This document shows, in pieces, positions 1 through 64,000 of a stretch of 64,000 nucleotides of DNA. The stretch spans positions 62,001-126,000 of the forward strand of contig NZ_CVRB01000003.1 of the NCBI RefSeq assembly GCF_001048695.1, read 5' to 3'. The notes under the pieces were generated by a model. The model was not told the DNA's origin, searched no databases, and saw only the letters and a list, made by a program, of their open reading frames with translations. Each line of letters opens with the position of its first letter. Position 1 is the stretch's first letter. The stretch comes from Neobacillus massiliamazoniensis. Lineage in GTDB: Bacteria; Bacillota; Bacilli; Bacillales; Cytobacillaceae. A program made the position numbers and the translations under genes.

Positions 1-1
1 G

Positions 2-796
2 TATTATTTTACGAAACAAGTAGCGGGAGATTTAGCGAATGTAGATATGCTGATACCTAACGGAGTAGAACCGCATGATTGGGAACCAACCACAAAAGAT
101 ATGGCCAGAATTCAAGATGCCGATGTTTTTATTTACAATAGTAAATATTTTGAAACTTGGGCAGATAAAGTGTTAGGAAGTATGAACCATTCAAAATTAA
201 AAGTAGTAGAAGCTTCTAGTGGAATTAAATTAATGAATGCAACCACCGGGGAAGAAGATGGTTCGAAAGCATCTATGGATCCGCATGTGTGGCTTTCACC
301 GGTTTTAGCAGAAAAAGAAGTTGATAATATCACGAAAGCTCTTGAACAATCAGATCCAAAGCATAAACAGCAATATGAACAAAATGCTGAAGCATTTAAA
401 AAGAAGCTTGTTGACTTGGATCAGCAATATAAAGAAACTCTTAGTCATGCAAAGAAAAAAGAGTTTGTTACCCAGCATGCTGCATTCGGCTATCTCGCCA
501 AGCAATATGGGTTAACGCAAATTCCGATTGCAGGACTATCTCCAGACGTTGAGCCAACATTAGGTAAACTGACTGAATTAGCCAATTTAACGAAGAAGAA
601 AAATATTAAAGTAATCTATTTTGAAGGATTAACTTCATCAAAAGTTGCTCAGACTTTAGCCAACGAAATCGGTGCCCAAACCGAAGTCTTAAACCCGCTT
701 GAAGGCCTAACAAAAGAAGATCAACAGCAAGGACTTGACTATCTTGGCGTGATGAAAAAGAATCTAGATGCCTTAATGAAGTCACTAAGTGAATAG
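2..796 (+). CDS. Zinc/manganese ABC transporter substrate-binding protein (ZnuA/AdcA family), 5' end outside the window
   Basis: Extracellular, membrane-anchored receptor of a cluster A-I metal ABC importer, which hands Zn2+ or Mn2+ to its permease. The frame is open from base 2, so the signal peptide and roughly the first 50 residues lie outside the window. The usual metal-ligand positions are visible: the His in GVEPHDWEPT, the His in MDPHVWLSP, the His in VTQHAAFGYL and the acidic residue in IYFEGL. The long His-rich loop typical of many zinc-specific members is short and acidic here (TTGEEDGSK), so metal specificity cannot be assigned. A lysine-rich helix separates the two lobes, as is normal for the family. 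The permease and ATPase genes would be expected upstream, outside the window. The family call is firm. Confidence 0.93.
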   Translation, partial: YYFTKQVAGDLANVDMLIPNGVEPHDWEPTTKDMARIQDADVFIYNSKYFETWADKVLGSMNHSKLKVVEASSGIKLMNATTGEEDGSKASMDPHVWLSPVLAEKEVDNITKALEQSDPKHKQQYEQNAEAFKKKLVDLDQQYKETLSHAKKKEFVTQHAAFGYLAKQYGLTQIPIAGLSPDVEPTLGKLTELANLTKKKNIKVIYFEGLTSSKVAQTLANEIGAQTEVLNPLEGLTKEDQQQGLDYLGVMKKNLDALMKSLSE

Positions 797-830
797 TCTA
801 ACTGAATAGAGTAATAGGTAAATTTTTTCG

Positions 831-955
831 AGGATGTCCCAAAAAAGTGTCAAACCACTCAGCCAACAATTTTTAGTTGAACTTTGCTTCATTAGCGACT
901 ATATATTGTGTGTTAGGTGGAGGTCAGACACTTTAGAGACATCTTCGTTTTTTGT
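831..955. terminator. Inverted repeat with GAGGATGTCC-type arm after the metal-binding protein gene
   Basis: GAGGATGTCCC near 832 and GACACTTTAGAGACATCTTC near 926-946 form a long imperfect stem, followed by a T-rich stretch. The same arm sequence recurs in the cleaner terminator at 4661-4705. It probably ends the upstream transcript, but the loop of about 70 bases is long for an intrinsic terminator. The interval 797-1109 holds no other feature I can support. Confidence 0.4.
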
Positions 956-1109
956 ATAGAATTAAAATTCTGAATGGAGGCGATTTTTACAGTTGACACC
1001 AAAAATCATTTTTTGAGATGCTATAAGTAACAAAAAACTACCAATTTGGTGGATATGGAAATGGGGTTGAAAATTTCTTGTTTCATACCACCGAACGAGG
1101 GGGAAGAAC

Positions 1110-1277
1110 ATGCTCCGAAAAGTGATTGTAGTAACAGATGATGAAGAAAGTGTCAAAAGAGCAGAAAAAGAAGTATTAAGAGCAAAACATAAAGGACATG
1201 AATTTGCACTTGATTTGACAAGAATAATAGACAGGGAACGAAAAAAAGAGATTATGAAGAGACTGACAAGATTTTAA
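1110..1277 (+). CDS. Hypothetical 55-residue protein
   Basis: Short frame with a good ribosome site (GAGGGGG, 6 bases before the ATG). The product starts MLRKVIVVTDDEESVKRAEK, with a beta-strand-like hydrophobic start, then a highly charged Lys/Arg/Glu-rich helical region ending MKRLTRF. No family is recognised. It stands alone between an inverted repeat and a broken EAL gene. The ribosome site and composition favour a real gene, but nothing indicates a function. Confidence 0.5.
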   Translation: MLRKVIVVTDDEESVKRAEKEVLRAKHKGHEFALDLTRIIDRERKKEIMKRLTRF

Positions 1278-1354
1278 AAAAATAGTCTTCATTTTAAAAA
1301 CCAAAATGACGATCTAAAAGTAGGCATTTAAAAAATAATAAATGTCATTAATAA

Positions 1355-1961
1355 TTGATTTACAAAAAAAGAGGTCTTAATATCTCGATTGGAGAATGGG
1401 TACTACGAAATGTGTGTGAGCAAAACAAAAAGTGGCTGGAAGCAGGTTCCCCCCTAAAATACGGTTTCGGTGAACATAACTGCAAAACAATTTTTTCAAT
1501 TGAATTTGACCGAAATTGTTCGAAAAAACTTAAGTGAAACTGGACTAGATCCGAAGTATCTAGAACTTGAGATTACAGAAAGCATGACAGTGGACGTTGA
1601 GCGTGCCATCACTACATTTAATGATTTGAAAAAGACCGGTGTAAAAATCAGCATCGATGATTTCGGGACTGGATATAGTTCTCTTCTTTATCTTAAAAAG
1701 TTTCCGATTGATCGATTAAAAGTAGATCAATCCTTTATTCGCGATAGTATTACAGACTCTCATGATGAAAGCATTGTTAAGACAATTTTTGAAATGGCAC
1801 ACAACCTCCATCTTCAAGTTATAGGTGGAGGTGTTGAAACAAAGGAACACGTATCTTTCCTGGTGGAACAAATGTGTATGGAGGCCAAACGCTATTATTT
1901 CAGCAAACCTAATCGGTTCCTGAATTTGAATTTAATTAGTAGCTACGAAAATCGATGGTAA
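1355..1961 (+). pseudogene. Remnant of an EAL-domain c-di-GMP phosphodiesterase
   Basis: Two adjacent frames together spell the second half of an EAL domain. The first (from about 1355) gives ISIGEWVLRNVCEQNKKWLEAG, and a shift near 1460 leads to NITAKQFFQLNLTEIVRKNL, LELEITESM, ISIDDFGTGYSSLLYLKKFP and KVDQSFI. The EAL signature itself and everything upstream are missing. The usual AEGVE motif reads GGGVE, so a Glu normally needed for catalysis is gone, and the C-terminus is degraded. Truncation, frameshift and a lost catalytic residue all indicate a dead gene. No ribosome site precedes either frame. Confidence 0.85.
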
Positions 1962-2100
1962 GGAAAAGTTTTGCAATAATTTTTGCTCATAATAATATTG
2001 ACATTTGTATACATATTTAAATGAATGATTTTTCATTTATATAGCATGCTAAACTACGTAGATTAAGTGTAATACATATAAAAATTGAGGAGAGATTATC

Positions 2101-2424
2101 ATGATCATTGTAACGACAGAAAACATTGCAGGGTACAAAATTAAAGAAGTAAAGGGAGCTTGCTATGGGCTGGTGGTAAGAAGCCGTGGTTTTGCCGGGC
2201 AAGTGACCGCGAGTCTCCGTTCTTTGATCGGCGGTGAAATAAAAGAATACACAGAAATGCTTGAAGATGCAAGAAAACAAGCAATTGACCGTTTAATAAA
2301 AAATGCTCATGCAATGGGTGCTAATGCCGTCATTATGTTTCGGTATGATTCGGGCGAAATCGGGCAAAACATGAGTGAAATTGTCGCATACGGAACAGCA
2401 GTTGTTATTGAAAAGGCTGAATAA
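2101..2424 (+). CDS. UPF0145 (YbjQ-like) family protein
   Basis: Small cytosolic protein of 107 residues in the YbjQ/UPF0145 family, sometimes described as a heavy-metal-binding-like fold that forms pentamers; the physiological role is not established. Family hallmarks are IVTTENIAGYKIKEVKG at the start, a central segment with SLRSLIGGEIKEYTEMLEDAR, then AHAMGANAVIMFRYD and a closing YGTAVVIEKAE. A strong GAGGAG ribosome site supports the ATG. The next gene starts two bases after the stop, so the two are probably co-transcribed. The terminator at 2721-2753 closes the unit. Confidence 0.85.
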   Translation: MIIVTTENIAGYKIKEVKGACYGLVVRSRGFAGQVTASLRSLIGGEIKEYTEMLEDARKQAIDRLIKNAHAMGANAVIMFRYDSGEIGQNMSEIVAYGTAVVIEKAE

Positions 2425-2426
2425 AA

Positions 2427-2645
2427 ATGCACTGGCTCCTGTATTACTTTTTATTCCAAATTATCTTTGTTCTTTTCTTTTGGATTTTTTCCAAACGCAA
2501 AGATAAACGGTATAAAACACAAAGAAGGAACATCCCTGAAGGATTTGTGCCGACAGAAGAGGTATCTATTGATCCAGTTTCTCAGGTTAAAACACGTGTT
2601 TTTATCAACCCAAGGACCGGAGACCGAATATATATCGATGAATAA
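2427..2645 (+). CDS. Small single-pass membrane protein downstream of the UPF0145 gene
   Basis: 72-residue protein with one N-terminal membrane segment (about residues 3-21, LLYYFLFQIIFVLFFWIF) followed by a basic stretch (SKRKDKRYKTQRR). The cytosolic tail ends VFINPRTGDRIYIDE, a small beta-like module. It begins two bases after the UPF0145 stop, indicating translational coupling, and no separate strong ribosome site is seen. The pairing suggests that it anchors or partners the UPF0145 protein at the membrane; that is inference from position only. Confidence 0.7.
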   Translation: MHWLLYYFLFQIIFVLFFWIFSKRKDKRYKTQRRNIPEGFVPTEEVSIDPVSQVKTRVFINPRTGDRIYIDE

Positions 2646-2720
2646 GATCATAGGGTTTAGATGCCGATCAAAAAAACGGAACGAACCCATATACTTATCT
2701 GATATGCATCATGGAAAAAT

Positions 2721-2753
2721 AAAACACCACTCGTGAAAAGTGGTGTTTTATTT
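2721..2753. terminator. Intrinsic terminator between convergent genes
   Basis: ACACCACT (2724-2731) pairs with AGTGGTGT (2739-2746) across a seven-base loop. It is flanked by A-runs on the left and T-runs on the right, so it can serve both the UPF0145 pair and sspH. Confidence 0.8.
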
Positions 2754-2757
2754 CAAT

Positions 2758-2937
2758 TCATTGCTCCATTAGATTTCCTACAGAAACATTTTGCTTGTTC
2801 GTTGGTTCATCAAGAGAATGAATTGTAGCTGTTCCGTTTTGCTGGTCAACATGTTCAATATAAATCCGTGATCCATTGTAGGTTACATTAGCCATGGTTT
2901 GTGAATTAGCAATTTCCTGAGCGCGTTGTGCGTCCAT
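2758..2937 (-). CDS. sspH: Small acid-soluble spore protein, H type
   Basis: 59-residue protein starting MDAQRAQEIANSQTMANVTY and continuing through IYIEHVDQQNGTATIH to NVSVGNLMEQ, which is the SspH family pattern. These minor SASPs accumulate in the forespore and are degraded in germination; they are not the DNA-coating alpha/beta type. The start is fixed by AGGAGGA six bases upstream. It is a single-gene unit read toward the bidirectional terminator at 2721-2753. Forespore (sigma-F/G) control is expected from the family, but I did not identify the promoter with confidence. Its presence shows that the organism forms spores. Confidence 0.9.
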   Translation of the reverse strand: MDAQRAQEIANSQTMANVTYNGSRIYIEHVDQQNGTATIHSLDEPTNKQNVSVGNLMEQ

Positions 2938-2984
2938 GTTTAGTCCTCCTTTTCATTAGTCACATTGAAAGTATTTGCTATGAC

Positions 2985-3752
2985 CTATTTTATATACATG
3001 CTGAAGGGATAGAACGGTTCTGGGATGTTAATTTTTGAACGGTAAAGCATTTCTGATACGGTTACACACCTATAACCTTGTTTGGAGAAAAACTCCAAAA
3101 TCTTTTCTAACGCTAGGACCGTTTGGCAGGATTGCGACAGTTCGGTGCCATGCCAATCATGGAGTACAATAATATTGCCAGGTTTGATCCCATTTGTTAT
3201 TCTTTTTATAATTTTGCTTGCAGGTGGGTTATTCCAGTCTTTTGGATCCATATGCCAGGACCACATGACGACAAGTTTCCCATTTTTTACAGCTGTATTC
3301 ACAATCACATCATTATAATGACCTGCTACAGGGCGGTAGAGAACAGGTTTATAACCAATGATTTTTTGAATAATGCGGTCGGTTTTGACTATTTCAGATG
3401 ATAATTTGGTGGCAGAAATATTTGGATTGTTTATATGGTTATATGTATGATTTGCTACTTCATGTCCTTCTTTAACTTCCCTTCTCAAAATTTCTGGATA
3501 CAATATGGCCTTCTTGCCCGTTACAAAAAAGGTTGCTTTAGCATCATATTTTGCTAATAGATCAAGAATGAGCGGGGTGAAAACCGGATGTGGTCCGTCA
3601 TCAAAAGTGAGTGCGACCATTTTTTCCTTTGTATTGATTTCCCAAATGACATTCCCTGTTTTTTCATATTCAGGTCGCTCTCTCATAGCGGCAAAAGCAT
3701 TAGTTTCAGAAAAGCAAAAAACAGTAAAAATAAGCATAAGAATTTTTTTCAC
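2985..3752 (-). CDS. Secreted polysaccharide deacetylase (carbohydrate esterase family 4)
   Basis: 255-residue exported protein with an N-terminal signal peptide (MKKILMLIFTVFCFSETNAFA). The CE4 NodB domain motifs appear in order: TFDDGPHP (catalytic base and metal Asp), HTYNH (metal His pair), a modified RPVAGH in place of RPPxG, DPKDW and IIVLHDWH (catalytic His). It probably removes N-acetyl groups from peptidoglycan or another surface glycan. The start codon is GTG: AGGAG lies ten bases upstream and the signal peptide begins there. Similar Bacillus proteins act in spore cortex or vegetative wall modification; which applies here is not visible. Confidence 0.88.
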   Translation of the reverse strand: MKKILMLIFTVFCFSETNAFAAMRERPEYEKTGNVIWEINTKEKMVALTFDDGPHPVFTPLILDLLAKYDAKATFFVTGKKAILYPEILRREVKEGHEVANHTYNHINNPNISATKLSSEIVKTDRIIQKIIGYKPVLYRPVAGHYNDVIVNTAVKNGKLVVMWSWHMDPKDWNNPPASKIIKRITNGIKPGNIIVLHDWHGTELSQSCQTVLALEKILEFFSKQGYRCVTVSEMLYRSKINIPEPFYPFSMYIK

Positions 3753-3898
3753 GAAAAATCTACTCCTAACGGTGATTAAAGTTATTGTATGGAGTTAACG
3801 CTAAATTATTTAATAGGGAAACTGTTTTTGGCGAATAGCTTGTATTTTTCATCAAAGAAAAGCTACAATATTATACGAGAAAAAAATAGAAGAAGTAG

Positions 3899-4648
<750 letters not shown>

Positions 4649-4660
4649 ATTGAAATAGTA

Positions 4661-4705
4661 GAGGATGTCCCAAAGGGTCTAACACTTTAGGGGCATCCTC
4701 TTTCT
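4661..4705 (+). terminator. Intrinsic terminator of the map gene
   Basis: GAGGATGTCCC (4661-4671) pairs with GGGGCATCCTC (4690-4700), followed by TTTCTTC. The arm sequence matches the element at 831-955. Confidence 0.85.
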
Positions 4706-5221
4706 TCAAGCTTGAAAACGTTTATTTTCGATGGTGATAATTTTTTGATCCTTATTGTCGTGAGCAATTTGCTTTGTGCTTTCTACTAATTGATAAACAT
4801 GGTTTCCACATTTCTGTGCTCCTTTTATCAGGAGCGGTACTCCAATAAAATCGATTCCTAATCCTCGAGAGAATAAACCACCAAACGTCATTGCTAGCGG
4901 TACTGTAGGGGAAGTATCCGAAAAAATAATTTTTTCATCGAAATCGTATCTCTCTTCAAATATAGAACATAAATCTTTTAATGCGGGAATGACCAACTTA
5001 GAATTTCTCCTTCCAATCGTATAAACGGGATTTCCTTCCTCATCCTTCCCGTGAAAAATAAGCCTGCCAGCATCTTTTTTCTTCAATTTATTAAAAAAGG
5101 GAATGGCTAATATTTCTTTCTGGGTTAGTGATTGTGAGGATGGTGAAAGGAACTTTAAATGGTAGGCTGCTGCCATCGCTGTTGTATGCGTTCCGCCAAA
5201 ATCATGATAAATGTAAATCAT
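4706..5221 (-). CDS. DUF3189 family protein
   Basis: 171-residue cytosolic protein whose first residues MIYIYHDFGGTHTTAMAAAYH match the DUF3189 family, which is typical of spore-forming Firmicutes and has no proven function. A second conserved-looking stretch is TIGRRNSKLVIPALKDL, and the C-terminus is hydrophilic. GGAGGATATCC places the ribosome site just before the ATG. It is a single-gene unit whose promoter region runs into the 51-bp repeat array starting at 5284. The G-G-T-H start resembles a nucleotide-binding loop, but I would not infer an activity from it. Confidence 0.75.
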   Translation of the reverse strand: MIYIYHDFGGTHTTAMAAAYHLKFLSPSSQSLTQKEILAIPFFNKLKKKDAGRLIFHGKDEEGNPVYTIGRRNSKLVIPALKDLCSIFEERYDFDEKIIFSDTSPTVPLAMTFGGLFSRGLGIDFIGVPLLIKGAQKCGNHVYQLVESTKQIAHDNKDQKIITIENKRFQA

Positions 5222-5283
5222 GGATATCCTCCAGTTTCCAAATGTATATGTATAGATACTTTTTCCAATTGGAAAAACAATAT

Positions 5284-5800
5284 ACGTTACTAGCTTCGGT
5301 GAAAATGCATGATATCGGGCATGAAAATCTTTTTACGTTACTGGCTTCGGTGAAAATACATGATATCGGGCACGTAAATCTGTTTACGTGCCCGGTTTTG
5401 GGGAAAATGCATGATATCGGGCACGTAAACCTTTTTACGTGCCCGGTTTTGGGGAAAATGCATGATATTGGCATGAAAATCTTTTTACGTTACCAGCTTC
5501 GGTGAAAATGCATGATATCGGGCATGAAAATCTTTTTACGTTACCAGCTTCGGTGAAAATGCATGATATCGGGCACGAAAATCTTTTTACGTAACTGGCT
5601 TCGGTGAAAATGCATAATATCGGGCACGTAAATCTTTTTACGTGCCCAGTTTCGATGAAAATGCATGATATCGGGCACGTAAACCTTTTTACGTGCCCGG
5701 TTTTGGGAAAAATGAATGGTTTCGGTCATGTAAACAATTTTTACATGCCCATTTTCGGGAAAAATGAATGAGATCGGTCACGTAAAATTCTTGTTGGTAA
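5284..5800. repeat. Array 1 of a 51-bp palindromic tandem repeat (about ten units)
   Basis: Units recur at 51-bp spacing (ACGT landmarks at 5284, 5335, 5386, 5437, 5487, 5538, 5589, 5640, 5691, 5743). The core is GCATGATATCGGGCACGTAA, a short loop, TTTACGTGCCCGG and a CGGTGAAAAT spacer. In the best units CGGGCACGTAAA and TTTACGTGCCCG form a 12-bp stem. Other units carry GGGCATGAAAA opposite ACGTTACC and cannot fold fully. The array lies between the divergent-side start of the DUF3189 gene and the end of the dioxygenase gene. Long frames through it exist only because 51 is a multiple of three; no ribosome site supports translation. Confidence 0.93.
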
Positions 5801-5921
5801 CACTTTTAGATTTTTAACTTCTATTTTTGGAGAAAATCGGCCTTTTTCATTAGCAATTATACTAAAAATGAAGTTTTCTTCTTTGAGTTAAATATCAACA
5901 TGGAATTTTTACATATCCTTT

Positions 5922-6905
5922 TTATTCATTTTCCTTAACGATTTCCTTAGTACTTCTAACGGTATCAATTGGTCGTACTAATTTTTCGATGGTTTCACGC
6001 TTTGGTTCCAAGAATGGAGGCAAGGATAGTTTTTCACCGAGCGTTTCATATGGCTCGTCGCCCATAAAGCCTGGTCCATCAGTGGCAAACTCAAATAAGA
6101 TTTGTGGTGCGACTCTTACATACAATGATCCAAAAAAGAAACGGTCAACAAAACCGGATGTTTGGAATCCGAAGCTTTCGATCCGTTCAATCCATTCTTC
6201 TAGAACAGCCCGATTTTCAACGCGAAATGCGGTATGGTGGACGGTACCAAAGCCTTGTCGGGCCTGAGGAAGCTCCGTATTATATTCAACAACGACCTGA
6301 GCTCCATTTCCACCTTCGCCTACTTCGAATAAATGAAAATCTCCTTCATTAGCGATTTCTTTAAATTGGAGAACTTTTTCCATCATTTCCTTAAAGTAAT
6401 CAAAATTAGCAATACGAACAAAGATGGGCCCTAATCCCGTAATCGCATGCTCTAAAGGAATCGGTCCTTTTTGCCAAGGGGCACCGGATACTACCCCTTT
6501 ATTGTTTTCATCAGAAATCAATTGGTATTGTTGATCATCAAAATCAACAAAGGATAATGTTTTTTTACCAAATTGCTCAATAATTCCAGTATGTTTGACT
6601 TTCAAACGGTCAAACCGTTTCACCCAGTAATTAAGCGCAGCATCGCTTGGTACGCGGAAAGATGTTTTCGAAATCTCATTTGTCCCATGGACGCCTTTGG
6701 GAATGCCGGGGAAATCGAAGAATGTCATATCTGTCCCAGGGCTGCCGGTATCATCGGCAAAAAATAAATGATAGGTTTGAATATCATCTTGGTTAACGGT
6801 TTTTTTTACTAAACGCATCCCTAATACGTAAGTGAAAAATTCATAGTTCTTTTCGGCACTGCTAGTAATTGCTGTTACGTGATGAATCCCTTTTAATCCG
6901 TTCAT
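5922..6905 (-). CDS. Ring-cleavage-type dioxygenase, VOC superfamily (MhqO/MhqA-like)
   Basis: 327-residue cytosolic protein with two vicinal-oxygen-chelate halves. The first opens GIHHVTAIT (metal His) and the second carries GTVHHTAFRV (metal His), with LFEFATDGPGF near the end supplying the acidic ligand. Bacillus homologues (MhqA, MhqE, MhqO) are induced by quinones and catechols and are thought to help remove them. An upstream ATG at 6920 lies inside the ribosome site (GGGAGG), so the start at 6905 (MNGLKGIHH) is the right one. A perfect-spacing sigma-A promoter and an MhqR-like operator lie directly upstream, which supports the quinone-stress assignment independently of the protein. Confidence 0.88.
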   Translation of the reverse strand: MNGLKGIHHVTAITSSAEKNYEFFTYVLGMRLVKKTVNQDDIQTYHLFFADDTGSPGTDMTFFDFPGIPKGVHGTNEISKTSFRVPSDAALNYWVKRFDRLKVKHTGIIEQFGKKTLSFVDFDDQQYQLISDENNKGVVSGAPWQKGPIPLEHAITGLGPIFVRIANFDYFKEMMEKVLQFKEIANEGDFHLFEVGEGGNGAQVVVEYNTELPQARQGFGTVHHTAFRVENRAVLEEWIERIESFGFQTSGFVDRFFFGSLYVRVAPQILFEFATDGPGFMGDEPYETLGEKLSLPPFLEPKRETIEKLVRPIDTVRSTKEIVKENE

Positions 6906-6978
6906 TTTAAATCCTCCCATTTGAGAATATTATTATTTTTCCACATTACTGCTTAAAACATTTTATTTTGAATTAAAA

Positions 6979-7026
6979 TATCTTTAATTCGAGATAAATA
7001 TTATCATGTAATGATATAACTGTCAA
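6979..7026 (-). promoter_or_regulatory. Sigma-A promoter with MhqR-like operator for the dioxygenase gene
   Basis: On the minus strand, TTGACA (7026-7021), a 17-base spacer and TAATAT (7003-6998) form a near-consensus promoter. Immediately downstream, TATCTCGAATTAAAGATA (6996-6979) is an imperfect palindrome that closely resembles the MhqR operator I recall from B. subtilis (ATCT...AGAT with an AATT centre). Its position over the likely transcription start suits a repressor. No mhqR gene is in the window. Confidence 0.75.
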
Positions 7027-7118
7027 TGGATAGTCAAAAAGATGATTTCGAAAACGACATTTATATTTAAAGATGATAAAATATTATAAAATATCTAAAA
7101 ATAAAGTGGGGTTCTAAA

Positions 7119-7904
7119 ATGATAAAAGCAATATTTTTTGATTTAGATGATACACTCCTATGGGATCAAAAAAGCGTAAAGGAAGCTTTTTTTGCCACGT
7201 GTAAATTAGCAGAAGAACGGTACGAAATCGACCATCATCATTTAGAAGAAGCAGTGCGAGAAGCAGCAAGAGAGCTTTATTCCTCCTATGAATTTTACTC
7301 TTTTACACAAATGATTGGAATCAATCCGTTTGAAGGTTTATGGGGGGATTTTTTGGATGATCATCATGATGATTTTAGAAAAATGAAAGAAACCGTTCCA
7401 AACTACCGAAGAGATGCTTGGACTGCAGGGCTAAAAAAGATGGGTTTAGATAACCCGCAGTTTGGCCAAGAATTAGCAGAGATTTTCCCTAAAGAGCGAC
7501 GGAAGGCACCGTTTGTGTATGAAGAATCCTTCAAAATTTTAGAAAATCTAAAAGGAAAATATCAGCTTCTTCTTTTAACAAATGGCTCACCAGACCTGCA
7601 AAATACAAAACTTACGATTACGCCGGAGCTGGTTCCTTATTTTGATCAAATTGTCATTTCAGGTGATTTTGGAAGAGGAAAGCCGGATCCATCTATTTTT
7701 GAACATGCCTTAACACTTATGTCCATACATAAAGATGAAGCCATTATGGTCGGAGACAACTTGATGACAGATATTTTAGGCGCAAATCGGGCAGGAATGA
7801 AATCAGTTTGGATTAATCGGCATAACAAGGAGCGAAATGAAGTAATTCCGACCTACGAAATTAAACATTTGGAAGAGCTTTATTTGATCTTAAAGGCCCT
7901 TTAG
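7119..7904 (+). CDS. HAD-superfamily hydrolase (YsaA-like phosphatase)
   Basis: 261-residue cytosolic haloacid-dehalogenase-type phosphatase. Motif I is FFDLDDTL (nucleophile and acid Asp), motif II is LLLTNGS, the motif III Lys is in [10 protein letters not shown] and motif IV is VGDNLMTDI. The helical C1-type cap spans about residues 20-110. B. subtilis YsaA, described as a phosphoserine phosphatase, has this length and lies beside the lytST-lrgAB-type genes. Here the gene lies just before a LysR-CidA-CidB set, so the neighbourhood is similar but not identical. Substrate assignment remains tentative. GTGGGG precedes the ATG. Confidence 0.82.
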
Positions 7905-8001
7905 AAGGAGCGGAGCCAGCTGGATAATGGATTGGAAAGAATATAATTTTGACTTCTAGGCTTTCTTTGTTAAACTTCTCATAATTGAGGAGGTGCCTGT
8001 T

Positions 8002-8880
8002 TTGGAATTACGGCAATTAAGAATATTCGTTGAAGTGGCAAAGCATAAAAGCATTACAAAAGCTGCTGAGTCTATGCATATTTCACAACCAGCTTTGAGT
8101 AAAGCCATCATGGCGTTAGAAGAAGAGCTTGGGATGATCCTGATTATTAGAACCAATAAAACGAGTGATCTGACTGACGCCGGGAAGGTGGTACTCGAAT
8201 ATGCCCTGAAAATGAACGTTTTACAAGATGAAATGAAAAGAACGTTAAATGATATGACAAATCTCACAAGAGGTCAGGTTACCATTGGGCTGCCACCTTT
8301 TATAGGAAGTTTATTTTTTCCAAAAGTCATGGCAAAATTTCATCATGCATATCCGAATATCGAATTGAATATCACCGAATATGGCGGGGCCAGAGTAGTG
8401 AAGAGTATTGAAGAAGGTGAATTTGAGCTCGGGGTTGCAGTGTTGCCAATTGATGAACAGCAATTTCAGGTCTACCCTATCGTGGAAGAGGAAATGAAGC
8501 TGCTGGTCTATAAGCACCATCGATTAGCTTCACGAAGTAAGGTAGATTTAAAGGAATTAAAGGATGAAGAATTTATCTTTTATCATGAAGAATTCGCTCT
8601 CAATAAAATCATGAGAAACTATTTCATTGAAGCGGGTTTTGAGCCTAAGATTTTATTTAAAAGCTCCCAATGGGATCTGATGACAGAAATGGTCGCTGAG
8701 AATCTAGGAATAACTATTCTACCACAGTCTATTTGTAATCGGGCAATTAAAAAGGATATTAAAATTATTGATCTTAAGCAAACCATTTTGTGGAGCTTGG
8801 TAGTGATTACCAAAAGAGACCGGTATACTTCCAATGCAACTAGAACCTTTATTGATTTCATTTTAAAGGAGTCATTATAA
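8002..8880 (+). CDS. cidR: LysR-family regulator of the cidAB-type operon (CidR/YwbI-like)
   Basis: 292-residue LysR-type transcription regulator. The N-terminal winged helix is MELRQLRIFVEVAKHKSITKAAESMHISQPALSKAI (about residues 1-60), followed by the effector-binding domain starting near TRGQVTIGLPP. The TTG at 8002 is the likely start: GAGGAGGTG lies seven bases upstream, whereas the GTG at 7993 is inside that site. The two genes downstream encode CidA/LrgA and CidB/LrgB proteins in the same orientation, which is the YwbI-YwbH-YwbG arrangement of B. subtilis. It probably responds to an overflow-metabolism signal and activates those genes. Confidence 0.88.
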   Translation: MELRQLRIFVEVAKHKSITKAAESMHISQPALSKAIMALEEELGMILIIRTNKTSDLTDAGKVVLEYALKMNVLQDEMKRTLNDMTNLTRGQVTIGLPPFIGSLFFPKVMAKFHHAYPNIELNITEYGGARVVKSIEEGEFELGVAVLPIDEQQFQVYPIVEEEMKLLVYKHHRLASRSKVDLKELKDEEFIFYHEEFALNKIMRNYFIEAGFEPKILFKSSQWDLMTEMVAENLGITILPQSICNRAIKKDIKIIDLKQTILWSLVVITKRDRYTSNATRTFIDFILKESL

Positions 8881-8914
8881 CTAATAGTTATGAAAATCAT
8901 TCTGAATATGTATT

Positions 8915-8939
8915 TTACGAATGACAAAAATAGTCGTAA
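8915..8939 (+). promoter_or_regulatory. Candidate LysR operator between regulator and cidA
   Basis: TTACGA (8915-8920) and TCGTAA (8934-8939) form an inverted repeat with a 13-base spacer, the size and T/A-ended form usual for LysR sites. It lies about 65 bases before the cidA start. This is inferred from sequence form and position only. Confidence 0.5.
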
Positions 8940-9003
8940 CATTACTCTATGTTGATTTCAATCAGGAGAATCTTTCCTCCATTTTTTAGAAAGGATTTTT
9001 AGA

Positions 9004-9372
9004 ATGAAGCTTGGAGTAATTATCATACAAGTATTATTTTTACATGTTTTTTTATTTCTTGGAGCAGCACTTAAAGAAGTGATTCCACTTCCCATTCCTG
9101 CTTCCATGTACGGACTTTGTCTCCTATTTCTGGCACTATGCTGCAAAATCATAAAGCTGGAATGGGTTGAAAAAGGAGCCAATTGGCTGATGGCGGAATT
9201 GTTGCTTTTCTTTATTCCATCAGCAGTAGGTATTGTAAATTATAACGACATTTTCAGCTTACAAGGAGCGGAAATCATTGTATTGATTGTAATTAGTACC
9301 ATTATTGTAATGGGGATGACAGCGTTAGTTGCAGAGAAAATCACTGGAAGAAAAAGGAGTGAGCAGATATGA
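9004..9372 (+). CDS. cidA: CidA/LrgA family holin-like membrane protein
   Basis: 122-residue integral membrane protein with four hydrophobic segments. The family core LPIPASMYGLCLLFLALCCK lies near residues 29-50 and LLFFIPSAVGIVNY near 70-85. Proteins of this family were proposed to act as holins and are now also linked to acetate/pyruvate export. The Arg-rich tail (KITGRKRSEQI) faces the cytosol. The stop overlaps the next start (ATGA), so translation of cidA and cidB is coupled. Confidence 0.9.
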   Translation: MKLGVIIIQVLFLHVFLFLGAALKEVIPLPIPASMYGLCLLFLALCCKIIKLEWVEKGANWLMAELLLFFIPSAVGIVNYNDIFSLQGAEIIVLIVISTIIVMGMTALVAEKITGRKRSEQI

Positions 9373-10064
9373 TGACGATCCTGTTTACCGTCATTACATA
9401 TATCATATACCGCATTTCCAAAAAGATTTATGGAAAATGGGCGATTCCGTTTTTTCATCCATTATTGATTGCACCAATTCTATTGATTGTTCTGATCTTT
9501 CTCACGCATGTGTCAGCTAATCAATATCTGAAGGACTCTCAGTTGCTCACTCATTTGCTAGGACCGGCAACCATTGCGTTTGCAGTACCTATTTATAAAA
9601 ACTTAAAGATTGTAAAAAAATATTTGGGCACGATCATTTTAAGTATCACTACAGGTACTTTAGTGGCGATTTTTTCAACTTTTGTTCTGTCTAAAATGTT
9701 TCACTTAAATCCTGACTTTATCACATCCATTATTCCTAGGTCGATTACGACTCCGATTGCGATTGAGGTCTCCAAAGAAATTGGCGGCTTGCCGACATTG
9801 ACGACTGTTTTCGTTATCTTAACTGGTGTGATTGGCGGGATGGTCGGTCCGATGGTAATTAAGTGGTTGTCAATTAAAACGCCGATTGCTAGAGGGCTAG
9901 CATTAGGAATGGGCGCACATGGTGCCGGCACAAATAAAGCCATGGAATATGGTGAGAATGAAGCTACATTTTCGTCCCTTGCTATGATTTTTGCGGCATG
10001 GATTACTTTGATATGGGGTGCTTTGCTGATCCCTGGTATGATGAAAATCCATCTTATTTTTTAA
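9369..10064 (+). CDS. cidB: CidB/LrgB family membrane protein
   Basis: 231-residue polytopic membrane protein, the partner of CidA. Conserved LrgB stretches are visible: LLGPATIAFAVPIYKNL, SIIPRSITTPIAIEVSKEIGG, ITGVIGGMVGP-like and GLALGMGAHGAGTNKAME. The ATG at 9369 overlaps the cidA stop, and a second ATG directly follows at 9372, so either could initiate. Together with the LysR gene this forms the complete CidR-CidA-CidB set, presumed to move short organic acids or influence autolysis. Confidence 0.92.
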   Translation: MMTILFTVITYIIYRISKKIYGKWAIPFFHPLLIAPILLIVLIFLTHVSANQYLKDSQLLTHLLGPATIAFAVPIYKNLKIVKKYLGTIILSITTGTLVAIFSTFVLSKMFHLNPDFITSIIPRSITTPIAIEVSKEIGGLPTLTTVFVILTGVIGGMVGPMVIKWLSIKTPIARGLALGMGAHGAGTNKAMEYGENEATFSSLAMIFAAWITLIWGALLIPGMMKIHLIF

Positions 10065-10122
10065 AAATCTGTATAAGACAAACAAATTTTTTTTAAGGAA
10101 GATTGTGAAGTATTGCACTTAA

Positions 10123-10584
10123 CCTATAGATGGGGTTGGACGAGTACTCCTAAAGGACTGTGCCACAATTAAATCAAATGTAAAGAAAAAGACTGGTATT
10201 CAACGGTGCTTTTATGGTTATGTACTTGATATAAACGATGTCAACCTTGAAGGACCTCTGTCACAGGTTGAAGTTTCAGGTTGGCTCAATGCAGCTGCAG
10301 TTTGTGTACTGCCATCCAACAAGGAAGGCTTCGGGCTCGCAGCGCTTGAAGCAATGGCATGTGGCACTCCTGTAGTTGGCAGTGATATTGGTGGTCTTTC
10401 TTATTTGCTTGCAGAAGGATACGGTGTATTAGTTCCACCTGGTAATTGTAATGTCCTAGCAGAAGGAATCACAAGTGTGCTCCAAAGCGAAGAGCTACGA
10501 GAAAAATTAATAGAAAATGGAGCGAAACGGGCAGATGAGCACGGACAAACTAAAATTGCCAAAAACTTATGGAAATATATGTAA
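10123..10584 (+). pseudogene. C-terminal relic of a family-4 glycosyltransferase
   Basis: The frame is open from 10123 but has no credible start. It begins near VGRVLLKDC and then gives FYGYV, WLNAAAVCVLPSNKEGFGLA and ALEAMACGTPVVGSDIGG, the nucleotide-sugar-binding half of a GT4 enzyme including the E-x7-E region. The N-terminal acceptor domain and the start of the Rossmann lobe are missing, and the stretch before GYV is shortened. No sugar-biosynthesis genes flank it. It is a decayed fragment, probably left after a rearrangement. Confidence 0.82.
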
Positions 10585-10606
10585 AATAAAGCGTGGTAAA
10601 GGTTAA

Positions 10607-10640
10607 GGGCAAGAATCTATCGGTTCTTGCTCTAAATCTA
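10607..10640 (+). terminator. Hairpin after the glycosyltransferase relic
   Basis: GGGCAAGAA (10607-10615) pairs with TTCTTGCTC (10624-10632), followed by a weak T-rich tail. The rest of 10641-10870 shows no gene or motif that I can support. Confidence 0.5.
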
Positions 10641-10873
10641 TTTTCTATTACTACTTAAGTCATAAAGCTATTTAGAGTGGATCGTGTAACTAAACAGGAT
10701 TATAGGTGACTAATCTTGGAATTAACACTAGAACGGCACATAAAAATCATAAATTGCACATATCCGATTTTTTCAATGTGAAAATCCAGAAAATGAGCTT
10801 CGATATTTATAAACGGAATTAATTGATCTAATTCTGTCCCAAATGTCTTCGAAACATGATAAGATAACTATTT

Positions 10874-10905
10874 TGTAAAGGGGATGCATCAAGACATCCC
10901 TTTGG
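10874..10905 (-). terminator. Hairpin after the cortex-hydrolase gene
   Basis: AAAGGGGATG (10877-10886) and CATCCCTTT (10895-10903) form a stem just past the end of the minus-strand gene. The T tract is poor. Confidence 0.55.
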
Positions 10906-10913
10906 TGTTAACC

Positions 10914-11540
10914 TTACTTTTTAAATACATGACTTCCAATTACTACCGCGGTCTCTCTCGAATCCAGCCAATGACTACTCGCGGTTACAGGATTGTAAAA
11001 GAATAACGAACCAGCTGCCACATTCCGATACTCTGTCAACGCGTCATTGACGGCTTTAATAGCATCCTCATCAGCAGGCTTATTAATTTCGCCATTACGA
11101 ACAGGTTGAAATTGACCGCGTTCATAAATGACATCTTTAATGGTCTTAGGAAAATCCGGGCTGTCTACTCTATTCAGGACAACACAGGCAACGGCAATCT
11201 GGCCTTCGAGTGGTTCTCCTTCTGCTTCAGCTCTTACCAACCTGGCAAGCAGGTCCTTTTCATAATCAGAAATCCCTACTTTCATTTCTTGTTTTGCCGT
11301 ATTTTCCTTATTCTCTTCATTCCCCGTATTCTCATTATTCCCTGTATTCACCGTTTGTTCTACATATATCAAATCTAAATTCTTGATTTGAGGATTAAGA
11401 CTTGCTAACTCTTGCAATGTTAAATGATGATCCACGGCGATTTGTGACATGGTATCACCGCTTTTGACGGTATAAGCAAAAGTCGGTGAGGCAAATAAAA
11501 ATGACGCCAATAAGGCTATGATAATCGTTAATTTTTTCAT
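10914..11540 (-). CDS. Secreted cell-wall hydrolase with LysM and SleB/CwlJ-type domain
   Basis: 208-residue exported protein with a signal peptide (MKKLTIIIALLASFLFASPTFA) and one LysM domain (YTVKSGDTMSQIAVDHH to about residue 65). A low-complexity Asn/Glu/Thr linker follows, then a hydrolase_2 catalytic domain (ARLVRAEAEGEPLEGQIAVA, with the catalytic Glu) ending SHWLDSRETAVVIGSHVF. This is the SleB/CwlJ fold that cleaves spore cortex or related peptidoglycan. An ATG 15 bases upstream lies within the ribosome site GGAGGT, so 11540 is the start. Whether it acts in germination or vegetative growth cannot be told. Confidence 0.87.
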   Translation of the reverse strand: MKKLTIIIALLASFLFASPTFAYTVKSGDTMSQIAVDHHLTLQELASLNPQIKNLDLIYVEQTVNTGNNENTGNEENKENTAKQEMKVGISDYEKDLLARLVRAEAEGEPLEGQIAVACVVLNRVDSPDFPKTIKDVIYERGQFQPVRNGEINKPADEDAIKAVNDALTEYRNVAAGSLFFYNPVTASSHWLDSRETAVVIGSHVFKK

Positions 11541-11680
11541 TGATAATACCTCCATAAAAATTAGGATTCTTCGAAAATCTTTGATTGATACCTATTTGTA
11601 TGAGCTCAAAAAATAGAATAGTATTACAGTTTGTTTACAAGAAACAAGTTGGTGCCTGACACCCAACACGCTAATGTGGG

Positions 11681-11716
11681 TATGACAATTTGTCAGACTA
11701 TGACTTTTTGTCATAG
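11681..11716 (+). promoter_or_regulatory. Paired dyads, candidate upstream activator sites for the sigma-54 activator
   Basis: TATGACAATTTGTCA (11681-11695) and CTATGACTTTTTGTCATAG (11698-11716) share the form TATGAC-N5-GTCA and lie 18 bp apart. They are roughly 130-150 bp upstream of the start predicted from the -24/-12 promoter, the usual place for NtrC-family enhancer sites. The activator gene is 16121-17449. That the activator binds these dyads is inference. Confidence 0.65.
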
Positions 11717-11811
11717 TTAGGAGAGGACACCATTGCCTAAGTCTTCACATATCGAGCACAGGGATCTGCAATATGTAACGAAAAAAGTGATTAGGAAGTT
11801 AATTTTTATTG

Positions 11812-11829
11812 TTGGCATAAAATTTGCAT
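11812..11829 (+). promoter_or_regulatory. Sigma-54 (-24/-12) promoter of the tsdA-like gene
   Basis: TTGGCATAAAATTTGCAT contains GG at 11814-11815 and GC at 11826-11827 separated by exactly ten bases. This matches the TGGCAC-N5-TTGC consensus with one mismatch. It lies about 45 bases before the cytochrome gene's start codon, and no good sigma-A alternative is seen there. Confidence 0.82.
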
Positions 11830-11872
11830 CAATATTAGTGAAGTAGCAAAATTTAAAAACTAGGAGTGAAAG

Positions 11873-12784
11873 ATGATGATGCTATCAAAAATGAAAAAAG
11901 GGTACTTACTAGCGCTTTTATCATTAGTCCTTATTCCAGCAGGCTGCTCCTCAGATCAGACCACTGCTAAGGCAAAGCCCCAATCAAAGGAGACAGCTTC
12001 TGTTAAACAGACTGCAATGAAAACCTATGAACCACCTAGTATGGACAAAGTTCCAAACGGTCCTCTAGGGGATTCCATAAAATTGGGTTTTAAAATTTTG
12101 AATGAGACCAAAACAGTTCTTCCAAACAATGTTGGGAACAATTTATCTTGTTCAAGCTGTCATGGGACAGCAGGTACCGATACGACTTCACCGTTAACAG
12201 GTGTCACCGCTGTATATCCTGCTTATAATCCACGTGCTGGAAAAGTGTTGACAATTGAGGATCGAATCAATGGATGCTTTAAAAGGAGTATGAATGGAAA
12301 ACCACTTGAGGCAAGTAGTGATGCAATGAGAGGGATGGTCGCTTACTTAAACTATATTTCTACAGATGTACCAGTTGGTACTAAAGAGCGGCCATGGGTG
12401 GTTAAAAATTCATTGCAAAATGTTCCGAAGGTAGATCTTGCAAATGGCGAGAAACTATATCAACAATCATGTTCCTCATGTCATGGCGCTGATGGGGCTG
12501 GTACAGGAGCCACTACAGGACCTGCACTTTGGGGCAGTAATTCCTTCAATATTGGTGCTGGTATGGGAAGAATCTCAACGGCAGCTGGATACATTCAAAG
12601 AAATATGCCGCTTACCGAAATGGGTGGTATTAAAAAAGGCGGCTTAACTGACCAGCAAGCTGCGGATCTTGCAGGATTTATTCTTTCAAAAGAACGACCT
12701 GATTTTGCCGAAAAAGCCAATGATTGGCCGCTTGGTGGCGCACCAGCAGATGTACCTTATGAATTAAAAAGTAACAAGCAATAA
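11873..12784 (+). CDS. tsdA: Dihaem cytochrome c lipoprotein, thiosulfate dehydrogenase (TsdA)-like
   Basis: 303-residue lipoprotein with two class I cytochrome c modules, anchored outside the membrane by the lipobox Cys25 (LIPAGC). Haem 1 is bound by CSSCH at 93-97. Cys135 in INGCFKRSMNGK is placed as the unusual Cys axial ligand of TsdA enzymes. Haem 2 is bound by CSSCH at 200-204 with a candidate Met ligand in RNMPL. TsdA enzymes interconvert thiosulfate and tetrathionate and pass electrons to the respiratory chain. AGGAGTG precedes three consecutive ATGs; the first is taken. A -24/-12 promoter and paired dyads lie upstream, and a sigma-54 activator operon lies downstream. The Cys ligand favours TsdA over a generic dihaem cytochrome. 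Confidence 0.82.
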   Translation: MMMLSKMKKGYLLALLSLVLIPAGCSSDQTTAKAKPQSKETASVKQTAMKTYEPPSMDKVPNGPLGDSIKLGFKILNETKTVLPNNVGNNLSCSSCHGTAGTDTTSPLTGVTAVYPAYNPRAGKVLTIEDRINGCFKRSMNGKPLEASSDAMRGMVAYLNYISTDVPVGTKERPWVVKNSLQNVPKVDLANGEKLYQQSCSSCHGADGAGTGATTGPALWGSNSFNIGAGMGRISTAAGYIQRNMPLTEMGGIKKGGLTDQQAADLAGFILSKERPDFAEKANDWPLGGAPADVPYELKSNKQ

Positions 12785-12863
12785 TTCTTTAACTCCATAA
12801 ACTAAGATAAATACGAAAGCCATTGAATCATGGATTCATTTTTATCACATAAAACTAGGACAT

Positions 12864-12896
12864 GAAAGCCCCTGAAACTTTTCAGAGGCTTTTTTC
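12864..12896 (+). terminator. Intrinsic terminator after the tsdA-like gene
   Basis: AAGCCCCTGAAA pairs with TTTCAGAGGCTT, followed by six Ts. It separates the cytochrome transcript from the sensor operon. Confidence 0.85.
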
Positions 12897-13036
12897 TGTT
12901 TTCAATAGTGACGGAAAATAAACATTGTTCAAAAAACATTCATAAAAGGTTCATAGAATCATCTTACTTTTTAAATAGGAATCAATTTACATCTTATATA
13001 GTAATAGTGTAAACATCAAAAATACGGAGTGTATGT

Positions 13037-14041
13037 ATGAAAGCTAAATGGTTTTTAATGGTTTCATTCATCTTAATTACAGTCGTGATATTAAATTATT
13101 CATTTGATACTTCTAAAGAAACTCCTATACGAATCGGAGTTTTAACGATCGGTGATAGTCGCTATGAAAAGCTGGTTGGTTTACAAAACGGACTGAAGGA
13201 ATTAGGTTATCAACAAAATGAATTTCAATTTATTGTAAAAAACGCAAAAGAGAACCCGTCAAAACTGCAAAAACAGATTGATGAATTAATCCATAGTCAC
13301 CCCGAGATAATCGTAACTCTTGGCGGAATTGAAACCATTGAATTAAAGAAAGTGATGGATAAGAACCATATAAACATACCAGTCGTATTTGCAGGAGCTG
13401 CATCCCCAAAAGAAATGGGCATGATCAAAGATGAAAAAGCGCCTGGAGGGCAGTTTACTGGGATTAATAATTATCATACTAGTATTTCTGGAAAACGATT
13501 AGAAATACTTGTTGACTTAATCCCAAGTATCCAAAGAGTACATATTTTATATGATAATGAATCCGAGATTAGTAAACTTAGTTTGCAAAAAACGTTAGAA
13601 GCGGCAAATGAATTATCCGTATCTGTAAAGCCATGGAATGTCAGTGATGCAGATTTCCCCAAAAACTTAGAGAATAATCTCAAGAAGAACGATGCTTTAT
13701 TCCTATTACCGAGCTTTCGAATTGAATCAATGACAGACCAACTTGTGAATATAGAAAATAATTACAGGATTCCTACGATGGGAATCTATGAACATGAAGT
13801 GAAAAACGGATTTCTCCTCAGTTACGGAACAAGCTTTAAGGATCAAGGATACCAAGCAGCAAGGTATGTCAGTTTATTGATTAAAGGAAATTCCCCAGGA
13901 GAATTACCCGTGGAAATGCCTGATAACATTCGCTTCTTAGTTAATAAACAAGAACAGGATTTATTGGGAATTCATCTTAACCAAGATTTATTAAAAATTG
14001 CAGAATTTAGTGATGTTAATAAAAAGGGGAGCAATAAATGA
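13037..14041 (+). CDS. ABC_sub_bind-type extracellular binding protein of a sensory operon
   Basis: 334-residue protein with one N-terminal membrane anchor or uncleaved signal (WFLMVSFILITVVILNYSF) and a type-1 periplasmic-binding fold. IRIGVLTIGDSRYEKLVGLQ opens the fold; IIVTLGG, IPVVFAGAASPKE and VHILYDNESE are typical of the TrpX/ABC_sub_bind family. No transporter genes accompany it. Its stop overlaps the start of a membrane histidine kinase (ATGA), so it is probably a ligand-sensing component and not a transport protein. The ligand is unknown; thiosulfate or tetrathionate is a guess from the neighbouring cytochrome. Confidence 0.82.
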   Translation: MKAKWFLMVSFILITVVILNYSFDTSKETPIRIGVLTIGDSRYEKLVGLQNGLKELGYQQNEFQFIVKNAKENPSKLQKQIDELIHSHPEIIVTLGGIETIELKKVMDKNHINIPVVFAGAASPKEMGMIKDEKAPGGQFTGINNYHTSISGKRLEILVDLIPSIQRVHILYDNESEISKLSLQKTLEAANELSVSVKPWNVSDADFPKNLENNLKKNDALFLLPSFRIESMTDQLVNIENNYRIPTMGIYEHEVKNGFLLSYGTSFKDQGYQAARYVSLLIKGNSPGELPVEMPDNIRFLVNKQEQDLLGIHLNQDLLKIAEFSDVNKKGSNK

Positions 14042-16134
14042 TGAAATCACAGTCTAAATGGCTCGGCTCCCAGCCCATTCGGGATAAGGTGGTTGTGTTC
14101 GGGATTCTTATGTCATCCATTCCATTGCTGCTCTTAAGTTTCTATTACTTTTATCATACAAAAATGGATTTAGAGGAACGGATTAAGGAAAAACAAATAC
14201 TAGTTCTGAAAAATTTATCAACAGAAATTACAATGGATGTTAATCTTACTTTTCAGCATTTACAAAAACTAGCACTGGTATATGGATCAAACCAGACGGA
14301 TAGCGAATTTTATCAACTATTGCAGCAAAATGAGTCGATAGAGGAAATTGTTTTGACCAATGAAAACGGGATCGTGGTAAAAAGAATCTCTAGATACAAA
14401 CTTAATAAGCCTGAGAAAAATGAAAAATGGTATTCAAAAGAGATGTGGCTCAGTTTTCAAAATAATGAAAAAGCATATGGAAATGTTGAGTTAAATGAGT
14501 ATGGTCAGCCGGTTGTAAAACTTGCCGTTCCTTTTGTGGAAAATGGAAAAAGAAAAGGGGTGGGGGTCGTCCTACAACTGCAAAAGATGGTTGGAAAAAT
14601 ATCGTCGTTACGTCAGGACTCTTCAACCTATTTATATTTGATGGATAGCAGTGGAAAGGTAATTGCTCATCAGGATTTCAGCAAACTCTGGAAAAAAGAA
14701 AATCCTGATACCGCTACTTCAGTACTAGGAGTTAAAGAAAAATTCCCAGGATTAAATTGGACACTTGTGATGGAACAGCCGAAAATGGCCGCTTACAAAC
14801 CCATTAATTATATGTTCCAGGATGGATTGCTAGTTGTTGCTCTACTCACCTGTCTTGTCAGCTTAATTAGTATTTATGCCGGCTTATACTTTACCAAGCC
14901 AATTATACTTCTTGATAAAGCGATGAATAAAATGAAATCAGGGGAAAAATTACACCCACTCTCTGTTCAACAAAATGACGAAATTGGAAAATTAGTGGAT
15001 TCCTTTAATGAAATGAGTAGGGAAATTCATGATAAATCAAGGCGGATTGAACAGGAAAAAGAACAGCTAAATGTTGTGTTGGAAGGTATTGGTGCGGGTC
15101 TGGCCCTTGTGACAAAGGAATATAAAATCACTTGGATGAATTCAATACTAAAAAGCTTATATGAAAAGGATCAGTTCCACTTACCTTGCTATCAGCTTAT
15201 TGAGGGTAGCAAAGCCCCATGCAAAGATTGCATCATAACGAATAATCGTATCGAAGACAATGCAAATAAATTGTTTACCTTAGAAGATCGGTTTGGAGAT
15301 AAAAGGATTTTTCGACACCGTGTTTTTCCTTTGACACATGTAATGGATGGTGAAGGTGAATTCGTCCTTTTCATTGAGGACATAACAAAGGAAAAGAAAA
15401 TCGAAGAAAAAATTGTCCAGACGGATAAACTCGCTGCACTTGGGTTGATGGCATCTAGTTTTGCTCATGAAGTGAATAATCCGCTAACGACCATCAATGT
15501 TTACTCAGAAGATTTACTAGATCGAATGAATGGACATGACCCTTCTTTGGACGATGCTGAGATGTCTATCTACCTTAAAAAAATTAAGGATAATACGGAA
15601 CGGTGTAAACAAATAACAGCCAACCTATTAAATTTTTCTAGGAAGACAAATTGGACGATTTCATCCATTGACTTAGAGGATACGCTTCAAAATGCCATTA
15701 GTTTAGTGGAATATCCCCTAAGAAAAAAGAAGATTACGCTTCACGTACAGCTTGGAGATATCCCAGACTTTCATGGAGATCGTTTAAAGCTAATGCAAGT
15801 GCTTGTTAATTTACTCAATAACTCTATTGATTCCATTGAAGAGGATGGAACGATTAGTATTTTGGGAGAAATGAAAAATCGGGAGTTAAATCTAATAATC
15901 AGAGATTCAGGAGAAGGTATTAGGAAGGAAGACTTACCAAAAATCTTTGATCCATTTTATACTACGAAACCAATTGGGAAAGGTACCGGTCTTGGTTTGT
16001 CGGTTTGTTATGGAATTATTCAACAATTCGGCGGAACCATACAATTTTCAAGTGAATTAGGAAAAGGAACAACAGTAGAATTAAAGATTCCTATCCAAAC
16101 AAAGCAAGGGAGGGAACATCATGGGAACAAATAG
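14038..16134 (+). CDS. Membrane sensor histidine kinase (Cache-type sensor, HAMP, PAS, HisKA, HATPase)
   Basis: 698-residue kinase. Membrane segment 1 is near residues 20-40, and an extracellular sensor domain of about 215 residues has a Cache-like pattern. Membrane segment 2 is near 262-283, HAMP near 284-335 and a PAS-like domain near 338-450 with the cysteine group CYQLIEGSKAPCKDC. HisKA has the phospho-acceptor His477 in SSFAHEVNNPLTT. The ATPase domain has the N-box NLLNNSIDSIEE, DSGEGI, FDPFYTT and GTGLGLS. The NtrB-like HEVNNPL box fits a kinase serving an NtrC-type regulator. It overlaps the binding-protein gene by 4 bases and the regulator gene by 14, so the three proteins are made together. 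Confidence 0.92.
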   Translation: MMKSQSKWLGSQPIRDKVVVFGILMSSIPLLLLSFYYFYHTKMDLEERIKEKQILVLKNLSTEITMDVNLTFQHLQKLALVYGSNQTDSEFYQLLQQNESIEEIVLTNENGIVVKRISRYKLNKPEKNEKWYSKEMWLSFQNNEKAYGNVELNEYGQPVVKLAVPFVENGKRKGVGVVLQLQKMVGKISSLRQDSSTYLYLMDSSGKVIAHQDFSKLWKKENPDTATSVLGVKEKFPGLNWTLVMEQPKMAAYKPINYMFQDGLLVVALLTCLVSLISIYAGLYFTKPIILLDKAMNKMKSGEKLHPLSVQQNDEIGKLVDSFNEMSREIHDKSRRIEQEKEQLNVVLEGIGAGLALVTKEYKITWMNSILKSLYEKDQFHLPCYQLIEGSKAPCKDCIITNNRIEDNANKLFTLEDRFGDKRIFRHRVFPLTHVMDGEGEFVLFIEDITKEKKIEEKIVQTDKLAALGLMASSFAHEVNNPLTTINVYSEDLLDRMNGHDPSLDDAEMSIYLKKIKDNTERCKQITANLLNFSRKTNWTISSIDLEDTLQNAISLVEYPLRKKKITLHVQLGDIPDFHGDRLKLMQVLVNLLNNSIDSIEEDGTISILGEMKNRELNLIIRDSGEGIRKEDLPKIFDPFYTTKPIGKGTGLGLSVCYGIIQQFGGTIQFSSELGKGTTVELKIPIQTKQGREHHGNK

Positions 16135-17449
16135 GATAATAATTGTTGATGATGAGAAAGATTTACTAGAACTGCTTGTCAATCGCTTAAAACGAAAAGG
16201 ATACGAAGTAGATTTTGCTGAAAATGCTGAGGATGCCATACCGTTAGTAAAATGCCATTTTTATGATATAGCCATTTACGATATCCGCTTGCCGAAAATG
16301 GATGGTATTTCGTTGTTGAAGGAAACCAAAAAAATTCAGCCTGAGATTCAAGTGATTATGCTAACTGGACATGGAACAATTGAAACCGCAATTGAAGCAA
16401 TGAAGCTCGGAGCATTTGATTATTTAGCTAAGCCCTACAATCTTTCTGAACTTGAAATTGCGATCGCGAAGGCTATTGAGAATAAAAGGCTAAAAGAGAA
16501 AAATGAAAGTATGAAAACAATCATCCAGCAGCAAAATTCATTTCAGATTATCGGGGAAAATGATAAGTTTCGAGCACTATTAGACTTAACAGAACGAGTA
16601 TCAAACAGTGATGTTCCTGTATTAATTGAAGGAGAAAGCGGGACTGGCAAAGAGTTATTTGCCAAAGCCCTTCATTACTGGAGTTTTCGAGCAGAGGAGC
16701 CATTTGTAGCAATAAATTCTGGCGCGTTGCCAGAACAATTGCTTGAGAGTGAGCTGTTCGGACACGTAAAAGGGGCATTTACCGGAGCCAATCAGGATAA
16801 GAAAGGACTAGTAGAGGCGGCCAACGGCGGAACATTATTTTTGGATGAGCTTGGGGAAATGCCGTTTACCCTACAAGTAAAACTATTAAGATTTCTTGAA
16901 ACGGGTGAGTTCCGTAGAGTAGGCGATGTAAGAGAGAGAAAAGTAAAGGTAAGAACGGTTGCAGCAACAAATCGACAATTAGAAAAAGAAGTAGCAAATG
17001 GGAATTTTAGAGAAGACTTATATTATCGTCTCCATGTGCTGAAGCTGACCATTCCTCCATTAAGAGCCCGGATGGATGACTTGCCATTCCTCATTGATTT
17101 TTTTATTAAAGGTAGAAAAACTTTGTCATCCGAAGCAATTGCGGCATTACAATCGTACCATTTTCCAGGGAATGTTAGAGAGCTTCATCACTTATTAGAA
17201 CGGGGCATTTTATTAAGCAATGGAAATACGATCGAAGAGTCTGATTTATTGCTTTCAAATGTTGAAAAGTCCAGTCAAAAGAGCTTAATAAATATGTACT
17301 CTTCACTTGAACAACTTGAGAAAGATCATATTTATAAAGTACTATCCGAGATGGGATGGAATAAAACAAAAGCAGCAGAGGTTTTAGGGGTTAGTGTTAG
17401 GAATCTATATCGAAAAATAGACCAATATCAGTTAAAAGTACCAATTTAA
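16121..17449 (+). CDS. NtrC-family sigma-54-dependent response regulator
   Basis: 442-residue activator. The receiver domain (1-120) has acidic pair D10/D11, phospho-acceptor Asp54 in YDIRLPKMDG and Lys in YLAKPY. The AAA+ domain (about 140-375) has Walker A GESGTGKE, the sigma-54-contact loop GAFTGA at 218-223 and Walker B TLFLDELGEM. The C-terminal Fis-type helix-turn-helix is WNKTKAAEVLGVSVRNLYRKI. Every residue class needed for sigma-54 activation is present. It is translationally coupled to the kinase. The -24/-12 promoter 4.3 kb upstream before the tsdA-like gene is the obvious local target. A bidirectional terminator follows. Confidence 0.95.
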   Translation: MGTNRIIIVDDEKDLLELLVNRLKRKGYEVDFAENAEDAIPLVKCHFYDIAIYDIRLPKMDGISLLKETKKIQPEIQVIMLTGHGTIETAIEAMKLGAFDYLAKPYNLSELEIAIAKAIENKRLKEKNESMKTIIQQQNSFQIIGENDKFRALLDLTERVSNSDVPVLIEGESGTGKELFAKALHYWSFRAEEPFVAINSGALPEQLLESELFGHVKGAFTGANQDKKGLVEAANGGTLFLDELGEMPFTLQVKLLRFLETGEFRRVGDVRERKVKVRTVAATNRQLEKEVANGNFREDLYYRLHVLKLTIPPLRARMDDLPFLIDFFIKGRKTLSSEAIAALQSYHFPGNVRELHHLLERGILLSNGNTIEESDLLLSNVEKSSQKSLINMYSSLEQLEKDHIYKVLSEMGWNKTKAAEVLGVSVRNLYRKIDQYQLKVPI

Positions 17450-17494
17450 AAAATGTTGCTTTTATGAATAAGGGATACCCCTTATATCAATGAA

Positions 17495-17556
17495 AAGATA
17501 AGTTAAGCGTAAAATAGTTCAAACGAATGGGGAATCTTTTACGCTTATCTTTTTAT
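17495..17556. terminator. Bidirectional terminator between the activator and YetF-like genes
   Basis: AAGATAAG...CGTAAAA on the left pairs with TTTTACGCTTATCTT on the right, with a small left-arm bulge, and T-runs on both sides. It overlaps the last codons of the minus-strand gene. Confidence 0.8.
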
Positions 17557-18240
17557 TTTGTCATCAAAAAGGTCAATAAATAATGAACCATTCGAAGAAA
17601 TGACAGCATACTGAATATCGGTCATTTTCAAGTTTCTTTTTTTTAATTCCTCTTCAAGCCATTTCCATGAATATTGAGTATTGAAATTCTTCTCGACTGG
17701 AATTCTATCCATGATCAGTTCGATAGGAAGAGTGAGCTTCTTCGAAGGATTACTTGGATTGATATCTTTCTGAATAACATTTTGATAGTCTTTTTTTTTC
17801 ATTATCGACAATTTTCCGCTTACCTCAACTAAAGCAAACTCTACCTCAAAAATATTAAAGATTCCTTGTTCCCTTAGTTGCTGGTTTAAATCATCTATTG
17901 TATACATGATTTTTTTCATATTTTCATCTAATAATTTTCCATTTTCAATGACCACGGTCGGCTGCCCAGAAAGCCACAAACGAAAACGCCTGCTTTTTGT
18001 AGAAATAATTGAAAGTAGAAAATAAATGACAATGAGCGATATAAAAGCAACAAGCATGGGGAAAAAACTTAGATTGTAATCAAACCCCATATTAGAAATA
18101 AACGAACCAATTATCACCGCAATTGCAAAATTGTGATGGGTATTTTTAGAATTTACTCGTCTTCCCATCCATAATGACACAATCATTAAAATGAAAAAAG
18201 AAACCACCGTTCGTACTATTGAAATCCACACATGTTCCAA
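17545..18240 (-). CDS. DUF421/UPF0702 membrane protein (YetF/YdfS-like)
   Basis: 231-residue protein with three N-terminal membrane segments (about residues 8-80) followed by the cytosolic DUF421 domain (RFRLWLSGQPTVVIENGKLLDENMKK, then FEVEFALVEVSGKLSIMKK). Bacillus members (YetF, YdfR, YdfS) are found in the membrane; some are linked to spores. The start is TTG, with AAGGATG about eight bases upstream and no better in-frame ATG. It is a single-gene unit. Confidence 0.85.
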   Translation of the reverse strand: MEHVWISIVRTVVSFFILMIVSLWMGRRVNSKNTHHNFAIAVIIGSFISNMGFDYNLSFFPMLVAFISLIVIYFLLSIISTKSRRFRLWLSGQPTVVIENGKLLDENMKKIMYTIDDLNQQLREQGIFNIFEVEFALVEVSGKLSIMKKKDYQNVIQKDINPSNPSKKLTLPIELIMDRIPVEKNFNTQYSWKWLEEELKKRNLKMTDIQYAVISSNGSLFIDLFDDKIKR

Positions 18241-18345
18241 ATGATTTTCATCCTTTATCAGTTTCTATCACTGTTTCATTATTGACCAAATTGAAACGAA
18301 ATATTTCACAAATTGGTGCTTGCAGATTTAAATGATCAATAAGAC

Positions 18346-18380
18346 AAAAAAGAGGACGTCTATTTATCATCCTCTTTTAA
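18346..18380 (-). terminator. Intrinsic terminator after the APC permease gene
   Basis: AAAAGAGGA (18347-18355) pairs with TCCTCTTTT (18370-18378), with a T-run on the minus strand just past the permease stop. Confidence 0.75.
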
Positions 18381-18394
18381 TCGAACTGTATATT

Positions 18395-19732
18395 CTATGC
18401 ATTTTCCACGAACTGATATTCTGGCGGTTTTACTTTAAATCCTCTAGTGATCCAAAGAAGATATATTAGACCAAGCGAGAACCAAGATAACCCGAAAATC
18501 ATGGCTAGTTTATCGAGACTGAACCATAAATAGATTAAAAAGGCGAGTCCAATAGCCGGGAAAACAACATATCCAATAAAGCTCATATCCATGCTCGCTT
18601 TGTTTTTCCAATAAAACATAATCACAGAGAGATTAACAAAAGAAAAAGCTGTAAAGGCACCAAAGTTAATCAACGATGTCGCAGTAACAAGGTCTAAAAA
18701 TAAGGCACAAAGAGATAATATACCAATAAAGATGATATTAAAAATAGGAGTTTGTGATTTTCTATGCAAATGACCGAACCATTTTCTAGGAAGAACGCCA
18801 TCTCTACCCATGGCAAACAGCAGCCGTGAAGCACTCGTTTGCGCGGCAAGACCTGATGCTAAAACGGAAATAAGGGCACCACTTGTAAAAATAGATTGAA
18901 AGAGTATTCCCCCGATGTGTTTGGCAATCTCTGGCGAGGCACCATCGATATTTTTTAAAACTGAAACGTCTGGATATAAATTTTGCATGAAAAAAGTAAC
19001 CCCAATAAAGAAGATACCGCCAATTAACGCTATTAAAAAGATAGCTTTTGGAATATTTTTCTCTGGGTTAATGGTTTCTTCGGCTAATGTAGTCACCGCA
19101 TCAAATCCTAGAAAAGAAAGAGCTAGAATAGAAGCACCAGAGAATAATAGACTTAAGCTGATATCTTTAGAATAGAATGGGCTCCATTCAAATCCTGAAT
19201 TTCCGTCCCCGCTTATAATCGCCCTGATCGTTAATATGACAAAGATAATGGCAACTAACAATTGAAAAAGAACAAAGAGTGTATTTGCTGTAACGGCGAT
19301 TTTGATTCCTGCAATGTTCATAATCGTTATAATCAAGATTAAACCAATCACCCACACCCATGATGGAACATTTGGAAAGCTTGCAGATAAGTAAATTCCG
19401 GCAAGAACGGCGTTAATCATCGGTAAAAATAAGTAATCTAACAATGCTGACCAGCCAACCAGAAAACCAAGCTGTGGGCTCATCGTTTTCTTTGTGTATG
19501 TATAAGCAGAACCCGCATCAGGAAATTGCTTCACCATTTTTCCATAGCTTAAAGCGGTAAATAAAATGGCAATCGTTATTAAAATATAGGAAGCGGGGAC
19601 ATGCCCATTCGTTTCCTTTGAAACCACCCCAAATGTGTCAAACACCGCAAACGGTGACATATAGGCTAATCCAAGAAAAACAATAGGTGTTACCCCGAGC
19701 GTGCGTTTTAACATTCCTTGTGAAGACCCCAA
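18395..19732 (-). CDS. APC-superfamily amino acid/polyamine permease
   Basis: 445-residue integral membrane transporter with about 12 hydrophobic segments. The amino-acid permease signature near the start is LGVTPIVFLGLAYMSPFAVFD, and FLGFDAVTTLAEETINPEKNIPKAI is the conserved segment after helix 6. The overall look is closest to PuuP-type putrescine/amino-acid importers. The start is TTG, with AGAGGAGGA eight bases upstream; the overlapping ATG is out of frame. No substrate gene is adjacent, so the substrate is open. Confidence 0.85.
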   Translation of the reverse strand: MGSSQGMLKRTLGVTPIVFLGLAYMSPFAVFDTFGVVSKETNGHVPASYILITIAILFTALSYGKMVKQFPDAGSAYTYTKKTMSPQLGFLVGWSALLDYLFLPMINAVLAGIYLSASFPNVPSWVWVIGLILIITIMNIAGIKIAVTANTLFVLFQLLVAIIFVILTIRAIISGDGNSGFEWSPFYSKDISLSLLFSGASILALSFLGFDAVTTLAEETINPEKNIPKAIFLIALIGGIFFIGVTFFMQNLYPDVSVLKNIDGASPEIAKHIGGILFQSIFTSGALISVLASGLAAQTSASRLLFAMGRDGVLPRKWFGHLHRKSQTPIFNIIFIGILSLCALFLDLVTATSLINFGAFTAFSFVNLSVIMFYWKNKASMDMSFIGYVVFPAIGLAFLIYLWFSLDKLAMIFGLSWFSLGLIYLLWITRGFKVKPPEYQFVENA

Positions 19733-19795
19733 CCCTCATTCCTCCTCTAGTAAGCATGAATATTATTTTAAATGAATTAAAATTCATTGTGAAGA

Positions 19796-20060
19796 TATTT
19801 TTTTGAAAAGCTGTGTTAAAGGTCACTGTTGATTTTGAAACTATGTTGATTGGAGCGGAAGGCGCGAGATCCTCGAAAATGCTATCGCATTTCCTAAGTG
19901 CGGTGTTGATTCAAAGTTGCTGATTCAACGTCCTGCGGAATTACGGGGCAGGGGAGACCCCACAGGGCTTAAGCGCCGAGTTATCCACGGAACGCCCGCG
20001 GATGCTCGCTTCTTGAGCGCAAATCAACAGGCAAGTTTAACACAGCCTTTTGAAAAAATA
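19796..20060. repeat. Dispersed Bacillus-type repeat with terminal inverted repeats
   Basis: The outer ends GAAAAGCTGTGTTAAA (about 19804) and TTTAACACAGCCTTTT (about 20036) are inverted copies, with inner TGTTGATTT / AAATCAACA as a second pair. Inside lies the G+C-rich text ATTGGAGCGGAAGGCGCGAG ... GGGGAGACCCCACAGGGCTT, which I recognise as a repeat common in Bacillus-related genomes. It encodes no protein with a ribosome site and resembles a non-autonomous mobile or structured element. It separates the permease promoter region from the riboswitch. Confidence 0.8.
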
Positions 20061-20093
20061 ATTCCAGGTATCGAAAAAAACAAATTAAAATAC

Positions 20094-20122
20094 TTGAAAT
20101 ACATAATCGGATGTACTATTAT
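20094..20122 (+). promoter_or_regulatory. Sigma-A promoter of the ribonucleotide reductase operon
   Basis: TTGAAA (20094-20099), a 17-base spacer and TATTAT (20117-20122) lie about 65 bases ahead of the riboswitch P1 stem. Confidence 0.7.
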
Positions 20123-20187
20123 TTATTTTAGTTTATCATCAATATATTGATGAGATTTTTAAAAATAATCCTATATGTTGTAATAGC

Positions 20188-20371
20188 CTTAAGAAAAGAC
20201 GCCAATATGGCTTAATAGGGAATCTGGTGAAAATCCAGAACTGCCCCCGCAACTGTAAATGCCGACGAAATGAACAGACCACTGTGTAAGAACACTTATA
20301 AAAATAGGTGCTTATCCGGGAAGGGTTCAAAGTAGGGTGACGCATTAGTCAGGAGACCTGTCTTTCTTAAG
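20188..20371 (+). promoter_or_regulatory. Cobalamin (AdoCbl) riboswitch
   Basis: Typical conserved blocks occur in order: GGGAATCTGGTGAAAATCCA, ACTGCCCCCGCAACTGTAAA, CCGGGAAGG, and the B12 box GACGCATTAGTCAGGAGACC. P1 is formed by CTTAAGAAAAGA (20188-20199) with TCTTTCTTAAG (20361-20371). A terminator at 20456-20483 directly before the reductase start indicates control by premature termination when cobalamin is bound. Confidence 0.95.
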
Positions 20372-20455
20372 TAGTTTCACTTCTTCGGGGATTGAGAAGA
20401 TGAATCGATGGCGACAGGAGGCATGTTTTTTTCCTTTTGTAGTTAATCGTTTCAT

Positions 20456-20483
20456 CCGCTCATCATTGTGAGCGGTTTTTTTA
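20456..20483 (+). terminator. Riboswitch-controlled attenuator ahead of the reductase operon
   Basis: CCGCTCA (20456-20462) and TGAGCGG (20469-20475) enclose a six-base loop, followed by seven Ts. The ribosome site GAGGGGG follows at once, so this is a leader terminator and not the end of an upstream gene. Confidence 0.9.
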
Positions 20484-20502
20484 TTTTAGAGGGGGATTAA
20501 TC

Positions 20503-22791
20503 ATGACAACGGAAATTCAAACAGAGATTAAATATGTATTGGAAGCGATAAACCAGGCGGCAGAGAATTACAAAATAGATACAGCCGAACTTGAAAAGCG
20601 AATAAGAGAACTTGATAGAACTGGATCCGATGCAAATGAACAAGCATTATTATATTCCGTAAATCAAATCGCAATCGACCAGCCTGATTGGACTTTTGTT
20701 GCGGCCCGATTATATCTTAATGAGTTATATGAAAAAGCGGCAAAAAACCGTGGATATGACCGTTCTCAAAACTATGGGGACTTTCACCAGTTAATAAATA
20801 CATTGACTGATTACGGCATTTACTCTGATGAACTATTAAACAATTACACTAAAGCTGAAATTGATGAATTGGCCAAAGAAATCAATCCGGAACGTGATGA
20901 GTTATTTAATTACATTGGATTGTTCTTGTTCGCTGACCGATATCTTGCTACAGATTATGAAAAAAATGTGTTTGAACTTCCACAGGAAAGGTTCATGATC
21001 ATTGCAATGACCATCATGAAGGATGAGAGGAAGACCATTCGCTTACAACTTGTGAAGGAAGCGTATTGGGCATTAAGTCATTTATACATGACGGTTGCTA
21101 CCCCAACATTAGCCAACGCAGGGAAAAGCTTTGGCCAACTTTCCTCCTGTTTTATTGATACTATAGAAGATTCCCTTGATAGCATCTATTTGAATAATTG
21201 GGACATAGCTCGGTTAAGTAAAGATGGAGGTGGGATTGGAATCTATTATGGAAAAGTCCGTGCACTCGGTTCCGATATCAAAAAATTCAAAGGAAACTCC
21301 TCAGGTGTTGTTCCATGGATCAAATTAGTCAATGATACTGCGGTCAGTGTTGACCAGCTCGGGCAGCGTCAGGGTGCCATCGCTATTTATCTCGATCTAT
21401 TCCATAAAGATATTATGAATGGATTTCTTGATTTGAAGACGAATAACGGGGATGAACGCCGCAAAGCCCATGACATTTTTATCGGTGTCACCGTTCCCGA
21501 TCTTTTTATGAAAAAAATCGAAGAAACCGATGAAACAGGAAGAAGCATTGGAGAATGGCATACATTTTGCCCGCATCAAGTCAAGCAAATCATGGGCTGG
21601 AAAGATGACGATGGCAATCCACTCGGTATTGAAGATTTTTACGATGACATCGATCGCCACCTTTTTACTGAAAAATATGAAGCGGCCGTGAAAAATCCAC
21701 TGCTACCAAGGAAAACCTACCGCGCAATGGATGTGATGGTTCGGATCATGGTGTCCCAACTAGAAACCGGAACTCCTTACATGTTCTATCGAGACGAAGT
21801 CAATCGACAAAACCCTAATAAGCATATTGCTGGGGAAGGACGAACTTCAATTTACTGCAGTAATCTATGCACAGAAATTGCTCAAAACATGTCGGCAACA
21901 ACGATTGTAAGTGAATATCAAGATGAAGACGGAAATATCGTAATCGTACGGAAACCTGGTGATTTCGTTGTTTGTAATTTATCTTCTATTAATCTAGCGA
22001 AAGCGATAACGGCAAATGTGCTGGAGCGGTTAATTCCCATTCAGGTTAGAATGCTGGATAACGTGATTGACTTAAATACGATATCAGTTGGACAAGCACA
22101 GCTGACGAATAAAAAGTATCGAGCTGTTGGACTTGGTACTTTTGGCTGGCACCATCTTCTTGCGTTAAAGGAAATTCATTGGGAATCTCTTCAGGCTGTT
22201 GAATATGCAGATGAATTGTATGAGAATATTGCCTATTTAACGATTCGTTCTTCGATGGAATTGGCAAAGGAAAAAGGAGCATATTCCCGCTTTAACGGAT
22301 CTGAATGGGATACCGGAAAGTATTTTGAACGACGTGGGTACCTGTCCGATAAGTGGCAGGAACTACAATGCGAGGTAACAGAGCACGGGATTCGAAACGG
22401 TTGGTTAATGGCGATTGCGCCTAATTCATCAACTGCAAAAATAGGAGGGTCAACCGATGGCATTGATCCTATTTATTCGGTTGAATATGCAGAGGAAAAG
22501 AAAAATTTTAAATTTAAAGTGACTGCTCCTGATCTCAATCATCATACTTACAACTATTATCGTCGTGCAAGACATGAATTAGATCAAGTTTGGAGCATTA
22601 AACAAAACGCAGCCAGACAGCGTCATATCGATCAGGGAATCAGCTTTAATTTATATGTTAAGCATGATATTAAAGCAAAAGAATTGCTCCTCCTACATCT
22701 AGAAGCTTGGAAGCATGGGTTAAAGACAACTTATTATATTAGAAGTACATCTCAAGCAGAAATAGATGCATGTGAGGCTTGTCAAAGCTAG
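20503..22791 (+). CDS. nrdA: Class I ribonucleotide reductase, alpha (catalytic) subunit
   Basis: 762-residue enzyme that reduces ribonucleoside diphosphates to deoxy forms. Active-site elements are visible: Cys in QLSSCFIDT, the radical-site group YCSNLCTEIAQ (Asn, Cys, Glu), the second redox Cys in FVVCNLSS, and the mobile C-terminal pair CEACQS. The N-terminus aligns with the later part of an ATP-cone, but the leading VxKRDG hairpin is absent. The ribosome site fixes this start, so the absence is real. Length is nearer NrdA than the roughly 700-residue NrdE. It is first in an operon with beta and flavodoxin genes, under cobalamin riboswitch control. Confidence 0.93.
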   Translation: MTTEIQTEIKYVLEAINQAAENYKIDTAELEKRIRELDRTGSDANEQALLYSVNQIAIDQPDWTFVAARLYLNELYEKAAKNRGYDRSQNYGDFHQLINTLTDYGIYSDELLNNYTKAEIDELAKEINPERDELFNYIGLFLFADRYLATDYEKNVFELPQERFMIIAMTIMKDERKTIRLQLVKEAYWALSHLYMTVATPTLANAGKSFGQLSSCFIDTIEDSLDSIYLNNWDIARLSKDGGGIGIYYGKVRALGSDIKKFKGNSSGVVPWIKLVNDTAVSVDQLGQRQGAIAIYLDLFHKDIMNGFLDLKTNNGDERRKAHDIFIGVTVPDLFMKKIEETDETGRSIGEWHTFCPHQVKQIMGWKDDDGNPLGIEDFYDDIDRHLFTEKYEAAVKNPLLPRKTYRAMDVMVRIMVSQLETGTPYMFYRDEVNRQNPNKHIAGEGRTSIYCSNLCTEIAQNMSATTIVSEYQDEDGNIVIVRKPGDFVVCNLSSINLAKAITANVLERLIPIQVRMLDNVIDLNTISVGQAQLTNKKYRAVGLGTFGWHHLLALKEIHWESLQAVEYADELYENIAYLTIRSSMELAKEKGAYSRFNGSEWDTGKYFERRGYLSDKWQELQCEVTEHGIRNGWLMAIAPNSSTAKIGGSTDGIDPIYSVEYAEEKKNFKFKVTAPDLNHHTYNYYRRARHELDQVWSIKQNAARQRHIDQGISFNLYVKHDIKAKELLLLHLEAWKHGLKTTYYIRSTSQAEIDACEACQS

Positions 22792-22808
22792 AATTGGAGG
22801 AGATTTTC

Positions 22809-23855
22809 ATGGATATCCATACACCGTTATCAAAAATAAAACTGCTTAACCCCGAATTTCCTAATAAATCGACAGGGATCGTAAATGGACAATCATCAGG
22901 TCTGTTGAATTGGAATGATATCGCTTATCCACAGATGTATGATTTGTATCAGACATTATTATCGAATTTTTGGAAGGCACAAGAAATTAATATGCAGGAT
23001 GATATCAAGCAATGGGACCAGCTGAGTGCAGTCGAGAAGGATGTATTTTTACGAATTAATACCCAGCTGGCCTCATTAGACAGCCTGCAAACACCAACCA
23101 TGTATCAAGTGATGGATTACGTTACCGACTCAAGCTTTAAAGCCATATTTGCCGTGATTTCTCAACAGGAAGCCGTCCATAATGAGTCCTATTCCTATAT
23201 ATTAAGCTCACTTGTCCCATTAAGCGAACAAAACTTCCGCTTTAATCAAGCAAAGAGTGATCCGCTTGTTCAAAAACGGAACCAGCTAATATTAGTTGCT
23301 TATGAATGCTTTCGTGAAGATCCGACACCACAGCATTTATTCCAATTAGGGGTAAACTCTATTAATCTAGAGGGAATTTATTTTTATGCCGGATTCGCCT
23401 TTTTCTATCATCTTGCCCGCCAGCAAAAAATGCTGAAAACAAGCACGATGATTAGTTATATTCAGCGGGATGAAATGCAGCATGCCTATTTTGTTGCCCA
23501 ATTTATCCGCATTCTGTTAACCGAAAATCCGGAGTTAAACACCAATGCCAATATAGAATATGTTTATCAAACCATTAGACAAGCTGTTGAACTTGAGAAG
23601 GAATGGGCTCATGCTATATTAACGGATATTGATGGAATTGATTTGCAGGAGTATGAGCATTACACGGAATATCTTGCGAATAAACGCTTGCGGCAGCTTG
23701 GTTTGCAAAACCTGTACGAGGAACGAAACAACCCAATGCCTTGGATTCATGTTTTTAGTGATGAAATGATGAACGAGACGAAATCAGATTTCTTTGAACA
23801 GAAGTCAAGAACGTACTCAAAGGTATCACAATCGAATGGTTTCGATGAGCTGTGA
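22809..23855 (+). CDS. nrdB: Class I ribonucleotide reductase, beta (radical-generating) subunit
   Basis: 348-residue dimetal-carboxylate protein. Metal ligands and the radical Tyr are in the usual order: Asp in LASLDSLQ, the Glu-x2-His-x3-Tyr block EAVHNESY, Glu in INLEGIYFYAGF, and the Glu/His pair in RDEMQHAYF. The start is ATG at 22809 with GGAGGAG upstream, 17 bases after nrdA; a TTG start overlapping nrdA has no ribosome site. Whether the cofactor is Fe or Mn cannot be read from these ligands. The downstream flavodoxin leaves Mn loading possible. Confidence 0.93.
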   Translation: MDIHTPLSKIKLLNPEFPNKSTGIVNGQSSGLLNWNDIAYPQMYDLYQTLLSNFWKAQEINMQDDIKQWDQLSAVEKDVFLRINTQLASLDSLQTPTMYQVMDYVTDSSFKAIFAVISQQEAVHNESYSYILSSLVPLSEQNFRFNQAKSDPLVQKRNQLILVAYECFREDPTPQHLFQLGVNSINLEGIYFYAGFAFFYHLARQQKMLKTSTMISYIQRDEMQHAYFVAQFIRILLTENPELNTNANIEYVYQTIRQAVELEKEWAHAILTDIDGIDLQEYEHYTEYLANKRLRQLGLQNLYEERNNPMPWIHVFSDEMMNETKSDFFEQKSRTYSKVSQSNGFDEL

Positions 23856-24283
23856 AAATTGCTGTTGTCTATACTTCGAAGACAGGGAATACCGAAGAAC
23901 TAATCCAGATCCTCTTTCAGCTATTTTTAAACAAAAATAGTGATGTCGCACTCTATCGAATTGAACAATTTCCCCTTAAGGAGTTAAGTCAATTTGATGG
24001 AATTGTTCTTGGAACTTATACATGGGGAGATGGAGAAATACCATGTGAAATGATGGACCTTTATCGTGAGTTCGAAATTCAGAATGTAAGGCATATAATT
24101 ACAGGGGTAGTTGGAACAGGCGACAGCGGTTATCCAAAGTTTTGCGGCGCTGTGGATGGATTTAGGGATATGCTCTACGTTCAAACGAAACTAGCTGTGA
24201 CCTTGAAGGTCGAGCTGTCTCCACAACGTCAGGATATCGAACGATGTAAACGATTTGTAGGAATTTTTATGGATAAATTGTAG
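23852..24283 (+). CDS. Flavodoxin of the ribonucleotide reductase operon
   Basis: 143-residue FMN protein. The phosphate-binding loop is TSKTGNTEE, the isoalloxazine loops are YTWGDGEIP and GTGDSGYPKFCGA. It begins at a GTG overlapping the nrdB stop (GTGA), so it is coupled to it. The loop sequences are those of ordinary flavodoxins and not of classical NrdI, although position suggests a similar job: supplying electrons for beta-subunit activation or maintenance. The operon probably ends with the weak hairpin at 24305-24339 (AAGGCTG/CAGCCTT). Confidence 0.88.
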   Translation: MKIAVVYTSKTGNTEELIQILFQLFLNKNSDVALYRIEQFPLKELSQFDGIVLGTYTWGDGEIPCEMMDLYREFEIQNVRHIITGVVGTGDSGYPKFCGAVDGFRDMLYVQTKLAVTLKVELSPQRQDIERCKRFVGIFMDKL

Positions 24284-24340
24284 AAATGATATCGACTTAG
24301 AGGAGTAAGGCTGGTTAACTATTGGTTAAGCAGCCTTTAC

Positions 24341-24566
24341 TGTCGTATAGAGTCAATAACTGTCGTAAGAAGTTTTTACTGTCGTATAGCGGTCTCAAAC
24401 TGTCGGATAAGCAGTATTTATTGTCGTATAACAGCTATTAACTGTCGCAAGAAGTTATTACTGTCGTATAGAGGTCACTTATTGTCGGATAAGCACATGT
24501 TACTGGCGGATAGACTGATTTAACTTTCGGATAAACTACTTTTACTGTCGGAAGTGAAATAAGTTA
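24341..24566. repeat. Array of a ~21-bp degenerate tandem repeat (TGTCG type, about 11 units)
   Basis: TGTCG (or close variants) recurs at 24341, 24361, 24380, 24401, 24422, 24443, 24462, 24483, 24504, 24525 and 24546, so the period is 19-22, mostly 21. The unit resembles TTTACTGTCGTATAGCGGTC. The array fills most of the gap between the nrd operon and the MBL gene. The trailing text (GGGGACAGGCACTTA) is a motif often seen in Bacillus intergenic DNA. No frame with a ribosome site runs through it. Confidence 0.85.
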
Positions 24567-24638
24567 GGGGACAGGCACTTATTTTGTATGTTACGATCAG
24601 TTTAGCAATAGGTAACTTCCGTTTAGGGGGAAAGAATA

Positions 24639-25457
24639 ATGATCCAATTTAAGAATGATTTCATGACAGTTTTTCAAAGCTCTTTATTTCAAACGACTTG
24701 TACGGTAATAGAAGGAAAGGATTTCGTTTTGGTGGTAGACCCGAATTGGCTTCCGACTGAGATAGAGGAAATCCAAACGTTCATCGCGCAGATTCAAGGG
24801 AAAAAAGAGCTTTTTCTTCTATTTACCCATGGAGACTTTGACCATATTATCGCATATAAGGCATTTCCAGGTGCAAAAGTGATTGGAAGCAAGGGCCTGC
24901 AACAACACCCAAATAAACAGCAAAAAGTAAACTTAATTCATCAATTTGACAATGACTATTATATTAAGCGTCCATATCCGATTGCATTTCCAGAAGTGGA
25001 TTTGGTTGTAGAGGAGGACGGACAGCAAATAGTAATTGGGGATACGACGATTACCTTCTACTTGTCGCCTGGACATACGCATGATGGTTTGTTTACAATC
25101 ATTGAACCATTGGGTATTTGGATTGCTGGTGATTACCTATCAGATTTTGAGCTTCCTTTTATCTACGACAGTGCAAAGGCGTATGTGGAAACTCTTCAGA
25201 AAGCTGTACGAGTGCTAGAGACTCATACCGTATCGGTACTTGTGCCCGGTCATGGTCAAACAACGACCAGTAAGGAAAAGATGAAAAGAAGAATTCAAAA
25301 CTCACAGGAGTATCTTGAAAGTTTGATCTCAGCCGTTATGAAAGAGGACTTGGAGAAAATGGCTTCAATGGAAAAAGAAATGCCGTTCCCATCATCCTTT
25401 ACGAAACAATGCCATGAAGAGAATATTGCTATTATTCGGAAGGAATTCTTAAAATAG
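24639..25457 (+). CDS. Metallo-beta-lactamase-fold hydrolase
   Basis: 272-residue cytosolic MBL-fold protein with the metal-binding order THGDFDHI, SPGHTHDG, AGDYLSD and VPGHGQT. A C-terminal helical extension (about residues 210-272) is rich in Lys and Glu. The first motif is H-x-D-x-D-H, typical of glyoxalase II-like and related hydrolases and not of true lactamases. AGGGGGAAAGAATA precedes the ATG. Substrate unknown; it is a single-gene unit. Confidence 0.85.
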   Translation: MIQFKNDFMTVFQSSLFQTTCTVIEGKDFVLVVDPNWLPTEIEEIQTFIAQIQGKKELFLLFTHGDFDHIIAYKAFPGAKVIGSKGLQQHPNKQQKVNLIHQFDNDYYIKRPYPIAFPEVDLVVEEDGQQIVIGDTTITFYLSPGHTHDGLFTIIEPLGIWIAGDYLSDFELPFIYDSAKAYVETLQKAVRVLETHTVSVLVPGHGQTTTSKEKMKRRIQNSQEYLESLISAVMKEDLEKMASMEKEMPFPSSFTKQCHEENIAIIRKEFLK

Positions 25458-25580
25458 AAGCGAACCATCTGAAAAATCAAAGGATTATTCCATTTCCCCT
25501 GATAGTAGTTATTTGCATTTCTAGCCACAATTCTATTTAATAAAAGGGTTCGAAAATATATTAAAGTAGAGGTAATACAT

Positions 25581-26546
25581 ATGAAGGCACTTATGTTCAA
25601 AACTTTTGGCGGTCCAGAAGTACTGGAATATGGTGAAATCACAGATGCCACCATCGGACCGGAGGAAATACTTGTAAGGATGAAAGCCATTGGCCTGAAT
25701 TTTGCAGATATATATCGAAGAAAAGGAAACTATCATCTTGCAGGTGAGCCTCCTTATATTTTAGGCTATGAAGGTTCAGGAATAGTAGAGAAAATAGGTG
25801 AAAAAGTAAAAGGAATAAACATTGGAGATCGTATTGCGTTTGCCGATGTACCATATGCCAATGCAGAACTAGTATCAGTTCCATTGGATAAAGCTGTTCC
25901 TATTCCGGATTCAATTTCGTTTGAGGAGGCTGCATCCGTATTGCTGCAAGGTTTGACTGCGCATTATTTAACAAAGGACAGCTATCCTGTGAAAAAGAAC
26001 GATGTTGTTCTGATCCATGCGGCAGCCGGAGGTGTAGGGCAACTCCTTGTACAAATAGTCAAGCTGCTTGGTGGAAAGGTTATAGGTTTAACGTCTTCCA
26101 TTGAAAAAGCAGAAGCAGCGAAGGAAGCTGGTGCAGATAAGGTCTTCCTGTACAAGGATGACTGGAAGAGAGAAGTGCTGGAAGAGACGAACAGCACAGG
26201 TGTTGACGTAGCATATGATTCAGTAGGTTCCACACTCCAAAACAGCTTTGCGGTAACTCGCATTGGAGGAACTGTTGTTTTTTACGGCATGGCAGGGGGA
26301 GATCCAGAACCAGTTGACCCAAGAATGCTAATGGACACATCAAAAACGCTGACAGGTGGAGATCTTTGGAATGTTCTTACTTCACATGACGAAAGAGTTG
26401 CTCGTTCAAATGAACTTTTTCATTGGATGACAGCTGGGAAGGTAAGGATATCTAAGCCAAAATCGTTCGCATTGCAAGATGGTCAAGAAGCGCACCGATA
26501 TTTAGAAAGCCGCAAAAGTACGGGAAAAATATTGTTAAAACCTTAA
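25581..26546 (+). CDS. NADPH:quinone oxidoreductase, medium-chain dehydrogenase family
   Basis: 321-residue zinc-free MDR enzyme. The GroES-like N-terminal half begins MKALMFKTFGGPEVLEYGEI, and the NADPH-binding half has IHAAAGGVGQLLVQIVKLLG. The QOR signature region is NFADIYRRKGNY ... GYEGSGIVEKIG. It reduces quinones or enones using NADPH. It is a single-gene unit with TAGAGGT upstream, closed by the terminator at 26600-26634. Confidence 0.9.
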   Translation: MKALMFKTFGGPEVLEYGEITDATIGPEEILVRMKAIGLNFADIYRRKGNYHLAGEPPYILGYEGSGIVEKIGEKVKGINIGDRIAFADVPYANAELVSVPLDKAVPIPDSISFEEAASVLLQGLTAHYLTKDSYPVKKNDVVLIHAAAGGVGQLLVQIVKLLGGKVIGLTSSIEKAEAAKEAGADKVFLYKDDWKREVLEETNSTGVDVAYDSVGSTLQNSFAVTRIGGTVVFYGMAGGDPEPVDPRMLMDTSKTLTGGDLWNVLTSHDERVARSNELFHWMTAGKVRISKPKSFALQDGQEAHRYLESRKSTGKILLKP

Positions 26547-26599
26547 ATGCAATATCAACAACTAACATAGCTAATATTTAAATAAAGTAAGCATATGAG

Positions 26600-26634
26600 A
26601 AAAGGAACTTCCGTTAAAAGGGAGTTCCTTTTTT
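26600..26634 (+). terminator. Intrinsic terminator after the quinone oxidoreductase gene
   Basis: AAAAGGAACT (26600-26609) pairs with AGTTCCTTTT (26623-26632), followed by more Ts. Confidence 0.9.
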
Positions 26635-26695
26635 GTTGATTTAGAAGGATCAAATATTCCACTGCACTCATATAAAAGAGGGAATCAATTAGAGA

Positions 26696-26721
26696 CCGAC
26701 TCATCCTAAGTCTCAAGTCGG
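26696..26721 (+). promoter_or_regulatory. Inverted repeat upstream of the liaIH pair
   Basis: CCGACT (26696-26701) and AGTCGG (26716-26721) are inverted with 14 bases between, about 90 bases before the liaI start. It may be the envelope-stress regulator site; no LiaRS genes are in the window to support it. Confidence 0.4.
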
Positions 26722-26807
26722 ATAGAAAAATCAAGCTCAAGCGCAATTATGAAATATATAGAAAAAAGGTAAGATGAAATCAAGAAAAACAAAAGGAGGA
26801 AAATAAA

Positions 26808-27155
26808 ATGAAAAAATTCGGTTTACTTTTAGCAGGTGGCATAGCTGCCATCGTATTACTCTCAACTATTGGTCCAATGATCGGGCTTGCAGTTAGTCTC
26901 GTGCTACTATATTTCATCTATAAGAAGTTTTTAAAGACGGAATCTACAGGCTGGAAAATTGGGTTGATTATTATCGGCTTAATTATCTTAGCAGCTTCTA
27001 TCCATAATATTCCTGCACTGATTGGCGTCGGTGCTGCCTATGTACTCTATCTTGTGTATAAAAAATGGAACAGAAACAAAAAAACAGTGGTCAATAAAGA
27101 AACTGATCCTTTTATCAATTTCGAAAAACAATGGAATGAATTAAACAAAAAGTAA
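26808..27155 (+). CDS. liaI: LiaI-like membrane protein
   Basis: 115-residue membrane protein with hydrophobic segments near residues 4-40 and 50-85, then a charged cytosolic tail (KKWNRNKKTVVNKETDPF). It directly precedes a PspA/LiaH protein, which is the LiaI-LiaH layout: the membrane protein recruits the PspA-type coat protein under envelope stress. AAAGGAGG provides a strong ribosome site. Sequence similarity alone would not identify it; the partner does. Confidence 0.78.
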   Translation: MKKFGLLLAGGIAAIVLLSTIGPMIGLAVSLVLLYFIYKKFLKTESTGWKIGLIIIGLIILAASIHNIPALIGVGAAYVLYLVYKKWNRNKKTVVNKETDPFINFEKQWNELNKK

Positions 27156-27175
27156 TTTCAAAGGAGAGATTGAAA

Positions 27176-27832
27176 ATGACAAACCTATTTATAAAACTAA
27201 AAAATACGATTATCGCTGATTTGAACGAGGCTCTTGATCAACAGGAAAAACAAAACCCAATTGCCATGCTTAATCATTACCTGTGCCAATGTGAGCAGGA
27301 AACGGATAAGGTTCGCAAGCTGGTAGAACGTCAATACCGTTTAAAGGATGAGTTTACGAGAGAATATAACCAAGCAATAGAATTAGCTGAAAAAAGGAAG
27401 CAACAATCAGAAATTGCCTCGAAAGCTGGGGAAACGGAGCTGTATCAATTTGCTACAGGAGAACATCAACAGTATACAGAACGCGCACAACGCTTACTTC
27501 CATTGATCGCACAAGTATCAGAACAATTAGGTCAATTGGAAGCTAGATACGAAGAAATGAAGCAAAAGCTAAAGGATATGCAGCTTCGCCGTCTGGAGTT
27601 AATGGGGCGGGAAAATGTAACACGGGCAAATCTTCGGATGAACCAGGTTCTAGAATCTAATTCTTACTCTGATCAACCATACTCAAAGTTCAAGGACATT
27701 GAAAATTATCTTGACGGATTAGAACATAAGGTGAACAATGCCTATTATCGTAGCACCATCGATGCTCGGGTTGCACAGATTGAAAAAGAGTTAGAAAGTA
27801 AATCTGATGTCTTTATCGAAAAATCAAAATAA
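27176..27832 (+). CDS. liaH: PspA/IM30 family membrane-stress protein (LiaH-like)
   Basis: 218-residue, almost entirely coiled-coil protein of the ESCRT-III-related PspA/Vipp1/LiaH family, starting MTNLFIKLKNTIIADLNEAL with an amphipathic helix. The PIAMLNHYL segment and the long Glu/Lys/Gln heptads follow. These proteins form rings or rods on damaged cytoplasmic membrane. The ATG at 27176 has AAGGAGAG seven bases upstream; the in-frame TTG six bases earlier is too close to that site. A perfect-stem terminator follows at 27845. Confidence 0.9.
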   Translation: MTNLFIKLKNTIIADLNEALDQQEKQNPIAMLNHYLCQCEQETDKVRKLVERQYRLKDEFTREYNQAIELAEKRKQQSEIASKAGETELYQFATGEHQQYTERAQRLLPLIAQVSEQLGQLEARYEEMKQKLKDMQLRRLELMGRENVTRANLRMNQVLESNSYSDQPYSKFKDIENYLDGLEHKVNNAYYRSTIDARVAQIEKELESKSDVFIEKSK

Positions 27833-27844
27833 CTTTTAGCAAAT

Positions 27845-27880
27845 GGGGCTATGATATTACTATCATGGCTCTTTTTTTTC
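27845..27880 (+). terminator. Intrinsic terminator of the liaIH operon
   Basis: GGGCTATGATA pairs with TATCATGGCTC across a four-base loop, followed by eight Ts. Confidence 0.92.
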
Positions 27881-27993
27881 CTGCACCTTCGGACAGCTTA
27901 GCGGATGGACTTGAATGACGAGCTAATTACATTATTACTTGATAAAAATGACATTCAAACAATTTTTTTATACTGTAGAATGGAGGTGAATCC

Positions 27994-28134
27994 ATGTCAA
28001 AGAGAAATCCTATTACGTATACAGGAAAAGTCTTGGATCAAAGAAATAACCTTACTGGTCCTGACAATTCCGATAAGGCATCATATCCTAAACGACCAAA
28101 AAACGTACCTATTCAACAGCCAAATAAGGATTAG
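27994..28134 (+). CDS. Hypothetical 46-residue hydrophilic protein
   Basis: Starts MSKRNPITYTGKVLDQRNNL and ends VPIQQPNKD; rich in Asn, Pro, Lys and Gln with no hydrophobic core. TGGAGGTG seven bases upstream is a strong ribosome site, which is the main reason to call it. Such small hydrophilic proteins are common among minor spore proteins of Bacillus, but I do not recognise it as a named Ssp. A perfect terminator at 28241-28272 follows. Confidence 0.65.
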   Translation: MSKRNPITYTGKVLDQRNNLTGPDNSDKASYPKRPKNVPIQQPNKD

Positions 28135-28240
28135 GTAACAGTTTATCGAAGTAAATGAATTATCCAAGATAACTTTTAAAAATATGTTTGATTATTACAA
28201 ACTACAAATAGACTTTCAAGAGAAAATTAATAAACACAAT

Positions 28241-28272
28241 AAAAGCCTAAGTACAATACTTAGGCTTTTCAT
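28241..28272 (+). terminator. Perfect-stem terminator
   Basis: AAAAGCCTAAGTA (28241-28253) and TACTTAGGCTTTT (28257-28269) pair completely across a three-base loop. Confidence 0.9.
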
Positions 28273-28352
28273 TAGATATCTTTATAGGTTTTGTCCCTTT
28301 AATTAGATACATATTTTTTAACAACATTAAGGAGTCAACTGCATACTTTAAT

Positions 28353-28375
28353 ATTGAGTAAGTAACTCACTCAAT
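28353..28375 (+). promoter_or_regulatory. 23-bp near-perfect palindrome, candidate TetR operator
   Basis: ATTGAGTAAGTA ... ACTCACTCAAT matches its own complement except at a few central positions. It sits 20 bases before the hydrolase start, overlapping the expected promoter. The next gene but one encodes a TetR-type repressor, so autoregulation of the pair is likely. Confidence 0.7.
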
Positions 28376-28394
28376 AAAAAAGGGGGTTATTCAG

Positions 28395-29435
28395 TTGAGT
28401 AAAAAAAATCTTTTGTTGAGCCTAATTTTTAGAAAGCGAAATCAACGTGAAAATGCTCTTAACCTTCGTATTAATAATGCTAACAGCATAAATGAAGAAG
28501 GTTACGTTAAAATTGGTGGTATTGAACAGTGGATCTCTATACGGGGGGAAGATAAATGCAACCCTGTTTTATTGTTTGTCCACGGTGGGCCCGGCTCTAC
28601 CTATTCTATATTCAGTCCATTGCTGCGTCCTTGGGAAAGGCATTTTACTCTTGTGCAATGGGATCAGCGTGGTTCAGGGAAAACCTTTAAAAAAAATGGC
28701 AGAACAGGTAGTGGAAGTATTACATTGGACCGCCTTGCAGAAGATGGAATTGAGCTTGCAGAGTATTTATGCACAAGACTTTCTAAAGAAAAAATAATTT
28801 TATTAGGCAGCTCTGTAGGCAGTCTAACTGGTGTAATAATGGCAAAACTTCGACCAGACCTATTTTACGCTTTTGTGGGTACAGATCAAAATGCCCCAGA
28901 TTCAGAATTCCTGTCCTATAAATTGGCAATTGACGCTCTCAAATCCGGAGGAAACAAGAAGGGTTTAAAGTTGATTGAGAAAATGGGTCCAGATCCATCA
29001 AAGTGGAATCGGAAATATTTTGAAAAAAGGAATCAATATTTAGTCAAAGCTGTTCAGGGAATCCCAAATATGATTACAGATGTAATAATTCCAAATATGC
29101 TCTCATCCCCAGGGCATACAATAAATGATATTTTGGATATTTTCAAAGGTATGAGATTTTCTCTTGATCAATTGTATGAGGAACTATTGGCTATTGACAA
29201 TCAAAGGTTTGGTTGGGAATTCAATTTGCCCTTTTTTGTTTTTCAGGGAGATCATGATATTGTTACGCCAACCGCAGTAGCCAAATCATATTTTGATAAA
29301 ATCAGTGCTCCTTATAAGGAATTTGTTTTAATCAAAAATGCAGGTCATCTAGCCTGTTTTGCCAGAGAAGATCAATTCCTTGAGGAACTGATAATAAGAG
29401 TATTGCCACTAGTACCTGAATCGGCACATAGGTAA
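28395..29435 (+). CDS. Alpha/beta-hydrolase, proline iminopeptidase-like
   Basis: 346-residue hydrolase. The oxyanion-loop HGGPGSTYS and the WDQRGSGKT motif are typical of S33 peptidases and related hydrolases. The nucleophile elbow is GSSVGS, the acid Asp is likely in GDHDIVTP and the base His is in NAGHLACF. The start is TTG with AGGGGG about nine bases upstream. It is followed by a TetR gene, and a palindrome lies over its promoter, suggesting an inducible degradation or detoxification function. Substrate unknown. Confidence 0.85.
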   Translation: MSKKNLLLSLIFRKRNQRENALNLRINNANSINEEGYVKIGGIEQWISIRGEDKCNPVLLFVHGGPGSTYSIFSPLLRPWERHFTLVQWDQRGSGKTFKKNGRTGSGSITLDRLAEDGIELAEYLCTRLSKEKIILLGSSVGSLTGVIMAKLRPDLFYAFVGTDQNAPDSEFLSYKLAIDALKSGGNKKGLKLIEKMGPDPSKWNRKYFEKRNQYLVKAVQGIPNMITDVIIPNMLSSPGHTINDILDIFKGMRFSLDQLYEELLAIDNQRFGWEFNLPFFVFQGDHDIVTPTAVAKSYFDKISAPYKEFVLIKNAGHLACFAREDQFLEELIIRVLPLVPESAHR

Positions 29436-29489
29436 TTGAGCAGTCCAATCAAATATTTTTATAATGATGTAATGAGGGGAGTAGTGTAG

Positions 29490-30080
29490 ATGTCTCCACT
29501 AAATAGAAAAAAACTTGATAAAATTCGTGATGAACGTACAAATCAAATAAAAAAAGCTGCCCTTAAAATATTTGCTCGATATGGTTATTTAGGAACAAAA
29601 ACGAGTTTGGTCGCATCAGAAGCTGGAATTAGCGAAGGACTTATATATAAATACTTTAAATCCAAGGATGAACTCTTTACTACCCTCATCCAAGAACTTA
29701 TGGAAGAAGCAAAAAGTGAATTAGAAGGTCTTTATCATCTTGAGGGAAGCCCTTTTGACCAAATACGAACATTGACTAAAAATATGATTTCTGAGGAAAA
29801 CAGAGATGCTTTTGTACTAATTCAGAGAGCTCGTAAAGATGAGGATGTTCCAGAAAAGATAATCCCAATTTTCAAGCAATACTCAGCCTATAATTTGATA
29901 GATATACTAGTTCCTATCATTGTAAAAGGTCAGGAATTAGGGGAATTTTCCAATGAAGATCCAAGAAAGCTGGCATCCTGGTATTTTTTTATCATAAACA
30001 GTATTTGTATCCAAGAAGTGGAGAAAGAGGAATATGGCCTACCAAGTATAGATGTATTAATGCGTATTTTAAAAAAATAA
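29490..30080 (+). CDS. TetR/AcrR-family transcription regulator
   Basis: 196-residue repressor. The N-terminal helix-turn-helix spans about residues 12-58 (IKKAALKIFARYGYLGTKTSLVASEAGISEGLIYKYFKSKDEL), and the C-terminal helical ligand-binding domain follows. GAGGGGAG lies upstream of the ATG. It sits 54 bases after the hydrolase gene in the same direction, and probably binds the palindrome at 28353-28375. Confidence 0.92.
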   Translation: MSPLNRKKLDKIRDERTNQIKKAALKIFARYGYLGTKTSLVASEAGISEGLIYKYFKSKDELFTTLIQELMEEAKSELEGLYHLEGSPFDQIRTLTKNMISEENRDAFVLIQRARKDEDVPEKIIPIFKQYSAYNLIDILVPIIVKGQELGEFSNEDPRKLASWYFFIINSICIQEVEKEEYGLPSIDVLMRILKK

Positions 30081-30230
30081 CAATTTTTAAGCAAGATTGT
30101 GAAGAGTTCCGTTATTCAACAAATGAGAGGCATAGATGTGCTTTAACAATTTTTTCAAGACAGCAAGGTATCTTCTTATAGTAGTTGTTCGTTATATAAT
30201 AAAAGAGCTTGGCGAATGGGGGAAATTGTT

Positions 30231-31046
30231 ATGGAAAAGGTACTTATTCTTGGTGCAAGTGGTCTAGTAGGAAGAGCATTAATCGATGAATTAAAAGATG
30301 GATATGACCTATATGGAACATATGGTTCTTCGGTAACCAGTCTCTCCGATGATAAGCAGTTCCAATTGAAAGTTCAGCAAATCGATAATCTGAAAGAAAT
30401 TATCCGTTCAATAAAACCAGACATTGTGATTTCATGCCTAAGAGGAGATTTTGATCAACAGCTCAAGTTTCATGAAGAATTGGCAATGGAATTACGAAAT
30501 AAAAGTAGTCGTGTGTATTACTTTTCGACCACAAATGTATTTGATGGTAATTTTTCAAGACCTCACACAGAAACAGATATACCTATTTCCGAATCAGATT
30601 ATGGGAATTTCAAAATTGAATCTGAAAATATGCTTAAAGAAATTTTAAATGAGCGAGTAATGATAATCCGAATCCCAGCGATATGGGGTAAAGATTCTCC
30701 AAGATGGAACTCAATTAAAGAAAGCATAAAAAATAATAAAGTGATAGATGTATATAGCAATTTAGTATGTAACAATCTTTTGGATGTTCTTTTAGCAAAA
30801 CAAATGCGGTTCATTATTGAAAATAAGCTAAAAGGGATATTTCACTTAGGTTCAGTTGATATGATGACTCAGGGACAATTTTATGAAAAGATAATAAGTA
30901 AACTAGGAAGTAAAAAAAGCATATTGCAATATCACTTATTTCAGGATAATGCCGACACTTGTTACTTTACTTTGAAGTCAAATCGTAATGATATACCAAT
31001 GTCTCTGCAAAGTACGAATAAAGATATTATAACTTACCTTCTTTAA
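30231..31046 (+). CDS. NAD(P)-dependent sugar epimerase/reductase, RmlD-like extended SDR
   Basis: 271-residue Rossmann enzyme with the dinucleotide loop LILGASGLVGRAL and the catalytic Tyr-x3-Lys as YGNFK (SDYGNFKIESE). The Ser/Thr partner is in FSTTNVFDG, a pattern resembling dTDP-4-dehydrorhamnose reductase (RmlD) and related proteins. An ATG 15 bases upstream lies in the ribosome site GGGGGAA, so 30231 is taken. No other sugar-nucleotide genes are nearby, so the substrate is unassigned. Confidence 0.8.
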   Translation: MEKVLILGASGLVGRALIDELKDGYDLYGTYGSSVTSLSDDKQFQLKVQQIDNLKEIIRSIKPDIVISCLRGDFDQQLKFHEELAMELRNKSSRVYYFSTTNVFDGNFSRPHTETDIPISESDYGNFKIESENMLKEILNERVMIIRIPAIWGKDSPRWNSIKESIKNNKVIDVYSNLVCNNLLDVLLAKQMRFIIENKLKGIFHLGSVDMMTQGQFYEKIISKLGSKKSILQYHLFQDNADTCYFTLKSNRNDIPMSLQSTNKDIITYLL

Positions 31047-31184
31047 TAAGGAGAAACCCCATTTTATTGCACTGCTGACAGTTTACTTGAATAAATGTAA
31101 GAAACGTAACAGCCATAAATACAAAGTATGTAATAGAGGATGGGGACATCCCAAATCCTCCTCAAATAGTCAAAAACTTTTCTT

Positions 31185-31334
31185 TTAACAACAGTGGCCG
31201 AAATGGTGCCAAGGATGATGGAATCCGTAACCACCATAAAAAGGGTAATGGTGATGATAAAAACCGTGACCATAAGGATGATAGCCATATCCCATCATCA
31301 TCGGATGGCCGTATGGACCATAATAAGGGGGCAT
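31185..31334 (-). CDS. Small Gly/Tyr/His-rich protein
   Basis: 49-residue protein beginning MPPYYGPYGHPMMMGYGYHP and ending PWHHFGHCC, composed almost wholly of Gly, Tyr, His, Pro and Phe. AAGTAGGTG before the ATG is a usable ribosome site. Such compositions occur in Bacillus spore-coat and crust proteins and could bind metal through the many His and terminal Cys residues. No family is recognised. The low-complexity bias over the whole frame, in one strand only, argues for a real gene. Confidence 0.65.
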   Translation of the reverse strand: MPPYYGPYGHPMMMGYGYHPYGHGFYHHHYPFYGGYGFHHPWHHFGHCC

Positions 31335-31450
31335 GTAGACACCTACTTCCTTTATTTTTAATACACTTTAGACATATGTATGATGGTTTAGAAATGAGCA
31401 TTTCTTATCTAAAAATGGGCATTATATTGGTGATAAATAAGGTTTTAAAT

Positions 31451-31480
31451 GAAGGACTTAGATTAATCTAAGTCCTTTTG
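31451..31480. terminator. Palindromic hairpin
   Basis: AAGGACTTAGA and TCTAAGTCCTT flank a TTAA centre (31452-31477), followed by TTG. It could be a terminator in either direction. Confidence 0.55.
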
Positions 31481-31695
31481 CTTATATTGGTGTCTAATGT
31501 TATTCAAGTAAACGGAGCAGTTTTGATGAAGATAACAACTTTATTTATCTCAATAATTATAAAGAAGAAAACAAAAAATATTATATTAAGCTAATGTTAA
31601 TCCTTAGTAAAGTTTTCCTGAATAAAGAAATCAAATAGGTCAAAAGGTGTATATTGTTATTAAATATAATAGGGGAAAGGAAATACAGATCATCT

Positions 31696-33924
31696 ATGAA
31701 AAAAGTAGCAATGAAATTGAAAAAAACAATGAAAAAAGCAGCGATAAAATTGAAAAAAACAATAAAAAACGGATATAGTAAAATAACAATGAGAATGAAA
31801 CTATTTGGAAGTTATCTCATTATCATTCTATTTTTCGCTTCGATTTCTTTTGCTGCATACCAGAACATAAACAAACTAAATGATCAAATACATAACATAG
31901 GGAATTCGAAAGTGCCTAGAGTCGAATTAATAGGAAACGTAAAAGAAGAAGTCACTAATGTTAATCTTTATATTACCCAATATGCATATGAACAGAGTGC
32001 TGAAAATAAATCAAAAATAGCAACAAATTTACGTGAGGATATTAGAAATGTAAAGACAAATATTGCAGAAATGGAAAAGCACATTACTCGTGCTGAAGAT
32101 AAAAAATTATTAGCGGACTTTAATGATAAATTTAATCAATACTCTTCTGCTATTCCTATGTTTATTGCAAATTCAATATCTGGGAATAACAATGAAGTAA
32201 AAAAACAAATGAATGATTTAACACCATTTAAGGAGAGTACCATACTATCTCTAGATCAACTTCAAAGTGGTATCCTAAAAGACACACAAACGATTATCAA
32301 GGATTCAGAACAGAACTCTTCTCGTGCAATCATTCAAATTATTATGGTATCGGTTATTCTCGCTCTTTTCAGTATTATAGTTGCAATATTTTTTACTAGG
32401 CACATTAAAAAGTCTGTTTCAGTGGTAGTAGAAAATGTTGATACAACCACACATTCTATTGTTAAAATTAAGAAATCGATTGATAAAAATGTTTCTAGCT
32501 CAGGAGAATTAGATACTTCTATGAATAAAGCAAACAATTCGGTAAGTGAGCTGGTTGCATCAATTCAACAAGTGGCTAGTAATACGAATCAAACGGCTTC
32601 CAGTGTAGATGATATCTCCACAGCAGTAGAGGAAATGAGCGCTTCCATTACTTTAGTTGCAACAAGTGCAGGAAACCTAGAAGCATCTGCTGAAGAAACC
32701 TCAGCTTCTATCCAAGAGATGATGGCTTCGATTGAACAAGTAGCTGGAAACGTTGGTAATGCTGGTGCAAGTGTGGAACAAATCTCTTCAGCCATTGAGG
32801 AAATGAGCAAGTCGATTAAAGGTGTAAGTGAATATGCAGATGATCTAACAAACCAAGCTGGACAAGCTTCGGCAACTGTTGAGGAAATGGTTGCTTCTAT
32901 TAAGCAAGTTGCGGCAAGTGCACAAACAATAAACCAATTGAGCAATTCAGTTAAGATAGATGCCCTTGATGGAACCCATTCCTTAAATGAAACACTCGAT
33001 AGCATGAAAGAAATATCTCAGGTAATTACTCAATCAAGTGGTGTAATGATTAACCTAGGGAAGAGCTCTGAGAAGATTGGCAACATTATTAAACTGATCG
33101 ATGATATTTCAGACCAAACCAACTTATTAGCCCTTAACGCTGCGATTGAAGCGGCACGTGCTGGAGAACATGGAAGAGGATTTGCAGTTGTAGCAGACGA
33201 AGTACGAAAACTAGCAGAACGTTCTGCAAAAGCAACAAAAGAAATCGCAGGTCTAATAAAAGGTATTCAAGATGAAACGACCGTTGCCGTAACATCTATT
33301 CAAGAAGGTGCGCATAAAGTAAGGGTTGGGAATGAGTTAGCAGATAAAACCAAACAGGCGATCACGAAAATTACTCAAGGAATTGTAAAAGTAACAGAAG
33401 AAACGGATCAAGTTGCCAAAGCAACGGAAAAACAAACGAAAAACAGTGAAATTTTTGCACGGTCGGTTGAAAATGTTTCGAAGCAAGCAACAGAGATGAC
33501 CCTTTCAACAAGAGAGCAAACACTAACTGCCGATGAAATCCTATCAGGAATTATCCATATTCAAGAAATGGTTCAACAAATATCGATTGCAACAGTTGAG
33601 CAAGCAAAAGGAAGCCGTGCCATTGTAGAAGCGGTAGAAGATGTAACAAACCAATCTGTATCTGTAACATCTGCAACCAAAGAACAGGCTTTATCAGCAG
33701 AGGAAATCGTTCGCAATATTAACAGCATGAAGAAAATGGTCCAACAAATAACCATGGCAACCAACGACCAAGCAAGATATGGTAAAGATATAAAACTAGA
33801 AGTTGAAAATGTACTTAAACAAACTGAAGAGTTGAATACAATCATTGAAACACAAAGCACTGAGGTAGAAGAAATCGTCCATGCGATTACGAAAGTAAAT
33901 AAACAAATGGAAAAAATTAAGTAA
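31696..33924 (+). CDS. Methyl-accepting chemotaxis protein
   Basis: 742-residue chemoreceptor. A basic N-terminal cytosolic stretch is followed by membrane segment 1 (about residues 37-58), an extracellular four-helix-bundle-type sensor (about 59-210) and membrane segment 2 (about 212-235). A long coiled-coil signalling domain follows, with the conserved hairpin tip [20 protein letters not shown]. Many Glu/Gln pairs suit methylation sites. The first 22 residues are a direct duplication ([11 protein letters not shown] then [11 protein letters not shown]). The ATG at 31696 is chosen because the frame upstream looks non-coding; the nearest ribosome-like site (GGAAAGGAAA) is far, so the start is uncertain. 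Confidence 0.88.
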
Positions 33925-33937
33925 TCCGTCTCTTAAC

Positions 33938-33971
33938 GGGCGTTTCTGTAATATGCAGGAACGCCTTTTTA
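33938..33971 (+). terminator. Intrinsic terminator of the chemoreceptor gene
   Basis: GGGCGTTTCTG pairs with CAGGAACGCC, followed by five Ts. Confidence 0.88.
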
Positions 33972-34089
33972 CTATTCAAGTTCATGTTTTATTAATTCCT
34001 AAATTCAGGATAAACGCCCAATACCTATAACCCAAAAGTGCATATGATTAAGTGTTAATACCTAATAAAACTAAACGAGGAGGAAGAAA

Positions 34090-34437
34090 GTGAACCCTAT
34101 CTATATGGATGTATATTATAATGCCTATAATCCGACATATGAAAGGATTCGCCCAGGCTTTGGTTTAGGAGGACCAGGCTCAGGTTTTGGTTTCTCTCCA
34201 GGTCTTGGTTTAGGAGGACCAGGCTCAGGCCTTGGTTTTGCTCCAGGTCTAGGTTTAGGAGGACCAGGTTCAGGTTTTGGTTTTGCTCCAGGTCTAGGTT
34301 TAGGAGGACCAGGTTCAGGTCTTGGTTTTTATCCAGGTCTTGGTTTTGGCGCTCCGGGCGTTGGATACGGCTATCCGTACCCATACCCGCCGTATCCTTA
34401 TCCACCCTACTCATATCCACCGTACCCACACTATTAA
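34090..34437 (+). CDS. Glycine-rich protein with 15-residue tandem repeats
   Basis: 115-residue protein. After a Tyr/Asn-rich start (VNPIYMDVYYNAYNPTYERI) come five copies of a 15-residue unit close to PGLGLGGPGSGLGFA, then a C-terminal Tyr/Pro tail (YPYPPYPYPPYSYPPYPHY). The start is GTG with CGAGGAGG upstream. There is no signal peptide or membrane segment. Gly-rich and Tyr/Pro-rich small proteins of this type are typical of spore surface layers; that role is inferred from composition only. The DNA repeats are 45 bp and highly similar, so copy number may vary among strains. Confidence 0.75.
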   Translation: MNPIYMDVYYNAYNPTYERIRPGFGLGGPGSGFGFSPGLGLGGPGSGLGFAPGLGLGGPGSGFGFAPGLGLGGPGSGLGFYPGLGFGAPGVGYGYPYPYPPYPYPPYSYPPYPHY

Positions 34438-34730
34438 TAAAATTCTTTAAAGTTTTTACCTATATCTTAAGCCTCCTTAAATTAAATGAGACATTGTTAA
34501 TTTGTGGGGGTATTTTTCCTTTCTAGGAAATCAAAACTTTAGTTAGAAGAGAAATTGGGTGCTGTTAAAAGAGTCTAATCTACCAAGCCTTTTACATATT
34601 ACACCTTCCGATGCTAAGCGGTAATTTGTTTATACGACTAATAAGTTTATTTTATTAAACCTCCAATTGTTTCTTTCTGTTTGTTTTTGAAAAAGCTATA
34701 AGGCTCCCGTGCTTAGCCTCCGGAGCTGTG

Positions 34731-34926
34731 ATTCGCGCATATATTTAAATATTCGCGCATATATCCGTTCAATTCGTGCATAAGATGCTGCGTCGTGCAA
34801 TGAAGCAAAGTTGTTCGGGAAAAACAGAAGCTAAACCAACAAAATTCGCAGATAAATAGTGCTGATTCGCAGATATAAATAAAAATTAGCAGATATTTCG
34901 TTCAAATTCACAAATAAATTTTATTA
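34731..34926. repeat. Two short arrays of a ~21-bp degenerate repeat (ATTCGCAGATA type)
   Basis: ATTCG-type units recur at 34731, 34751, 34772 and 34791 (ATTCGCGCATATAT form) and at 34844, 34865, 34885 and 34906 (ATTCGCAGATAAAT form), with a 19-21 bp period. The remaining gap 34438-35235 holds an IR near 34973-34994 (CCTCTT/AAAGAGG followed by GATGTCC) and no gene I can support. Confidence 0.7.
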
Positions 34927-35239
34927 ACTGGAGAAATGTCTCAAATTGTAGTTTCCCAAACAATTGAAAAATACCTCTTATCTTTTAAAAGAGGATGTCC
35001 TTTTGAGCCAATCTTTTAAGAAAGAAAAATGTTGTACTTATCAAATACAAAACCATTCTTGGAAAAGATAGCTAAGGAAAATGGACAAGGATTTTTTATG
35101 TATTCTAATTCAGGTCGGAAGAATGTATAGTAAAGGATTATAATCATTAATGGAGAAGAACATAATAATTTGGACGTTCACCTACGTTTAACAGCCAAAT
35201 TTTAGATTGGTTATTTTAAGTAAACTAAATAAAAAGTGG

Positions 35240-35268
35240 AAAGGACTTCCGTTAAGGAAGTCCAATGC
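35240..35268 (-). terminator. Hairpin after the glycine-zipper gene
   Basis: GGACTTCC (35243-35250) pairs with GGAAGTCC (35256-35263). On the minus strand it is followed by TTTCCACTTTTT. Confidence 0.6.
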
Positions 35269-35309
35269 ATGTAATCACCCTTCAGTTACAAAGGGAACTA
35301 TACTAAGTT

Positions 35310-35525
35310 CTAATCAGCTTCGTTTGTGGTGTCATCGTTGGTATCATCGGCACCTTCGCCCACCTGGTTACCCACAGCACCGCCTGCAACGGCACCTGCA
35401 ACAGTCCCCAGTGGACCCAAAATTGAACCCACAGCAGCACCAGTAACAGCACCAACTCCGGTTCCAACAGCTTCACCAGCATCGTTGTCGTTATTAGCAC
35501 GATTGCGTTCGTTGTTTTCAGCCAT
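35310..35525 (-). CDS. Glycine-zipper small membrane protein
   Basis: 71-residue protein: a hydrophilic Asn-rich head (MAENNERNRANNDND), a glycine-zipper hydrophobic hairpin (VGTGVGAVTGAAVGSILGPL then TVAGAVAGGAVGNQVG) and an acidic tail (GADDTNDDTTNEAD). AAGGAGTGAG precedes the ATG at 35525; upstream in-frame starts lack a site. Glycine zippers form tight helix packing in membranes; relatives include outer-layer, stress and bacteriocin-like proteins. No function can be assigned. Confidence 0.75.
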   Translation of the reverse strand: MAENNERNRANNDNDAGEAVGTGVGAVTGAAVGSILGPLGTVAGAVAGGAVGNQVGEGADDTNDDTTNEAD

Positions 35526-35833
35526 CCATCTCACTCCTTGGTTTGTAATATGGAAACCACTAATGTACAGACTTAGTAGTTCCAAAACATATTTTGCCCA
35601 ACAGAGAGAGATTTACGCAAAGGATTAAAAATAAGGTTATATTTATAAAGAATGTAAAAGGCAATGGAAAATAAGAAAGCAGTCCTTAAGCGATCAGGAA
35701 CAACATAGTGTGAGCTGATGAAGGTAGTTGAAATTTACCTAATTGAAGACCCTCTTGCATTTAATCATAATCTTACAAGTAGTTATATTATTTTTTCTTG
35801 CCTATGCATTTTTTTGAACCTTTGTACGTTAAA

Positions 35834-36265
35834 TTATTTATCTATTTGTTCGTCTTGTTGCTTTTTTCTCAATTTAAAAACATAAAAAGTTGGAAAAATA
35901 CCGCATATGAATAATATCCCACCGCAAATTACTCCATCAATAACATTATATCCTGCACTCTTTGATACCAAGAAACCAAGCACAGTAGAGATTAGTAGCA
36001 GGACAATAATTGATACTCCTAAATTCTTTTTTGGAGATTTCTCCACGTTTTCATGCTCCACGCTTATACTCATGGATAAATATGCTGAAATTACTGTTGT
36101 TATCATAAATACAAGCCACAATGGATTGTCACGCATACGATCCAATCCTTTTGTCACTGCATCATACGCTAAAATTCCGATTATTCCAAGTGTTTGAAGG
36201 ATGTAGGCAATCCGTATGTTTTTTAAATTTTTAACAATTAATCGTTCATCTGTAATCTTCTTCAT
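35834..36265 (-). CDS. Four-segment membrane protein paired with an XRE regulator
   Basis: 143-residue protein with hydrophobic segments near residues 18-36, 49-68, 84-102 and 108-130, a charged N-terminus (MKKITDERLIVKNLKNIR) and a Lys/Gln-rich tail. It begins three bases after the stop of a small helix-turn-helix gene, a two-gene arrangement common in Bacillus. Function unknown; the membrane protein may modulate or be regulated by its partner. Confidence 0.75.
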   Translation of the reverse strand: MKKITDERLIVKNLKNIRIAYILQTLGIIGILAYDAVTKGLDRMRDNPLWLVFMITTVISAYLSMSISVEHENVEKSPKKNLGVSIIVLLLISTVLGFLVSKSAGYNVIDGVICGGILFICGIFPTFYVFKLRKKQQDEQIDK

Positions 36266-36268
36266 TTC

Positions 36269-36469
36269 TTAGCTCTCCCTTTCTACCCAGAATATTTCAT
36301 CTAATGTTTTATTAACTGCATAGCATATATCCAAACATAGCTTTAAAGTTGGGTTATAGCTTCCTTTTTCAATTAAGCTAATCGTTTGTCGAGTGACTCC
36401 AACCTTTTCAGCTAGTTGCTGTTGTGTTAGATCTACTTCAGTACGTGCTAACTTCACTTTATTTTTCAT
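36269..36469 (-). CDS. Small XRE-family DNA-binding protein
   Basis: 66-residue Cro/CI-type helix-turn-helix protein (VDLTQQQLAEKVGVTRQTISLIEKGSYNPTLKLCLDI), ending in the LDEIFWVE motif typical of short YozG-like regulators. AAGGAGG places the start at 36469. It is first in an operon with the membrane protein 36265-35834. Confidence 0.9.
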   Translation of the reverse strand: MKNKVKLARTEVDLTQQQLAEKVGVTRQTISLIEKGSYNPTLKLCLDICYAVNKTLDEIFWVERES

Positions 36470-36675
36470 AATGTAGACCTCCTTGGTATAATTGTAATAT
36501 ATATATTCCATATTTCAATATATATTTTACGTAATTTATGAATTAATTATTCTAAAAGTTTCAATTAGAACACACTGAAGGACAGAATATGTGACAGTCA
36601 AATGGCGGTTTTTAGTATAAAAAAAGGGGAGAATAAAGGTTAAGTCTTTGAAAAGAGGAGTGAGTTAAATTTAAA

Positions 36676-37917
36676 GTGAAAAAGATTATTATGTTTATTC
36701 TTATTTTTATTTTATATAATCACTCTTTTTCTTTTATTTCAGCGGAATCAAATAATGAATTGGCAGCAGCTTTTATAAAAAATAATGATTTATGGATTAA
36801 AATTAAAGATAAGGAAATGAGAGTTACAAATGGTGAGTATGTAAGATTTCCTAAATGGTCTTTTGATGGGAACTGGATCGCATACATTAGAGGGATCAAA
36901 GAAGGCCAAACTCCTTTGTATCAAGGAGAACTTTGGCTATATGATGTAAAATCAAACACTCATTTTAAAGTTACTTCAAATGTAAATAAAAATTTTCAGT
37001 GGGCACCAAATCGAAATACTCTTGGTTATCAATCTGATAAAGTTTTAAAGATTACAGATGTTAAATCATTAAACGTACATCATAATATTGCATCAGGAAT
37101 TATCAACTTTTCATGGTTGCCTGATGGGAGTGGCTTATTAACTTCCTCTAAAGCAGGAGAAAGTGTTTTTTCGGACATTTTGTTAAACAAATTTATTCTT
37201 AAAAATAACAATCAGTTTCAACCCCATCATTTTTTTACTATACGAGTTAGAGAGGATGACAATTTTTATGGAACAAGTCAGTTTAAATGGTCTTATGATC
37301 ATTGCTGGATTGCTTTTCAGATTATCCCAACAGCTTCTTTGTCTGCTGATAGTAATACAATAGGTGTCTTATCTAATGATGGGAGAAGCTTTTACATGGT
37401 TGGTGAGATGTTAAATTACGAGGAATGGTTTCAGTGGGCTCCAGGTAAAAATTTCTTAGCATATGTTCAAGGAATTAATCGAATTTCGACATTGAATAAG
37501 AAATTAGAGGTTAAGAACATTCATAAGGATACCAAAGTTTTAATTACTCCAAAAGGATATGTGGATCGAGATTTAACATGGAAAACTGATAATCAAATAT
37601 TCGTATCACGTTCTGCTGAAAGTGATTTAGTAGATGTTGCGCAGAGACCAATGCCAAGTATTTATCATGTTAATCTCGTAACTAATAAGCAAAAAAAAAT
37701 AACATATCCATCCTCAAACGAAGGCGACTTTTATCCAATAAGTTTAAAAAATGAAGAAAAATTTATATGGATTAGAACTAATCGAGAACAAGCAAGTGTT
37801 TTAATTGGTGATACAAATGGAATAAATCAGAGGCACTGGATAAAGAAGATTGATTTAGGTACCTGGTATTATGAACACTGGAATTGGAATGAAGTTTTTA
37901 GTTTATATCAACCTTAA
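36676..37917 (+). CDS. Secreted beta-propeller protein, TolB-like repeats
   Basis: 413-residue exported protein with a signal peptide (IIMFILIFILYNHSFSFISA). WD/PD40-like blades recur with the pattern W-S-x-DG-x-W-I-A-Y (FPKWSFDGNWIAYIRG, FSWLPDGSGLLTSS, FKWSYDHCWIAFQ, FQWAPGKNFLAYVQG, LTWKTDNQIFVS). These folds usually mediate binding, not catalysis. The GTG start has GAGGAG about 14 bases upstream, rather far, so a start a few codons on is possible. Single gene. Confidence 0.75.
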   Translation: MKKIIMFILIFILYNHSFSFISAESNNELAAAFIKNNDLWIKIKDKEMRVTNGEYVRFPKWSFDGNWIAYIRGIKEGQTPLYQGELWLYDVKSNTHFKVTSNVNKNFQWAPNRNTLGYQSDKVLKITDVKSLNVHHNIASGIINFSWLPDGSGLLTSSKAGESVFSDILLNKFILKNNNQFQPHHFFTIRVREDDNFYGTSQFKWSYDHCWIAFQIIPTASLSADSNTIGVLSNDGRSFYMVGEMLNYEEWFQWAPGKNFLAYVQGINRISTLNKKLEVKNIHKDTKVLITPKGYVDRDLTWKTDNQIFVSRSAESDLVDVAQRPMPSIYHVNLVTNKQKKITYPSSNEGDFYPISLKNEEKFIWIRTNREQASVLIGDTNGINQRHWIKKIDLGTWYYEHWNWNEVFSLYQP

Positions 37918-38324
37918 TTTATTGATCTAACAGCGTCCTTATTCAATTCAATCAGTAGATTTATGAGTTGTTGAACGAACGTGGCACTTCTTCCAAAAGG
38001 ACTCTTTCATATTGAGGTAAAGTTGAAGGCTGGCAATAAGCAATCACTACTTTTTGGAAGCTTATTTTAATTGAGCCCAATTAAGAAGGCTAATTAAAGA
38101 ACGTTTTCTGTTTTTGGTTTTAAAATGGTTCCACTTTTATCTGTCCATAGGTACTGGGAGTAGGTTGAGTGCGTTTCTGAAAAAGAAGAAACGCTTTTTT
38201 ATTGCGCTAACGGTCAGTATAACAAAATAATAAAAAAACCTTTATAACTTACCCTAAAGTCCTTTTTATACCCCCTAGAGAATATACATGTAAAAATAAT
38301 TTTTGAAATGGGGGGTGTTTGGAA
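37918..38324. other. Intergenic stretch with one terminator
   Basis: Apart from the hairpin at 38171-38202 and the run GGGGGGTG at 38310-38317 that serves the MFS gene, I see no gene. The text CGCTAACGGTCAGTATA resembles debris of common Bacillus repeats. Confidence 0.5.
38171..38202 (+). terminator. Intrinsic terminator
   Basis: GCGTTTC (38171-38177) pairs with GAAACGC (38188-38194), followed by six Ts. Confidence 0.8.
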
Positions 38325-39488
38325 TTGCAAGGGAGGGTAAGTTTAAGCGTTGGTTGGATTACTTTGTTTCTAATGGGTACTGACTTGTTTGTGGTATCTC
38401 CATTATTGCCGTTCATTTCAAAAGCATATAAGGTTAGTCCAACGACGACTGGATGGATGGTAACTGTTTTTGCGGTTACATATTCTTTTTCGGCTCCTTT
38501 ATTTGGGTGGCTTTCAGATAAAAATGGACGAAGAACATTTATTACATTTGGTTTATTGCTATTTGTAATATCTAACGCACTAACTGCTTTTGCTTCTTCA
38601 TTTTTATGGCTCATTGTTAGCCGTATTTTAGCAGGTTTGTCCGTTGCTTCAATCACTCCTTTGATATACGCAATCATTGGAGATATTGCGCCACCAAATC
38701 GAAGAGGAACATGGCTTTCAATTGTTGTTTCAGGACATTTAACGGCTCTTTGGGCAGGAGCGCCATTCGGTACGTTATTAGAGTATTTTCTTGGTTGGCG
38801 TTCAGTATTTGTTGTAATGGCGATCATAGGAACTATATTGGCGGTGGTGAATTTCAGAACATGGGAAGCTATTCCTAAAAGTGTTTTTTCAAGAAATCTA
38901 TTAGAAGGAAAACTACTAAGAATACTTGGTTCTGTAAGTGTTACAACCATTTGGGCGATTTCAATGTATGCCCTTTATGTTTATTTAGGTGCAGCTCTTG
39001 ACTCCGAAAATAGATTCTCATCAACAGAAATCGCATTAGCTGTTACTTTTTATGGTGTCGGTGCTGTTATAGGAAGCCTTACAAGTGGGCAATTAACAGA
39101 TAAATTCGGAGTAAGGAAAATTTCGAAGGCTACGCTAATTATCTTAATTCTAATACTTATTTGTTTAGGGATATTTTTCTCATCTGGTGATTGGATTTAT
39201 TTATTTCTTTTTATTTGGGCTTTGGTTGGGTATGCAGGATTTACCTCATACCAAGCACGATTAGCGGTGGAATATCCAAAAGAACGAGGAATTGTTATGG
39301 CATGGAATAATACTGCTTTGTATATTGGCATCACCATTGGTTCAATGATTGGAGGTTATGTCATAACTAAATGGGGATATCCATTACTTCCATATGTTTG
39401 TAGCGTTGCAGCAGGCGTAAGTTTTGTGCTTAGTACCCAAAAGGTACAAGAAGCCAAAAAAGAATCTGCTTTTTCAGCAGATACATGA
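38325..39488 (+). CDS. Major facilitator superfamily transporter
   Basis: About 387-residue membrane protein with 12 predicted segments. The MFS motif A is GWLSDKNGRRTFI between segments 2 and 3, and GQLTDKFGVRK is its echo in the second half, with ASITPLIYAIIGDIAPPNRRGTW after segment 4. It resembles drug/arabinose-efflux (DHA1) members. The TTG at 38325 gives seven bases to GGGGGGTG; the TTG six bases earlier is too close. Substrate unknown. Confidence 0.88.
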   Translation: MQGRVSLSVGWITLFLMGTDLFVVSPLLPFISKAYKVSPTTTGWMVTVFAVTYSFSAPLFGWLSDKNGRRTFITFGLLLFVISNALTAFASSFLWLIVSRILAGLSVASITPLIYAIIGDIAPPNRRGTWLSIVVSGHLTALWAGAPFGTLLEYFLGWRSVFVVMAIIGTILAVVNFRTWEAIPKSVFSRNLLEGKLLRILGSVSVTTIWAISMYALYVYLGAALDSENRFSSTEIALAVTFYGVGAVIGSLTSGQLTDKFGVRKISKATLIILILILICLGIFFSSGDWIYLFLFIWALVGYAGFTSYQARLAVEYPKERGIVMAWNNTALYIGITIGSMIGGYVITKWGYPLLPYVCSVAAGVSFVLSTQKVQEAKKESAFSADT

Positions 39489-39590
39489 CTTCAGAACGAG
39501 GTCTATTTGTTTTGCTATTGGGAGAGTTTATGTTATAAGCTGAGACGGTTATTACTAACGGTATATAAGCGATATTGACCCGTCGCTTGT

Positions 39591-40031
39591 TTATGTTAAT
39601 TTTTTATACAGCATGATATGTGGACCAATAGGAGGGTAATCAAAAACTTCACCTTGTATGTTAAAACCTAATTTATTATAAAATTCTTGAACTGTCGTTC
39701 TTCCTTTGCACCATAAAAAGTCAACACCTTGTTCCTTTAGTAAATTTTCAGCATAGTTAATAACTGCCCTTCCGACTCCTAACTTTCGAAACTCATCGAG
39801 AGTTGCCATTCCTCTTAAGCGATATTGCATTTCATTAGAAAAATTAGGATTTTTTTCGATACAAAAGGATGCAATACTTATTAGCTTTCCTTGATAAAAT
39901 GCTCCAACATGAAATGCATGATCTGCATGGTCTGTATCATATATGCAGTCCTCAAGTGTCTGGTGAGGACGTAGAACACTATGTCTAAGACTGTAAGTCA
40001 TTTCTGGCTTTATTTTTCTAACCTCTAACAT
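39591..40031 (-). CDS. GNAT-family N-acetyltransferase
   Basis: 146-residue acyl-CoA-dependent acetyltransferase. The acetyl-CoA loop is LDEFRKLGVGRAVINYAENLL, with the C-terminal VQEFYNKLGFNIQGEVFD typical of the fold. GGAGG seven bases before the ATG confirms the start. Substrate unknown. Confidence 0.88.
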   Translation of the reverse strand: MLEVRKIKPEMTYSLRHSVLRPHQTLEDCIYDTDHADHAFHVGAFYQGKLISIASFCIEKNPNFSNEMQYRLRGMATLDEFRKLGVGRAVINYAENLLKEQGVDFLWCKGRTTVQEFYNKLGFNIQGEVFDYPPIGPHIMLYKKLT

Positions 40032-40326
40032 GTTTTTCCTCCAATTTTTTGTAATAGAAATAGATTATCATGAATGTAATATATAATTCTCTTTCTATTC
40101 TAGTAATCCTGCTTTAGTCGATTACTTTTTTTGGGAATTTTATTGAAGGACCGGATACATACAATGAGTTAAAGCCAGGTGAAAGATTCTTATATGGTAC
40201 TACAAATACTAGTATAATATCCTAGGTGTATTAAAACTCTTAACGATCTATACGAACAATTTGTATCATAAATAAAGGAGTATTGATTTCTGTAAAGAAA
40301 GAATAAATAAAGAAAAAATTGAGGGG

Positions 40327-40854
40327 ATGATGAATATTTTAGAACGAAGCAACGATATTATTCAGATTAAGCATTGGGAAGAGAAGGACCTTGATTTGCT
40401 TTTTCGTATAAATGCTCCTGAGATGATGCAACATCTTGGAGGGCCAGAAAGTAAGGATCAGATTTTGAACCGTCACAAAAGGTATCTTGATCTTGGTAGT
40501 AGGGGATGTATGTATAGCATTACTTTATTACCAGAGTTGGAAGCAGTAGGTTCAGTTGGTTACTGGCAAACTACTTGGAACGGTGAAAGTGTTTACGAAA
40601 CTGGATGGAGCGTCCTACCCTCCTATCAGGGAAAAGGGATAGCTACTATGGCAGTGAAGTTGGCAATAGAGGAAGCAGCTGCCGAGAACAAGTATAATTA
40701 CATACACGCATTCCCTTCAATTGACAATCCTGCTTCAAATGCAATTTGTCGGAAGCTTGACTTCGAATTTATTTCTCAATGCGAATTCGAATATCCTCCG
40801 GGCAGCTTTATGAGATGTAATAATTGGCGTTACAACTTAATTCATCGTAAATAG
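40327..40854 (+). CDS. GNAT-family N-acetyltransferase, RimJ/RimL type
   Basis: 175-residue acetyltransferase. The CoA loop is LPSYQGKGIATMAVKLAIEEA and the end is NPASNAICRKLDFEFISQCEFEYPPG. The ribosome site GAGGGG abuts two consecutive ATGs (40327, 40330); the second has slightly better spacing. It faces away from the other GNAT gene, so the two are independent. Confidence 0.88.
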   Translation: MMNILERSNDIIQIKHWEEKDLDLLFRINAPEMMQHLGGPESKDQILNRHKRYLDLGSRGCMYSITLLPELEAVGSVGYWQTTWNGESVYETGWSVLPSYQGKGIATMAVKLAIEEAAAENKYNYIHAFPSIDNPASNAICRKLDFEFISQCEFEYPPGSFMRCNNWRYNLIHRK

Positions 40855-41013
40855 ATTCATAACCCCGTTTGCTTTATACAAAAGCTTAATTCTTCTTAAT
40901 TAAAGAGTAAGAGTTTAACAATAAAAGTTCATTGAATTGTTAAATAATAGAAAAAAAAAAACCCCCAATTGTCTTAATATTAAGGTAATTAAAATTGTTG
41001 GAGAGTGAGAAAA

Positions 41014-41820
41014 ATGCAATCGGTTATTGAATACTATCAAAATAGTAATGAAGAATCTCGCCTTACCACTGACAATGCAAGGAAAATTGAATTTATTATA
41101 ACAACAAGGACTTTGGACCAATATATTAAACCCTCCCATAATATCTTAGAATTAGGTGCAGGAACAGGAATTTACTCATTTTACTATGCAGAAAAAGGAA
41201 ATAATGTAGCTGCCACAGATATAACTCCAAAACATATAGATATTATTCACCAGAAGTTATTGCAAAGAAACGATGATCAATTAAACCTTGAAGCCAAAGT
41301 AGCAAATGCAACTAATTTACATGAGTTTGACTCAGAGAGTTTTGATGTTGTCTTGTGTCTTGGACCTATGTATCATCTTACTAATGAAACCGATAGAGTT
41401 AAATGTTTACAAGAGTCTTTAAGAGTTTTGAAAAAAGGTGGGTTGTTAGATATTGCTTATATTAACAAGCACTACATACTCCACTCAATTATGTCTAAAG
41501 ACAAAGAATATTTGAGCAAACAATTTGTAGATAAGATACTGAGAACAGGTGTAATAAGGGAAGGAGAAAAAGAATGTTTTTGGACGGATGCTTTTTTTAC
41601 TTCACCTGAAGAAATGACGTTGTTTTTAAAGAAATTTGACGTTCGATTAATTGACCATTTAGCTTCAGATGGCTTCAGTCCATACCTAAAAAATTTTATT
41701 AATGATTTAAAAAACGAAGAATTAAATGCTTGGATTTATTACATTGAAAACAGTTGTAGAGAAAAGAGTATATTAGGAATGAGTAATCATGCCCTTCTAA
41801 TATGTGAAAAAAGTGTCTGA
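41014..41820 (+). CDS. Class I SAM-dependent methyltransferase
   Basis: 268-residue methyltransferase. Motif I is ILELGAGTGIYSFYYA, the acidic SAM contact is AATDITPKHI, motif II is DVVLCLGPMYHLTNE and motif III is LRVLKKGGLLDIAYI. The GTG at 41005 lies in the ribosome site, so the ATG at 41014 with GGAGAG eight bases upstream is chosen. Substrate unknown; it is a single-gene unit. Confidence 0.88.
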   Translation: MQSVIEYYQNSNEESRLTTDNARKIEFIITTRTLDQYIKPSHNILELGAGTGIYSFYYAEKGNNVAATDITPKHIDIIHQKLLQRNDDQLNLEAKVANATNLHEFDSESFDVVLCLGPMYHLTNETDRVKCLQESLRVLKKGGLLDIAYINKHYILHSIMSKDKEYLSKQFVDKILRTGVIREGEKECFWTDAFFTSPEEMTLFLKKFDVRLIDHLASDGFSPYLKNFINDLKNEELNAWIYYIENSCREKSILGMSNHALLICEKSV

Positions 41821-42116
41821 TTAAATATTCCATATTCAGCGTAAACGTAAAATAATCCCTACCAATTGATATGGGGATATAAAGGGAATCCAAGTGCTGT
41901 AAAACGGGGTTTATTCTGAAACTTGGTCCAATTAATCAAAGGTTTGTTTGGTTTAGGGTATTATTAAATTTAAAAATTCATTATTTTGCTTAAGAGGGCA
42001 TTACTTCGACAATGAGGTAATGCCATTTTCTTATTCAAGTAACCTTTTAGTTTATTGAAACAAGTTTGTATCAATTTTCTGTTTATTTACGTCTCATTAG
42101 TAAAGGGGGGGGGATT

Positions 42117-42554
42117 ATGACAACAAAACTAAGACTTTCACTTTTAATAGCGGCTTTTTCTAGTTTATGTTTATTTGGATGTATCGATATTGTAAATAAA
42201 GAAGTTACAATAAACGAAGTTACAAAAATGAAGGATAGCGATGTGACTAAAATTGTTTTTTCTGATGGACGAGGTAAAAACAAGCCATTTACTCTAAAAG
42301 ATAAGATGAAAATAAATGAATTCTTAAAGATGATCGATGGATATGTTATTAAAAAAGAAAGCAAACACGAAGAAATTAAAGGTTGGATTAATGCGGTTGA
42401 CTTTTATAATGGAGACAAGAAACTAGCGAGCATTACATTTTCAAACCCTTTGAAAATAGACGGAGTTTATTATGAAATTGTTAAAGGGCAATTAAGTACA
42501 GAAAAAATTGAGAACTTTATTAAATCTATAAATCCTGATTGGAAATTGCAATAG
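42117..42554 (+). CDS. Putative lipoprotein preceded by a G9 ribosome-site tract
   Basis: 145-residue secreted protein with a lipoprotein signal (LRLSLLIAAFSSLCLFGC; the lipid Cys is about residue 22). The rest is a small Lys-rich domain (IVFSDGRGKNKPF, EIKGWINAVDFYNGDKKLASITF) of unknown function. The ribosome-binding region is a run of nine G residues directly before ATTATG, so slippage would change spacing and perhaps expression. It is followed by a second lipoprotein gene in the same direction. Confidence 0.78.
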   Translation: MTTKLRLSLLIAAFSSLCLFGCIDIVNKEVTINEVTKMKDSDVTKIVFSDGRGKNKPFTLKDKMKINEFLKMIDGYVIKKESKHEEIKGWINAVDFYNGDKKLASITFSNPLKIDGVYYEIVKGQLSTEKIENFIKSINPDWKLQ

Positions 42555-42651
42555 TAAAAGAATGTCCAGGGGCCCCCTAATTTACGTTCTTCATAATGAA
42601 AAGAAGATCATAAAGATAATATGGATACGTCTAATATTATGGGAGAGATTT

Positions 42652-43131
42652 ATGAATATTAAAAAATCATTATTTGTGTTTATATTATTTTTAATTTGTT
42701 TAACGGCTTGTACAAATAAAAGTATTAAAAATATTGAACATCAATCCCTTCAAAAATCTAATCATACTGAATTACCCAGTAGTGTAAACGAAGAAAATGT
42801 TAATGTGGAAATGAAAGTAGAACATCCTATATACGAAGTAAAGACAGACAAATTGACATTACAAATAAAGAATAAAGGAGAATCTTTGTCATTTGGTACG
42901 CGTTATACTATTGAATTTTTCAAAGATGGATCTTGGTTTGAAATCCCATTAAAAGATGATATTGATTTTACAATGATAGATATTAAGTTAGGTACAGGTA
43001 AGACTTATAAAAATATAATTAGCTTAAAGACACTTAAATATGACTTAATACCTGGACACTACCGTGTTATAAAAAGTTTTTATACAGGCGGAAAAGAAAT
43101 AACATTATCATCACTATTTGAATTAAAATAA
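42652..43131 (+). CDS. Putative lipoprotein with bacterial Ig-like domain
   Basis: 159-residue lipoprotein with lipobox LTAC (signal KKSLFVFILFLICLTAC). A C-terminal beta-sandwich-like domain (YEVKTDKLTLQIKNKGES, TIEFFKDGSWFEIPL, YDLIPGHYRVIKSFY) resembles the Big_14-type Ig-like module of Firmicutes. GGGAGAG precedes the ATG; the longer upstream frame has no site and no signal peptide. It is likely surface-exposed and of unknown role. Confidence 0.78.
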   Translation: MNIKKSLFVFILFLICLTACTNKSIKNIEHQSLQKSNHTELPSSVNEENVNVEMKVEHPIYEVKTDKLTLQIKNKGESLSFGTRYTIEFFKDGSWFEIPLKDDIDFTMIDIKLGTGKTYKNIISLKTLKYDLIPGHYRVIKSFYTGGKEITLSSLFELK

Positions 43132-43232
43132 TTGTTCAACTTTCCTAAATTAATAAAGACTTATTAGAAATTATTAGATTCTTTTTCAAGAAAGTGAAGT
43201 ATTTTTTTTAGCAAATTCATTTCTATTTGTTC

Positions 43233-43532
43233 TTACCCATCTTTTAAAGAATTTATATTTTGAGAAGCTATATGAATATCATGTTTTTTAACGTAAATTT
43301 CATATTGTCTCTGTCGATCCCCTCCAAACATAGGAGTTGTATTTGGATTAAATAGAGTTTTAGTCTTATATTGAATTCCTGTCTGTTTAAGTTTACCGAC
43401 TGCTCTAAAATAATTTTCATCATTGAGCGCAATATATACGGCTATCCAGTTTTTATAAGAAAAATAATTAATTGTAGCAAAAAGCAATAAAATCGGAGCA
43501 AATATAATTAGGAAAATAATAAAGACATTCAT
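43233..43532 (-). CDS. Small single-pass membrane protein
   Basis: 99-residue protein with one N-terminal membrane segment (VFIIFLIIFAPILLLFATINYF) and a cytosolic tail (NWIAVYIALNDENYFRAVGKL ... YEIYVKKHDIHIASQNINSL). The tail resembles a short ligand-type beta domain but is not recognised. GGGAGG upstream sets the start at 43532. Confidence 0.7.
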   Translation of the reverse strand: MNVFIIFLIIFAPILLLFATINYFSYKNWIAVYIALNDENYFRAVGKLKQTGIQYKTKTLFNPNTTPMFGGDRQRQYEIYVKKHDIHIASQNINSLKDG

Positions 43533-43904
43533 AATTGTGCCTCCCTTTTTTATTGATTTAATCTCATTTACCTTAAAATTAATTATACTATATATTTTGA
43601 ATATTTCGTGAATAAACAAGCAAGGAATTCATTCCCTTTAACTAGAGTAAGTGTTTTGGTTAATACAACTTATAACAGCATCTTGAATTATACGACGGTC
43701 GTATATCTTAAATGAGGAGAACTGCCCATTTTTGTTGAAATAAAATCACAGTTAATTGAATAAAGAATGTGTACAAATTGGTGAACATTTGAAATTGAGA
43801 AGGAGTTTAGTCTGCCCTTTTTGAAATGTTTTTTTATTATTAGATTAAGTTGGGGGGATTGCACCAATGGGTTATTTGGCCTCTTTAATTACTAAGGAAC
43901 GCCA

Positions 43905-44018
43905 TTGGCAGTGGGACTTCTTTTAATTTGGACTCACCAGATTAAAAAAAATGGGGAAATCCAAGTTGAGCAAAACAAGAAAATAATTCAATTGTTGGAA
44001 AAAGAGAAAAAAGTATAG
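43905..44018 (+). pseudogene. Fragment of a small membrane protein
   Basis: The frame GLLLIWTHQIKKNGEIQVEQ ... IIQLLEKEKKV looks like the membrane-exit and coiled part of the very small one-segment proteins common in Bacillus. The expected N-terminal membrane start is in another frame after ATGGGTTATTTGG at 43867, so a frameshift is likely. The surrounding 43620-44200 shows nothing else. Confidence 0.4.
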
Positions 44019-44213
44019 ATTGTTTTGGTATATTATGGTGTGCTAACGTGGGGTTGAATTTATAAACGGGGTTGCAGAGGCAGCTCCTATTTTTATTGTA
44101 AATAATTCTTTGTTAAAAGAAGGAATATTGTGATAATAAATTGAATTATGAATTGTTGGTTAATAATATTGATTTATTAGATTAATATATATACATATAA
44201 AAGAGGTGAATTT

Positions 44214-44588
44214 ATGTTTATAAAGCAGCCATTTGACGAATTTTTAGGTTTTGAATACAAAAGGATTGATGATAATAATTTGCAACTTCGATTGCCAATC
44301 CAAGATTTAATTGTAAATAGTGCCGGTGTTGTTCATGGGGGAGTCATTTCTTCATTAGCTGATGTTGCCATGTCAAACTTGATTCCGCCTAATGAAAACG
44401 GGATACAACGAGTAGTAACTGTCGATTTAAATGTTTCCTTTTTGAAACCTGCTACTGGATCATATTTGATTGCAAATGCTCAAATTGAAAAACAGGGTAA
44501 AACTTTAATCCACACAGAGTGTTCGATTTTAAACGATAATCAAGAACTTGTTGCTAAATCTAAAGCTATCTTATTTCGTAAATCTTGA
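44214..44588 (+). CDS. PaaI-type hotdog-fold thioesterase
   Basis: 124-residue acyl-CoA thioesterase of the PaaI/4HBT family. The catalytic stretch is NSAGVVHGGVISSLADVAMSN (HGG motif with a downstream Asp), followed by VTVDLNVSFLKPATGSYLIA. AAAGAGGTG precedes the ATG. Substrate probably an aromatic or medium acyl-CoA; no pathway genes are adjacent. Confidence 0.9.
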   Translation: MFIKQPFDEFLGFEYKRIDDNNLQLRLPIQDLIVNSAGVVHGGVISSLADVAMSNLIPPNENGIQRVVTVDLNVSFLKPATGSYLIANAQIEKQGKTLIHTECSILNDNQELVAKSKAILFRKS

Positions 44589-44693
44589 GTATTAGTAAGA
44601 AAAGTTACTGTTCAATAGGTCCATATGTGGACCTATAATAATTTTTTTGGAAAATATTTTAAAAAATGTATACATTCAACAAAAACAATGATA

Positions 44694-44715
44694 TTATCAT
44701 TTTATAAAATGATAA
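44694..44715 (+). promoter_or_regulatory. 22-bp perfect palindrome before the yxlEFG-type operon
   Basis: TTATCATTTTA is followed by its exact complement TAAAATGATAA. It lies about 20 bases before the start of the winged-helix regulator gene, overlapping the probable promoter. It is a likely autoregulatory operator. Confidence 0.72.
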
Positions 44716-44735
44716 TGAAATTGAAGGGAAATACA

Positions 44736-45275
44736 ATGACAAAAAAATCTGACCTGATCCTTCATCCAATTCGAATGAGAATTATACAACAATTGCTACT
44801 AGGGAAACCGATGACGATTGCTCAACTTTTAGATGCACTTGGCGATGTTCCTCAAGCTACTTTATATCGCCATATGAATCTTTTAATTAATGCAGATCTT
44901 ATTGAGATAATCGATAAGAAAAAAGTAAAAGGAACGGAAGAACGAGTGTTTTCAGTCAAGAAAGAGAACTTACAGGTTCCAGAAAGTGAAATAGAAGCCA
45001 CTTCACAGGAAGATCATATTCGCCATTTTTCAGTATTTCACGGCAATTTGCTTCAGTTAGCGACAACTTATCTGACGAAAACTTCTCCAAAACAGTATGA
45101 AAAAGATGGATTTGCTTATTGGTATACACCTATTCATCTAACGGACGATGAATTTCAGGAGCTCGTCCAGTCAATGAATAAATCTATTGAAAAAGCGATA
45201 AATAACAAGCCGACACCTGATCGAACCACTCGAATTTTTGCAGGCATGTTCATTCCACAAAAGTCCCAAGAATAA
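44736..45275 (+). CDS. Winged-helix (ArsR-like) transcription regulator
   Basis: 179-residue regulator. The N-terminal winged helix spans about residues 5-75 (LHPIRMRIIQQLLLGKPMTIAQLLDALGDVPQATLYRHMNLLINADLIEII), with a C-terminal helical domain of unknown ligand. GAAGGGAA sets the ATG; the longer frame upstream runs through the palindrome and is not coding. It leads an operon with a YxlE-like protein and an ABC exporter, which it probably controls through the palindrome at 44694-44715. Confidence 0.88.
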   Translation: MTKKSDLILHPIRMRIIQQLLLGKPMTIAQLLDALGDVPQATLYRHMNLLINADLIEIIDKKKVKGTEERVFSVKKENLQVPESEIEATSQEDHIRHFSVFHGNLLQLATTYLTKTSPKQYEKDGFAYWYTPIHLTDDEFQELVQSMNKSIEKAINNKPTPDRTTRIFAGMFIPQKSQE

Positions 45276-45288
45276 GGAGGTATCGCGA

Positions 45289-45510
45289 ATGCATTATGGC
45301 TATGAAATTGGAATTGATAAACTCTGGGATTGGTTGCCACTTCTTCTTCCCCTGCTAATTTTACAATTAATTTTACTTTTTGTAGCATTACGGGATTTGT
45401 TAAAAAGGAACCTTAGCAATGAATCCAAATGGTTATGGATCATGATCATTGTATTTGTCAATCTTTTCGGTCCAATTTTGTACTTTACCATAGGGAGAAG
45501 AGGACGATAA
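45289..45510 (+). CDS. yxlE: PLDc_N-domain small membrane protein (YxlE-like)
   Basis: 73-residue protein with two membrane segments (LLLPLLILQLILLFVALRDLL and WLWIMIIVFVNLFGPILYFTIG), the PLDc_N module named from cardiolipin synthase N-termini. AAGGAGG lies eight bases before the ATG. In B. subtilis YxlE precedes the ABC pair YxlFG and is linked to control of sigma-Y. Here the same trio is present, but no sigma factor gene is seen. Confidence 0.85.
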   Translation: MHYGYEIGIDKLWDWLPLLLPLLILQLILLFVALRDLLKRNLSNESKWLWIMIIVFVNLFGPILYFTIGRRGR

Positions 45511-45511
45511 T

Positions 45512-46411
45512 ATGAGCATAATTCAGGTGAAACATCTTCAAAAAAGATATGGAGATAATGAGATCATTAAAGACATTGACTTTCAAATCGATTATGGAGA
45601 ATGCGTTGCTCTTCTGGGTCCTAATGGAGCTGGTAAAACAACTATTATCAAAATGCTTTTAGATATTACAAAACCTACAGGTGGGCAGATTCTATTCCAA
45701 GGGAAGCGTCATGACAAAATGCGTGAGTTTATTGGATACTTACCGCAACATCCAACGTTCTATTCGTGGATGACAGGAATGGAATTGCTCGAATTTATGG
45801 GTGGACTTTCAGGCTTATATAAGGAAATTTTAGAACAGCGAATCAAAGAATTATTGGACTTAGTGGGGTTGACTAAGGAGAAGGATAAACAGATCGGAAC
45901 CTATTCAGGTGGGATGAAGCAAAGGTTGGGCATCGCCCAGGCACTTATCCATCAACCTAAGTTGCTTATTATGGATGAACCTGTTTCCGCACTGGATCCA
46001 ATAGGGCGAAGAGACATGTTGGAATTGCTTAAAGTAATCAAACAGAAATCAACCATCCTATTTTCCACTCATATTCTGCACGATGCGGAAGAGCTTTGTG
46101 ATAAGATACTTATCCTTAACCAAGGTAAATTGCTTGTCAACGGCTTGATTAATCAAGTGATTAATCAAAATCAACAACCTGTATTTATTATACAGGCACC
46201 TCGAGTTAACGAGTGGGCTCCACAACTTGTAAACGAAGATATCGTTGAATCTATTGTAGAAACAGGTAGTTCCGCAAAAGTGCGTGTTAAAAACATTGAA
46301 CAGGGAAGAATTTGGCTGTTAGACAATATTAGCCGTTTGAGACTTCCAATTCAAAAGTTCGAACTAGTTCAGGAAAGCCTCGAAGAGATCTTTTTAAGGA
46401 TGGTGAAGTAA
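45512..46411 (+). CDS. yxlF: ABC transporter ATP-binding protein (YxlF-like)
   Basis: 299-residue ATPase. Walker A is LLGPNGAGKTTI, the Q-loop is near YLPQHPTFYSW, the signature is YSGGMKQRLGIAQ, Walker B is LLIMDEPVSALDP and the switch His is in STHILHDAEEL. A C-terminal extension (about 220-299) is typical of drug/bacitracin-type exporters. It starts one base after the yxlE stop. It energises the permease gene two bases downstream. Confidence 0.93.
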   Translation: MSIIQVKHLQKRYGDNEIIKDIDFQIDYGECVALLGPNGAGKTTIIKMLLDITKPTGGQILFQGKRHDKMREFIGYLPQHPTFYSWMTGMELLEFMGGLSGLYKEILEQRIKELLDLVGLTKEKDKQIGTYSGGMKQRLGIAQALIHQPKLLIMDEPVSALDPIGRRDMLELLKVIKQKSTILFSTHILHDAEELCDKILILNQGKLLVNGLINQVINQNQQPVFIIQAPRVNEWAPQLVNEDIVESIVETGSSAKVRVKNIEQGRIWLLDNISRLRLPIQKFELVQESLEEIFLRMVK

Positions 46412-46413
46412 AC

Positions 46414-47199
46414 ATGAGCCGCCTATTTGTTCTATTAAAGAAAGAGTGGCTGGAAGCTAGAAGAAGTTACAAATTATTGTGGTTTCCTGTGGTATTTATG
46501 TTTTTGGGAATCATTCAGCCTCTTTCGTCCTATTATTTACCTCAAATACTGAAAATTGCAGGCGGATTGCCTGAAGGTATGAAGATAACTTTACCAAAGT
46601 TTACTGCAGAAGATGTTCTGGCTTCGACCTTGACTAGTCAATTTGATCAATTGGGCTTAATAATTATTGTAATTGGTATGATGGGGGTCGTTGTATCGGA
46701 TAAACAAAACGGAATGCTAGCGTTTATTTTGACACGCAACACAACATTAGGCGAGTATTTACTTAGCAAGTGGATTGGGCAGGCTGCTATTGTCGCAGTG
46801 TCAGTCGTAACTGGAATTCTGATGGCAATATTTTATACCTCCTATTTGTTTAAGGCTGTGTCATTAGCTAGAGTCGTTGCAGGGCTTGGTGTTTATTATA
46901 TTTGGTGCCTGTTCATCTTAACGCTTGCACTTATGTTGGGTGCGTTACTATCTAGATCCTCGGCAGTCGCTGTGTTATCCATTTTTGTTCTAATACTTTT
47001 GAAAGCCATAACCGCAATTGGGTCTGGATTTCAAATCTTAAATCCCGCGTATTTGACGAATCATGCGGTCAACATCATGATATCCGGCAATGCTTTACCT
47101 CATCTTTTAACAACATTGACTATAACTTTATTCCTCATAGTACTCTTCATGTTCTTATCAAAATATTATTTATACCGAAAAGAGTTGCCTTCAATGTAA
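46414..47199 (+). CDS. yxlG: ABC-2 type permease (YxlG-like)
   Basis: 261-residue membrane protein with six predicted segments and a large extracellular loop (about residues 40-75). Its N-terminal KKEWLEARRSYKLLWFPVVF and the VVVSDKQNGMLAFILTRN stretch match ABC-2 exporters. It begins two bases after yxlF. Substrate unknown; the neighbouring regulator is probably the sensor for induction. Confidence 0.9.
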   Translation: MSRLFVLLKKEWLEARRSYKLLWFPVVFMFLGIIQPLSSYYLPQILKIAGGLPEGMKITLPKFTAEDVLASTLTSQFDQLGLIIIVIGMMGVVVSDKQNGMLAFILTRNTTLGEYLLSKWIGQAAIVAVSVVTGILMAIFYTSYLFKAVSLARVVAGLGVYYIWCLFILTLALMLGALLSRSSAVAVLSIFVLILLKAITAIGSGFQILNPAYLTNHAVNIMISGNALPHLLTTLTITLFLIVLFMFLSKYYLYRKELPSM

Positions 47200-47294
47200 C
47201 TTAATATGTATACCAAAAACCATGATGAAGATTTGTATTAAGTGAGATTAGATAATAAACGAATCATGCATTTATAAAAAGGAGGAGATAGAAG

Positions 47295-47648
47295 GTGAGT
47301 ATTCAAGTTGTATTGGAAGATAGCGAATTTATATTGGATATTTCAGGCTGGACAGCGGTAACTAATTTAAGACGGAAGATAAAGATTCCTTACAATTCAG
47401 TCGTTGATGTACAGACGGGTAATTTCAAGTTTCCCTTGACAGCTATAAAAAGAACAGGCATTACTACATTGGATTATAAAGCTGGAATTTTTTTGATAGA
47501 TGGAAAAAAATATTTCTTATCCTTTCATTCAGACAATAAAGTAATAATTCTTAGTTTGAAAGAAAATGAATTTGACAAAGTAGTAATTGAAAGCGAAGAT
47601 CCTGAACAACTAGCAAACAATATTTTGATGCGCTGTTCTTCACAATAA
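47295..47648 (+). CDS. Uncharacterised 117-residue protein, possibly PH-like
   Basis: Starts VSIQVVLEDSEFILDISGWT and shows alternating beta-strands (IKIPYNSVVDVQTGNFKF, GIFLIDGKKYFLSFHSDNKVI) and a final helix (SEDPEQLANNILMRC). This is reminiscent of bacterial PH-type domains, but I would not name a family firmly. GTG start with AAGGAGGAG upstream. Single gene 95 bases after yxlG. Confidence 0.65.
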   Translation: MSIQVVLEDSEFILDISGWTAVTNLRRKIKIPYNSVVDVQTGNFKFPLTAIKRTGITTLDYKAGIFLIDGKKYFLSFHSDNKVIILSLKENEFDKVVIESEDPEQLANNILMRCSSQ

Positions 47649-47690
47649 AAAAAGAGACGCTTAAATTTTTGGGGAACCGTAGCATCTCTT
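47645..47690 (-). terminator. Terminator after the SGNH hydrolase gene
   Basis: AAGAGACGCT (47652-47661) and AGCATCTCTT (47681-47690) pair with one mismatch. On the minus strand a run of Ts follows. Confidence 0.7.
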
Positions 47691-47731
47691 CTGTAAGTGT
47701 TTAATAAACCAAAAGTCTAACGTTATTTCTA

Positions 47732-48448
47732 CTAATCATCTAGATGTCTTAGCTTGTACCGATGATTTTTAAGGAACTCTAATTCATGTAAACGGGCAAT
47801 TTTTAAATGACCTCTGTCCGTCGGATGCGGATCAGGCGGAGATTGACAGAAATGTGTCCAAGTACAAACCCTCCATTGTCCATTAGTGAATTTTCCTTGA
47901 AAATCCTTATGGACATTAACCACTTTATAATGATAAATTGAACGGTTTTTGTTAATAACACTGTTATTCTTTTGAATAAAGAATTCTATAGTAGTGTAAT
48001 TTGGGTCATCGCCTTTGAAAGGGTTGTAAACGGTCATTACGTATATTTCTGCATGAGATCTAATGCTCTTACGAATTTCATTCATGATTTGTGGCCAGTT
48101 CTGGGCAAAAGTTGAATCTGCATTTGATAAACAGGCAGGAATATTAGAGGTATGGAGGCAATTTAATAAATCGGCACCACCAATACTAATGGTGATTATA
48201 TCCGCATTTTTAACAGCTTTTCGGGTGTTTATATCGTGTTGAAGATGATTAAGCAAATCACTGCTTGTGAAACCAGGATTGGCACGATTAGTTAAATTGA
48301 CACAATGGTATAGCTTATCCAAGAAGTCACGAAAGTAATTAACGTATCCATAATTGTTCGTAGCACCAACTCCAAATCCAATGGAATCTCCAAGAGCCGT
48401 ATATTGGAAACAATGTTGGGGGTGATGGTGTTCTTGAAAACCAGACAA
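47732..48448 (-). CDS. SGNH/GDSL-family lipase or esterase
   Basis: 238-residue protein with GDSL block I ALGDSIGFGVGA (catalytic Ser), block II RANPGFTSSDLL, block III SIGGADLL (with Asp in place of the usual Asn) and block V DPHPTDRGH (Asp and His). There is no clear signal peptide. The start is TTG with AGAGGTGAT upstream. The length and the GADLL variant resemble Bacillus spore- or envelope-associated GDSL proteins. Substrate unknown. Confidence 0.82.
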   Translation of the reverse strand: MSGFQEHHHPQHCFQYTALGDSIGFGVGATNNYGYVNYFRDFLDKLYHCVNLTNRANPGFTSSDLLNHLQHDINTRKAVKNADIITISIGGADLLNCLHTSNIPACLSNADSTFAQNWPQIMNEIRKSIRSHAEIYVMTVYNPFKGDDPNYTTIEFFIQKNNSVINKNRSIYHYKVVNVHKDFQGKFTNGQWRVCTWTHFCQSPPDPHPTDRGHLKIARLHELEFLKNHRYKLRHLDD

Positions 48449-48716
48449 ATAATCACCTCTTTTTAATTAATCAATATTATTCTATTATTCAAGGTAAGAG
48501 TAAGAAACGGCTAATATCCTTGAATCGTTAATATCATTTTTTTACGTTCGGGTAAAGATGTATCTATAACTAAGGATCGCCTTTTCTTTATTAACGTTAC
48601 GAAGAAGTTAAGTGAAAGAATTATGGAAGAAGTTTTATTTCACATCATGAGGGAATACATTTGTTTATATGCTTATTAGATAGAAAAGTATTATATAAAC
48701 AGTGAAAAAAGTACTA

Positions 48717-48745
48717 TTTACATTTAATTGTAATAGGATTATTAT
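48717..48745 (+). promoter_or_regulatory. Sigma-A promoter of thiC
   Basis: TTTACA (48717-48722), 17-base spacer, TATTAT (48740-48745). The riboswitch begins about 20 bases past the expected start. The stretch 48449-48716 shows no gene. Confidence 0.65.
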
Positions 48746-48771
48746 TTGGTAGTACAATTTAATAATCTTAT

Positions 48772-48866
48772 ACTAGGGGTGTCCAATACGTTGGGCTGAG
48801 AGAGAAACACGGAGTTTCTTAACCCTCAGGACCTGATCTGGTTCATACCAGCGTGGGGAAGTTAGA
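48772..48866 (+). promoter_or_regulatory. TPP riboswitch
   Basis: THI-box blocks are in order: AGGGGTG, GGGCTGAGA, ACCCTCAGGACCTGATCTGG and TTCATACCAGCGTGGGGAAG. The terminator at 48916-48947 follows, so TPP binding should stop transcription before thiC. Confidence 0.96.
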
Positions 48867-48915
48867 ATCTACTATTCGTAATGACAAATATGTCGTTACT
48901 GTTTATGCTAACATT

Positions 48916-48947
48916 AGCCGGGTCTTTTAAATAGACCCGGCTTTTTT
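48916..48947 (+). terminator. Riboswitch-controlled terminator ahead of thiC
   Basis: AGCCGGGTCT (48916-48925) pairs with AGACCCGGCT (48933-48942), followed by six Ts. Confidence 0.92.
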
Positions 48948-48981
48948 CATGCGGTTATTGAGCAGACTCTGTCCTTTTTAA

Positions 48982-50787
<1,806 letters not shown>

Positions 50788-50806
50788 AAGCTGGGATGAG
50801 AGAATC

Positions 50807-50992
50807 ATGAATCCAGTACTCCGAAATAAAAAAGCGAAAGAAATAGATGTTGAACGATTAGAAAAACATATAAAAAACATTCAAAGCAAGTGTCGCCATA
50901 CATTTTTTGAAACTTCTACATCGAGTCTTAGAAAATGTTTGATTTGTCAATATGAGGAAACCATATGCTATCGTTTCTCAACTAACGAATAA
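50807..50992 (+). CDS. Hypothetical 61-residue Cys-containing protein
   Basis: Protein starting MNPVLRNKKAKEIDVERLEK with cysteines at CRHTFF and CLICQYEETICY, suggesting a small zinc or redox site. It begins 19 bases after thiC with a modest GAGAG site. No family recognised; it could be a short regulatory or structural protein. Confidence 0.55.
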   Translation: MNPVLRNKKAKEIDVERLEKHIKNIQSKCRHTFFETSTSSLRKCLICQYEETICYRFSTNE

Positions 50993-51174
50993 AAGCATTT
51001 CCTGGGTTTACTCACTTGGCTAAGTTAAACTATCATGTTGATTTTCTAAATAAAATTGGTATACCTACCTGTTAATTCGATAAGAAGTAGAAATTCGTTG
51101 TCATTTATGAATAAACCCTGTTGGAAGCAGTTTGGAAGCTTTGGTTCTTGTTTTTTGTCACTAATAAGGCCCAT

Positions 51175-51475
51175 TTGGGAGAAATACATGAAATCGGGCA
51201 AGTTAATCATTTTATCTTCCCGGCATCGGTGAAAATACAAGAAATCGGGCATGTAAATCATTTTATTTTCCCGGAATCGGTGAAAATACAAGAAATCGGG
51301 CATGTAAATCATTTTACGTGCCCGGTATCGGTGAAAATGCAAGAAATCGGGCATGTAGAACATTTTACGTGCCCGGTATCGGTGAAAATGCAAGAAATCG
51401 GGCATGTAAACCTTTTTACTTGCCTGCTATAGAGAAAAATGCATGAAATCAGTGACATAAGCCTTTTTACGTGCC
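51175..51475. repeat. Array 2 of the 51-bp palindromic repeat (about six units)
   Basis: GAAATCGGGC (or variants) recurs at 51190, 51241, 51292, 51343, 51394 and 51445, exactly 51 bp apart. Unit text is close to AAGAAATCGGGCATGTAAAT, a CATTTTACGTGCCCGG arm and a TATCGGTGAAAATG spacer. It is the same family as 5284-5800, differing in the spacer (AAGAAATC against ATGATATC). Stems fold as GGGCATGTAAA with TTTACGTGCCC. The rest of 50993-51723 has no gene I can support. Confidence 0.92.
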
Positions 51476-51723
51476 CTGAATGCAATCATGTACGGTCTTA
51501 CAAATGTCGGATTCCCTTATGAGCTCGATGATTTTACCGACAATCTGGATTGCCTTTCTTTTTTGGTCGTACCCCCAGACTGTTTTTCATAAAAATAGCT
51601 GAAATAAGAAAGCAGGTTAGCTTGTCTACAAATGAATACCCTTTTAGCACTTTATACCAGAGGTTAACTTTTTCCTAATCCACGACAAACTGGTCAAAAA
51701 TGTCTGCTATTTTTTTCAATACA

Positions 51724-52476
51724 TCAAATGACTCCCTCTTCATCCTCTAAATTAAAGTCCTCCTCACGTAAGATTTTTTTGAAAGGCTTTTGGTTAAGAT
51801 ACGATTCAAATTTCGTACCAAATAATGTTTCTGGTCTTAGGTATTTATACATGTGGGGATCAGGTAGCCATTCTGCTGTCTTAATGTCAATCACATATTT
51901 AAAATCGTTTACGGTAAAGCCTTCTCCTAATCTGGCTCGGATGATGTTTTGCGTCTTATGATTACTTGGCTTGTAGGAGGCTTTTGTTTTTTCATTAAGG
52001 TATTGAATGATTTCGACGACAGGGATCTTTTTCTCTGAAGTAATCTTTGAAGTACTCTCTGGTATTGCTTGGTTCAGGCTAGTTTCATCTACGATCCAGT
52101 CTGAATCCGAAGATGGTTCATCCTGATCCATTGATGGCTCAGACGCGTGTTCGTCTAAGACCTCCACCCGTTCGTAGTCAATCGTGTACCACTTTGTATT
52201 GTCCATTTTGGTTTTATTCCAATTCCCAGAGATCAAATAGCCCTGTTTCTCCAGCGAGTGAATCGCACGTTTGATCGTACTCTCCGACCAGAACGGCATC
52301 TGCTTCTGCCAATCCTTATACGTGTTATAAATCCATTTCCGCCCTTCGATGACATGCTTACTAGACGACAGCCAAAAATGAATTTGCTGCAGGACAATGG
52401 CCTCATTAATTCCAATTTTCACTGCCAAAGACGGAATAATCATCAGCGGCGCTTCATTCATCAAACATTTACTCAT
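51724..52476 (-). CDS. Phage-type replication initiation protein with conserved phage C-terminal domain
   Basis: 250-residue DnaD/RepO-like protein. An N-terminal winged helix (GINEAIVLQQIHFWLSSSKH ... WSESTIKRAIHSLEKQGYL) and an acidic linker precede a C-terminal segment (VVEIIQYLNEKTKASYKPSN ... HMYKYLRPETLFGTKFESYL) matching the phage C-terminal domain known from prophage replication proteins. GGAGG precedes the ATG. No other phage genes are adjacent, so this is an isolated survivor or a domesticated gene. The gap 52477-52777 has no other feature. Confidence 0.83.
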   Translation of the reverse strand: MSKCLMNEAPLMIIPSLAVKIGINEAIVLQQIHFWLSSSKHVIEGRKWIYNTYKDWQKQMPFWSESTIKRAIHSLEKQGYLISGNWNKTKMDNTKWYTIDYERVEVLDEHASEPSMDQDEPSSDSDWIVDETSLNQAIPESTSKITSEKKIPVVEIIQYLNEKTKASYKPSNHKTQNIIRARLGEGFTVNDFKYVIDIKTAEWLPDPHMYKYLRPETLFGTKFESYLNQKPFKKILREEDFNLEDEEGVI

Positions 52477-52777
52477 ATCATTTTCCTCCTATTTTATAGA
52501 GTGGTATCTTCCATCCACTCATGCATTTTTTCTTTCATACTATATATAGGGAAAAAGGGGGGTAAAAGGACAGGGTAGGGAAAAAATATTTTTCAGTGGG
52601 GTCAGATACACTCAAGGAATTAATGAAAGAATTGCAGTGTTTTTATATAACTAAGCTGTTATTTAGGTTTAAGAAGGAATTTTATTAATGAAGGGGAATA
52701 TATAACGTTATTGAAAATTTAGCATTTTCTATGTAGTTGAAATCTGATAAATCAAAAGAGTAAGAAGGTGCTAATAA

Positions 52778-53722
52778 ATGAATATCGTTGAGACTAAATA
52801 TTTCAATTTACAAAGACTATCTGACGGAGTTTATGCAGCGATTGCAAACCCTGGTGAAGGTGCGTGGAGCAATGCTGGGTTTGTAGATTTAGGCAATGAA
52901 TTACTTGTGTTTGATTCATTCTCTACCCCGATAGCTGCGAAGGAATTATTGAAACAAGCAGAAGAGATTACAGGAAAAAAAGTGAAATACTTAATAAACA
53001 GCCATTATCATGGTGATCATGTGTTTGGAAACCAAGTGTTCATAGATTCTACTATCATTTCTACTTCTTTAACTCGAAAGTTATTTGAAGAAAAAAATGT
53101 GATTGATAACGTTGAAAAAGAACAGGAAGAAATGGGACAATATTTAAAATCTCTAGAAAAACAAATAGAATCAACCACTGACACTATATTAAAGCATAGC
53201 TTGTTAAATCAATTTAAAGAAATGTCTAAAGTTCTAGAGGCAGTACCTTATTTAAAAATGGTACTACCGAATTTGATTTTTGAAAAAAATCTAGTTATTC
53301 ACGGGTCGAAACGTAATGTAGAATTACACTGTTATGGTGGGGGGCACACACCAAGTGATTGTTTTCTTTATTTACCAGAAGAAAAAATAGCATTTATGGG
53401 GGACATTGTAACAGTGGAGACCCATGTACCTATTTATAACCCTGAAGAATTTGTTGCTATTTTGAATAAAGTAAAACAAATAGATATAGAAACAATTGTA
53501 CCGGGGCACGGATGTGTAGGTAATTTGAAGTTATGTGATATATTAATCGATTATTTATCAATTTTAATACAGAAAGCAAAGGAAGCTCAGCGATACAACT
53601 TATCGCAAGAGAACTTTATGTCAGGATTTTCAACGCCTGCTGAATATAATAATTGGAAGAGTCCTAATGGAATAAAACGGAATCTTTCAACTGTATATAA
53701 TTTTTACAAAAAGCCAGAATAA
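52778..53722 (+). CDS. Metallo-beta-lactamase-fold hydrolase with helical insert
   Basis: 314-residue MBL protein with motifs INSHYHGDHVFGN (H-x-H-x-D-H), GGGHTPSDC, FMGDIV and VPGHGCVG. A helical insert (about residues 105-165) lies between strands. The order fits class B-type or quinoprotein-relay-like hydrolases; no Cys or Asp pattern proves lactamase activity. GAAGGTG precedes the ATG. Substrate unknown. Confidence 0.85.
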   Translation: MNIVETKYFNLQRLSDGVYAAIANPGEGAWSNAGFVDLGNELLVFDSFSTPIAAKELLKQAEEITGKKVKYLINSHYHGDHVFGNQVFIDSTIISTSLTRKLFEEKNVIDNVEKEQEEMGQYLKSLEKQIESTTDTILKHSLLNQFKEMSKVLEAVPYLKMVLPNLIFEKNLVIHGSKRNVELHCYGGGHTPSDCFLYLPEEKIAFMGDIVTVETHVPIYNPEEFVAILNKVKQIDIETIVPGHGCVGNLKLCDILIDYLSILIQKAKEAQRYNLSQENFMSGFSTPAEYNNWKSPNGIKRNLSTVYNFYKKPE

Positions 53723-53817
53723 ATTTTTAACGAACGTGAGCGTAAGTGAAACAAGCAAGCAATTATTGATGGGGAAAATAGTGAAAACATTTTAAATTGT
53801 ATATTGGGGGAAATGAT

Positions 53818-54723
53818 GTGAAATCTATTGATGTTCATCATTATGATGTGTTTAGTAAAGAACCTAATAAAGGGAATCCTGCTGGAGTAGTATTAAATGG
53901 TGATGACTTAACCGAGACAGAAATGCAAGAAATAGCTTTCAAAGTAGGATTTAATGAAACAGCTTTTGTAGTTAAGTCAGATGTAGCTGACATTAGAATA
54001 CGTTTTTTTACACCAGGACACGAAATGAATTTATGTGGTCACGGAACAATGGCTACTGTGTATGCATTAAAAACCAAAGGGGTATTAGGGGATAAAACGA
54101 ATTTCACCATTGAAACAAAAGTAGGGATTTTGCCGATAAAAATTAACTCAACTACTGATAGTGATATTTTAATAACTATGAAACAAGCTTCACCTCAATT
54201 TGAAGAATATAAAGGTTCGAAGGAAGATCTAGCAAATTCGATAGGATTACAAGAATCGGATATTCGTAATGATTTACCGATTCTATATGGGAGTACTGGT
54301 ACCTGGACTCTATTAATTCCAATAAAACAACTTAATGCTTTTAATAAAATGAAACCTAAAAATAAGGATTTCCCTACTATTTTGAAAGAAATGCCTAAAT
54401 CATCTATCCATCCTTTCTGTTTGGAAACCAATGATTCTAACGCTGATATGTATGCCAGACACTTTTCTTCACCTTATTCTGGCACAATTGAGGATCCAGT
54501 TACGGGAACCGCTTCAGGTGTAATGGGAGCATATTATGCTAAATATATAAAAAACAACATTTTTGATGAACCTCTAAATCTTATTGTTGAGCAAGGTTAC
54601 GAAATTCAAAAAGATGGTCGAGTTATGGTACGGATTTCAAAAAATAGTGAGTTTTATGATGTTGATATTACAGGGAATGCGGTTCATGTTAAGGATTTTG
54701 AAGTTTTTTTAGAAGATGAATAA
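53818..54723 (+). CDS. PhzF-family isomerase/epimerase
   Basis: 301-residue protein of the PhzF/diaminopimelate-epimerase-like fold. It opens [24 protein letters not shown], with the catalytic Glu in GFNETAFV, the conserved [20 protein letters not shown] and the second-half [16 protein letters not shown]. The GTG at 53818 has GGGGG seven bases upstream, while the longer TTG start runs into the ribosome site. Substrate unknown; no phenazine genes are nearby. Confidence 0.9.
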
Positions 54724-54736
54724 TGTCTACACTGGG

Positions 54737-54761
54737 AAGCCTCCAAACTGGAGGCTTTTAT
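54737..54761. terminator. Bidirectional terminator
   Basis: AAGCCTCC (54737-54744) pairs with GGAGGCTT (54750-54757) between convergent genes, followed by Ts. Confidence 0.85.
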
Positions 54762-55528
54762 CTATTACTTGATTTCATTTTATCTATAGTTTCATTTGTA
54801 GACCATGAGGCACTAGCAATTATACGAAAGTTTATTTTTGCAGCCTTGTCTCCATCTAAATCATTTATCTTTACGGAACCTGTTGCGTCGTGTACTACTG
54901 ACACTTCAAATCCTTGTTCAATTAGTTCGCGCATGTGAGATTCAACGCACAAGTTCCCAGCCATACCTGCAAGAATGACGCGGGTAATTCCGTGTTTTCG
55001 CAGTTGCAAAACCAAGTCATTGGCTTCGGGTCCGTAAATTTTATGCGGACTTGTGATTATGGTTTGCCCATCTTGAATATAAGGCTTATATCGTTCAAGA
55101 AAGTCCGCACCAGAACCTTTAAAGCCTTTAAGTGATAATGGATCTTTACGCTGATACATTTTGAGATTGTGCATCGAATGTTCCATAGCTCCCCCAAACC
55201 TCCATTTTAGGTCATAGGGATAATAGTAATGAGGGGACACAAAAACTTGGAACTTATTTTCCTTTGCTGTTTTTAATAATAATTCAATGTTCTCAATCGT
55301 ATGATTTTTAGCAACGCTGTCTTTAACTAAATCCCATGCTACACCTTTTGGACTTAAAAAGTCATTTTGCGGATCAGTGATCACCAAAGCGGTATTCTTT
55401 TGATACACCTTCATTCCCGGCTGTGGAAGTGTTATGGTTTGTGCTGCTGCACCATTTTGATGATAACCATAAAGATGAAGGTTGATAAAAAACGAGAACA
55501 CAAAGAAACGTTGTAGAATTTTTCTCAT
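54758..55528 (-). CDS. Secreted isochorismatase-family hydrolase
   Basis: 256-residue cysteine hydrolase with an N-terminal signal-like segment (ILQRFFVFSFFINLHLYG). The catalytic triad is visible: Asp in VITDPQNDFLS, Lys in SPHKIYGPEAND and Cys in AGMAGNLCVESH. Relatives act on amides such as nicotinamide or on isochorismate. Export is unusual for the family; the hydrophobic start could instead be an anchor. Substrate unknown. Confidence 0.85.
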   Translation of the reverse strand: MRKILQRFFVFSFFINLHLYGYHQNGAAAQTITLPQPGMKVYQKNTALVITDPQNDFLSPKGVAWDLVKDSVAKNHTIENIELLLKTAKENKFQVFVSPHYYYPYDLKWRFGGAMEHSMHNLKMYQRKDPLSLKGFKGSGADFLERYKPYIQDGQTIITSPHKIYGPEANDLVLQLRKHGITRVILAGMAGNLCVESHMRELIEQGFEVSVVHDATGSVKINDLDGDKAAKINFRIIASASWSTNETIDKMKSSNR

Positions 55529-55562
55529 TGAGAATCTCCTTAAATAAATTTATATACGTTTA

Positions 55563-55772
55563 TTAAGTAATGTTTTCAATGATTGATTCATATTCACCAC
55601 GGGCAAATTGTTGATTGAAAAACATATCATTATGTTTACTAACGGGTCCTGAATTCAACAAAGTAGGGTTGTTCCGACGAGCTTTTTCGTATGGTAGTAA
55701 TACGCAGAATAGTGTAAGAAGCATAGTACTTAAATTTGCATTTGAGCCAAAGTGGAACAACAAAAAAGACAT
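55563..55772 (-). CDS. Uncertain 69-residue frame overlapping the cupin gene end
   Basis: Possible protein ending VSKHNDMFFNQQFARGEYES with a hydrophobic start. It overlaps the last 14 codons of the cupin gene and lies 35 bases upstream of the isochorismatase gene, with no good ribosome site. It could be a degraded fragment. Confidence 0.3.
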   Translation of the reverse strand: MSFLLFHFGSNANLSTMLLTLFCVLLPYEKARRNNPTLLNSGPVSKHNDMFFNQQFARGEYESIIENIT

Positions 55773-56434
55773 GGAATTTCCATGCCGGTAGTGGATTTCA
55801 TCCTTTTATCACCAATATTGCAGATGCTGGAAAAAATAAGGGTTTGTTGGTTGTATTGGAAGTGTTGGTTTAAATATTGATGGGGCATACTTTCTGGTCC
55901 TCTATTGCAATTCTGGTAGGGGCCTATATAGGTTTCGGGTTTTACTGATGCAGTAATTTGTTTCCACTGATTTTCATTCATACAATAAGTATGTGACATA
56001 ATATTTGAAGGCGTAAACTTTAAGATGTCAGAGCCCAAAATTACTTGTGGAGTGGGTGCATTAAAAATCGTCAAAAGATGAGTGTTATCAACAGCAGCTA
56101 CTTCATAATGCCACCAAGCTTGTGGAACGTTTGCCACTTGTCCCGGTGAAATATAGTAACTGAGAATTTGCTTTGTAAATGGATTTAACATTGATACAGT
56201 CGCAGCACCAGAAATACAATAGACTAGCTGTGCAGCATTTTGGTGATAGTGAGGTTCTACAACATTATTAGTACTAAGGAAAATGTCTAACAGCGAAACA
56301 TTTTCCAATGTATTCAACTGTTCCACACCTAATATGTTTATATAGTTGTTGGTGTCTTTTTTAAAAAAGGGACTTTTATTTATGTCAAATGAGTATTGGG
56401 TTGATGGAGATTTGTGATCAATATTTGAAACCAT
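55730..56434 (-). CDS. Single-domain cupin protein
   Basis: 234-residue protein with a cupin barrel. Motif 1 is EPHYHQNAAQLVYCISGAAT (H-x-H, with Gln where Glu is usual) and motif 2 is VPQAWWHYEVA. It resembles oxalate-decarboxylase-type halves and the cupin proteins of spore coats. The C-terminus (CNRGPESMPHQYLNQ ... EIPCLFCCSTLAQMQI) is unusual and overlaps another frame, so the end may be altered. Enzyme activity is doubtful given the Gln. Confidence 0.72.
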   Translation of the reverse strand: MVSNIDHKSPSTQYSFDINKSPFFKKDTNNYINILGVEQLNTLENVSLLDIFLSTNNVVEPHYHQNAAQLVYCISGAATVSMLNPFTKQILSYYISPGQVANVPQAWWHYEVAAVDNTHLLTIFNAPTPQVILGSDILKFTPSNIMSHTYCMNENQWKQITASVKPETYIGPYQNCNRGPESMPHQYLNQHFQYNQQTLIFSSICNIGDKRMKSTTGMEIPCLFCCSTLAQMQI

Positions 56435-56626
56435 AATTTTTCTTCACTCCCTAATAAATGCAATAAAAACAAACTTTATAGGCATGTTTTGTACCTTCAA
56501 TTATTTTGGTGATTTTAGTTATTAAGAATTAATTCTTTGCCACTACGAAGATAAAACGCAATAAGTGGAGAATAAGTTTGTGAATATAATGTAATGACAA
56601 TATATGATTAAAAAGGGGAGACTTAT

Positions 56627-57016
56627 ATGGGGAACCGTGATAATAGTGGTAATGATAATTTGATTGATCGAATTATCAAAGATTCTAAAATTGATGACGA
56701 AATGAAGAAAAACCCTGGTTTCGGAAAACCATTTCCAAAAAATTTCTATAGTGGAGATACATACAGTAATTTTTTAAATACTGCAAAAAATGCAGGTTAT
56801 TTACCCCCTTGGATAAGTATACAAAAGGAAATACGTGAGAAAATTGCTTTAACATTGAAAATGATTGAACAAAATGCCATTGAAACTAAAATAAAAAGCT
56901 CAATTGATGAAATTAACGAGAAAATAGTAAAATATAATGGTTCTTGTCCACCAAATATGCAACGTGGAAAGATAAGCATAGAAAACATTGCGAAACAATA
57001 CAAAGTTTGGGAATAG
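56627..57016 (+). CDS. DUF1992 family protein
   Basis: 129-residue protein with the DUF1992 core (GFGKPFPKNFYSGDT, NTAKNAGYLPPWISIQKEIR). The domain is named from the conserved region of DnaJ homologue C28; it lacks a J domain. A helical hydrophilic tail follows. Function unknown; single gene with AAGGGGAG upstream. Confidence 0.83.
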   Translation: MGNRDNSGNDNLIDRIIKDSKIDDEMKKNPGFGKPFPKNFYSGDTYSNFLNTAKNAGYLPPWISIQKEIREKIALTLKMIEQNAIETKIKSSIDEINEKIVKYNGSCPPNMQRGKISIENIAKQYKVWE

Positions 57017-57131
57017 AAAATTTATCGAAATTTATGTTTCACAAACGGGTGTAAATATTCAAGAAGGTAATCGCCTCTCAGTCCTTGAACTATTAATATG
57101 AAAATTTCATAAAGCAAGGAGACATTTTAAC

Positions 57132-57425
57132 ATGACAACTCCAAATAAAAATTTAAAGATTTGTAACAAAGGACATCAATATTATAAAAGTAGCGATTGT
57201 TCAACTTGTCCGATTTGCGAGCGGGAACGAAGACCTGAAAATGGATTTCTTGCAATGCTTTCAGCACCAGCAAGACGAGCGTTGGAAAACAATGATGTAA
57301 CATCATTACAGAAGTTATCATCATATAGTGAAAAAGAGATTTTAAAATTTCATGGTATGGGACCTGCTTCCTTACCGAAACTTAGGTCTGCATTAAAGGA
57401 AAAGGGGTTATCTTTTAAAGACTAA
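57132..57425 (+). CDS. RNA polymerase alpha-CTD-like protein with Cys-rich N-terminus
   Basis: 97-residue protein. The N-terminal ICNKGHQYYKSSDCSTCPIC resembles a small zinc ribbon. The C-terminal LSAPARRALENNDVTSLQKLSSYSEKEILKFHGMGPASLPKLRSALKEKGL has the helix-hairpin-helix pattern of the alpha-subunit C-terminal domain. A small separate protein of this design could bind DNA or polymerase partners. GCAAGGAG precedes the ATG. Function untested. Confidence 0.8.
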   Translation: MTTPNKNLKICNKGHQYYKSSDCSTCPICERERRPENGFLAMLSAPARRALENNDVTSLQKLSSYSEKEILKFHGMGPASLPKLRSALKEKGLSFKD

Positions 57426-57540
57426 TTTTTATACTTTAAATAGGGGTTCTTCTTCGAATAAATGGGGCTTGAGCTGAGGATTGGGATTGCAACAGCGATC
57501 CATTTTTCTTCTTGTTCTAACGGAGCAGGATTCAACAAAA

Positions 57541-57575
57541 AAATGAGGCTATTTATAACAGATAGCCTCATTTAA
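57541..57575. terminator. Intrinsic terminator
   Basis: AAATGAGGCTAT (57541-57552) pairs with ATAGCCTCATTT (57562-57573). It lies between convergent genes. Confidence 0.82.
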
Positions 57576-57668
57576 TTTATAAATATAATTCAACCATGTT
57601 TTAAAGGATTTACTTTTGCAGATAAATGGTGATAAGTAGAATGAGCTTTTAAATTCTAATAAAAAAAA

Positions 57669-58025
57669 TTAATGGATTTTTTTGGAATTATATCCTCGTT
57701 CTCCATAAGGTTTAAGTTGTTCTAACCATTTTTCCTCAAGTTCTAACAATGCTTCTTTCTCGGTAAAATACGGGTCATCTTTCTTTTTAAGGATCTCTAA
57801 TACTTCAAAAGTAAAAATGTCTTTCCCAAATTGGATCCATTCTTCTTGAAGTGCCTTATTGGAATGGGTACCTGTTTCAAGCATTACCTTTACCCCATTT
57901 AGGGATTTCAAATTTTTAGTGCTTCCGATAAAAATTTTTTGGTTTTTGCTATTTTTAATTTGATAGACTCCTGCTTCAATAGGTATTTCTTTATAAATTT
58001 TTTTAAGTTCTTTTTTTCGGTCCAT
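57669..58025 (-). CDS. GIY-YIG-type nuclease-domain protein
   Basis: 118-residue protein with AGVYQIKNSKNQKIFIGSTKNL, the GIY...YIG pair in variant form (GVY...FIG), and the helical WLEQLKPYGERGYNSK end typical of the domain. A central ALQEEWIQFGKDIFTFEVLE holds the usual Arg/Glu region, but the catalytic Arg is not obvious, so activity is uncertain. It follows a DUF2087 regulator by 23 bases and is probably co-transcribed. This pairing recurs in Bacillus. Confidence 0.75.
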   Translation of the reverse strand: MDRKKELKKIYKEIPIEAGVYQIKNSKNQKIFIGSTKNLKSLNGVKVMLETGTHSNKALQEEWIQFGKDIFTFEVLEILKKKDDPYFTEKEALLELEEKWLEQLKPYGERGYNSKKIH

Positions 58026-58048
58026 TTATTCTTACCTTCTTTCTACGT

Positions 58049-58804
58049 TTATTTTTTTAGCCAGTATTGGCTTCCGTCTGGTTTTCTGTCTAAAAAGCCG
58101 TATTCGAATAAATATCTTCTGATTACGACATAATCATCATAAATGGTTTTTAATATTTGATTTAATTCATTTTCATCATAAGTATGTTCACTATCTAAGT
58201 TTTTCGCGATTTCCCGAAGGACAATAAGCCGCTGCTTTTCCTTAGGAGGGAATTTCTTTAAGGTTCCGCTTGTTCCTTCAGGGAAGAATTTCTTAATAGT
58301 TTCATCCTGTTCATCTAGTGTAATATCGTATCGATCATCTACCAATCTGGCTGTTTTATGAGGAGGTATAAAAGCTGGTGCATACTGATCTCTATCTTTT
58401 AATAGTTCCATTATTGCTAAAAAAATCTTTGCTTGACGCTCCTTCTCTTTTAGTGCAAAACGGTGATGCCTAATGGTGGAGGTACTTCCAATATCCATGT
58501 CCATTTGGACTTCTTTATCGCTTTTTCCCTGATAAAAGAGACTAAGGAGTTGATTCTGATGGTCAGTAAGACCGGTGAATTTCTTATCCAGTCTTATTAA
58601 GGAATCAAATACCGAATTATGTGTCCTTTCGATATGAATACGTGTATATCTTTCAGCTTCATACAGAATCCCCTCATAAGGATAAATAATTCCTTTTTCG
58701 AATTCCTTCCCACATAACAGGCATTTATAAGAATCAAAATCTTGAATGTATCCCCGTTTAAGTTCTTCTAATGACGCGTTCCAAAAAAAATCCGAAATTT
58801 CCAT
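58049..58804 (-). CDS. DUF2087-family transcription regulator
   Basis: 251-residue protein. An N-terminal Cys/His segment (YKCLLCGKEF ... HIERTHN) looks like a zinc site. A LuxR/sigma-4-type helix-turn-helix follows (LTDHQNQLLSLFYQGKSDKEVQMDMDIGSTSTIRHHRF), then the C-terminal DUF2087 (FPPKEKQRLIVLREIAKNLD ... YLFEYGFLDRKPDGSQYWLKK). The ATG at 58804 is chosen over a TTG 21 bases upstream; neither has a clear ribosome site. A perfect-spacing promoter and palindrome lie upstream. It shares an operon with the GIY-YIG gene. Confidence 0.8.
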   Translation of the reverse strand: MEISDFFWNASLEELKRGYIQDFDSYKCLLCGKEFEKGIIYPYEGILYEAERYTRIHIERTHNSVFDSLIRLDKKFTGLTDHQNQLLSLFYQGKSDKEVQMDMDIGSTSTIRHHRFALKEKERQAKIFLAIMELLKDRDQYAPAFIPPHKTARLVDDRYDITLDEQDETIKKFFPEGTSGTLKKFPPKEKQRLIVLREIAKNLDSEHTYDENELNQILKTIYDDYVVIRRYLFEYGFLDRKPDGSQYWLKK

Positions 58805-58854
58805 TATGAAAACACAACCAATCAAAGATTAATCGTTTCATAAACAAAAGTAAT

Positions 58855-58905
58855 TTATGTTTATGTATATATAAACATAATAAATAAGTGTTTGTATTAC
58901 GTCAA
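58855..58905 (-). promoter_or_regulatory. Sigma-A promoter with 26-bp palindrome for the DUF2087 operon
   Basis: On the minus strand TTGACG (58905-58900), 17-base spacer, TATTAT (58882-58877). The palindrome at 58880-58855 (TTATGTTTAT ... ATAAACATAA) follows at once and overlaps the start site, suggesting autorepression. Confidence 0.72.
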
Positions 58906-58979
58906 TGAATTTAATGGAATTTAAATAAAAATTTGACGGGCTAGATGATTACTTACCGACCTAGAAAGGAGAAAAAACC

Positions 58980-59042
58980 ATGAAAAAGAAAAGACGTAAA
59001 GAACTGAAGCCCAAAAGGAGTATAATCCTCTCGGGCTTCTGA
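58980..59042 (+). CDS. Possible 20-residue basic peptide overlapping a hairpin
   Basis: MKKKRRKELKPKRSIILSGF follows a strong ribosome site (GAAAGGAG, seven bases before the ATG). Its second half coincides with the hairpin GAAGCCC ... GGGCTTC, which also serves as terminator for the ThrRS gene on the other strand. It could be a leader peptide, a toxin-like peptide, or chance. Confidence 0.4.
   Translation: MKKKRRKELKPKRSIILSGF
59005..59042 (-). terminator. Terminator of the threonyl-tRNA synthetase gene
   Basis: GAAGCCC and GGGCTTC (59006-59012, 59033-59039) form the outer stem and GAGGA/TCCT an inner one, seven bases past the stop. Confidence 0.65.
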
Positions 59043-59048
59043 TGTGGT

Positions 59049-60260
59049 TTATCTGTTATGGTTAATTTCATTCATGAACCGTTCAATTGTTTCTTGTATA
59101 TTCATCACACCAATGTTCCCTTCTTTTCGCTTTCTTAACGCTAAGGATTGGTTCTCGACCTCTTTATCGCCGATAACAAGCATATAAGGAATCTTTTGTT
59201 TTTCTGCTTCTCTTATCTTCAATCCCATTTTCTCAGACCTGTAATCGACTTCCACACGTAAGCCTGCTGCTTCCAAGTTGGATTTCACATCATTTGCATA
59301 AGCTACTTGTGATTCCGAAATAGGAATTATTTTTGCTTGAACAGGTGATAGCCAAAGGGGAAATTCTCCAGCAAAGTGTTCAATTAGAATAGCCAAAAAA
59401 CGCTCTACTGAACCAAAGATGGCTCTATGAATCATAACGGGACGATGAAGTTTATTATCCTCACCCACATAAGAACAATCAAACTTTTGAGGCATTTGAA
59501 AATCCAATTGGACAGTGCCACATTGCCAGCTTCGTCCTAGTGAATCTAAAATATGAAAATCAATCTTCGGACCATAAAAAGCCCCATCACCAGGGTTGAT
59601 TTGGTAATTAACCCCTTTACTCTTCAAAACAGATTCCAATGCTAATTCAGCTTGATCCCAGATTTCTTCAGAACCCATGAATTCTTCGGGTCGTGTAGAA
59701 AGCTCTACCTTATAGTCAAAACCAAAGTGAGAGTAAAACTCATCAATTAACGCTAGAACCTTATCAATTTCGGACTCAATCTGGTCAACTCGAACAAATA
59801 AATGTGCGTCATCTTGAGTAAAGGAACGAACTCTTAATAGTCCATTTAAAGAACCTGAAAGTTCATGTCGGTGGACTAATCCAAGTTCAGCAAAACGGAT
59901 TGGCAATTCCCGATAACTTCGTCTCTTGCTGTTGAAAATTAAGATAGCACCAGGACAGTTCATTGGCTTAATGGCATAATTTTGTCCATCAACATTGGAA
60001 AAGTACATATTTTCGTGATAGTGATCCCAATGACCTGATTGTTCCCAAAGTTCCTGTTTCATCATTATGGGTGTTTTAATTTCCTGATAGCCTGCCCTTT
60101 GGTGTTTCTTTCTCCAGAGATTTTCAAGTTCGTTCCGAATGACCATGCCATTTGGTAAGAAAAAAGGCATTCCTGGAGCCTCTTCCATTGAAGCGAATAG
60201 TTCTAACTCTTGACCTAACTTTCGATGATTTCTTTTTTCTGCTTCCATTTGGTTCATCAT
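59049..60260 (-). CDS. thrZ: Threonyl-tRNA synthetase lacking TGS and editing domains
   Basis: 403-residue synthetase against about 640 for normal bacterial ThrRS. It starts directly at the catalytic core. Zinc ligands are the Cys of MNCPGAI, the His of QDDAHLF and the His of MIHRAIFG. Motif 2 is RVRSFTQDDAHLF, motif 3 is GSVERFLAILIEHFAG and the anticodon domain begins near SPVQAKIIPISESQVAYAND. The N-terminal TGS and Ala/Thr-type editing domains are wholly absent. AGGAGG fixes the start at 60260, so this is not a truncation artefact. Three T-box leaders precede it. It should charge tRNA-Thr but cannot correct seryl errors in cis. Confidence 0.93.
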   Translation of the reverse strand: MMNQMEAEKRNHRKLGQELELFASMEEAPGMPFFLPNGMVIRNELENLWRKKHQRAGYQEIKTPIMMKQELWEQSGHWDHYHENMYFSNVDGQNYAIKPMNCPGAILIFNSKRRSYRELPIRFAELGLVHRHELSGSLNGLLRVRSFTQDDAHLFVRVDQIESEIDKVLALIDEFYSHFGFDYKVELSTRPEEFMGSEEIWDQAELALESVLKSKGVNYQINPGDGAFYGPKIDFHILDSLGRSWQCGTVQLDFQMPQKFDCSYVGEDNKLHRPVMIHRAIFGSVERFLAILIEHFAGEFPLWLSPVQAKIIPISESQVAYANDVKSNLEAAGLRVEVDYRSEKMGLKIREAEKQKIPYMLVIGDKEVENQSLALRKRKEGNIGVMNIQETIERFMNEINHNR

Positions 60261-60288
60261 GTTTGTCCTCCTAATTTTAAAGTTATAT

Positions 60289-60540
60289 AAAAAAAACGCA
60301 CTCATCCCAACAAAAGGGACGAGTGCGGTCGTGATACCACCCTAATTCCAAAAAGTGCGCCAAAGCCTACTTTTTGCTCAAAAAGATAACGGATTTACCG
60401 ATTATAGATACTCTGGTTGACCCATTTCCCCACAATAGCTCCAAGGTGGTAAACCATTCGATTTTCTTCAGGGCTTACAGCCAATGACCCTGTTCTCTGG
60501 AAAGAAAATACTCAAATGATTCATGTCCTTTTCATCGCAT
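60289..60540 (-). promoter_or_regulatory. T-box riboswitch, copy 1 (gene-proximal)
   Basis: On the minus strand: the stem I region with GAATGGTTTACCACCTTGGA, the T-box AGGGTGGTATCACG, then a terminator of CGCACTCGTCCC with GGGATGAGTGCG and a T-run. A threonine ACC specifier within TTTACCACC fits the gene but needs folding to confirm. Confidence 0.93.
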
Positions 60541-60560
60541 TTCCTTATTCCTTTTCTAAA

Positions 60561-60812
60561 AATAAAAAACGCACTCATCCCAACAAAAGGGACGAGTGCG
60601 GTCGTGATACCACCCTAATTCCAAAAAGCGCGCCTAAACCTGCTTTTTGCTCAAAAAGATAACGGATTTACCGATTATGGATAGTCTGGTTGACCCATTT
60701 CCCCACAATAGCTCCAAGGTGGTAAACCATTCGCCTTTCTTCAGGGCTTACAGCCAATGACCCTGTTCTCTGGTAAGAAAATGAACGTATGATTCATGTC
60801 CTTTTCAACGCA
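60561..60812 (-). promoter_or_regulatory. T-box riboswitch, copy 2
   Basis: Near-identical to copy 1, with the same T-box AGGGTGGTATCACG, the same ACC-containing segment and its own terminator (CGCACTCGTCCC / GGGATGAGTGCG plus Ts). It lies about 270 bp upstream of copy 1. Confidence 0.93.
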
Positions 60813-60834
60813 ATAACTAATTATTTTTTTATAA

Positions 60835-61085
60835 AATAAAAAACGCACTCACCCCAACAGTAGGGACGAGTGCGGTCGTGATACCACCCTAATTCCAAAA
60901 AGCGCGCCAAAGCCAGCTTTTTGCTCAAAAAGATAACGGATTTACCGATTGTAGATATTCTGGTTGACCCATTTCCCTACAATAGCTCCAAGGTGGTAAA
61001 CCATTCGATTTTCTTCAGGGCTTACAGCCAATGACCCTGTTCTCTGGTAAGAAAATAACCAAATGATTCATGTCCTTTTCATAGC
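60835..61085 (-). promoter_or_regulatory. T-box riboswitch, copy 3 (promoter-proximal)
   Basis: Third near-identical copy. The terminator differs slightly (CGCACTCGTCCC pairing with GGGGTGAGTGCG). The repeated layout means uncharged tRNA-Thr must antiterminate three times before thrZ is read. Confidence 0.93.
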
Positions 61086-61117
61086 TAAATTAGATTTGTT
61101 ATTTATTGTTAATGGCA

Positions 61118-61146
61118 ATTTTAATACACATTTTTTAAAAGGTCAA
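61118..61146 (-). promoter_or_regulatory. Sigma-A promoter of the triple T-box leader
   Basis: On the minus strand TTGACC (61146-61141), 17-base spacer, TAAAAT (61123-61118), about 35 bases before copy 3. Confidence 0.75.
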
Positions 61147-61285
61147 ATATTTTTTGAACAATATATAATGATGGAATATGAATTCGAATAACTAAGTATC
61201 GAATTTATTTAAAAATTTTTACAAGGGAAGTCTATAGGAGGATTAAATAATTTTCTTATTATTTTAAATTGGTTGTTATTTTAAA

Positions 61286-61335
61286 TTGATATTGTAACAG
61301 CAATAGTGTATGATACATAGTATAAATTGTATACT
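61286..61335 (+). promoter_or_regulatory. Sigma-A promoter with candidate PadR operator
   Basis: TTGATA (61286-61291), 17-base spacer, TATGAT (61309-61314). AGTATA and TATACT (61319-61335) form an inverted repeat over the start site, with flanking ATGATACAT/ATGACAT text like PadR-type sites. Confidence 0.68.
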
Positions 61336-61371
61336 GTATGACATATAGCAAATAAAAAACGAGGTGGGTGA

Positions 61372-61719
61372 ATGAGTACTTTATTGAATTCATTAATTAC
61401 AGAGCTTAGGAGAGGAACGTTAACATTAGCCGTTTTAAGTCAATTACAAACTCCTCAGTATGGATATTCACTTGTTCAGTTATTGGAGGAATCGGGCATC
61501 ACCATTGATCAAAGTACCTTATATCCATTGCTTCGCCGATTAGAAAAGCAGGAGTTAGTGACGAGTAGTTGGGACACATCTGAGAGTAGACCCCGTAAGT
61601 ACTATGTTTTAAGTGAATATGGTTTAGAGATCTTTTTGCAGTTAAAAAGGGAATGGATTAAGAATTCGAAAGAGCTCTATGGCTTATTAAAGGGGGAAAA
61701 AGAGGATGAATTTGATTGA
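61372..61719 (+). CDS. PadR-family transcription regulator
   Basis: 115-residue winged-helix regulator: LRRGTLTLAVLSQLQTPQYGYSLVQLLEESGITIDQSTLYPLLRRLEKQELV is the characteristic PadR reading head, followed by the wing SRPRKYYVLSEYGL and a short dimerising helix. GAGGTGGGTGA precedes the ATG. It overlaps the next gene by 14 bases, a standard PadR-plus-membrane-protein pair, and probably represses its own promoter. Confidence 0.93.
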   Translation: MSTLLNSLITELRRGTLTLAVLSQLQTPQYGYSLVQLLEESGITIDQSTLYPLLRRLEKQELVTSSWDTSESRPRKYYVLSEYGLEIFLQLKREWIKNSKELYGLLKGEKEDEFD

Positions 61720-62701
61720 TATATATATCCACGAAGTTACTCGGAGGCTGCCTGAAAAAAATCGCGAGGACATTGCTCTGGAGTTACGGTCAACCATTGA
61801 GGATATGCTTCTTGATAACTATAGCGAAGAAGATGTAAAGGCGGTCCTTGAAAAATTGGGGAACCCAGTAACATTAGCTAGTGGATATCGAGATCAGCCA
61901 ATGCATCTAATTGGTCCACGTTATTTTGATGTATATATTACGTTATTAAAAATGATTTTACCGATTGCCACTGTTATTTCTTTGATCTCAGTAATTGCTG
62001 AATATGTTATTGGATATGGTGGTGAGGAAACCGTAATTAATAGTGTTTTGACTATTATTGGTGGAGGAATAAGGGGAATCATTGAAGTAGGGATCCAAAC
62101 CTTTTTTTGGCTAACACTTGTTTTTGCCATTTTGGAACGAACAGATAAAGGAAAAGATGGTCAGCCATATACAACAAAGTTAACAAAATGGACTCCTGAT
62201 GATTTGAAAAAAATTTCTGTTATTCCCAAGAAAAAAGCTATTTCGAAGCTTGAAGTATTTGGAAGTTTGATGTGGACTGCAATTTGGGCAACTTTCTATT
62301 TTTATGCGAATCATCTAGTAGGTGTATATGAAGGCGGCGACAGATTTAAATTTGTGACTCCATCTTTCAATCAAGAAGTATTACTTGAGTATTGGCCAAT
62401 CGTTCTTGTTGTGATCGGTTTTGAAATAGCATTAGCACTCTACAAACTAATCAAAGGACAATGGACGAAAAGAATGGCATTATGTAATGCTGCTCTCCAG
62501 CTTATTGCTACTATTACATTCATTGTAATAGTAAGAAACCCGAATATATTGAACCAAGATTTTATTACGTATATGACTAATTTATTTACCATTACTTCTA
62601 ATCAATTTGAAACGTGGTTAGTTAGCGGAGGAATTTCCATCTTTATTTTATCTGCGGTAATCACTGTAAATGATGGCTTTCGCAAGGCAAGAATTCGATA
62701 A
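61706..62701 (+). CDS. PadR-associated membrane protein with HAAS-type N-terminus
   Basis: 331-residue protein. The N-terminal cytosolic helical stretch (YIHEVTRRLPEKNREDIALELRSTIEDMLLDNYSEEDVKAVLEKLGNPVTLASGYRDQP) matches HAAS/DUF1700-like signalling modules. About six membrane segments follow. The partner PadR likely controls it in response to membrane stress. Function unknown. Confidence 0.85.
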   Translation: MNLIDIYIHEVTRRLPEKNREDIALELRSTIEDMLLDNYSEEDVKAVLEKLGNPVTLASGYRDQPMHLIGPRYFDVYITLLKMILPIATVISLISVIAEYVIGYGGEETVINSVLTIIGGGIRGIIEVGIQTFFWLTLVFAILERTDKGKDGQPYTTKLTKWTPDDLKKISVIPKKKAISKLEVFGSLMWTAIWATFYFYANHLVGVYEGGDRFKFVTPSFNQEVLLEYWPIVLVVIGFEIALALYKLIKGQWTKRMALCNAALQLIATITFIVIVRNPNILNQDFITYMTNLFTITSNQFETWLVSGGISIFILSAVITVNDGFRKARIR

Positions 62702-63063
62702 TTGGTATTAGCATATTAATGTGAAGGGTGCAAGAATTGAATAAAGCAACGCTCTCGGTGCGTTGCTTTTTATCGTACCTTAATCTAAAATATTTTTAGT
62801 TTACCAATTTTAGGTTCTTTTATTTTTCGCTGCGGGATTTTATAAAATATGTCCCTCCTATTGTGACAAGTGGAAAAATGCATGAGAAAAGGTTAGGAAA
62901 TTAGGAATGTTAAAAAATTTAATTAACTTAAATACAAATTATGACAAATTTCACATCTTTCAATCAAGTAGACTAAAACTAATGTCTTAAGAAAAAGTAA
63001 AGTTTAGGATGTTATAAAGTTAGATGACACTTACGTCTGGGACACAGGTTAGGGGGAAGGTTT
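62702..63063. other. Intergenic stretch
   Basis: Besides the terminator at 62746-62772 and the ribosome site (TTAGGGGGAAGG) for the next gene, I see no gene or clear motif here. Confidence 0.5.
62746..62772 (+). terminator. Intrinsic terminator of the PadR operon
   Basis: GCAACGC (62746-62752) pairs with GCGTTGC (62760-62766), followed by five Ts. Confidence 0.9.
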
Positions 63064-64000
63064 GTGAGAAGTACGTTAAATGAAACAGGTGTAGAAATAG
63101 AAATTGATAAAGGACGGTTTAACACATTCAGAAAGCTTATGAACTGGAAGTTCATTACAATCAGCGTAATCATTATAATTGCACTCATTTTTACAGCTAT
63201 CTACTTTTATCAGACAACCCGGTTCAATGCACTTATCACCATCAATAACATAAAGGTCGGTGGACTGACTGCAGATCAAGCACTAAAAAAACTAGAATCA
63301 TCTGTATTAAAAAACGAAGTTTATGTTGGAAAAGAACGAATATTTGATGGGAAAGATACGAAGATGGGATTTACGAAAGAGGATCTGCCCAGTGTCAAGA
63401 AATTATTAGGAAGCCAGTGGACGTTCTTACCTTCCTCAAAGGCAAAAAATTATTCCTTGATGCCAAGTCAAGGCGATCAATACCGAAGCCAAACGTTGAA
63501 AAAGCTATTAGAGGATAAGCTTACACTCATGAATGAGAGCTTAAAAGCCCCTCAAGATGCTGATGTCCGTTTGGAAAATGGCAACATCATCATCTCCAAC
63601 AGTACTCCGGGAACGCAATATGATGTCGCCAATTTAATAACGCAGTATCAAAAACAGGAATATACAAGTGAAATTCATTTGAAACCCATATACCTACAGC
63701 CAAATAAAGAGGACAGTCCACTTGTAACAAAAAAAGAGAAAATGCTTCAAGATTTTCTTCAACAAACCGTTGATTATAAGGTGCAGGATAAGGTTTATTC
63801 TGTAAAAGGCAGCGATGTCATTAAAAATGCTTCTCTGTCAAAAGATATGCAAGTTGTTTTTGACCCGGCTGATATTAAGAACAAAGTTTCTGAGATTAAT
63901 AGTTCACAATCAACATTAAATAAAAATTTCTCCTTTAAGACCCATTCAGGTTCAGTCATATCGGTAAAAGGAGAGTCCTATGGCTGGGCCCTTGATGTTG
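63064..64000 (+). CDS. L,D-transpeptidase-type cell-wall protein with PG-binding domain, 3' end outside the window
   Basis: At least 312 residues, open to the window end. GTG start with GGGGGAAGG upstream, cytosolic head (RSTLNETGVEIEIDKGRFNTF), one membrane anchor (FITISVIIIIALIFTAIYFY), then an extracellular PG_binding_4-like region (NALITINNIKVGGLTADQAL and LKPIYLQPNKEDSPLV). The last residues, FKTHSGSVISVKGESYGWAL, are the usual entry to a YkuD catalytic domain. The domain that would prove transpeptidase activity lies beyond the window, so the call rests on this architecture. Confidence 0.82.
   Translation, partial: MRSTLNETGVEIEIDKGRFNTFRKLMNWKFITISVIIIIALIFTAIYFYQTTRFNALITINNIKVGGLTADQALKKLESSVLKNEVYVGKERIFDGKDTKMGFTKEDLPSVKKLLGSQWTFLPSSKAKNYSLMPSQGDQYRSQTLKKLLEDKLTLMNESLKAPQDADVRLENGNIIISNSTPGTQYDVANLITQYQKQEYTSEIHLKPIYLQPNKEDSPLVTKKEKMLQDFLQQTVDYKVQDKVYSVKGSDVIKNASLSKDMQVVFDPADIKNKVSEINSSQSTLNKNFSFKTHSGSVISVKGESYGWALDV

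Follow-up and report, generated by a model that had tools for sequence, protein, structure and literature searches.

The window, by which we mean the whole stretch of 64,000 nucleotides that was analysed, contained a cluster of three genes (the trio, SBP-HK-RR) preceded by a tsdA gene and its promoter. The features were located as follows, in window coordinates.

11683..11695, no strand assigned: proposed upstream activator site 1, TGACAATTTGTCA, one of four copies of TGACWWWWWGTCA genome-wide
11701..11713, no strand assigned: proposed upstream activator site 2, TGACTTTTTGTCA, 18 bp from site 1
11812..11828, + strand: sigma-54 promoter TTGGCATAAAATTTGCA before tsdA, from a pattern scan
11873..12784, + strand: tsdA, dihaem thiosulfate dehydrogenase/tetrathionate reductase, lipobox-like N-terminus by eye
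12867..12895, + strand: probable intrinsic terminator in the gap between tsdA and the trio, an 11-bp stem with one mismatch and then T6, by eye
13037..14041, + strand: SBP, sensor binding protein (PF04392) with an N-terminal hydrophobic anchor, putative ligand receptor
14038..16134, + strand: HK, histidine kinase with a dCache-like extracellular region, HAMP, a C-x10-C-x2-C region and HisKA/HATPase
16121..17449, + strand: RR, NtrC-type sigma-54-dependent response regulator with Asp54, GAFTGA and a Fis-type HTH

In the ORF map SBP and HK overlapped by 4 bases and HK and RR by 14, all on the + strand, confirming the overlapping operon at 13037-17449 that a sequence-only reading of this DNA had proposed. 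The HEVNNPL box of NtrB type was present in HK as that reading had it, and RR comprised Response_reg (Asp54 by count), Sigma54_activat with GAFTGA, and HTH_8, an NtrC-type architecture. The terminator between tsdA and the trio was absent from the plus-strand list of a simple terminator scan. Downstream of the trio, a domain search found a DUF421 gene, and an amino-acid permease gene was identified by eye on the opposite strand. Visual inspection of the ORFs between 6 and 26 kb of the window revealed neither an ABC permease nor an ATPase, and SBP had a hydrophobic N-terminus lacking a lipobox cysteine, in agreement with the earlier description of a membrane-anchored binding protein lacking transporter neighbours. 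A transport role for SBP was considered and, with neither such neighbours nor a lipobox, found unsupported.

The tsdA product carried a SoxA-TsdA domain (2e-20), and its best solved match was A. vinosum TsdA (4wqc, E 5e-51). For haem 1, the Cys of CF-RS-NG aligned with A. vinosum TsdA as a cysteine ligand; for haem 2, Asn-Met in the window aligned with Lys-Met of A. vinosum, and C. jejuni TsdA also has Asn-Met. The sigma-54 pattern of its promoter was found at 19 sites genome-wide versus 3 for a reversed-pattern control, and the earlier claim of a sigma-54 promoter before a thiosulfate-type cytochrome was borne out. The candidate activator sites upstream were paired TGAC-N5-GTCA palindromes, and all four copies of TGACWWWWWGTCA in the 5.6 Mb genome of the window fell within the tsdA and ttr promoters. 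The pair with its 18-bp spacing also stood before tsdA of G123, L070, and L071, and in L063 with each site one mismatch off, so that close tsdA orthologues had the promoter sites in five of five cases, one imperfect. A GC-rich palindrome near the tsdA promoter, GGTGYCWGRCACC, was rejected as a candidate, being single-copy in the window and unrelated to the activator site. The two upstream palindromes had been overlooked by the earlier reading, as had a ttrBCA operon lying apart from the trio in this genome.

This operon, tatA-ttrBCA-torD, lay on a separate contig with both types of site in front. Across relatives, ttr genes followed the trio in 31 of 34 distinct loci; G123 had SBP-HK only, and one copy was frame-broken in a draft assembly (the ttr genes of L065/G133, like its kinase). 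L072 was judged to duplicate L055 (Cytobacillus praedii) and was counted once in distinct tallies, remaining a row in the 35-locus and 38-sequence counts. Among 151 genomes of the family sample, ttrA was found in 32/32 with SBP versus 1/119 without (that one 66% complete), and in an order-level sample in 11/11 SBP genomes versus 4/238 others; many of the genomes sampled are close relatives, so Fisher values overstate independence. N. mesonae and N. rhizophilus retained the trio and tsdA and gave no match to ttrA in a search without a positive control of its own, and the co-occurrence is thus not absolute. In G123, tsdA, still with its sites, lay beside the regulator, and SBP-HK-ttr was on a different contig. 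Three genomes with ttr and no SBP match (G167, G211, and G347) had another two-component pair upstream of ttr, OmpR-type in G167 and G347, and neither sigma-54 site nor palindrome in front of ttr. Distant homologues (35-40% identity) showed the same trio, palindrome, and ttrBCA: ttrBCA was downstream in 10 of the 19 distant-SBP loci fetched (L184 and L193 stop at a contig end), with an exact palindrome in 9 of those 10. The Ttr protein of G084, where ttrA adjoins tsdA, scored 483 bits against NCBIfam TtrA, below the cut-off of 1750 and still the best family (PhsA next, 239). On this sequence evidence, the usual target of the trio is ttrBCA, a tetrathionate-reductase-type molybdoenzyme operon.

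A sigma-54 site with at most 2 mismatches preceded ttr in 29 of the 31 trio-ttr loci, and TGMCN5GKCA lay within 300 bp upstream in 27 of those 29, L044 and L058 having no palindrome near the site. The other two loci, L046 and L049, had sigma-54 sites with more than 2 mismatches, and both had palindromes; the trio-ttr locus of G251 had a sigma-54 site and no palindrome nearby. TGMCN5GKCA occurred 48 times in 8.7 kb before ttr versus 24 times in the remaining 475 kb of the loci. The strict palindrome was specific only in the window's genome among the seven genomes scanned: its hits fell in known promoters in 0/3 cases for G120, 1/3 for G123, 2/2 for G084, 1/5 for G125, 1/5 for G131, and 1/2 for G088.

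The conserved co-occurrence with tsdA that the earlier reading had set as its test held in part. A tsdA of any kind was enriched, being found in 27/32 trio genomes versus 15/119 others, but physical linkage was not generally conserved, and both promoter sites stood only before close tsdA orthologues. Among the tsdA places that the family sample yielded (52 at E 1e-30 or better), three had the sigma-54 site and palindromes, namely the window's own, G120 (each site 1 mismatch off), and G123. Forty-eight (30 in trio genomes, 18 others) showed neither site over about 450 bp of upstream sequence. The tsdA of G084 was preceded by a gene that contained a sigma-54-like site with one mismatch, and no palindrome lay close to that site. 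With 49 of these 52 places lacking the combination of the two sites, tsdA as a conserved partner of the trio was rejected; judging by these promoters, it looks like a derived addition to the circuit in Neobacillus-type genomes and close relatives. The earlier reading was correct for the most part, but it had missed the usual target, ttrBCA.

Because the sigma-54 sites and palindromes are conserved, the trio can be tied to sulfur-oxyanion enzymes, and the idea of a circuit leading from an outside ligand to a respiratory enzyme, parallel to TtrRS but built differently, was supported. We consider it probable that the trio is a three-part sulfur-oxyanion sensor, most likely for tetrathionate or thiosulfate, driving ttrBCA and tsdA. 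TsdA and Ttr are unrelated enzymes with tetrathionate/thiosulfate in common, and their sharing of one sensor makes these anions the best guess for the ligand. There is a precedent in Vibrio, whose TtrRS responds to tetrathionate by driving ttrBCA and tsdBA (extracts of PMC11293645). In the proposed mechanism, the anchored SBP would capture the anion (tetrathionate, S4O6 2-, or thiosulfate) outside the cell and would dock on the kinase at its Cache-type ectodomain. Asp54 of the NtrC-type regulator would then be phosphorylated by the kinase, and the regulator would bind the paired TGAC-N5-GTCA sites and activate the sigma-54 promoters of tatA-ttrBCA-torD on the other contig and of tsdA in the window. 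What the DNA itself shows is the order of the genes, their domains, the promoter and activator sites, and how these features are conserved and inherited together; the direction of the TsdA reaction is one that we infer.

The same circuit might instead sense another oxyanion (selenate or arsenate), with the Ttr-like enzyme being a SrdBCA-type selenate reductase and tsdA a side target, which we regard as unlikely. In the literature TtrA, SrdA, and an archaeal arsenate reductase fall into one lineage, that of the Ttr enzyme, which includes the characterised selenate reductase SrdBCA (PMC7331816), the B-C-A gene order is common to ttr and srdBCA (PMC4319585), and AioX-type sensors bind arsenic oxyanions (part of PMC5908839). 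However, the promoter sites in all five close orthologues precede tsdA, a thiosulfate/tetrathionate enzyme, two species yielded tsdA but no match to ttrA, and in G347 ttrA adjoined tsdA, two rhodanese genes and one gene of sulfite-oxidase type being close by.

Beyond HAMP, HisKA, and HATPase_c, the kinase contained a dCache-like region that narrowly missed its cut-off (43.5 bits, cut-off 45), and a Pfam search found no Phosphonate-bd domain in it. Its ectodomain gave weak matches in the PDB (0.013 at best, for a chloroplast protein, with Cache chemoreceptors starting at 0.05), and it scored 102 bits against the TtrS model (cut-off 750). This extracellular region, together with a C-x10-C-x2-C motif in 33 of 34 kinases read (the frame-broken L065/G133 kinase being excluded), would suit a kinase that senses the signal by its Cache-like or cysteine-bearing region with SBP as a bystander, and G023, where SBP has an internal stop and kinase, regulator, and ttr are all open, could fit as well. 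We nevertheless hold a bystander SBP to be very improbable, since SBP adjoined the kinase in 35/35 loci, 43 residues were invariant across 38 aligned SBPs (an alignment that excludes L053, the locus of G023), and N. mesonae lost the cysteine-bearing stretch of the kinase (about residues 344-447) and kept SBP.

ABC_sub_bind (PF04392, E 3.6e-46) was the sole Pfam family of the window SBP at E <= 0.001. A lipobox was present in 0/35 trio SBPs versus 12/12 lipoprotein paralogues, 3 of which adjoin an ABC ATPase within the 6 kb fetched. The window SBP lacked the features of TrpX, namely score (119.5 bits against NCBIfam TrpX, cut-off 390), lipoprotein signal, and permease and ATPase beside it. Where the 12 paralogues have the loop V-[EA]-HPSLD, trio SBPs have G-x-x-R-x-x-K, with Gly39, Arg42, and Lys45 kept in 38/38 aligned; Asp145 is changed to Asn, Glu/Asp251 to Tyr (Phe in one), and Thr/Met154 to Arg. 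That SBP senses a tryptophan- or tyrosine-like amino acid, making the regulon respond to a nutritional cue, agrees with its nearest solved structures (TrpX-type 3lft with L-Trp, 3lkv, and ligand-bound CD0873) and its TrpX match, but deserves hardly any credence, as the loop and the replacements at 145, 251, and 154 give a more positive site, which would be less suited to an ammonium group, and the conserved neighbours are respiratory rather than of amino-acid metabolism.

Returning to a tetrathionate/thiosulfate sensor, we find it reasonably likely that the trio represents a Bacillota-wide class, in which an anion-binding ABC_sub_bind (TrpX-like) branch signals by way of a Cache kinase and a sigma-54 activator at a single palindrome, kept both in the window's family and in families of other classes, and which arose independently of TtrSR to serve the same enzyme pair (Ttr, and TsdA in Neobacillus). 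If true, this would be a dedicated Gram-positive sensor of an architecture other than TtrSR, and with TtrSR and the OmpR-type pair found upstream of ttr it would make three routes to one regulon. It would give a ligand class to a branch of SBPs for which amino-acid transport proteins are the nearest relatives with a name, predict which among several tsdA paralogues belong in the regulon, and raise the question of the selective role of SrdA-type 'selenate reductases'. It would also offer a sensor part for trial in Bacillus subtilis, which has SigL. We recognised no description of such a module in the literature searched by title and abstract, a coverage that took in few subscription papers, and the main text of the sigma-54 regulon papers of 2019 and 2025 (PMC6615313, PMC12316311) contained no tetrathionate, thiosulfate, arsenate, or molybdopterin.

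Known systems were compared through extracts of the papers cited. The pairing of a binding protein with sigma-54 control, called unusual before, has a precedent in AioXSR, where the binding protein is of a different family: like the trio, AioXSR, ArxXSR, and ArrXSR place a separate binding protein, a kinase, and a response regulator beside a molybdoenzyme, and AioR binds upstream of an RpoN promoter (PMC5908839). The trio shares this three-unit architecture without the PhnD-type (Phosphonate-bd) SBP, AioX being PhnD-related, and the phylum and targets (Ttr, TsdA) also differ. In Acidithiobacillus caldus, RsrSR (EnvZ/OmpR-like) and TspSR (described as sigma-54 dependent) likewise exert two-component control of tetrathionate/thiosulfate pathways, but, unlike the trio, have no binding protein in the account seen (PMC5093147). 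Bacillus selenatarsenatis srdBCA was compared only in enzyme lineage (PMC7331816) and subunit order, both the same as in ttrBCA. TorT-TorS-TorR resembles the trio in that a binding protein feeds a kinase for molybdoenzyme respiration (TorT: PMC5908839). TorT belongs to an SBP family other than that of the trio. TorS is a hybrid kinase and TorR an OmpR-type regulator. TtrSR of Salmonella, Shewanella, and Vibrio, like the trio, controls ttrBCA, with tetrathionate as its signal (PMC11293645, PMC5408782), and in V. parahaemolyticus also tsdBA (PMC11293645). TtrS carries a fused PhnD-like sensor domain, whereas in the trio SBP is a protein of its own, the kinase is of Cache type, and the regulator is a sigma-54 activator. 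TtrR is not known to be a sigma-54 activator. The trio works like AioXSR and TtrSR and belongs to neither.

The sequence-only reading had described a binding protein-kinase-sigma-54 activator set beside tsdA, the gene of a dihaem thiosulfate dehydrogenase/tetrathionate reductase, and this was confirmed, with three overlapping genes (the trio) and with tsdA and a sigma-54 site upstream. Of the tsdA promoter it had seen the sigma-54 site, which stands, but had overlooked a pair of palindromes.

11683-11695 and 11701-11713, palindromes TGAC-N5-GTCA, 18 bp apart, upstream of tsdA
11812-11828, sigma-54 site of tsdA
11873-12784, tsdA, upstream of the trio
13037-14041, SBP, PF04392 binding protein, overlapping the HK gene
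14038-16134, HK, histidine kinase, overlapping the SBP and RR genes
16121-17449, RR, NtrC-type regulator, overlapping the HK gene

A probable terminator, read by eye, separates tsdA from the trio, suggesting that the trio would have a promoter of its own. Close to the tsdA promoter, at 11651-11663, lies a perfect GC-rich palindrome, GGTGCCTGACACC; a similar repeat precedes the unlinked ttr operon (tetrathionate-reductase type) of the same genome, and the element is perhaps a dispersed repeat.

The SBP was used as query against 151 genomes of the family, 75 of which matched at E 1e-20. Orthologues were found in 32 of these at 4e-107 or better (49-56% identity, the window's own aside), and the remaining matches were paralogues (20-26% identity, 1e-27 or weaker). 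The trio was also present in the named relatives Neobacillus mesonae, N. rhizophilus and Cytobacillus praedii, which together with the tsdA identities points to Neobacillus as the probable genus of the window. The regions of the 31 other orthologues and the three named strains, with one duplicate place, gave 34 distinct loci including the window. HK adjoined SBP in all 34, a few with broken frames, and RR was adjacent in 33. In 31 loci the trio was followed by a ttr set encoding a ferredoxin-type protein, a membrane subunit of NrfD type and a molybdopterin enzyme with a TAT signal, preceded in several by a TatA gene; no such set follows the trio in N. mesonae, N. rhizophilus or the window. The catalytic subunit of G084 scored best with the TtrA family, at 483 bits against a cut-off of 1750, with PhsA second (239). 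In G023 (L053) an internal TAA interrupts the SBP frame, those of the kinase, the regulator and ttr remaining open; either the sensor is broken or the assembly is in error.

The enzyme was inherited together with the sensor. Orthologues of ttrA (at least 76% identity to the G084 enzyme) occurred in 33 of the 151 genomes, including all 32 with SBP, and the sole extra genome, G136, is 66% complete (Fisher 5.6e-32 across the 151 genomes, kinship uncorrected). In an order sample of 249 genomes, overlapping partly with the family sample, all 11 SBP genomes had ttrA, versus a match in 4 of the 238 others. No ttrA match was found in N. mesonae or N. rhizophilus, in a search without its own positive control; the same query finds the window's genome at 78%. 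The expected co-occurrence with tsdA held in part: tsdA of any kind was present in 27/32 SBP genomes versus 15/119 others, but it adjoined the trio in four loci only (the window, G120/L063, L070 and L071). In G084, tsdA lies behind ttr, about 6 kb past the trio's end. G123 is a natural rearrangement, with SBP-HK-ttr on one contig and tsdA-RR (RR 83%) on another; upstream of its tsdA (L074) is a gene fragment that by eye resembles a TauE/SafE-type sulfite exporter.

We further compared the promoters. Of the 31 linked loci, 29 had a sigma-54 site with at most 2 mismatches ahead of ttr; the sites of L046 and L049 are weaker than this limit. The looser palindrome TGMCN5GKCA occurred 48 times in the 8.7 kb formed by the 300 bp upstream of the 29 sites versus 24 times in 475 kb elsewhere in the same loci, with at least one upstream of 27 sites and none within 300 bp in L044 and L058. 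In the window's genome (10 contigs, 5.6 Mb) ttrBCA sits on contig C6, where tatA precedes it and a gene for a TorD-like chaperone follows. This unlinked operon carries two palindromes along with a sigma-54 consensus site. All four copies of TGACWWWWWGTCA in that genome fall within the tsdA and ttr promoters; since the reversed-pattern control gave 6, it is their placement that is telling, not their number. In six other genomes the strict palindrome is less specific, with matches in known promoters of 0/3 (G120), 1/3 (G123), 2/2 (G084), 1/5 (G125), 1/5 (G131) and 1/2 (G088); the sites of G120 depart from the W5 form. Of the 52 tsdA places in the family sample, 3 (own, G120 and G123, at 78-81% identity to the tsdA of the window) combine the two site types; the other 49, that of G084 included, do not. 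In G120 the sigma-54 site and both palindromes are each one mismatch off, and in G123 tsdA retains its sites despite separation from SBP-HK-ttr. L070 and L071, outside the family sample, also carry both types at tsdA.

In three genomes from other families of the order (G298, G182 and G251) the trio was followed by tatA-ttrBCA with a sigma-54 site, and with the palindrome too in all except G251. Three genomes with ttr and no SBP match (G167, G211 and G347) have a different two-component pair upstream, with neither sigma-54 site nor palindrome ahead of ttr; for G167 and G347 family search identifies the pair as a HAMP kinase with a regulator of OmpR type. The G211 pair shows receiver and kinase similarity only. 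The fourth match without SBP, G304, is a 39% enzyme only. In G347 (L158), whose ttr operon is divided between two contigs, ttrA-torD lies near tsdA, a gene for a molybdoenzyme of sulfite-oxidase type and two rhodanese genes; a second tsdA-like stretch is nearby. Tandem TtrB-C-A-like clusters without palindromes occur in L124 (G096:C114) and L159 (G304:C13), their better enzymes being 41% and 39% identical to trio-linked TtrA; these perhaps act on a different substrate.

Of 398 genomes of the phylum, 18 had an SBP match at E 1e-45 or better, 16 of these lying outside the window's class. Around such distant SBPs (31-41% identity) 19 loci were fetched, and ttrB-ttrC-ttrA lay downstream in 10, two with an extra gene before it (ferredoxin-type in the one checked). 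These ten had the exact palindrome in 9 and a sigma-54 site (at most 1 mismatch) in 8; contig-truncated L184 had both, and in L193 the contig ends within the regulator gene. L185 had neither Ttr-like genes nor the palindrome, and in six loci (L186-L191) there are other genes resembling TtrA, TtrB or TtrC, without an exact palindrome. The palindrome thus accompanies the Ttr-type target. In L189, L190 and L191 the TtrA-like frames after the trio are broken by an in-frame TGA (GHGYT*GGSK or GHGSS*GGSA), presumably near the molybdenum-ligand position, which suggests selenocysteine versions beneath the same trio type.

The AlphaFold model of SBP has the TrpX fold (pLDDT 82, four sequences), with 3lft (L-Trp), 3lkv and CD0873 as best solved matches. 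Twelve fetched paralogues served as contrast: all bear a lipobox, and 3 have an ABC ATPase inside 6 kb, so that a role in transport is evident for those 3 at most. The trio SBPs bear an N-terminal hydrophobic stretch, and residues 1-45 are free of cysteine in all 35; some distant homologues have lipobox-like cysteines. In the expected cleft area the paralogue loop V-[EA]-HPSLD is replaced by G-x-x-R-x-x-K. Gly39, Arg42, Lys45, Asn145 and Arg154 are invariant in 38/38 trio SBPs (Val, Leu, Ala/Thr, Asp and Thr/Met in paralogues), and Glu/Asp at position 251 becomes Tyr (one Phe). By eye, Arg or Lys is frequent at position 42 in distant homologues. The changed cleft residues suggest an anion as ligand. 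Between HAMP and HisKA, 33 of the 34 kinases read carry a C-x10-C-x2-C motif, in a region of PAS-like look with no Pfam match; the N. mesonae kinase (L070) has this stretch deleted in frame. The motif may serve for redox or metal input.

TsdA interconverts thiosulfate and tetrathionate, and Ttr reduces tetrathionate. One sensor trio would control two unrelated enzymes, through promoter links separable in some genomes, and from this we strongly infer that the thiosulfate/tetrathionate pair would be the signal. Selenate may be the ligand instead, and is kept as a candidate because SrdA falls within the TtrA lineage (PMC7331816). The window's TsdA has Asn-Met at haem 2, as does that of C. jejuni (PMC5146829, PMC6879331); in the same papers the Av K208N variant has residual tetrathionate reductase activity like wild type, and the Asn is therefore uninformative on TsdA direction. 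The predicted sensor circuit is well supported by comparative genomics. Strict-motif matches elsewhere, paralogue neighbours and one broken SBP weigh little against linkage and co-inheritance.

Two known systems invite comparison. V. parahaemolyticus TtrRS senses tetrathionate with a PhnD-like domain and acts on ttrBCA and tsdBA (PMC11293645). AioXSR (PMC5908839), an oxyanion system, has a separate binding protein that feeds a kinase, and its regulator acts at an RpoN promoter. The trio would work much as these two do, but one defining feature of each was looked for here and not found.
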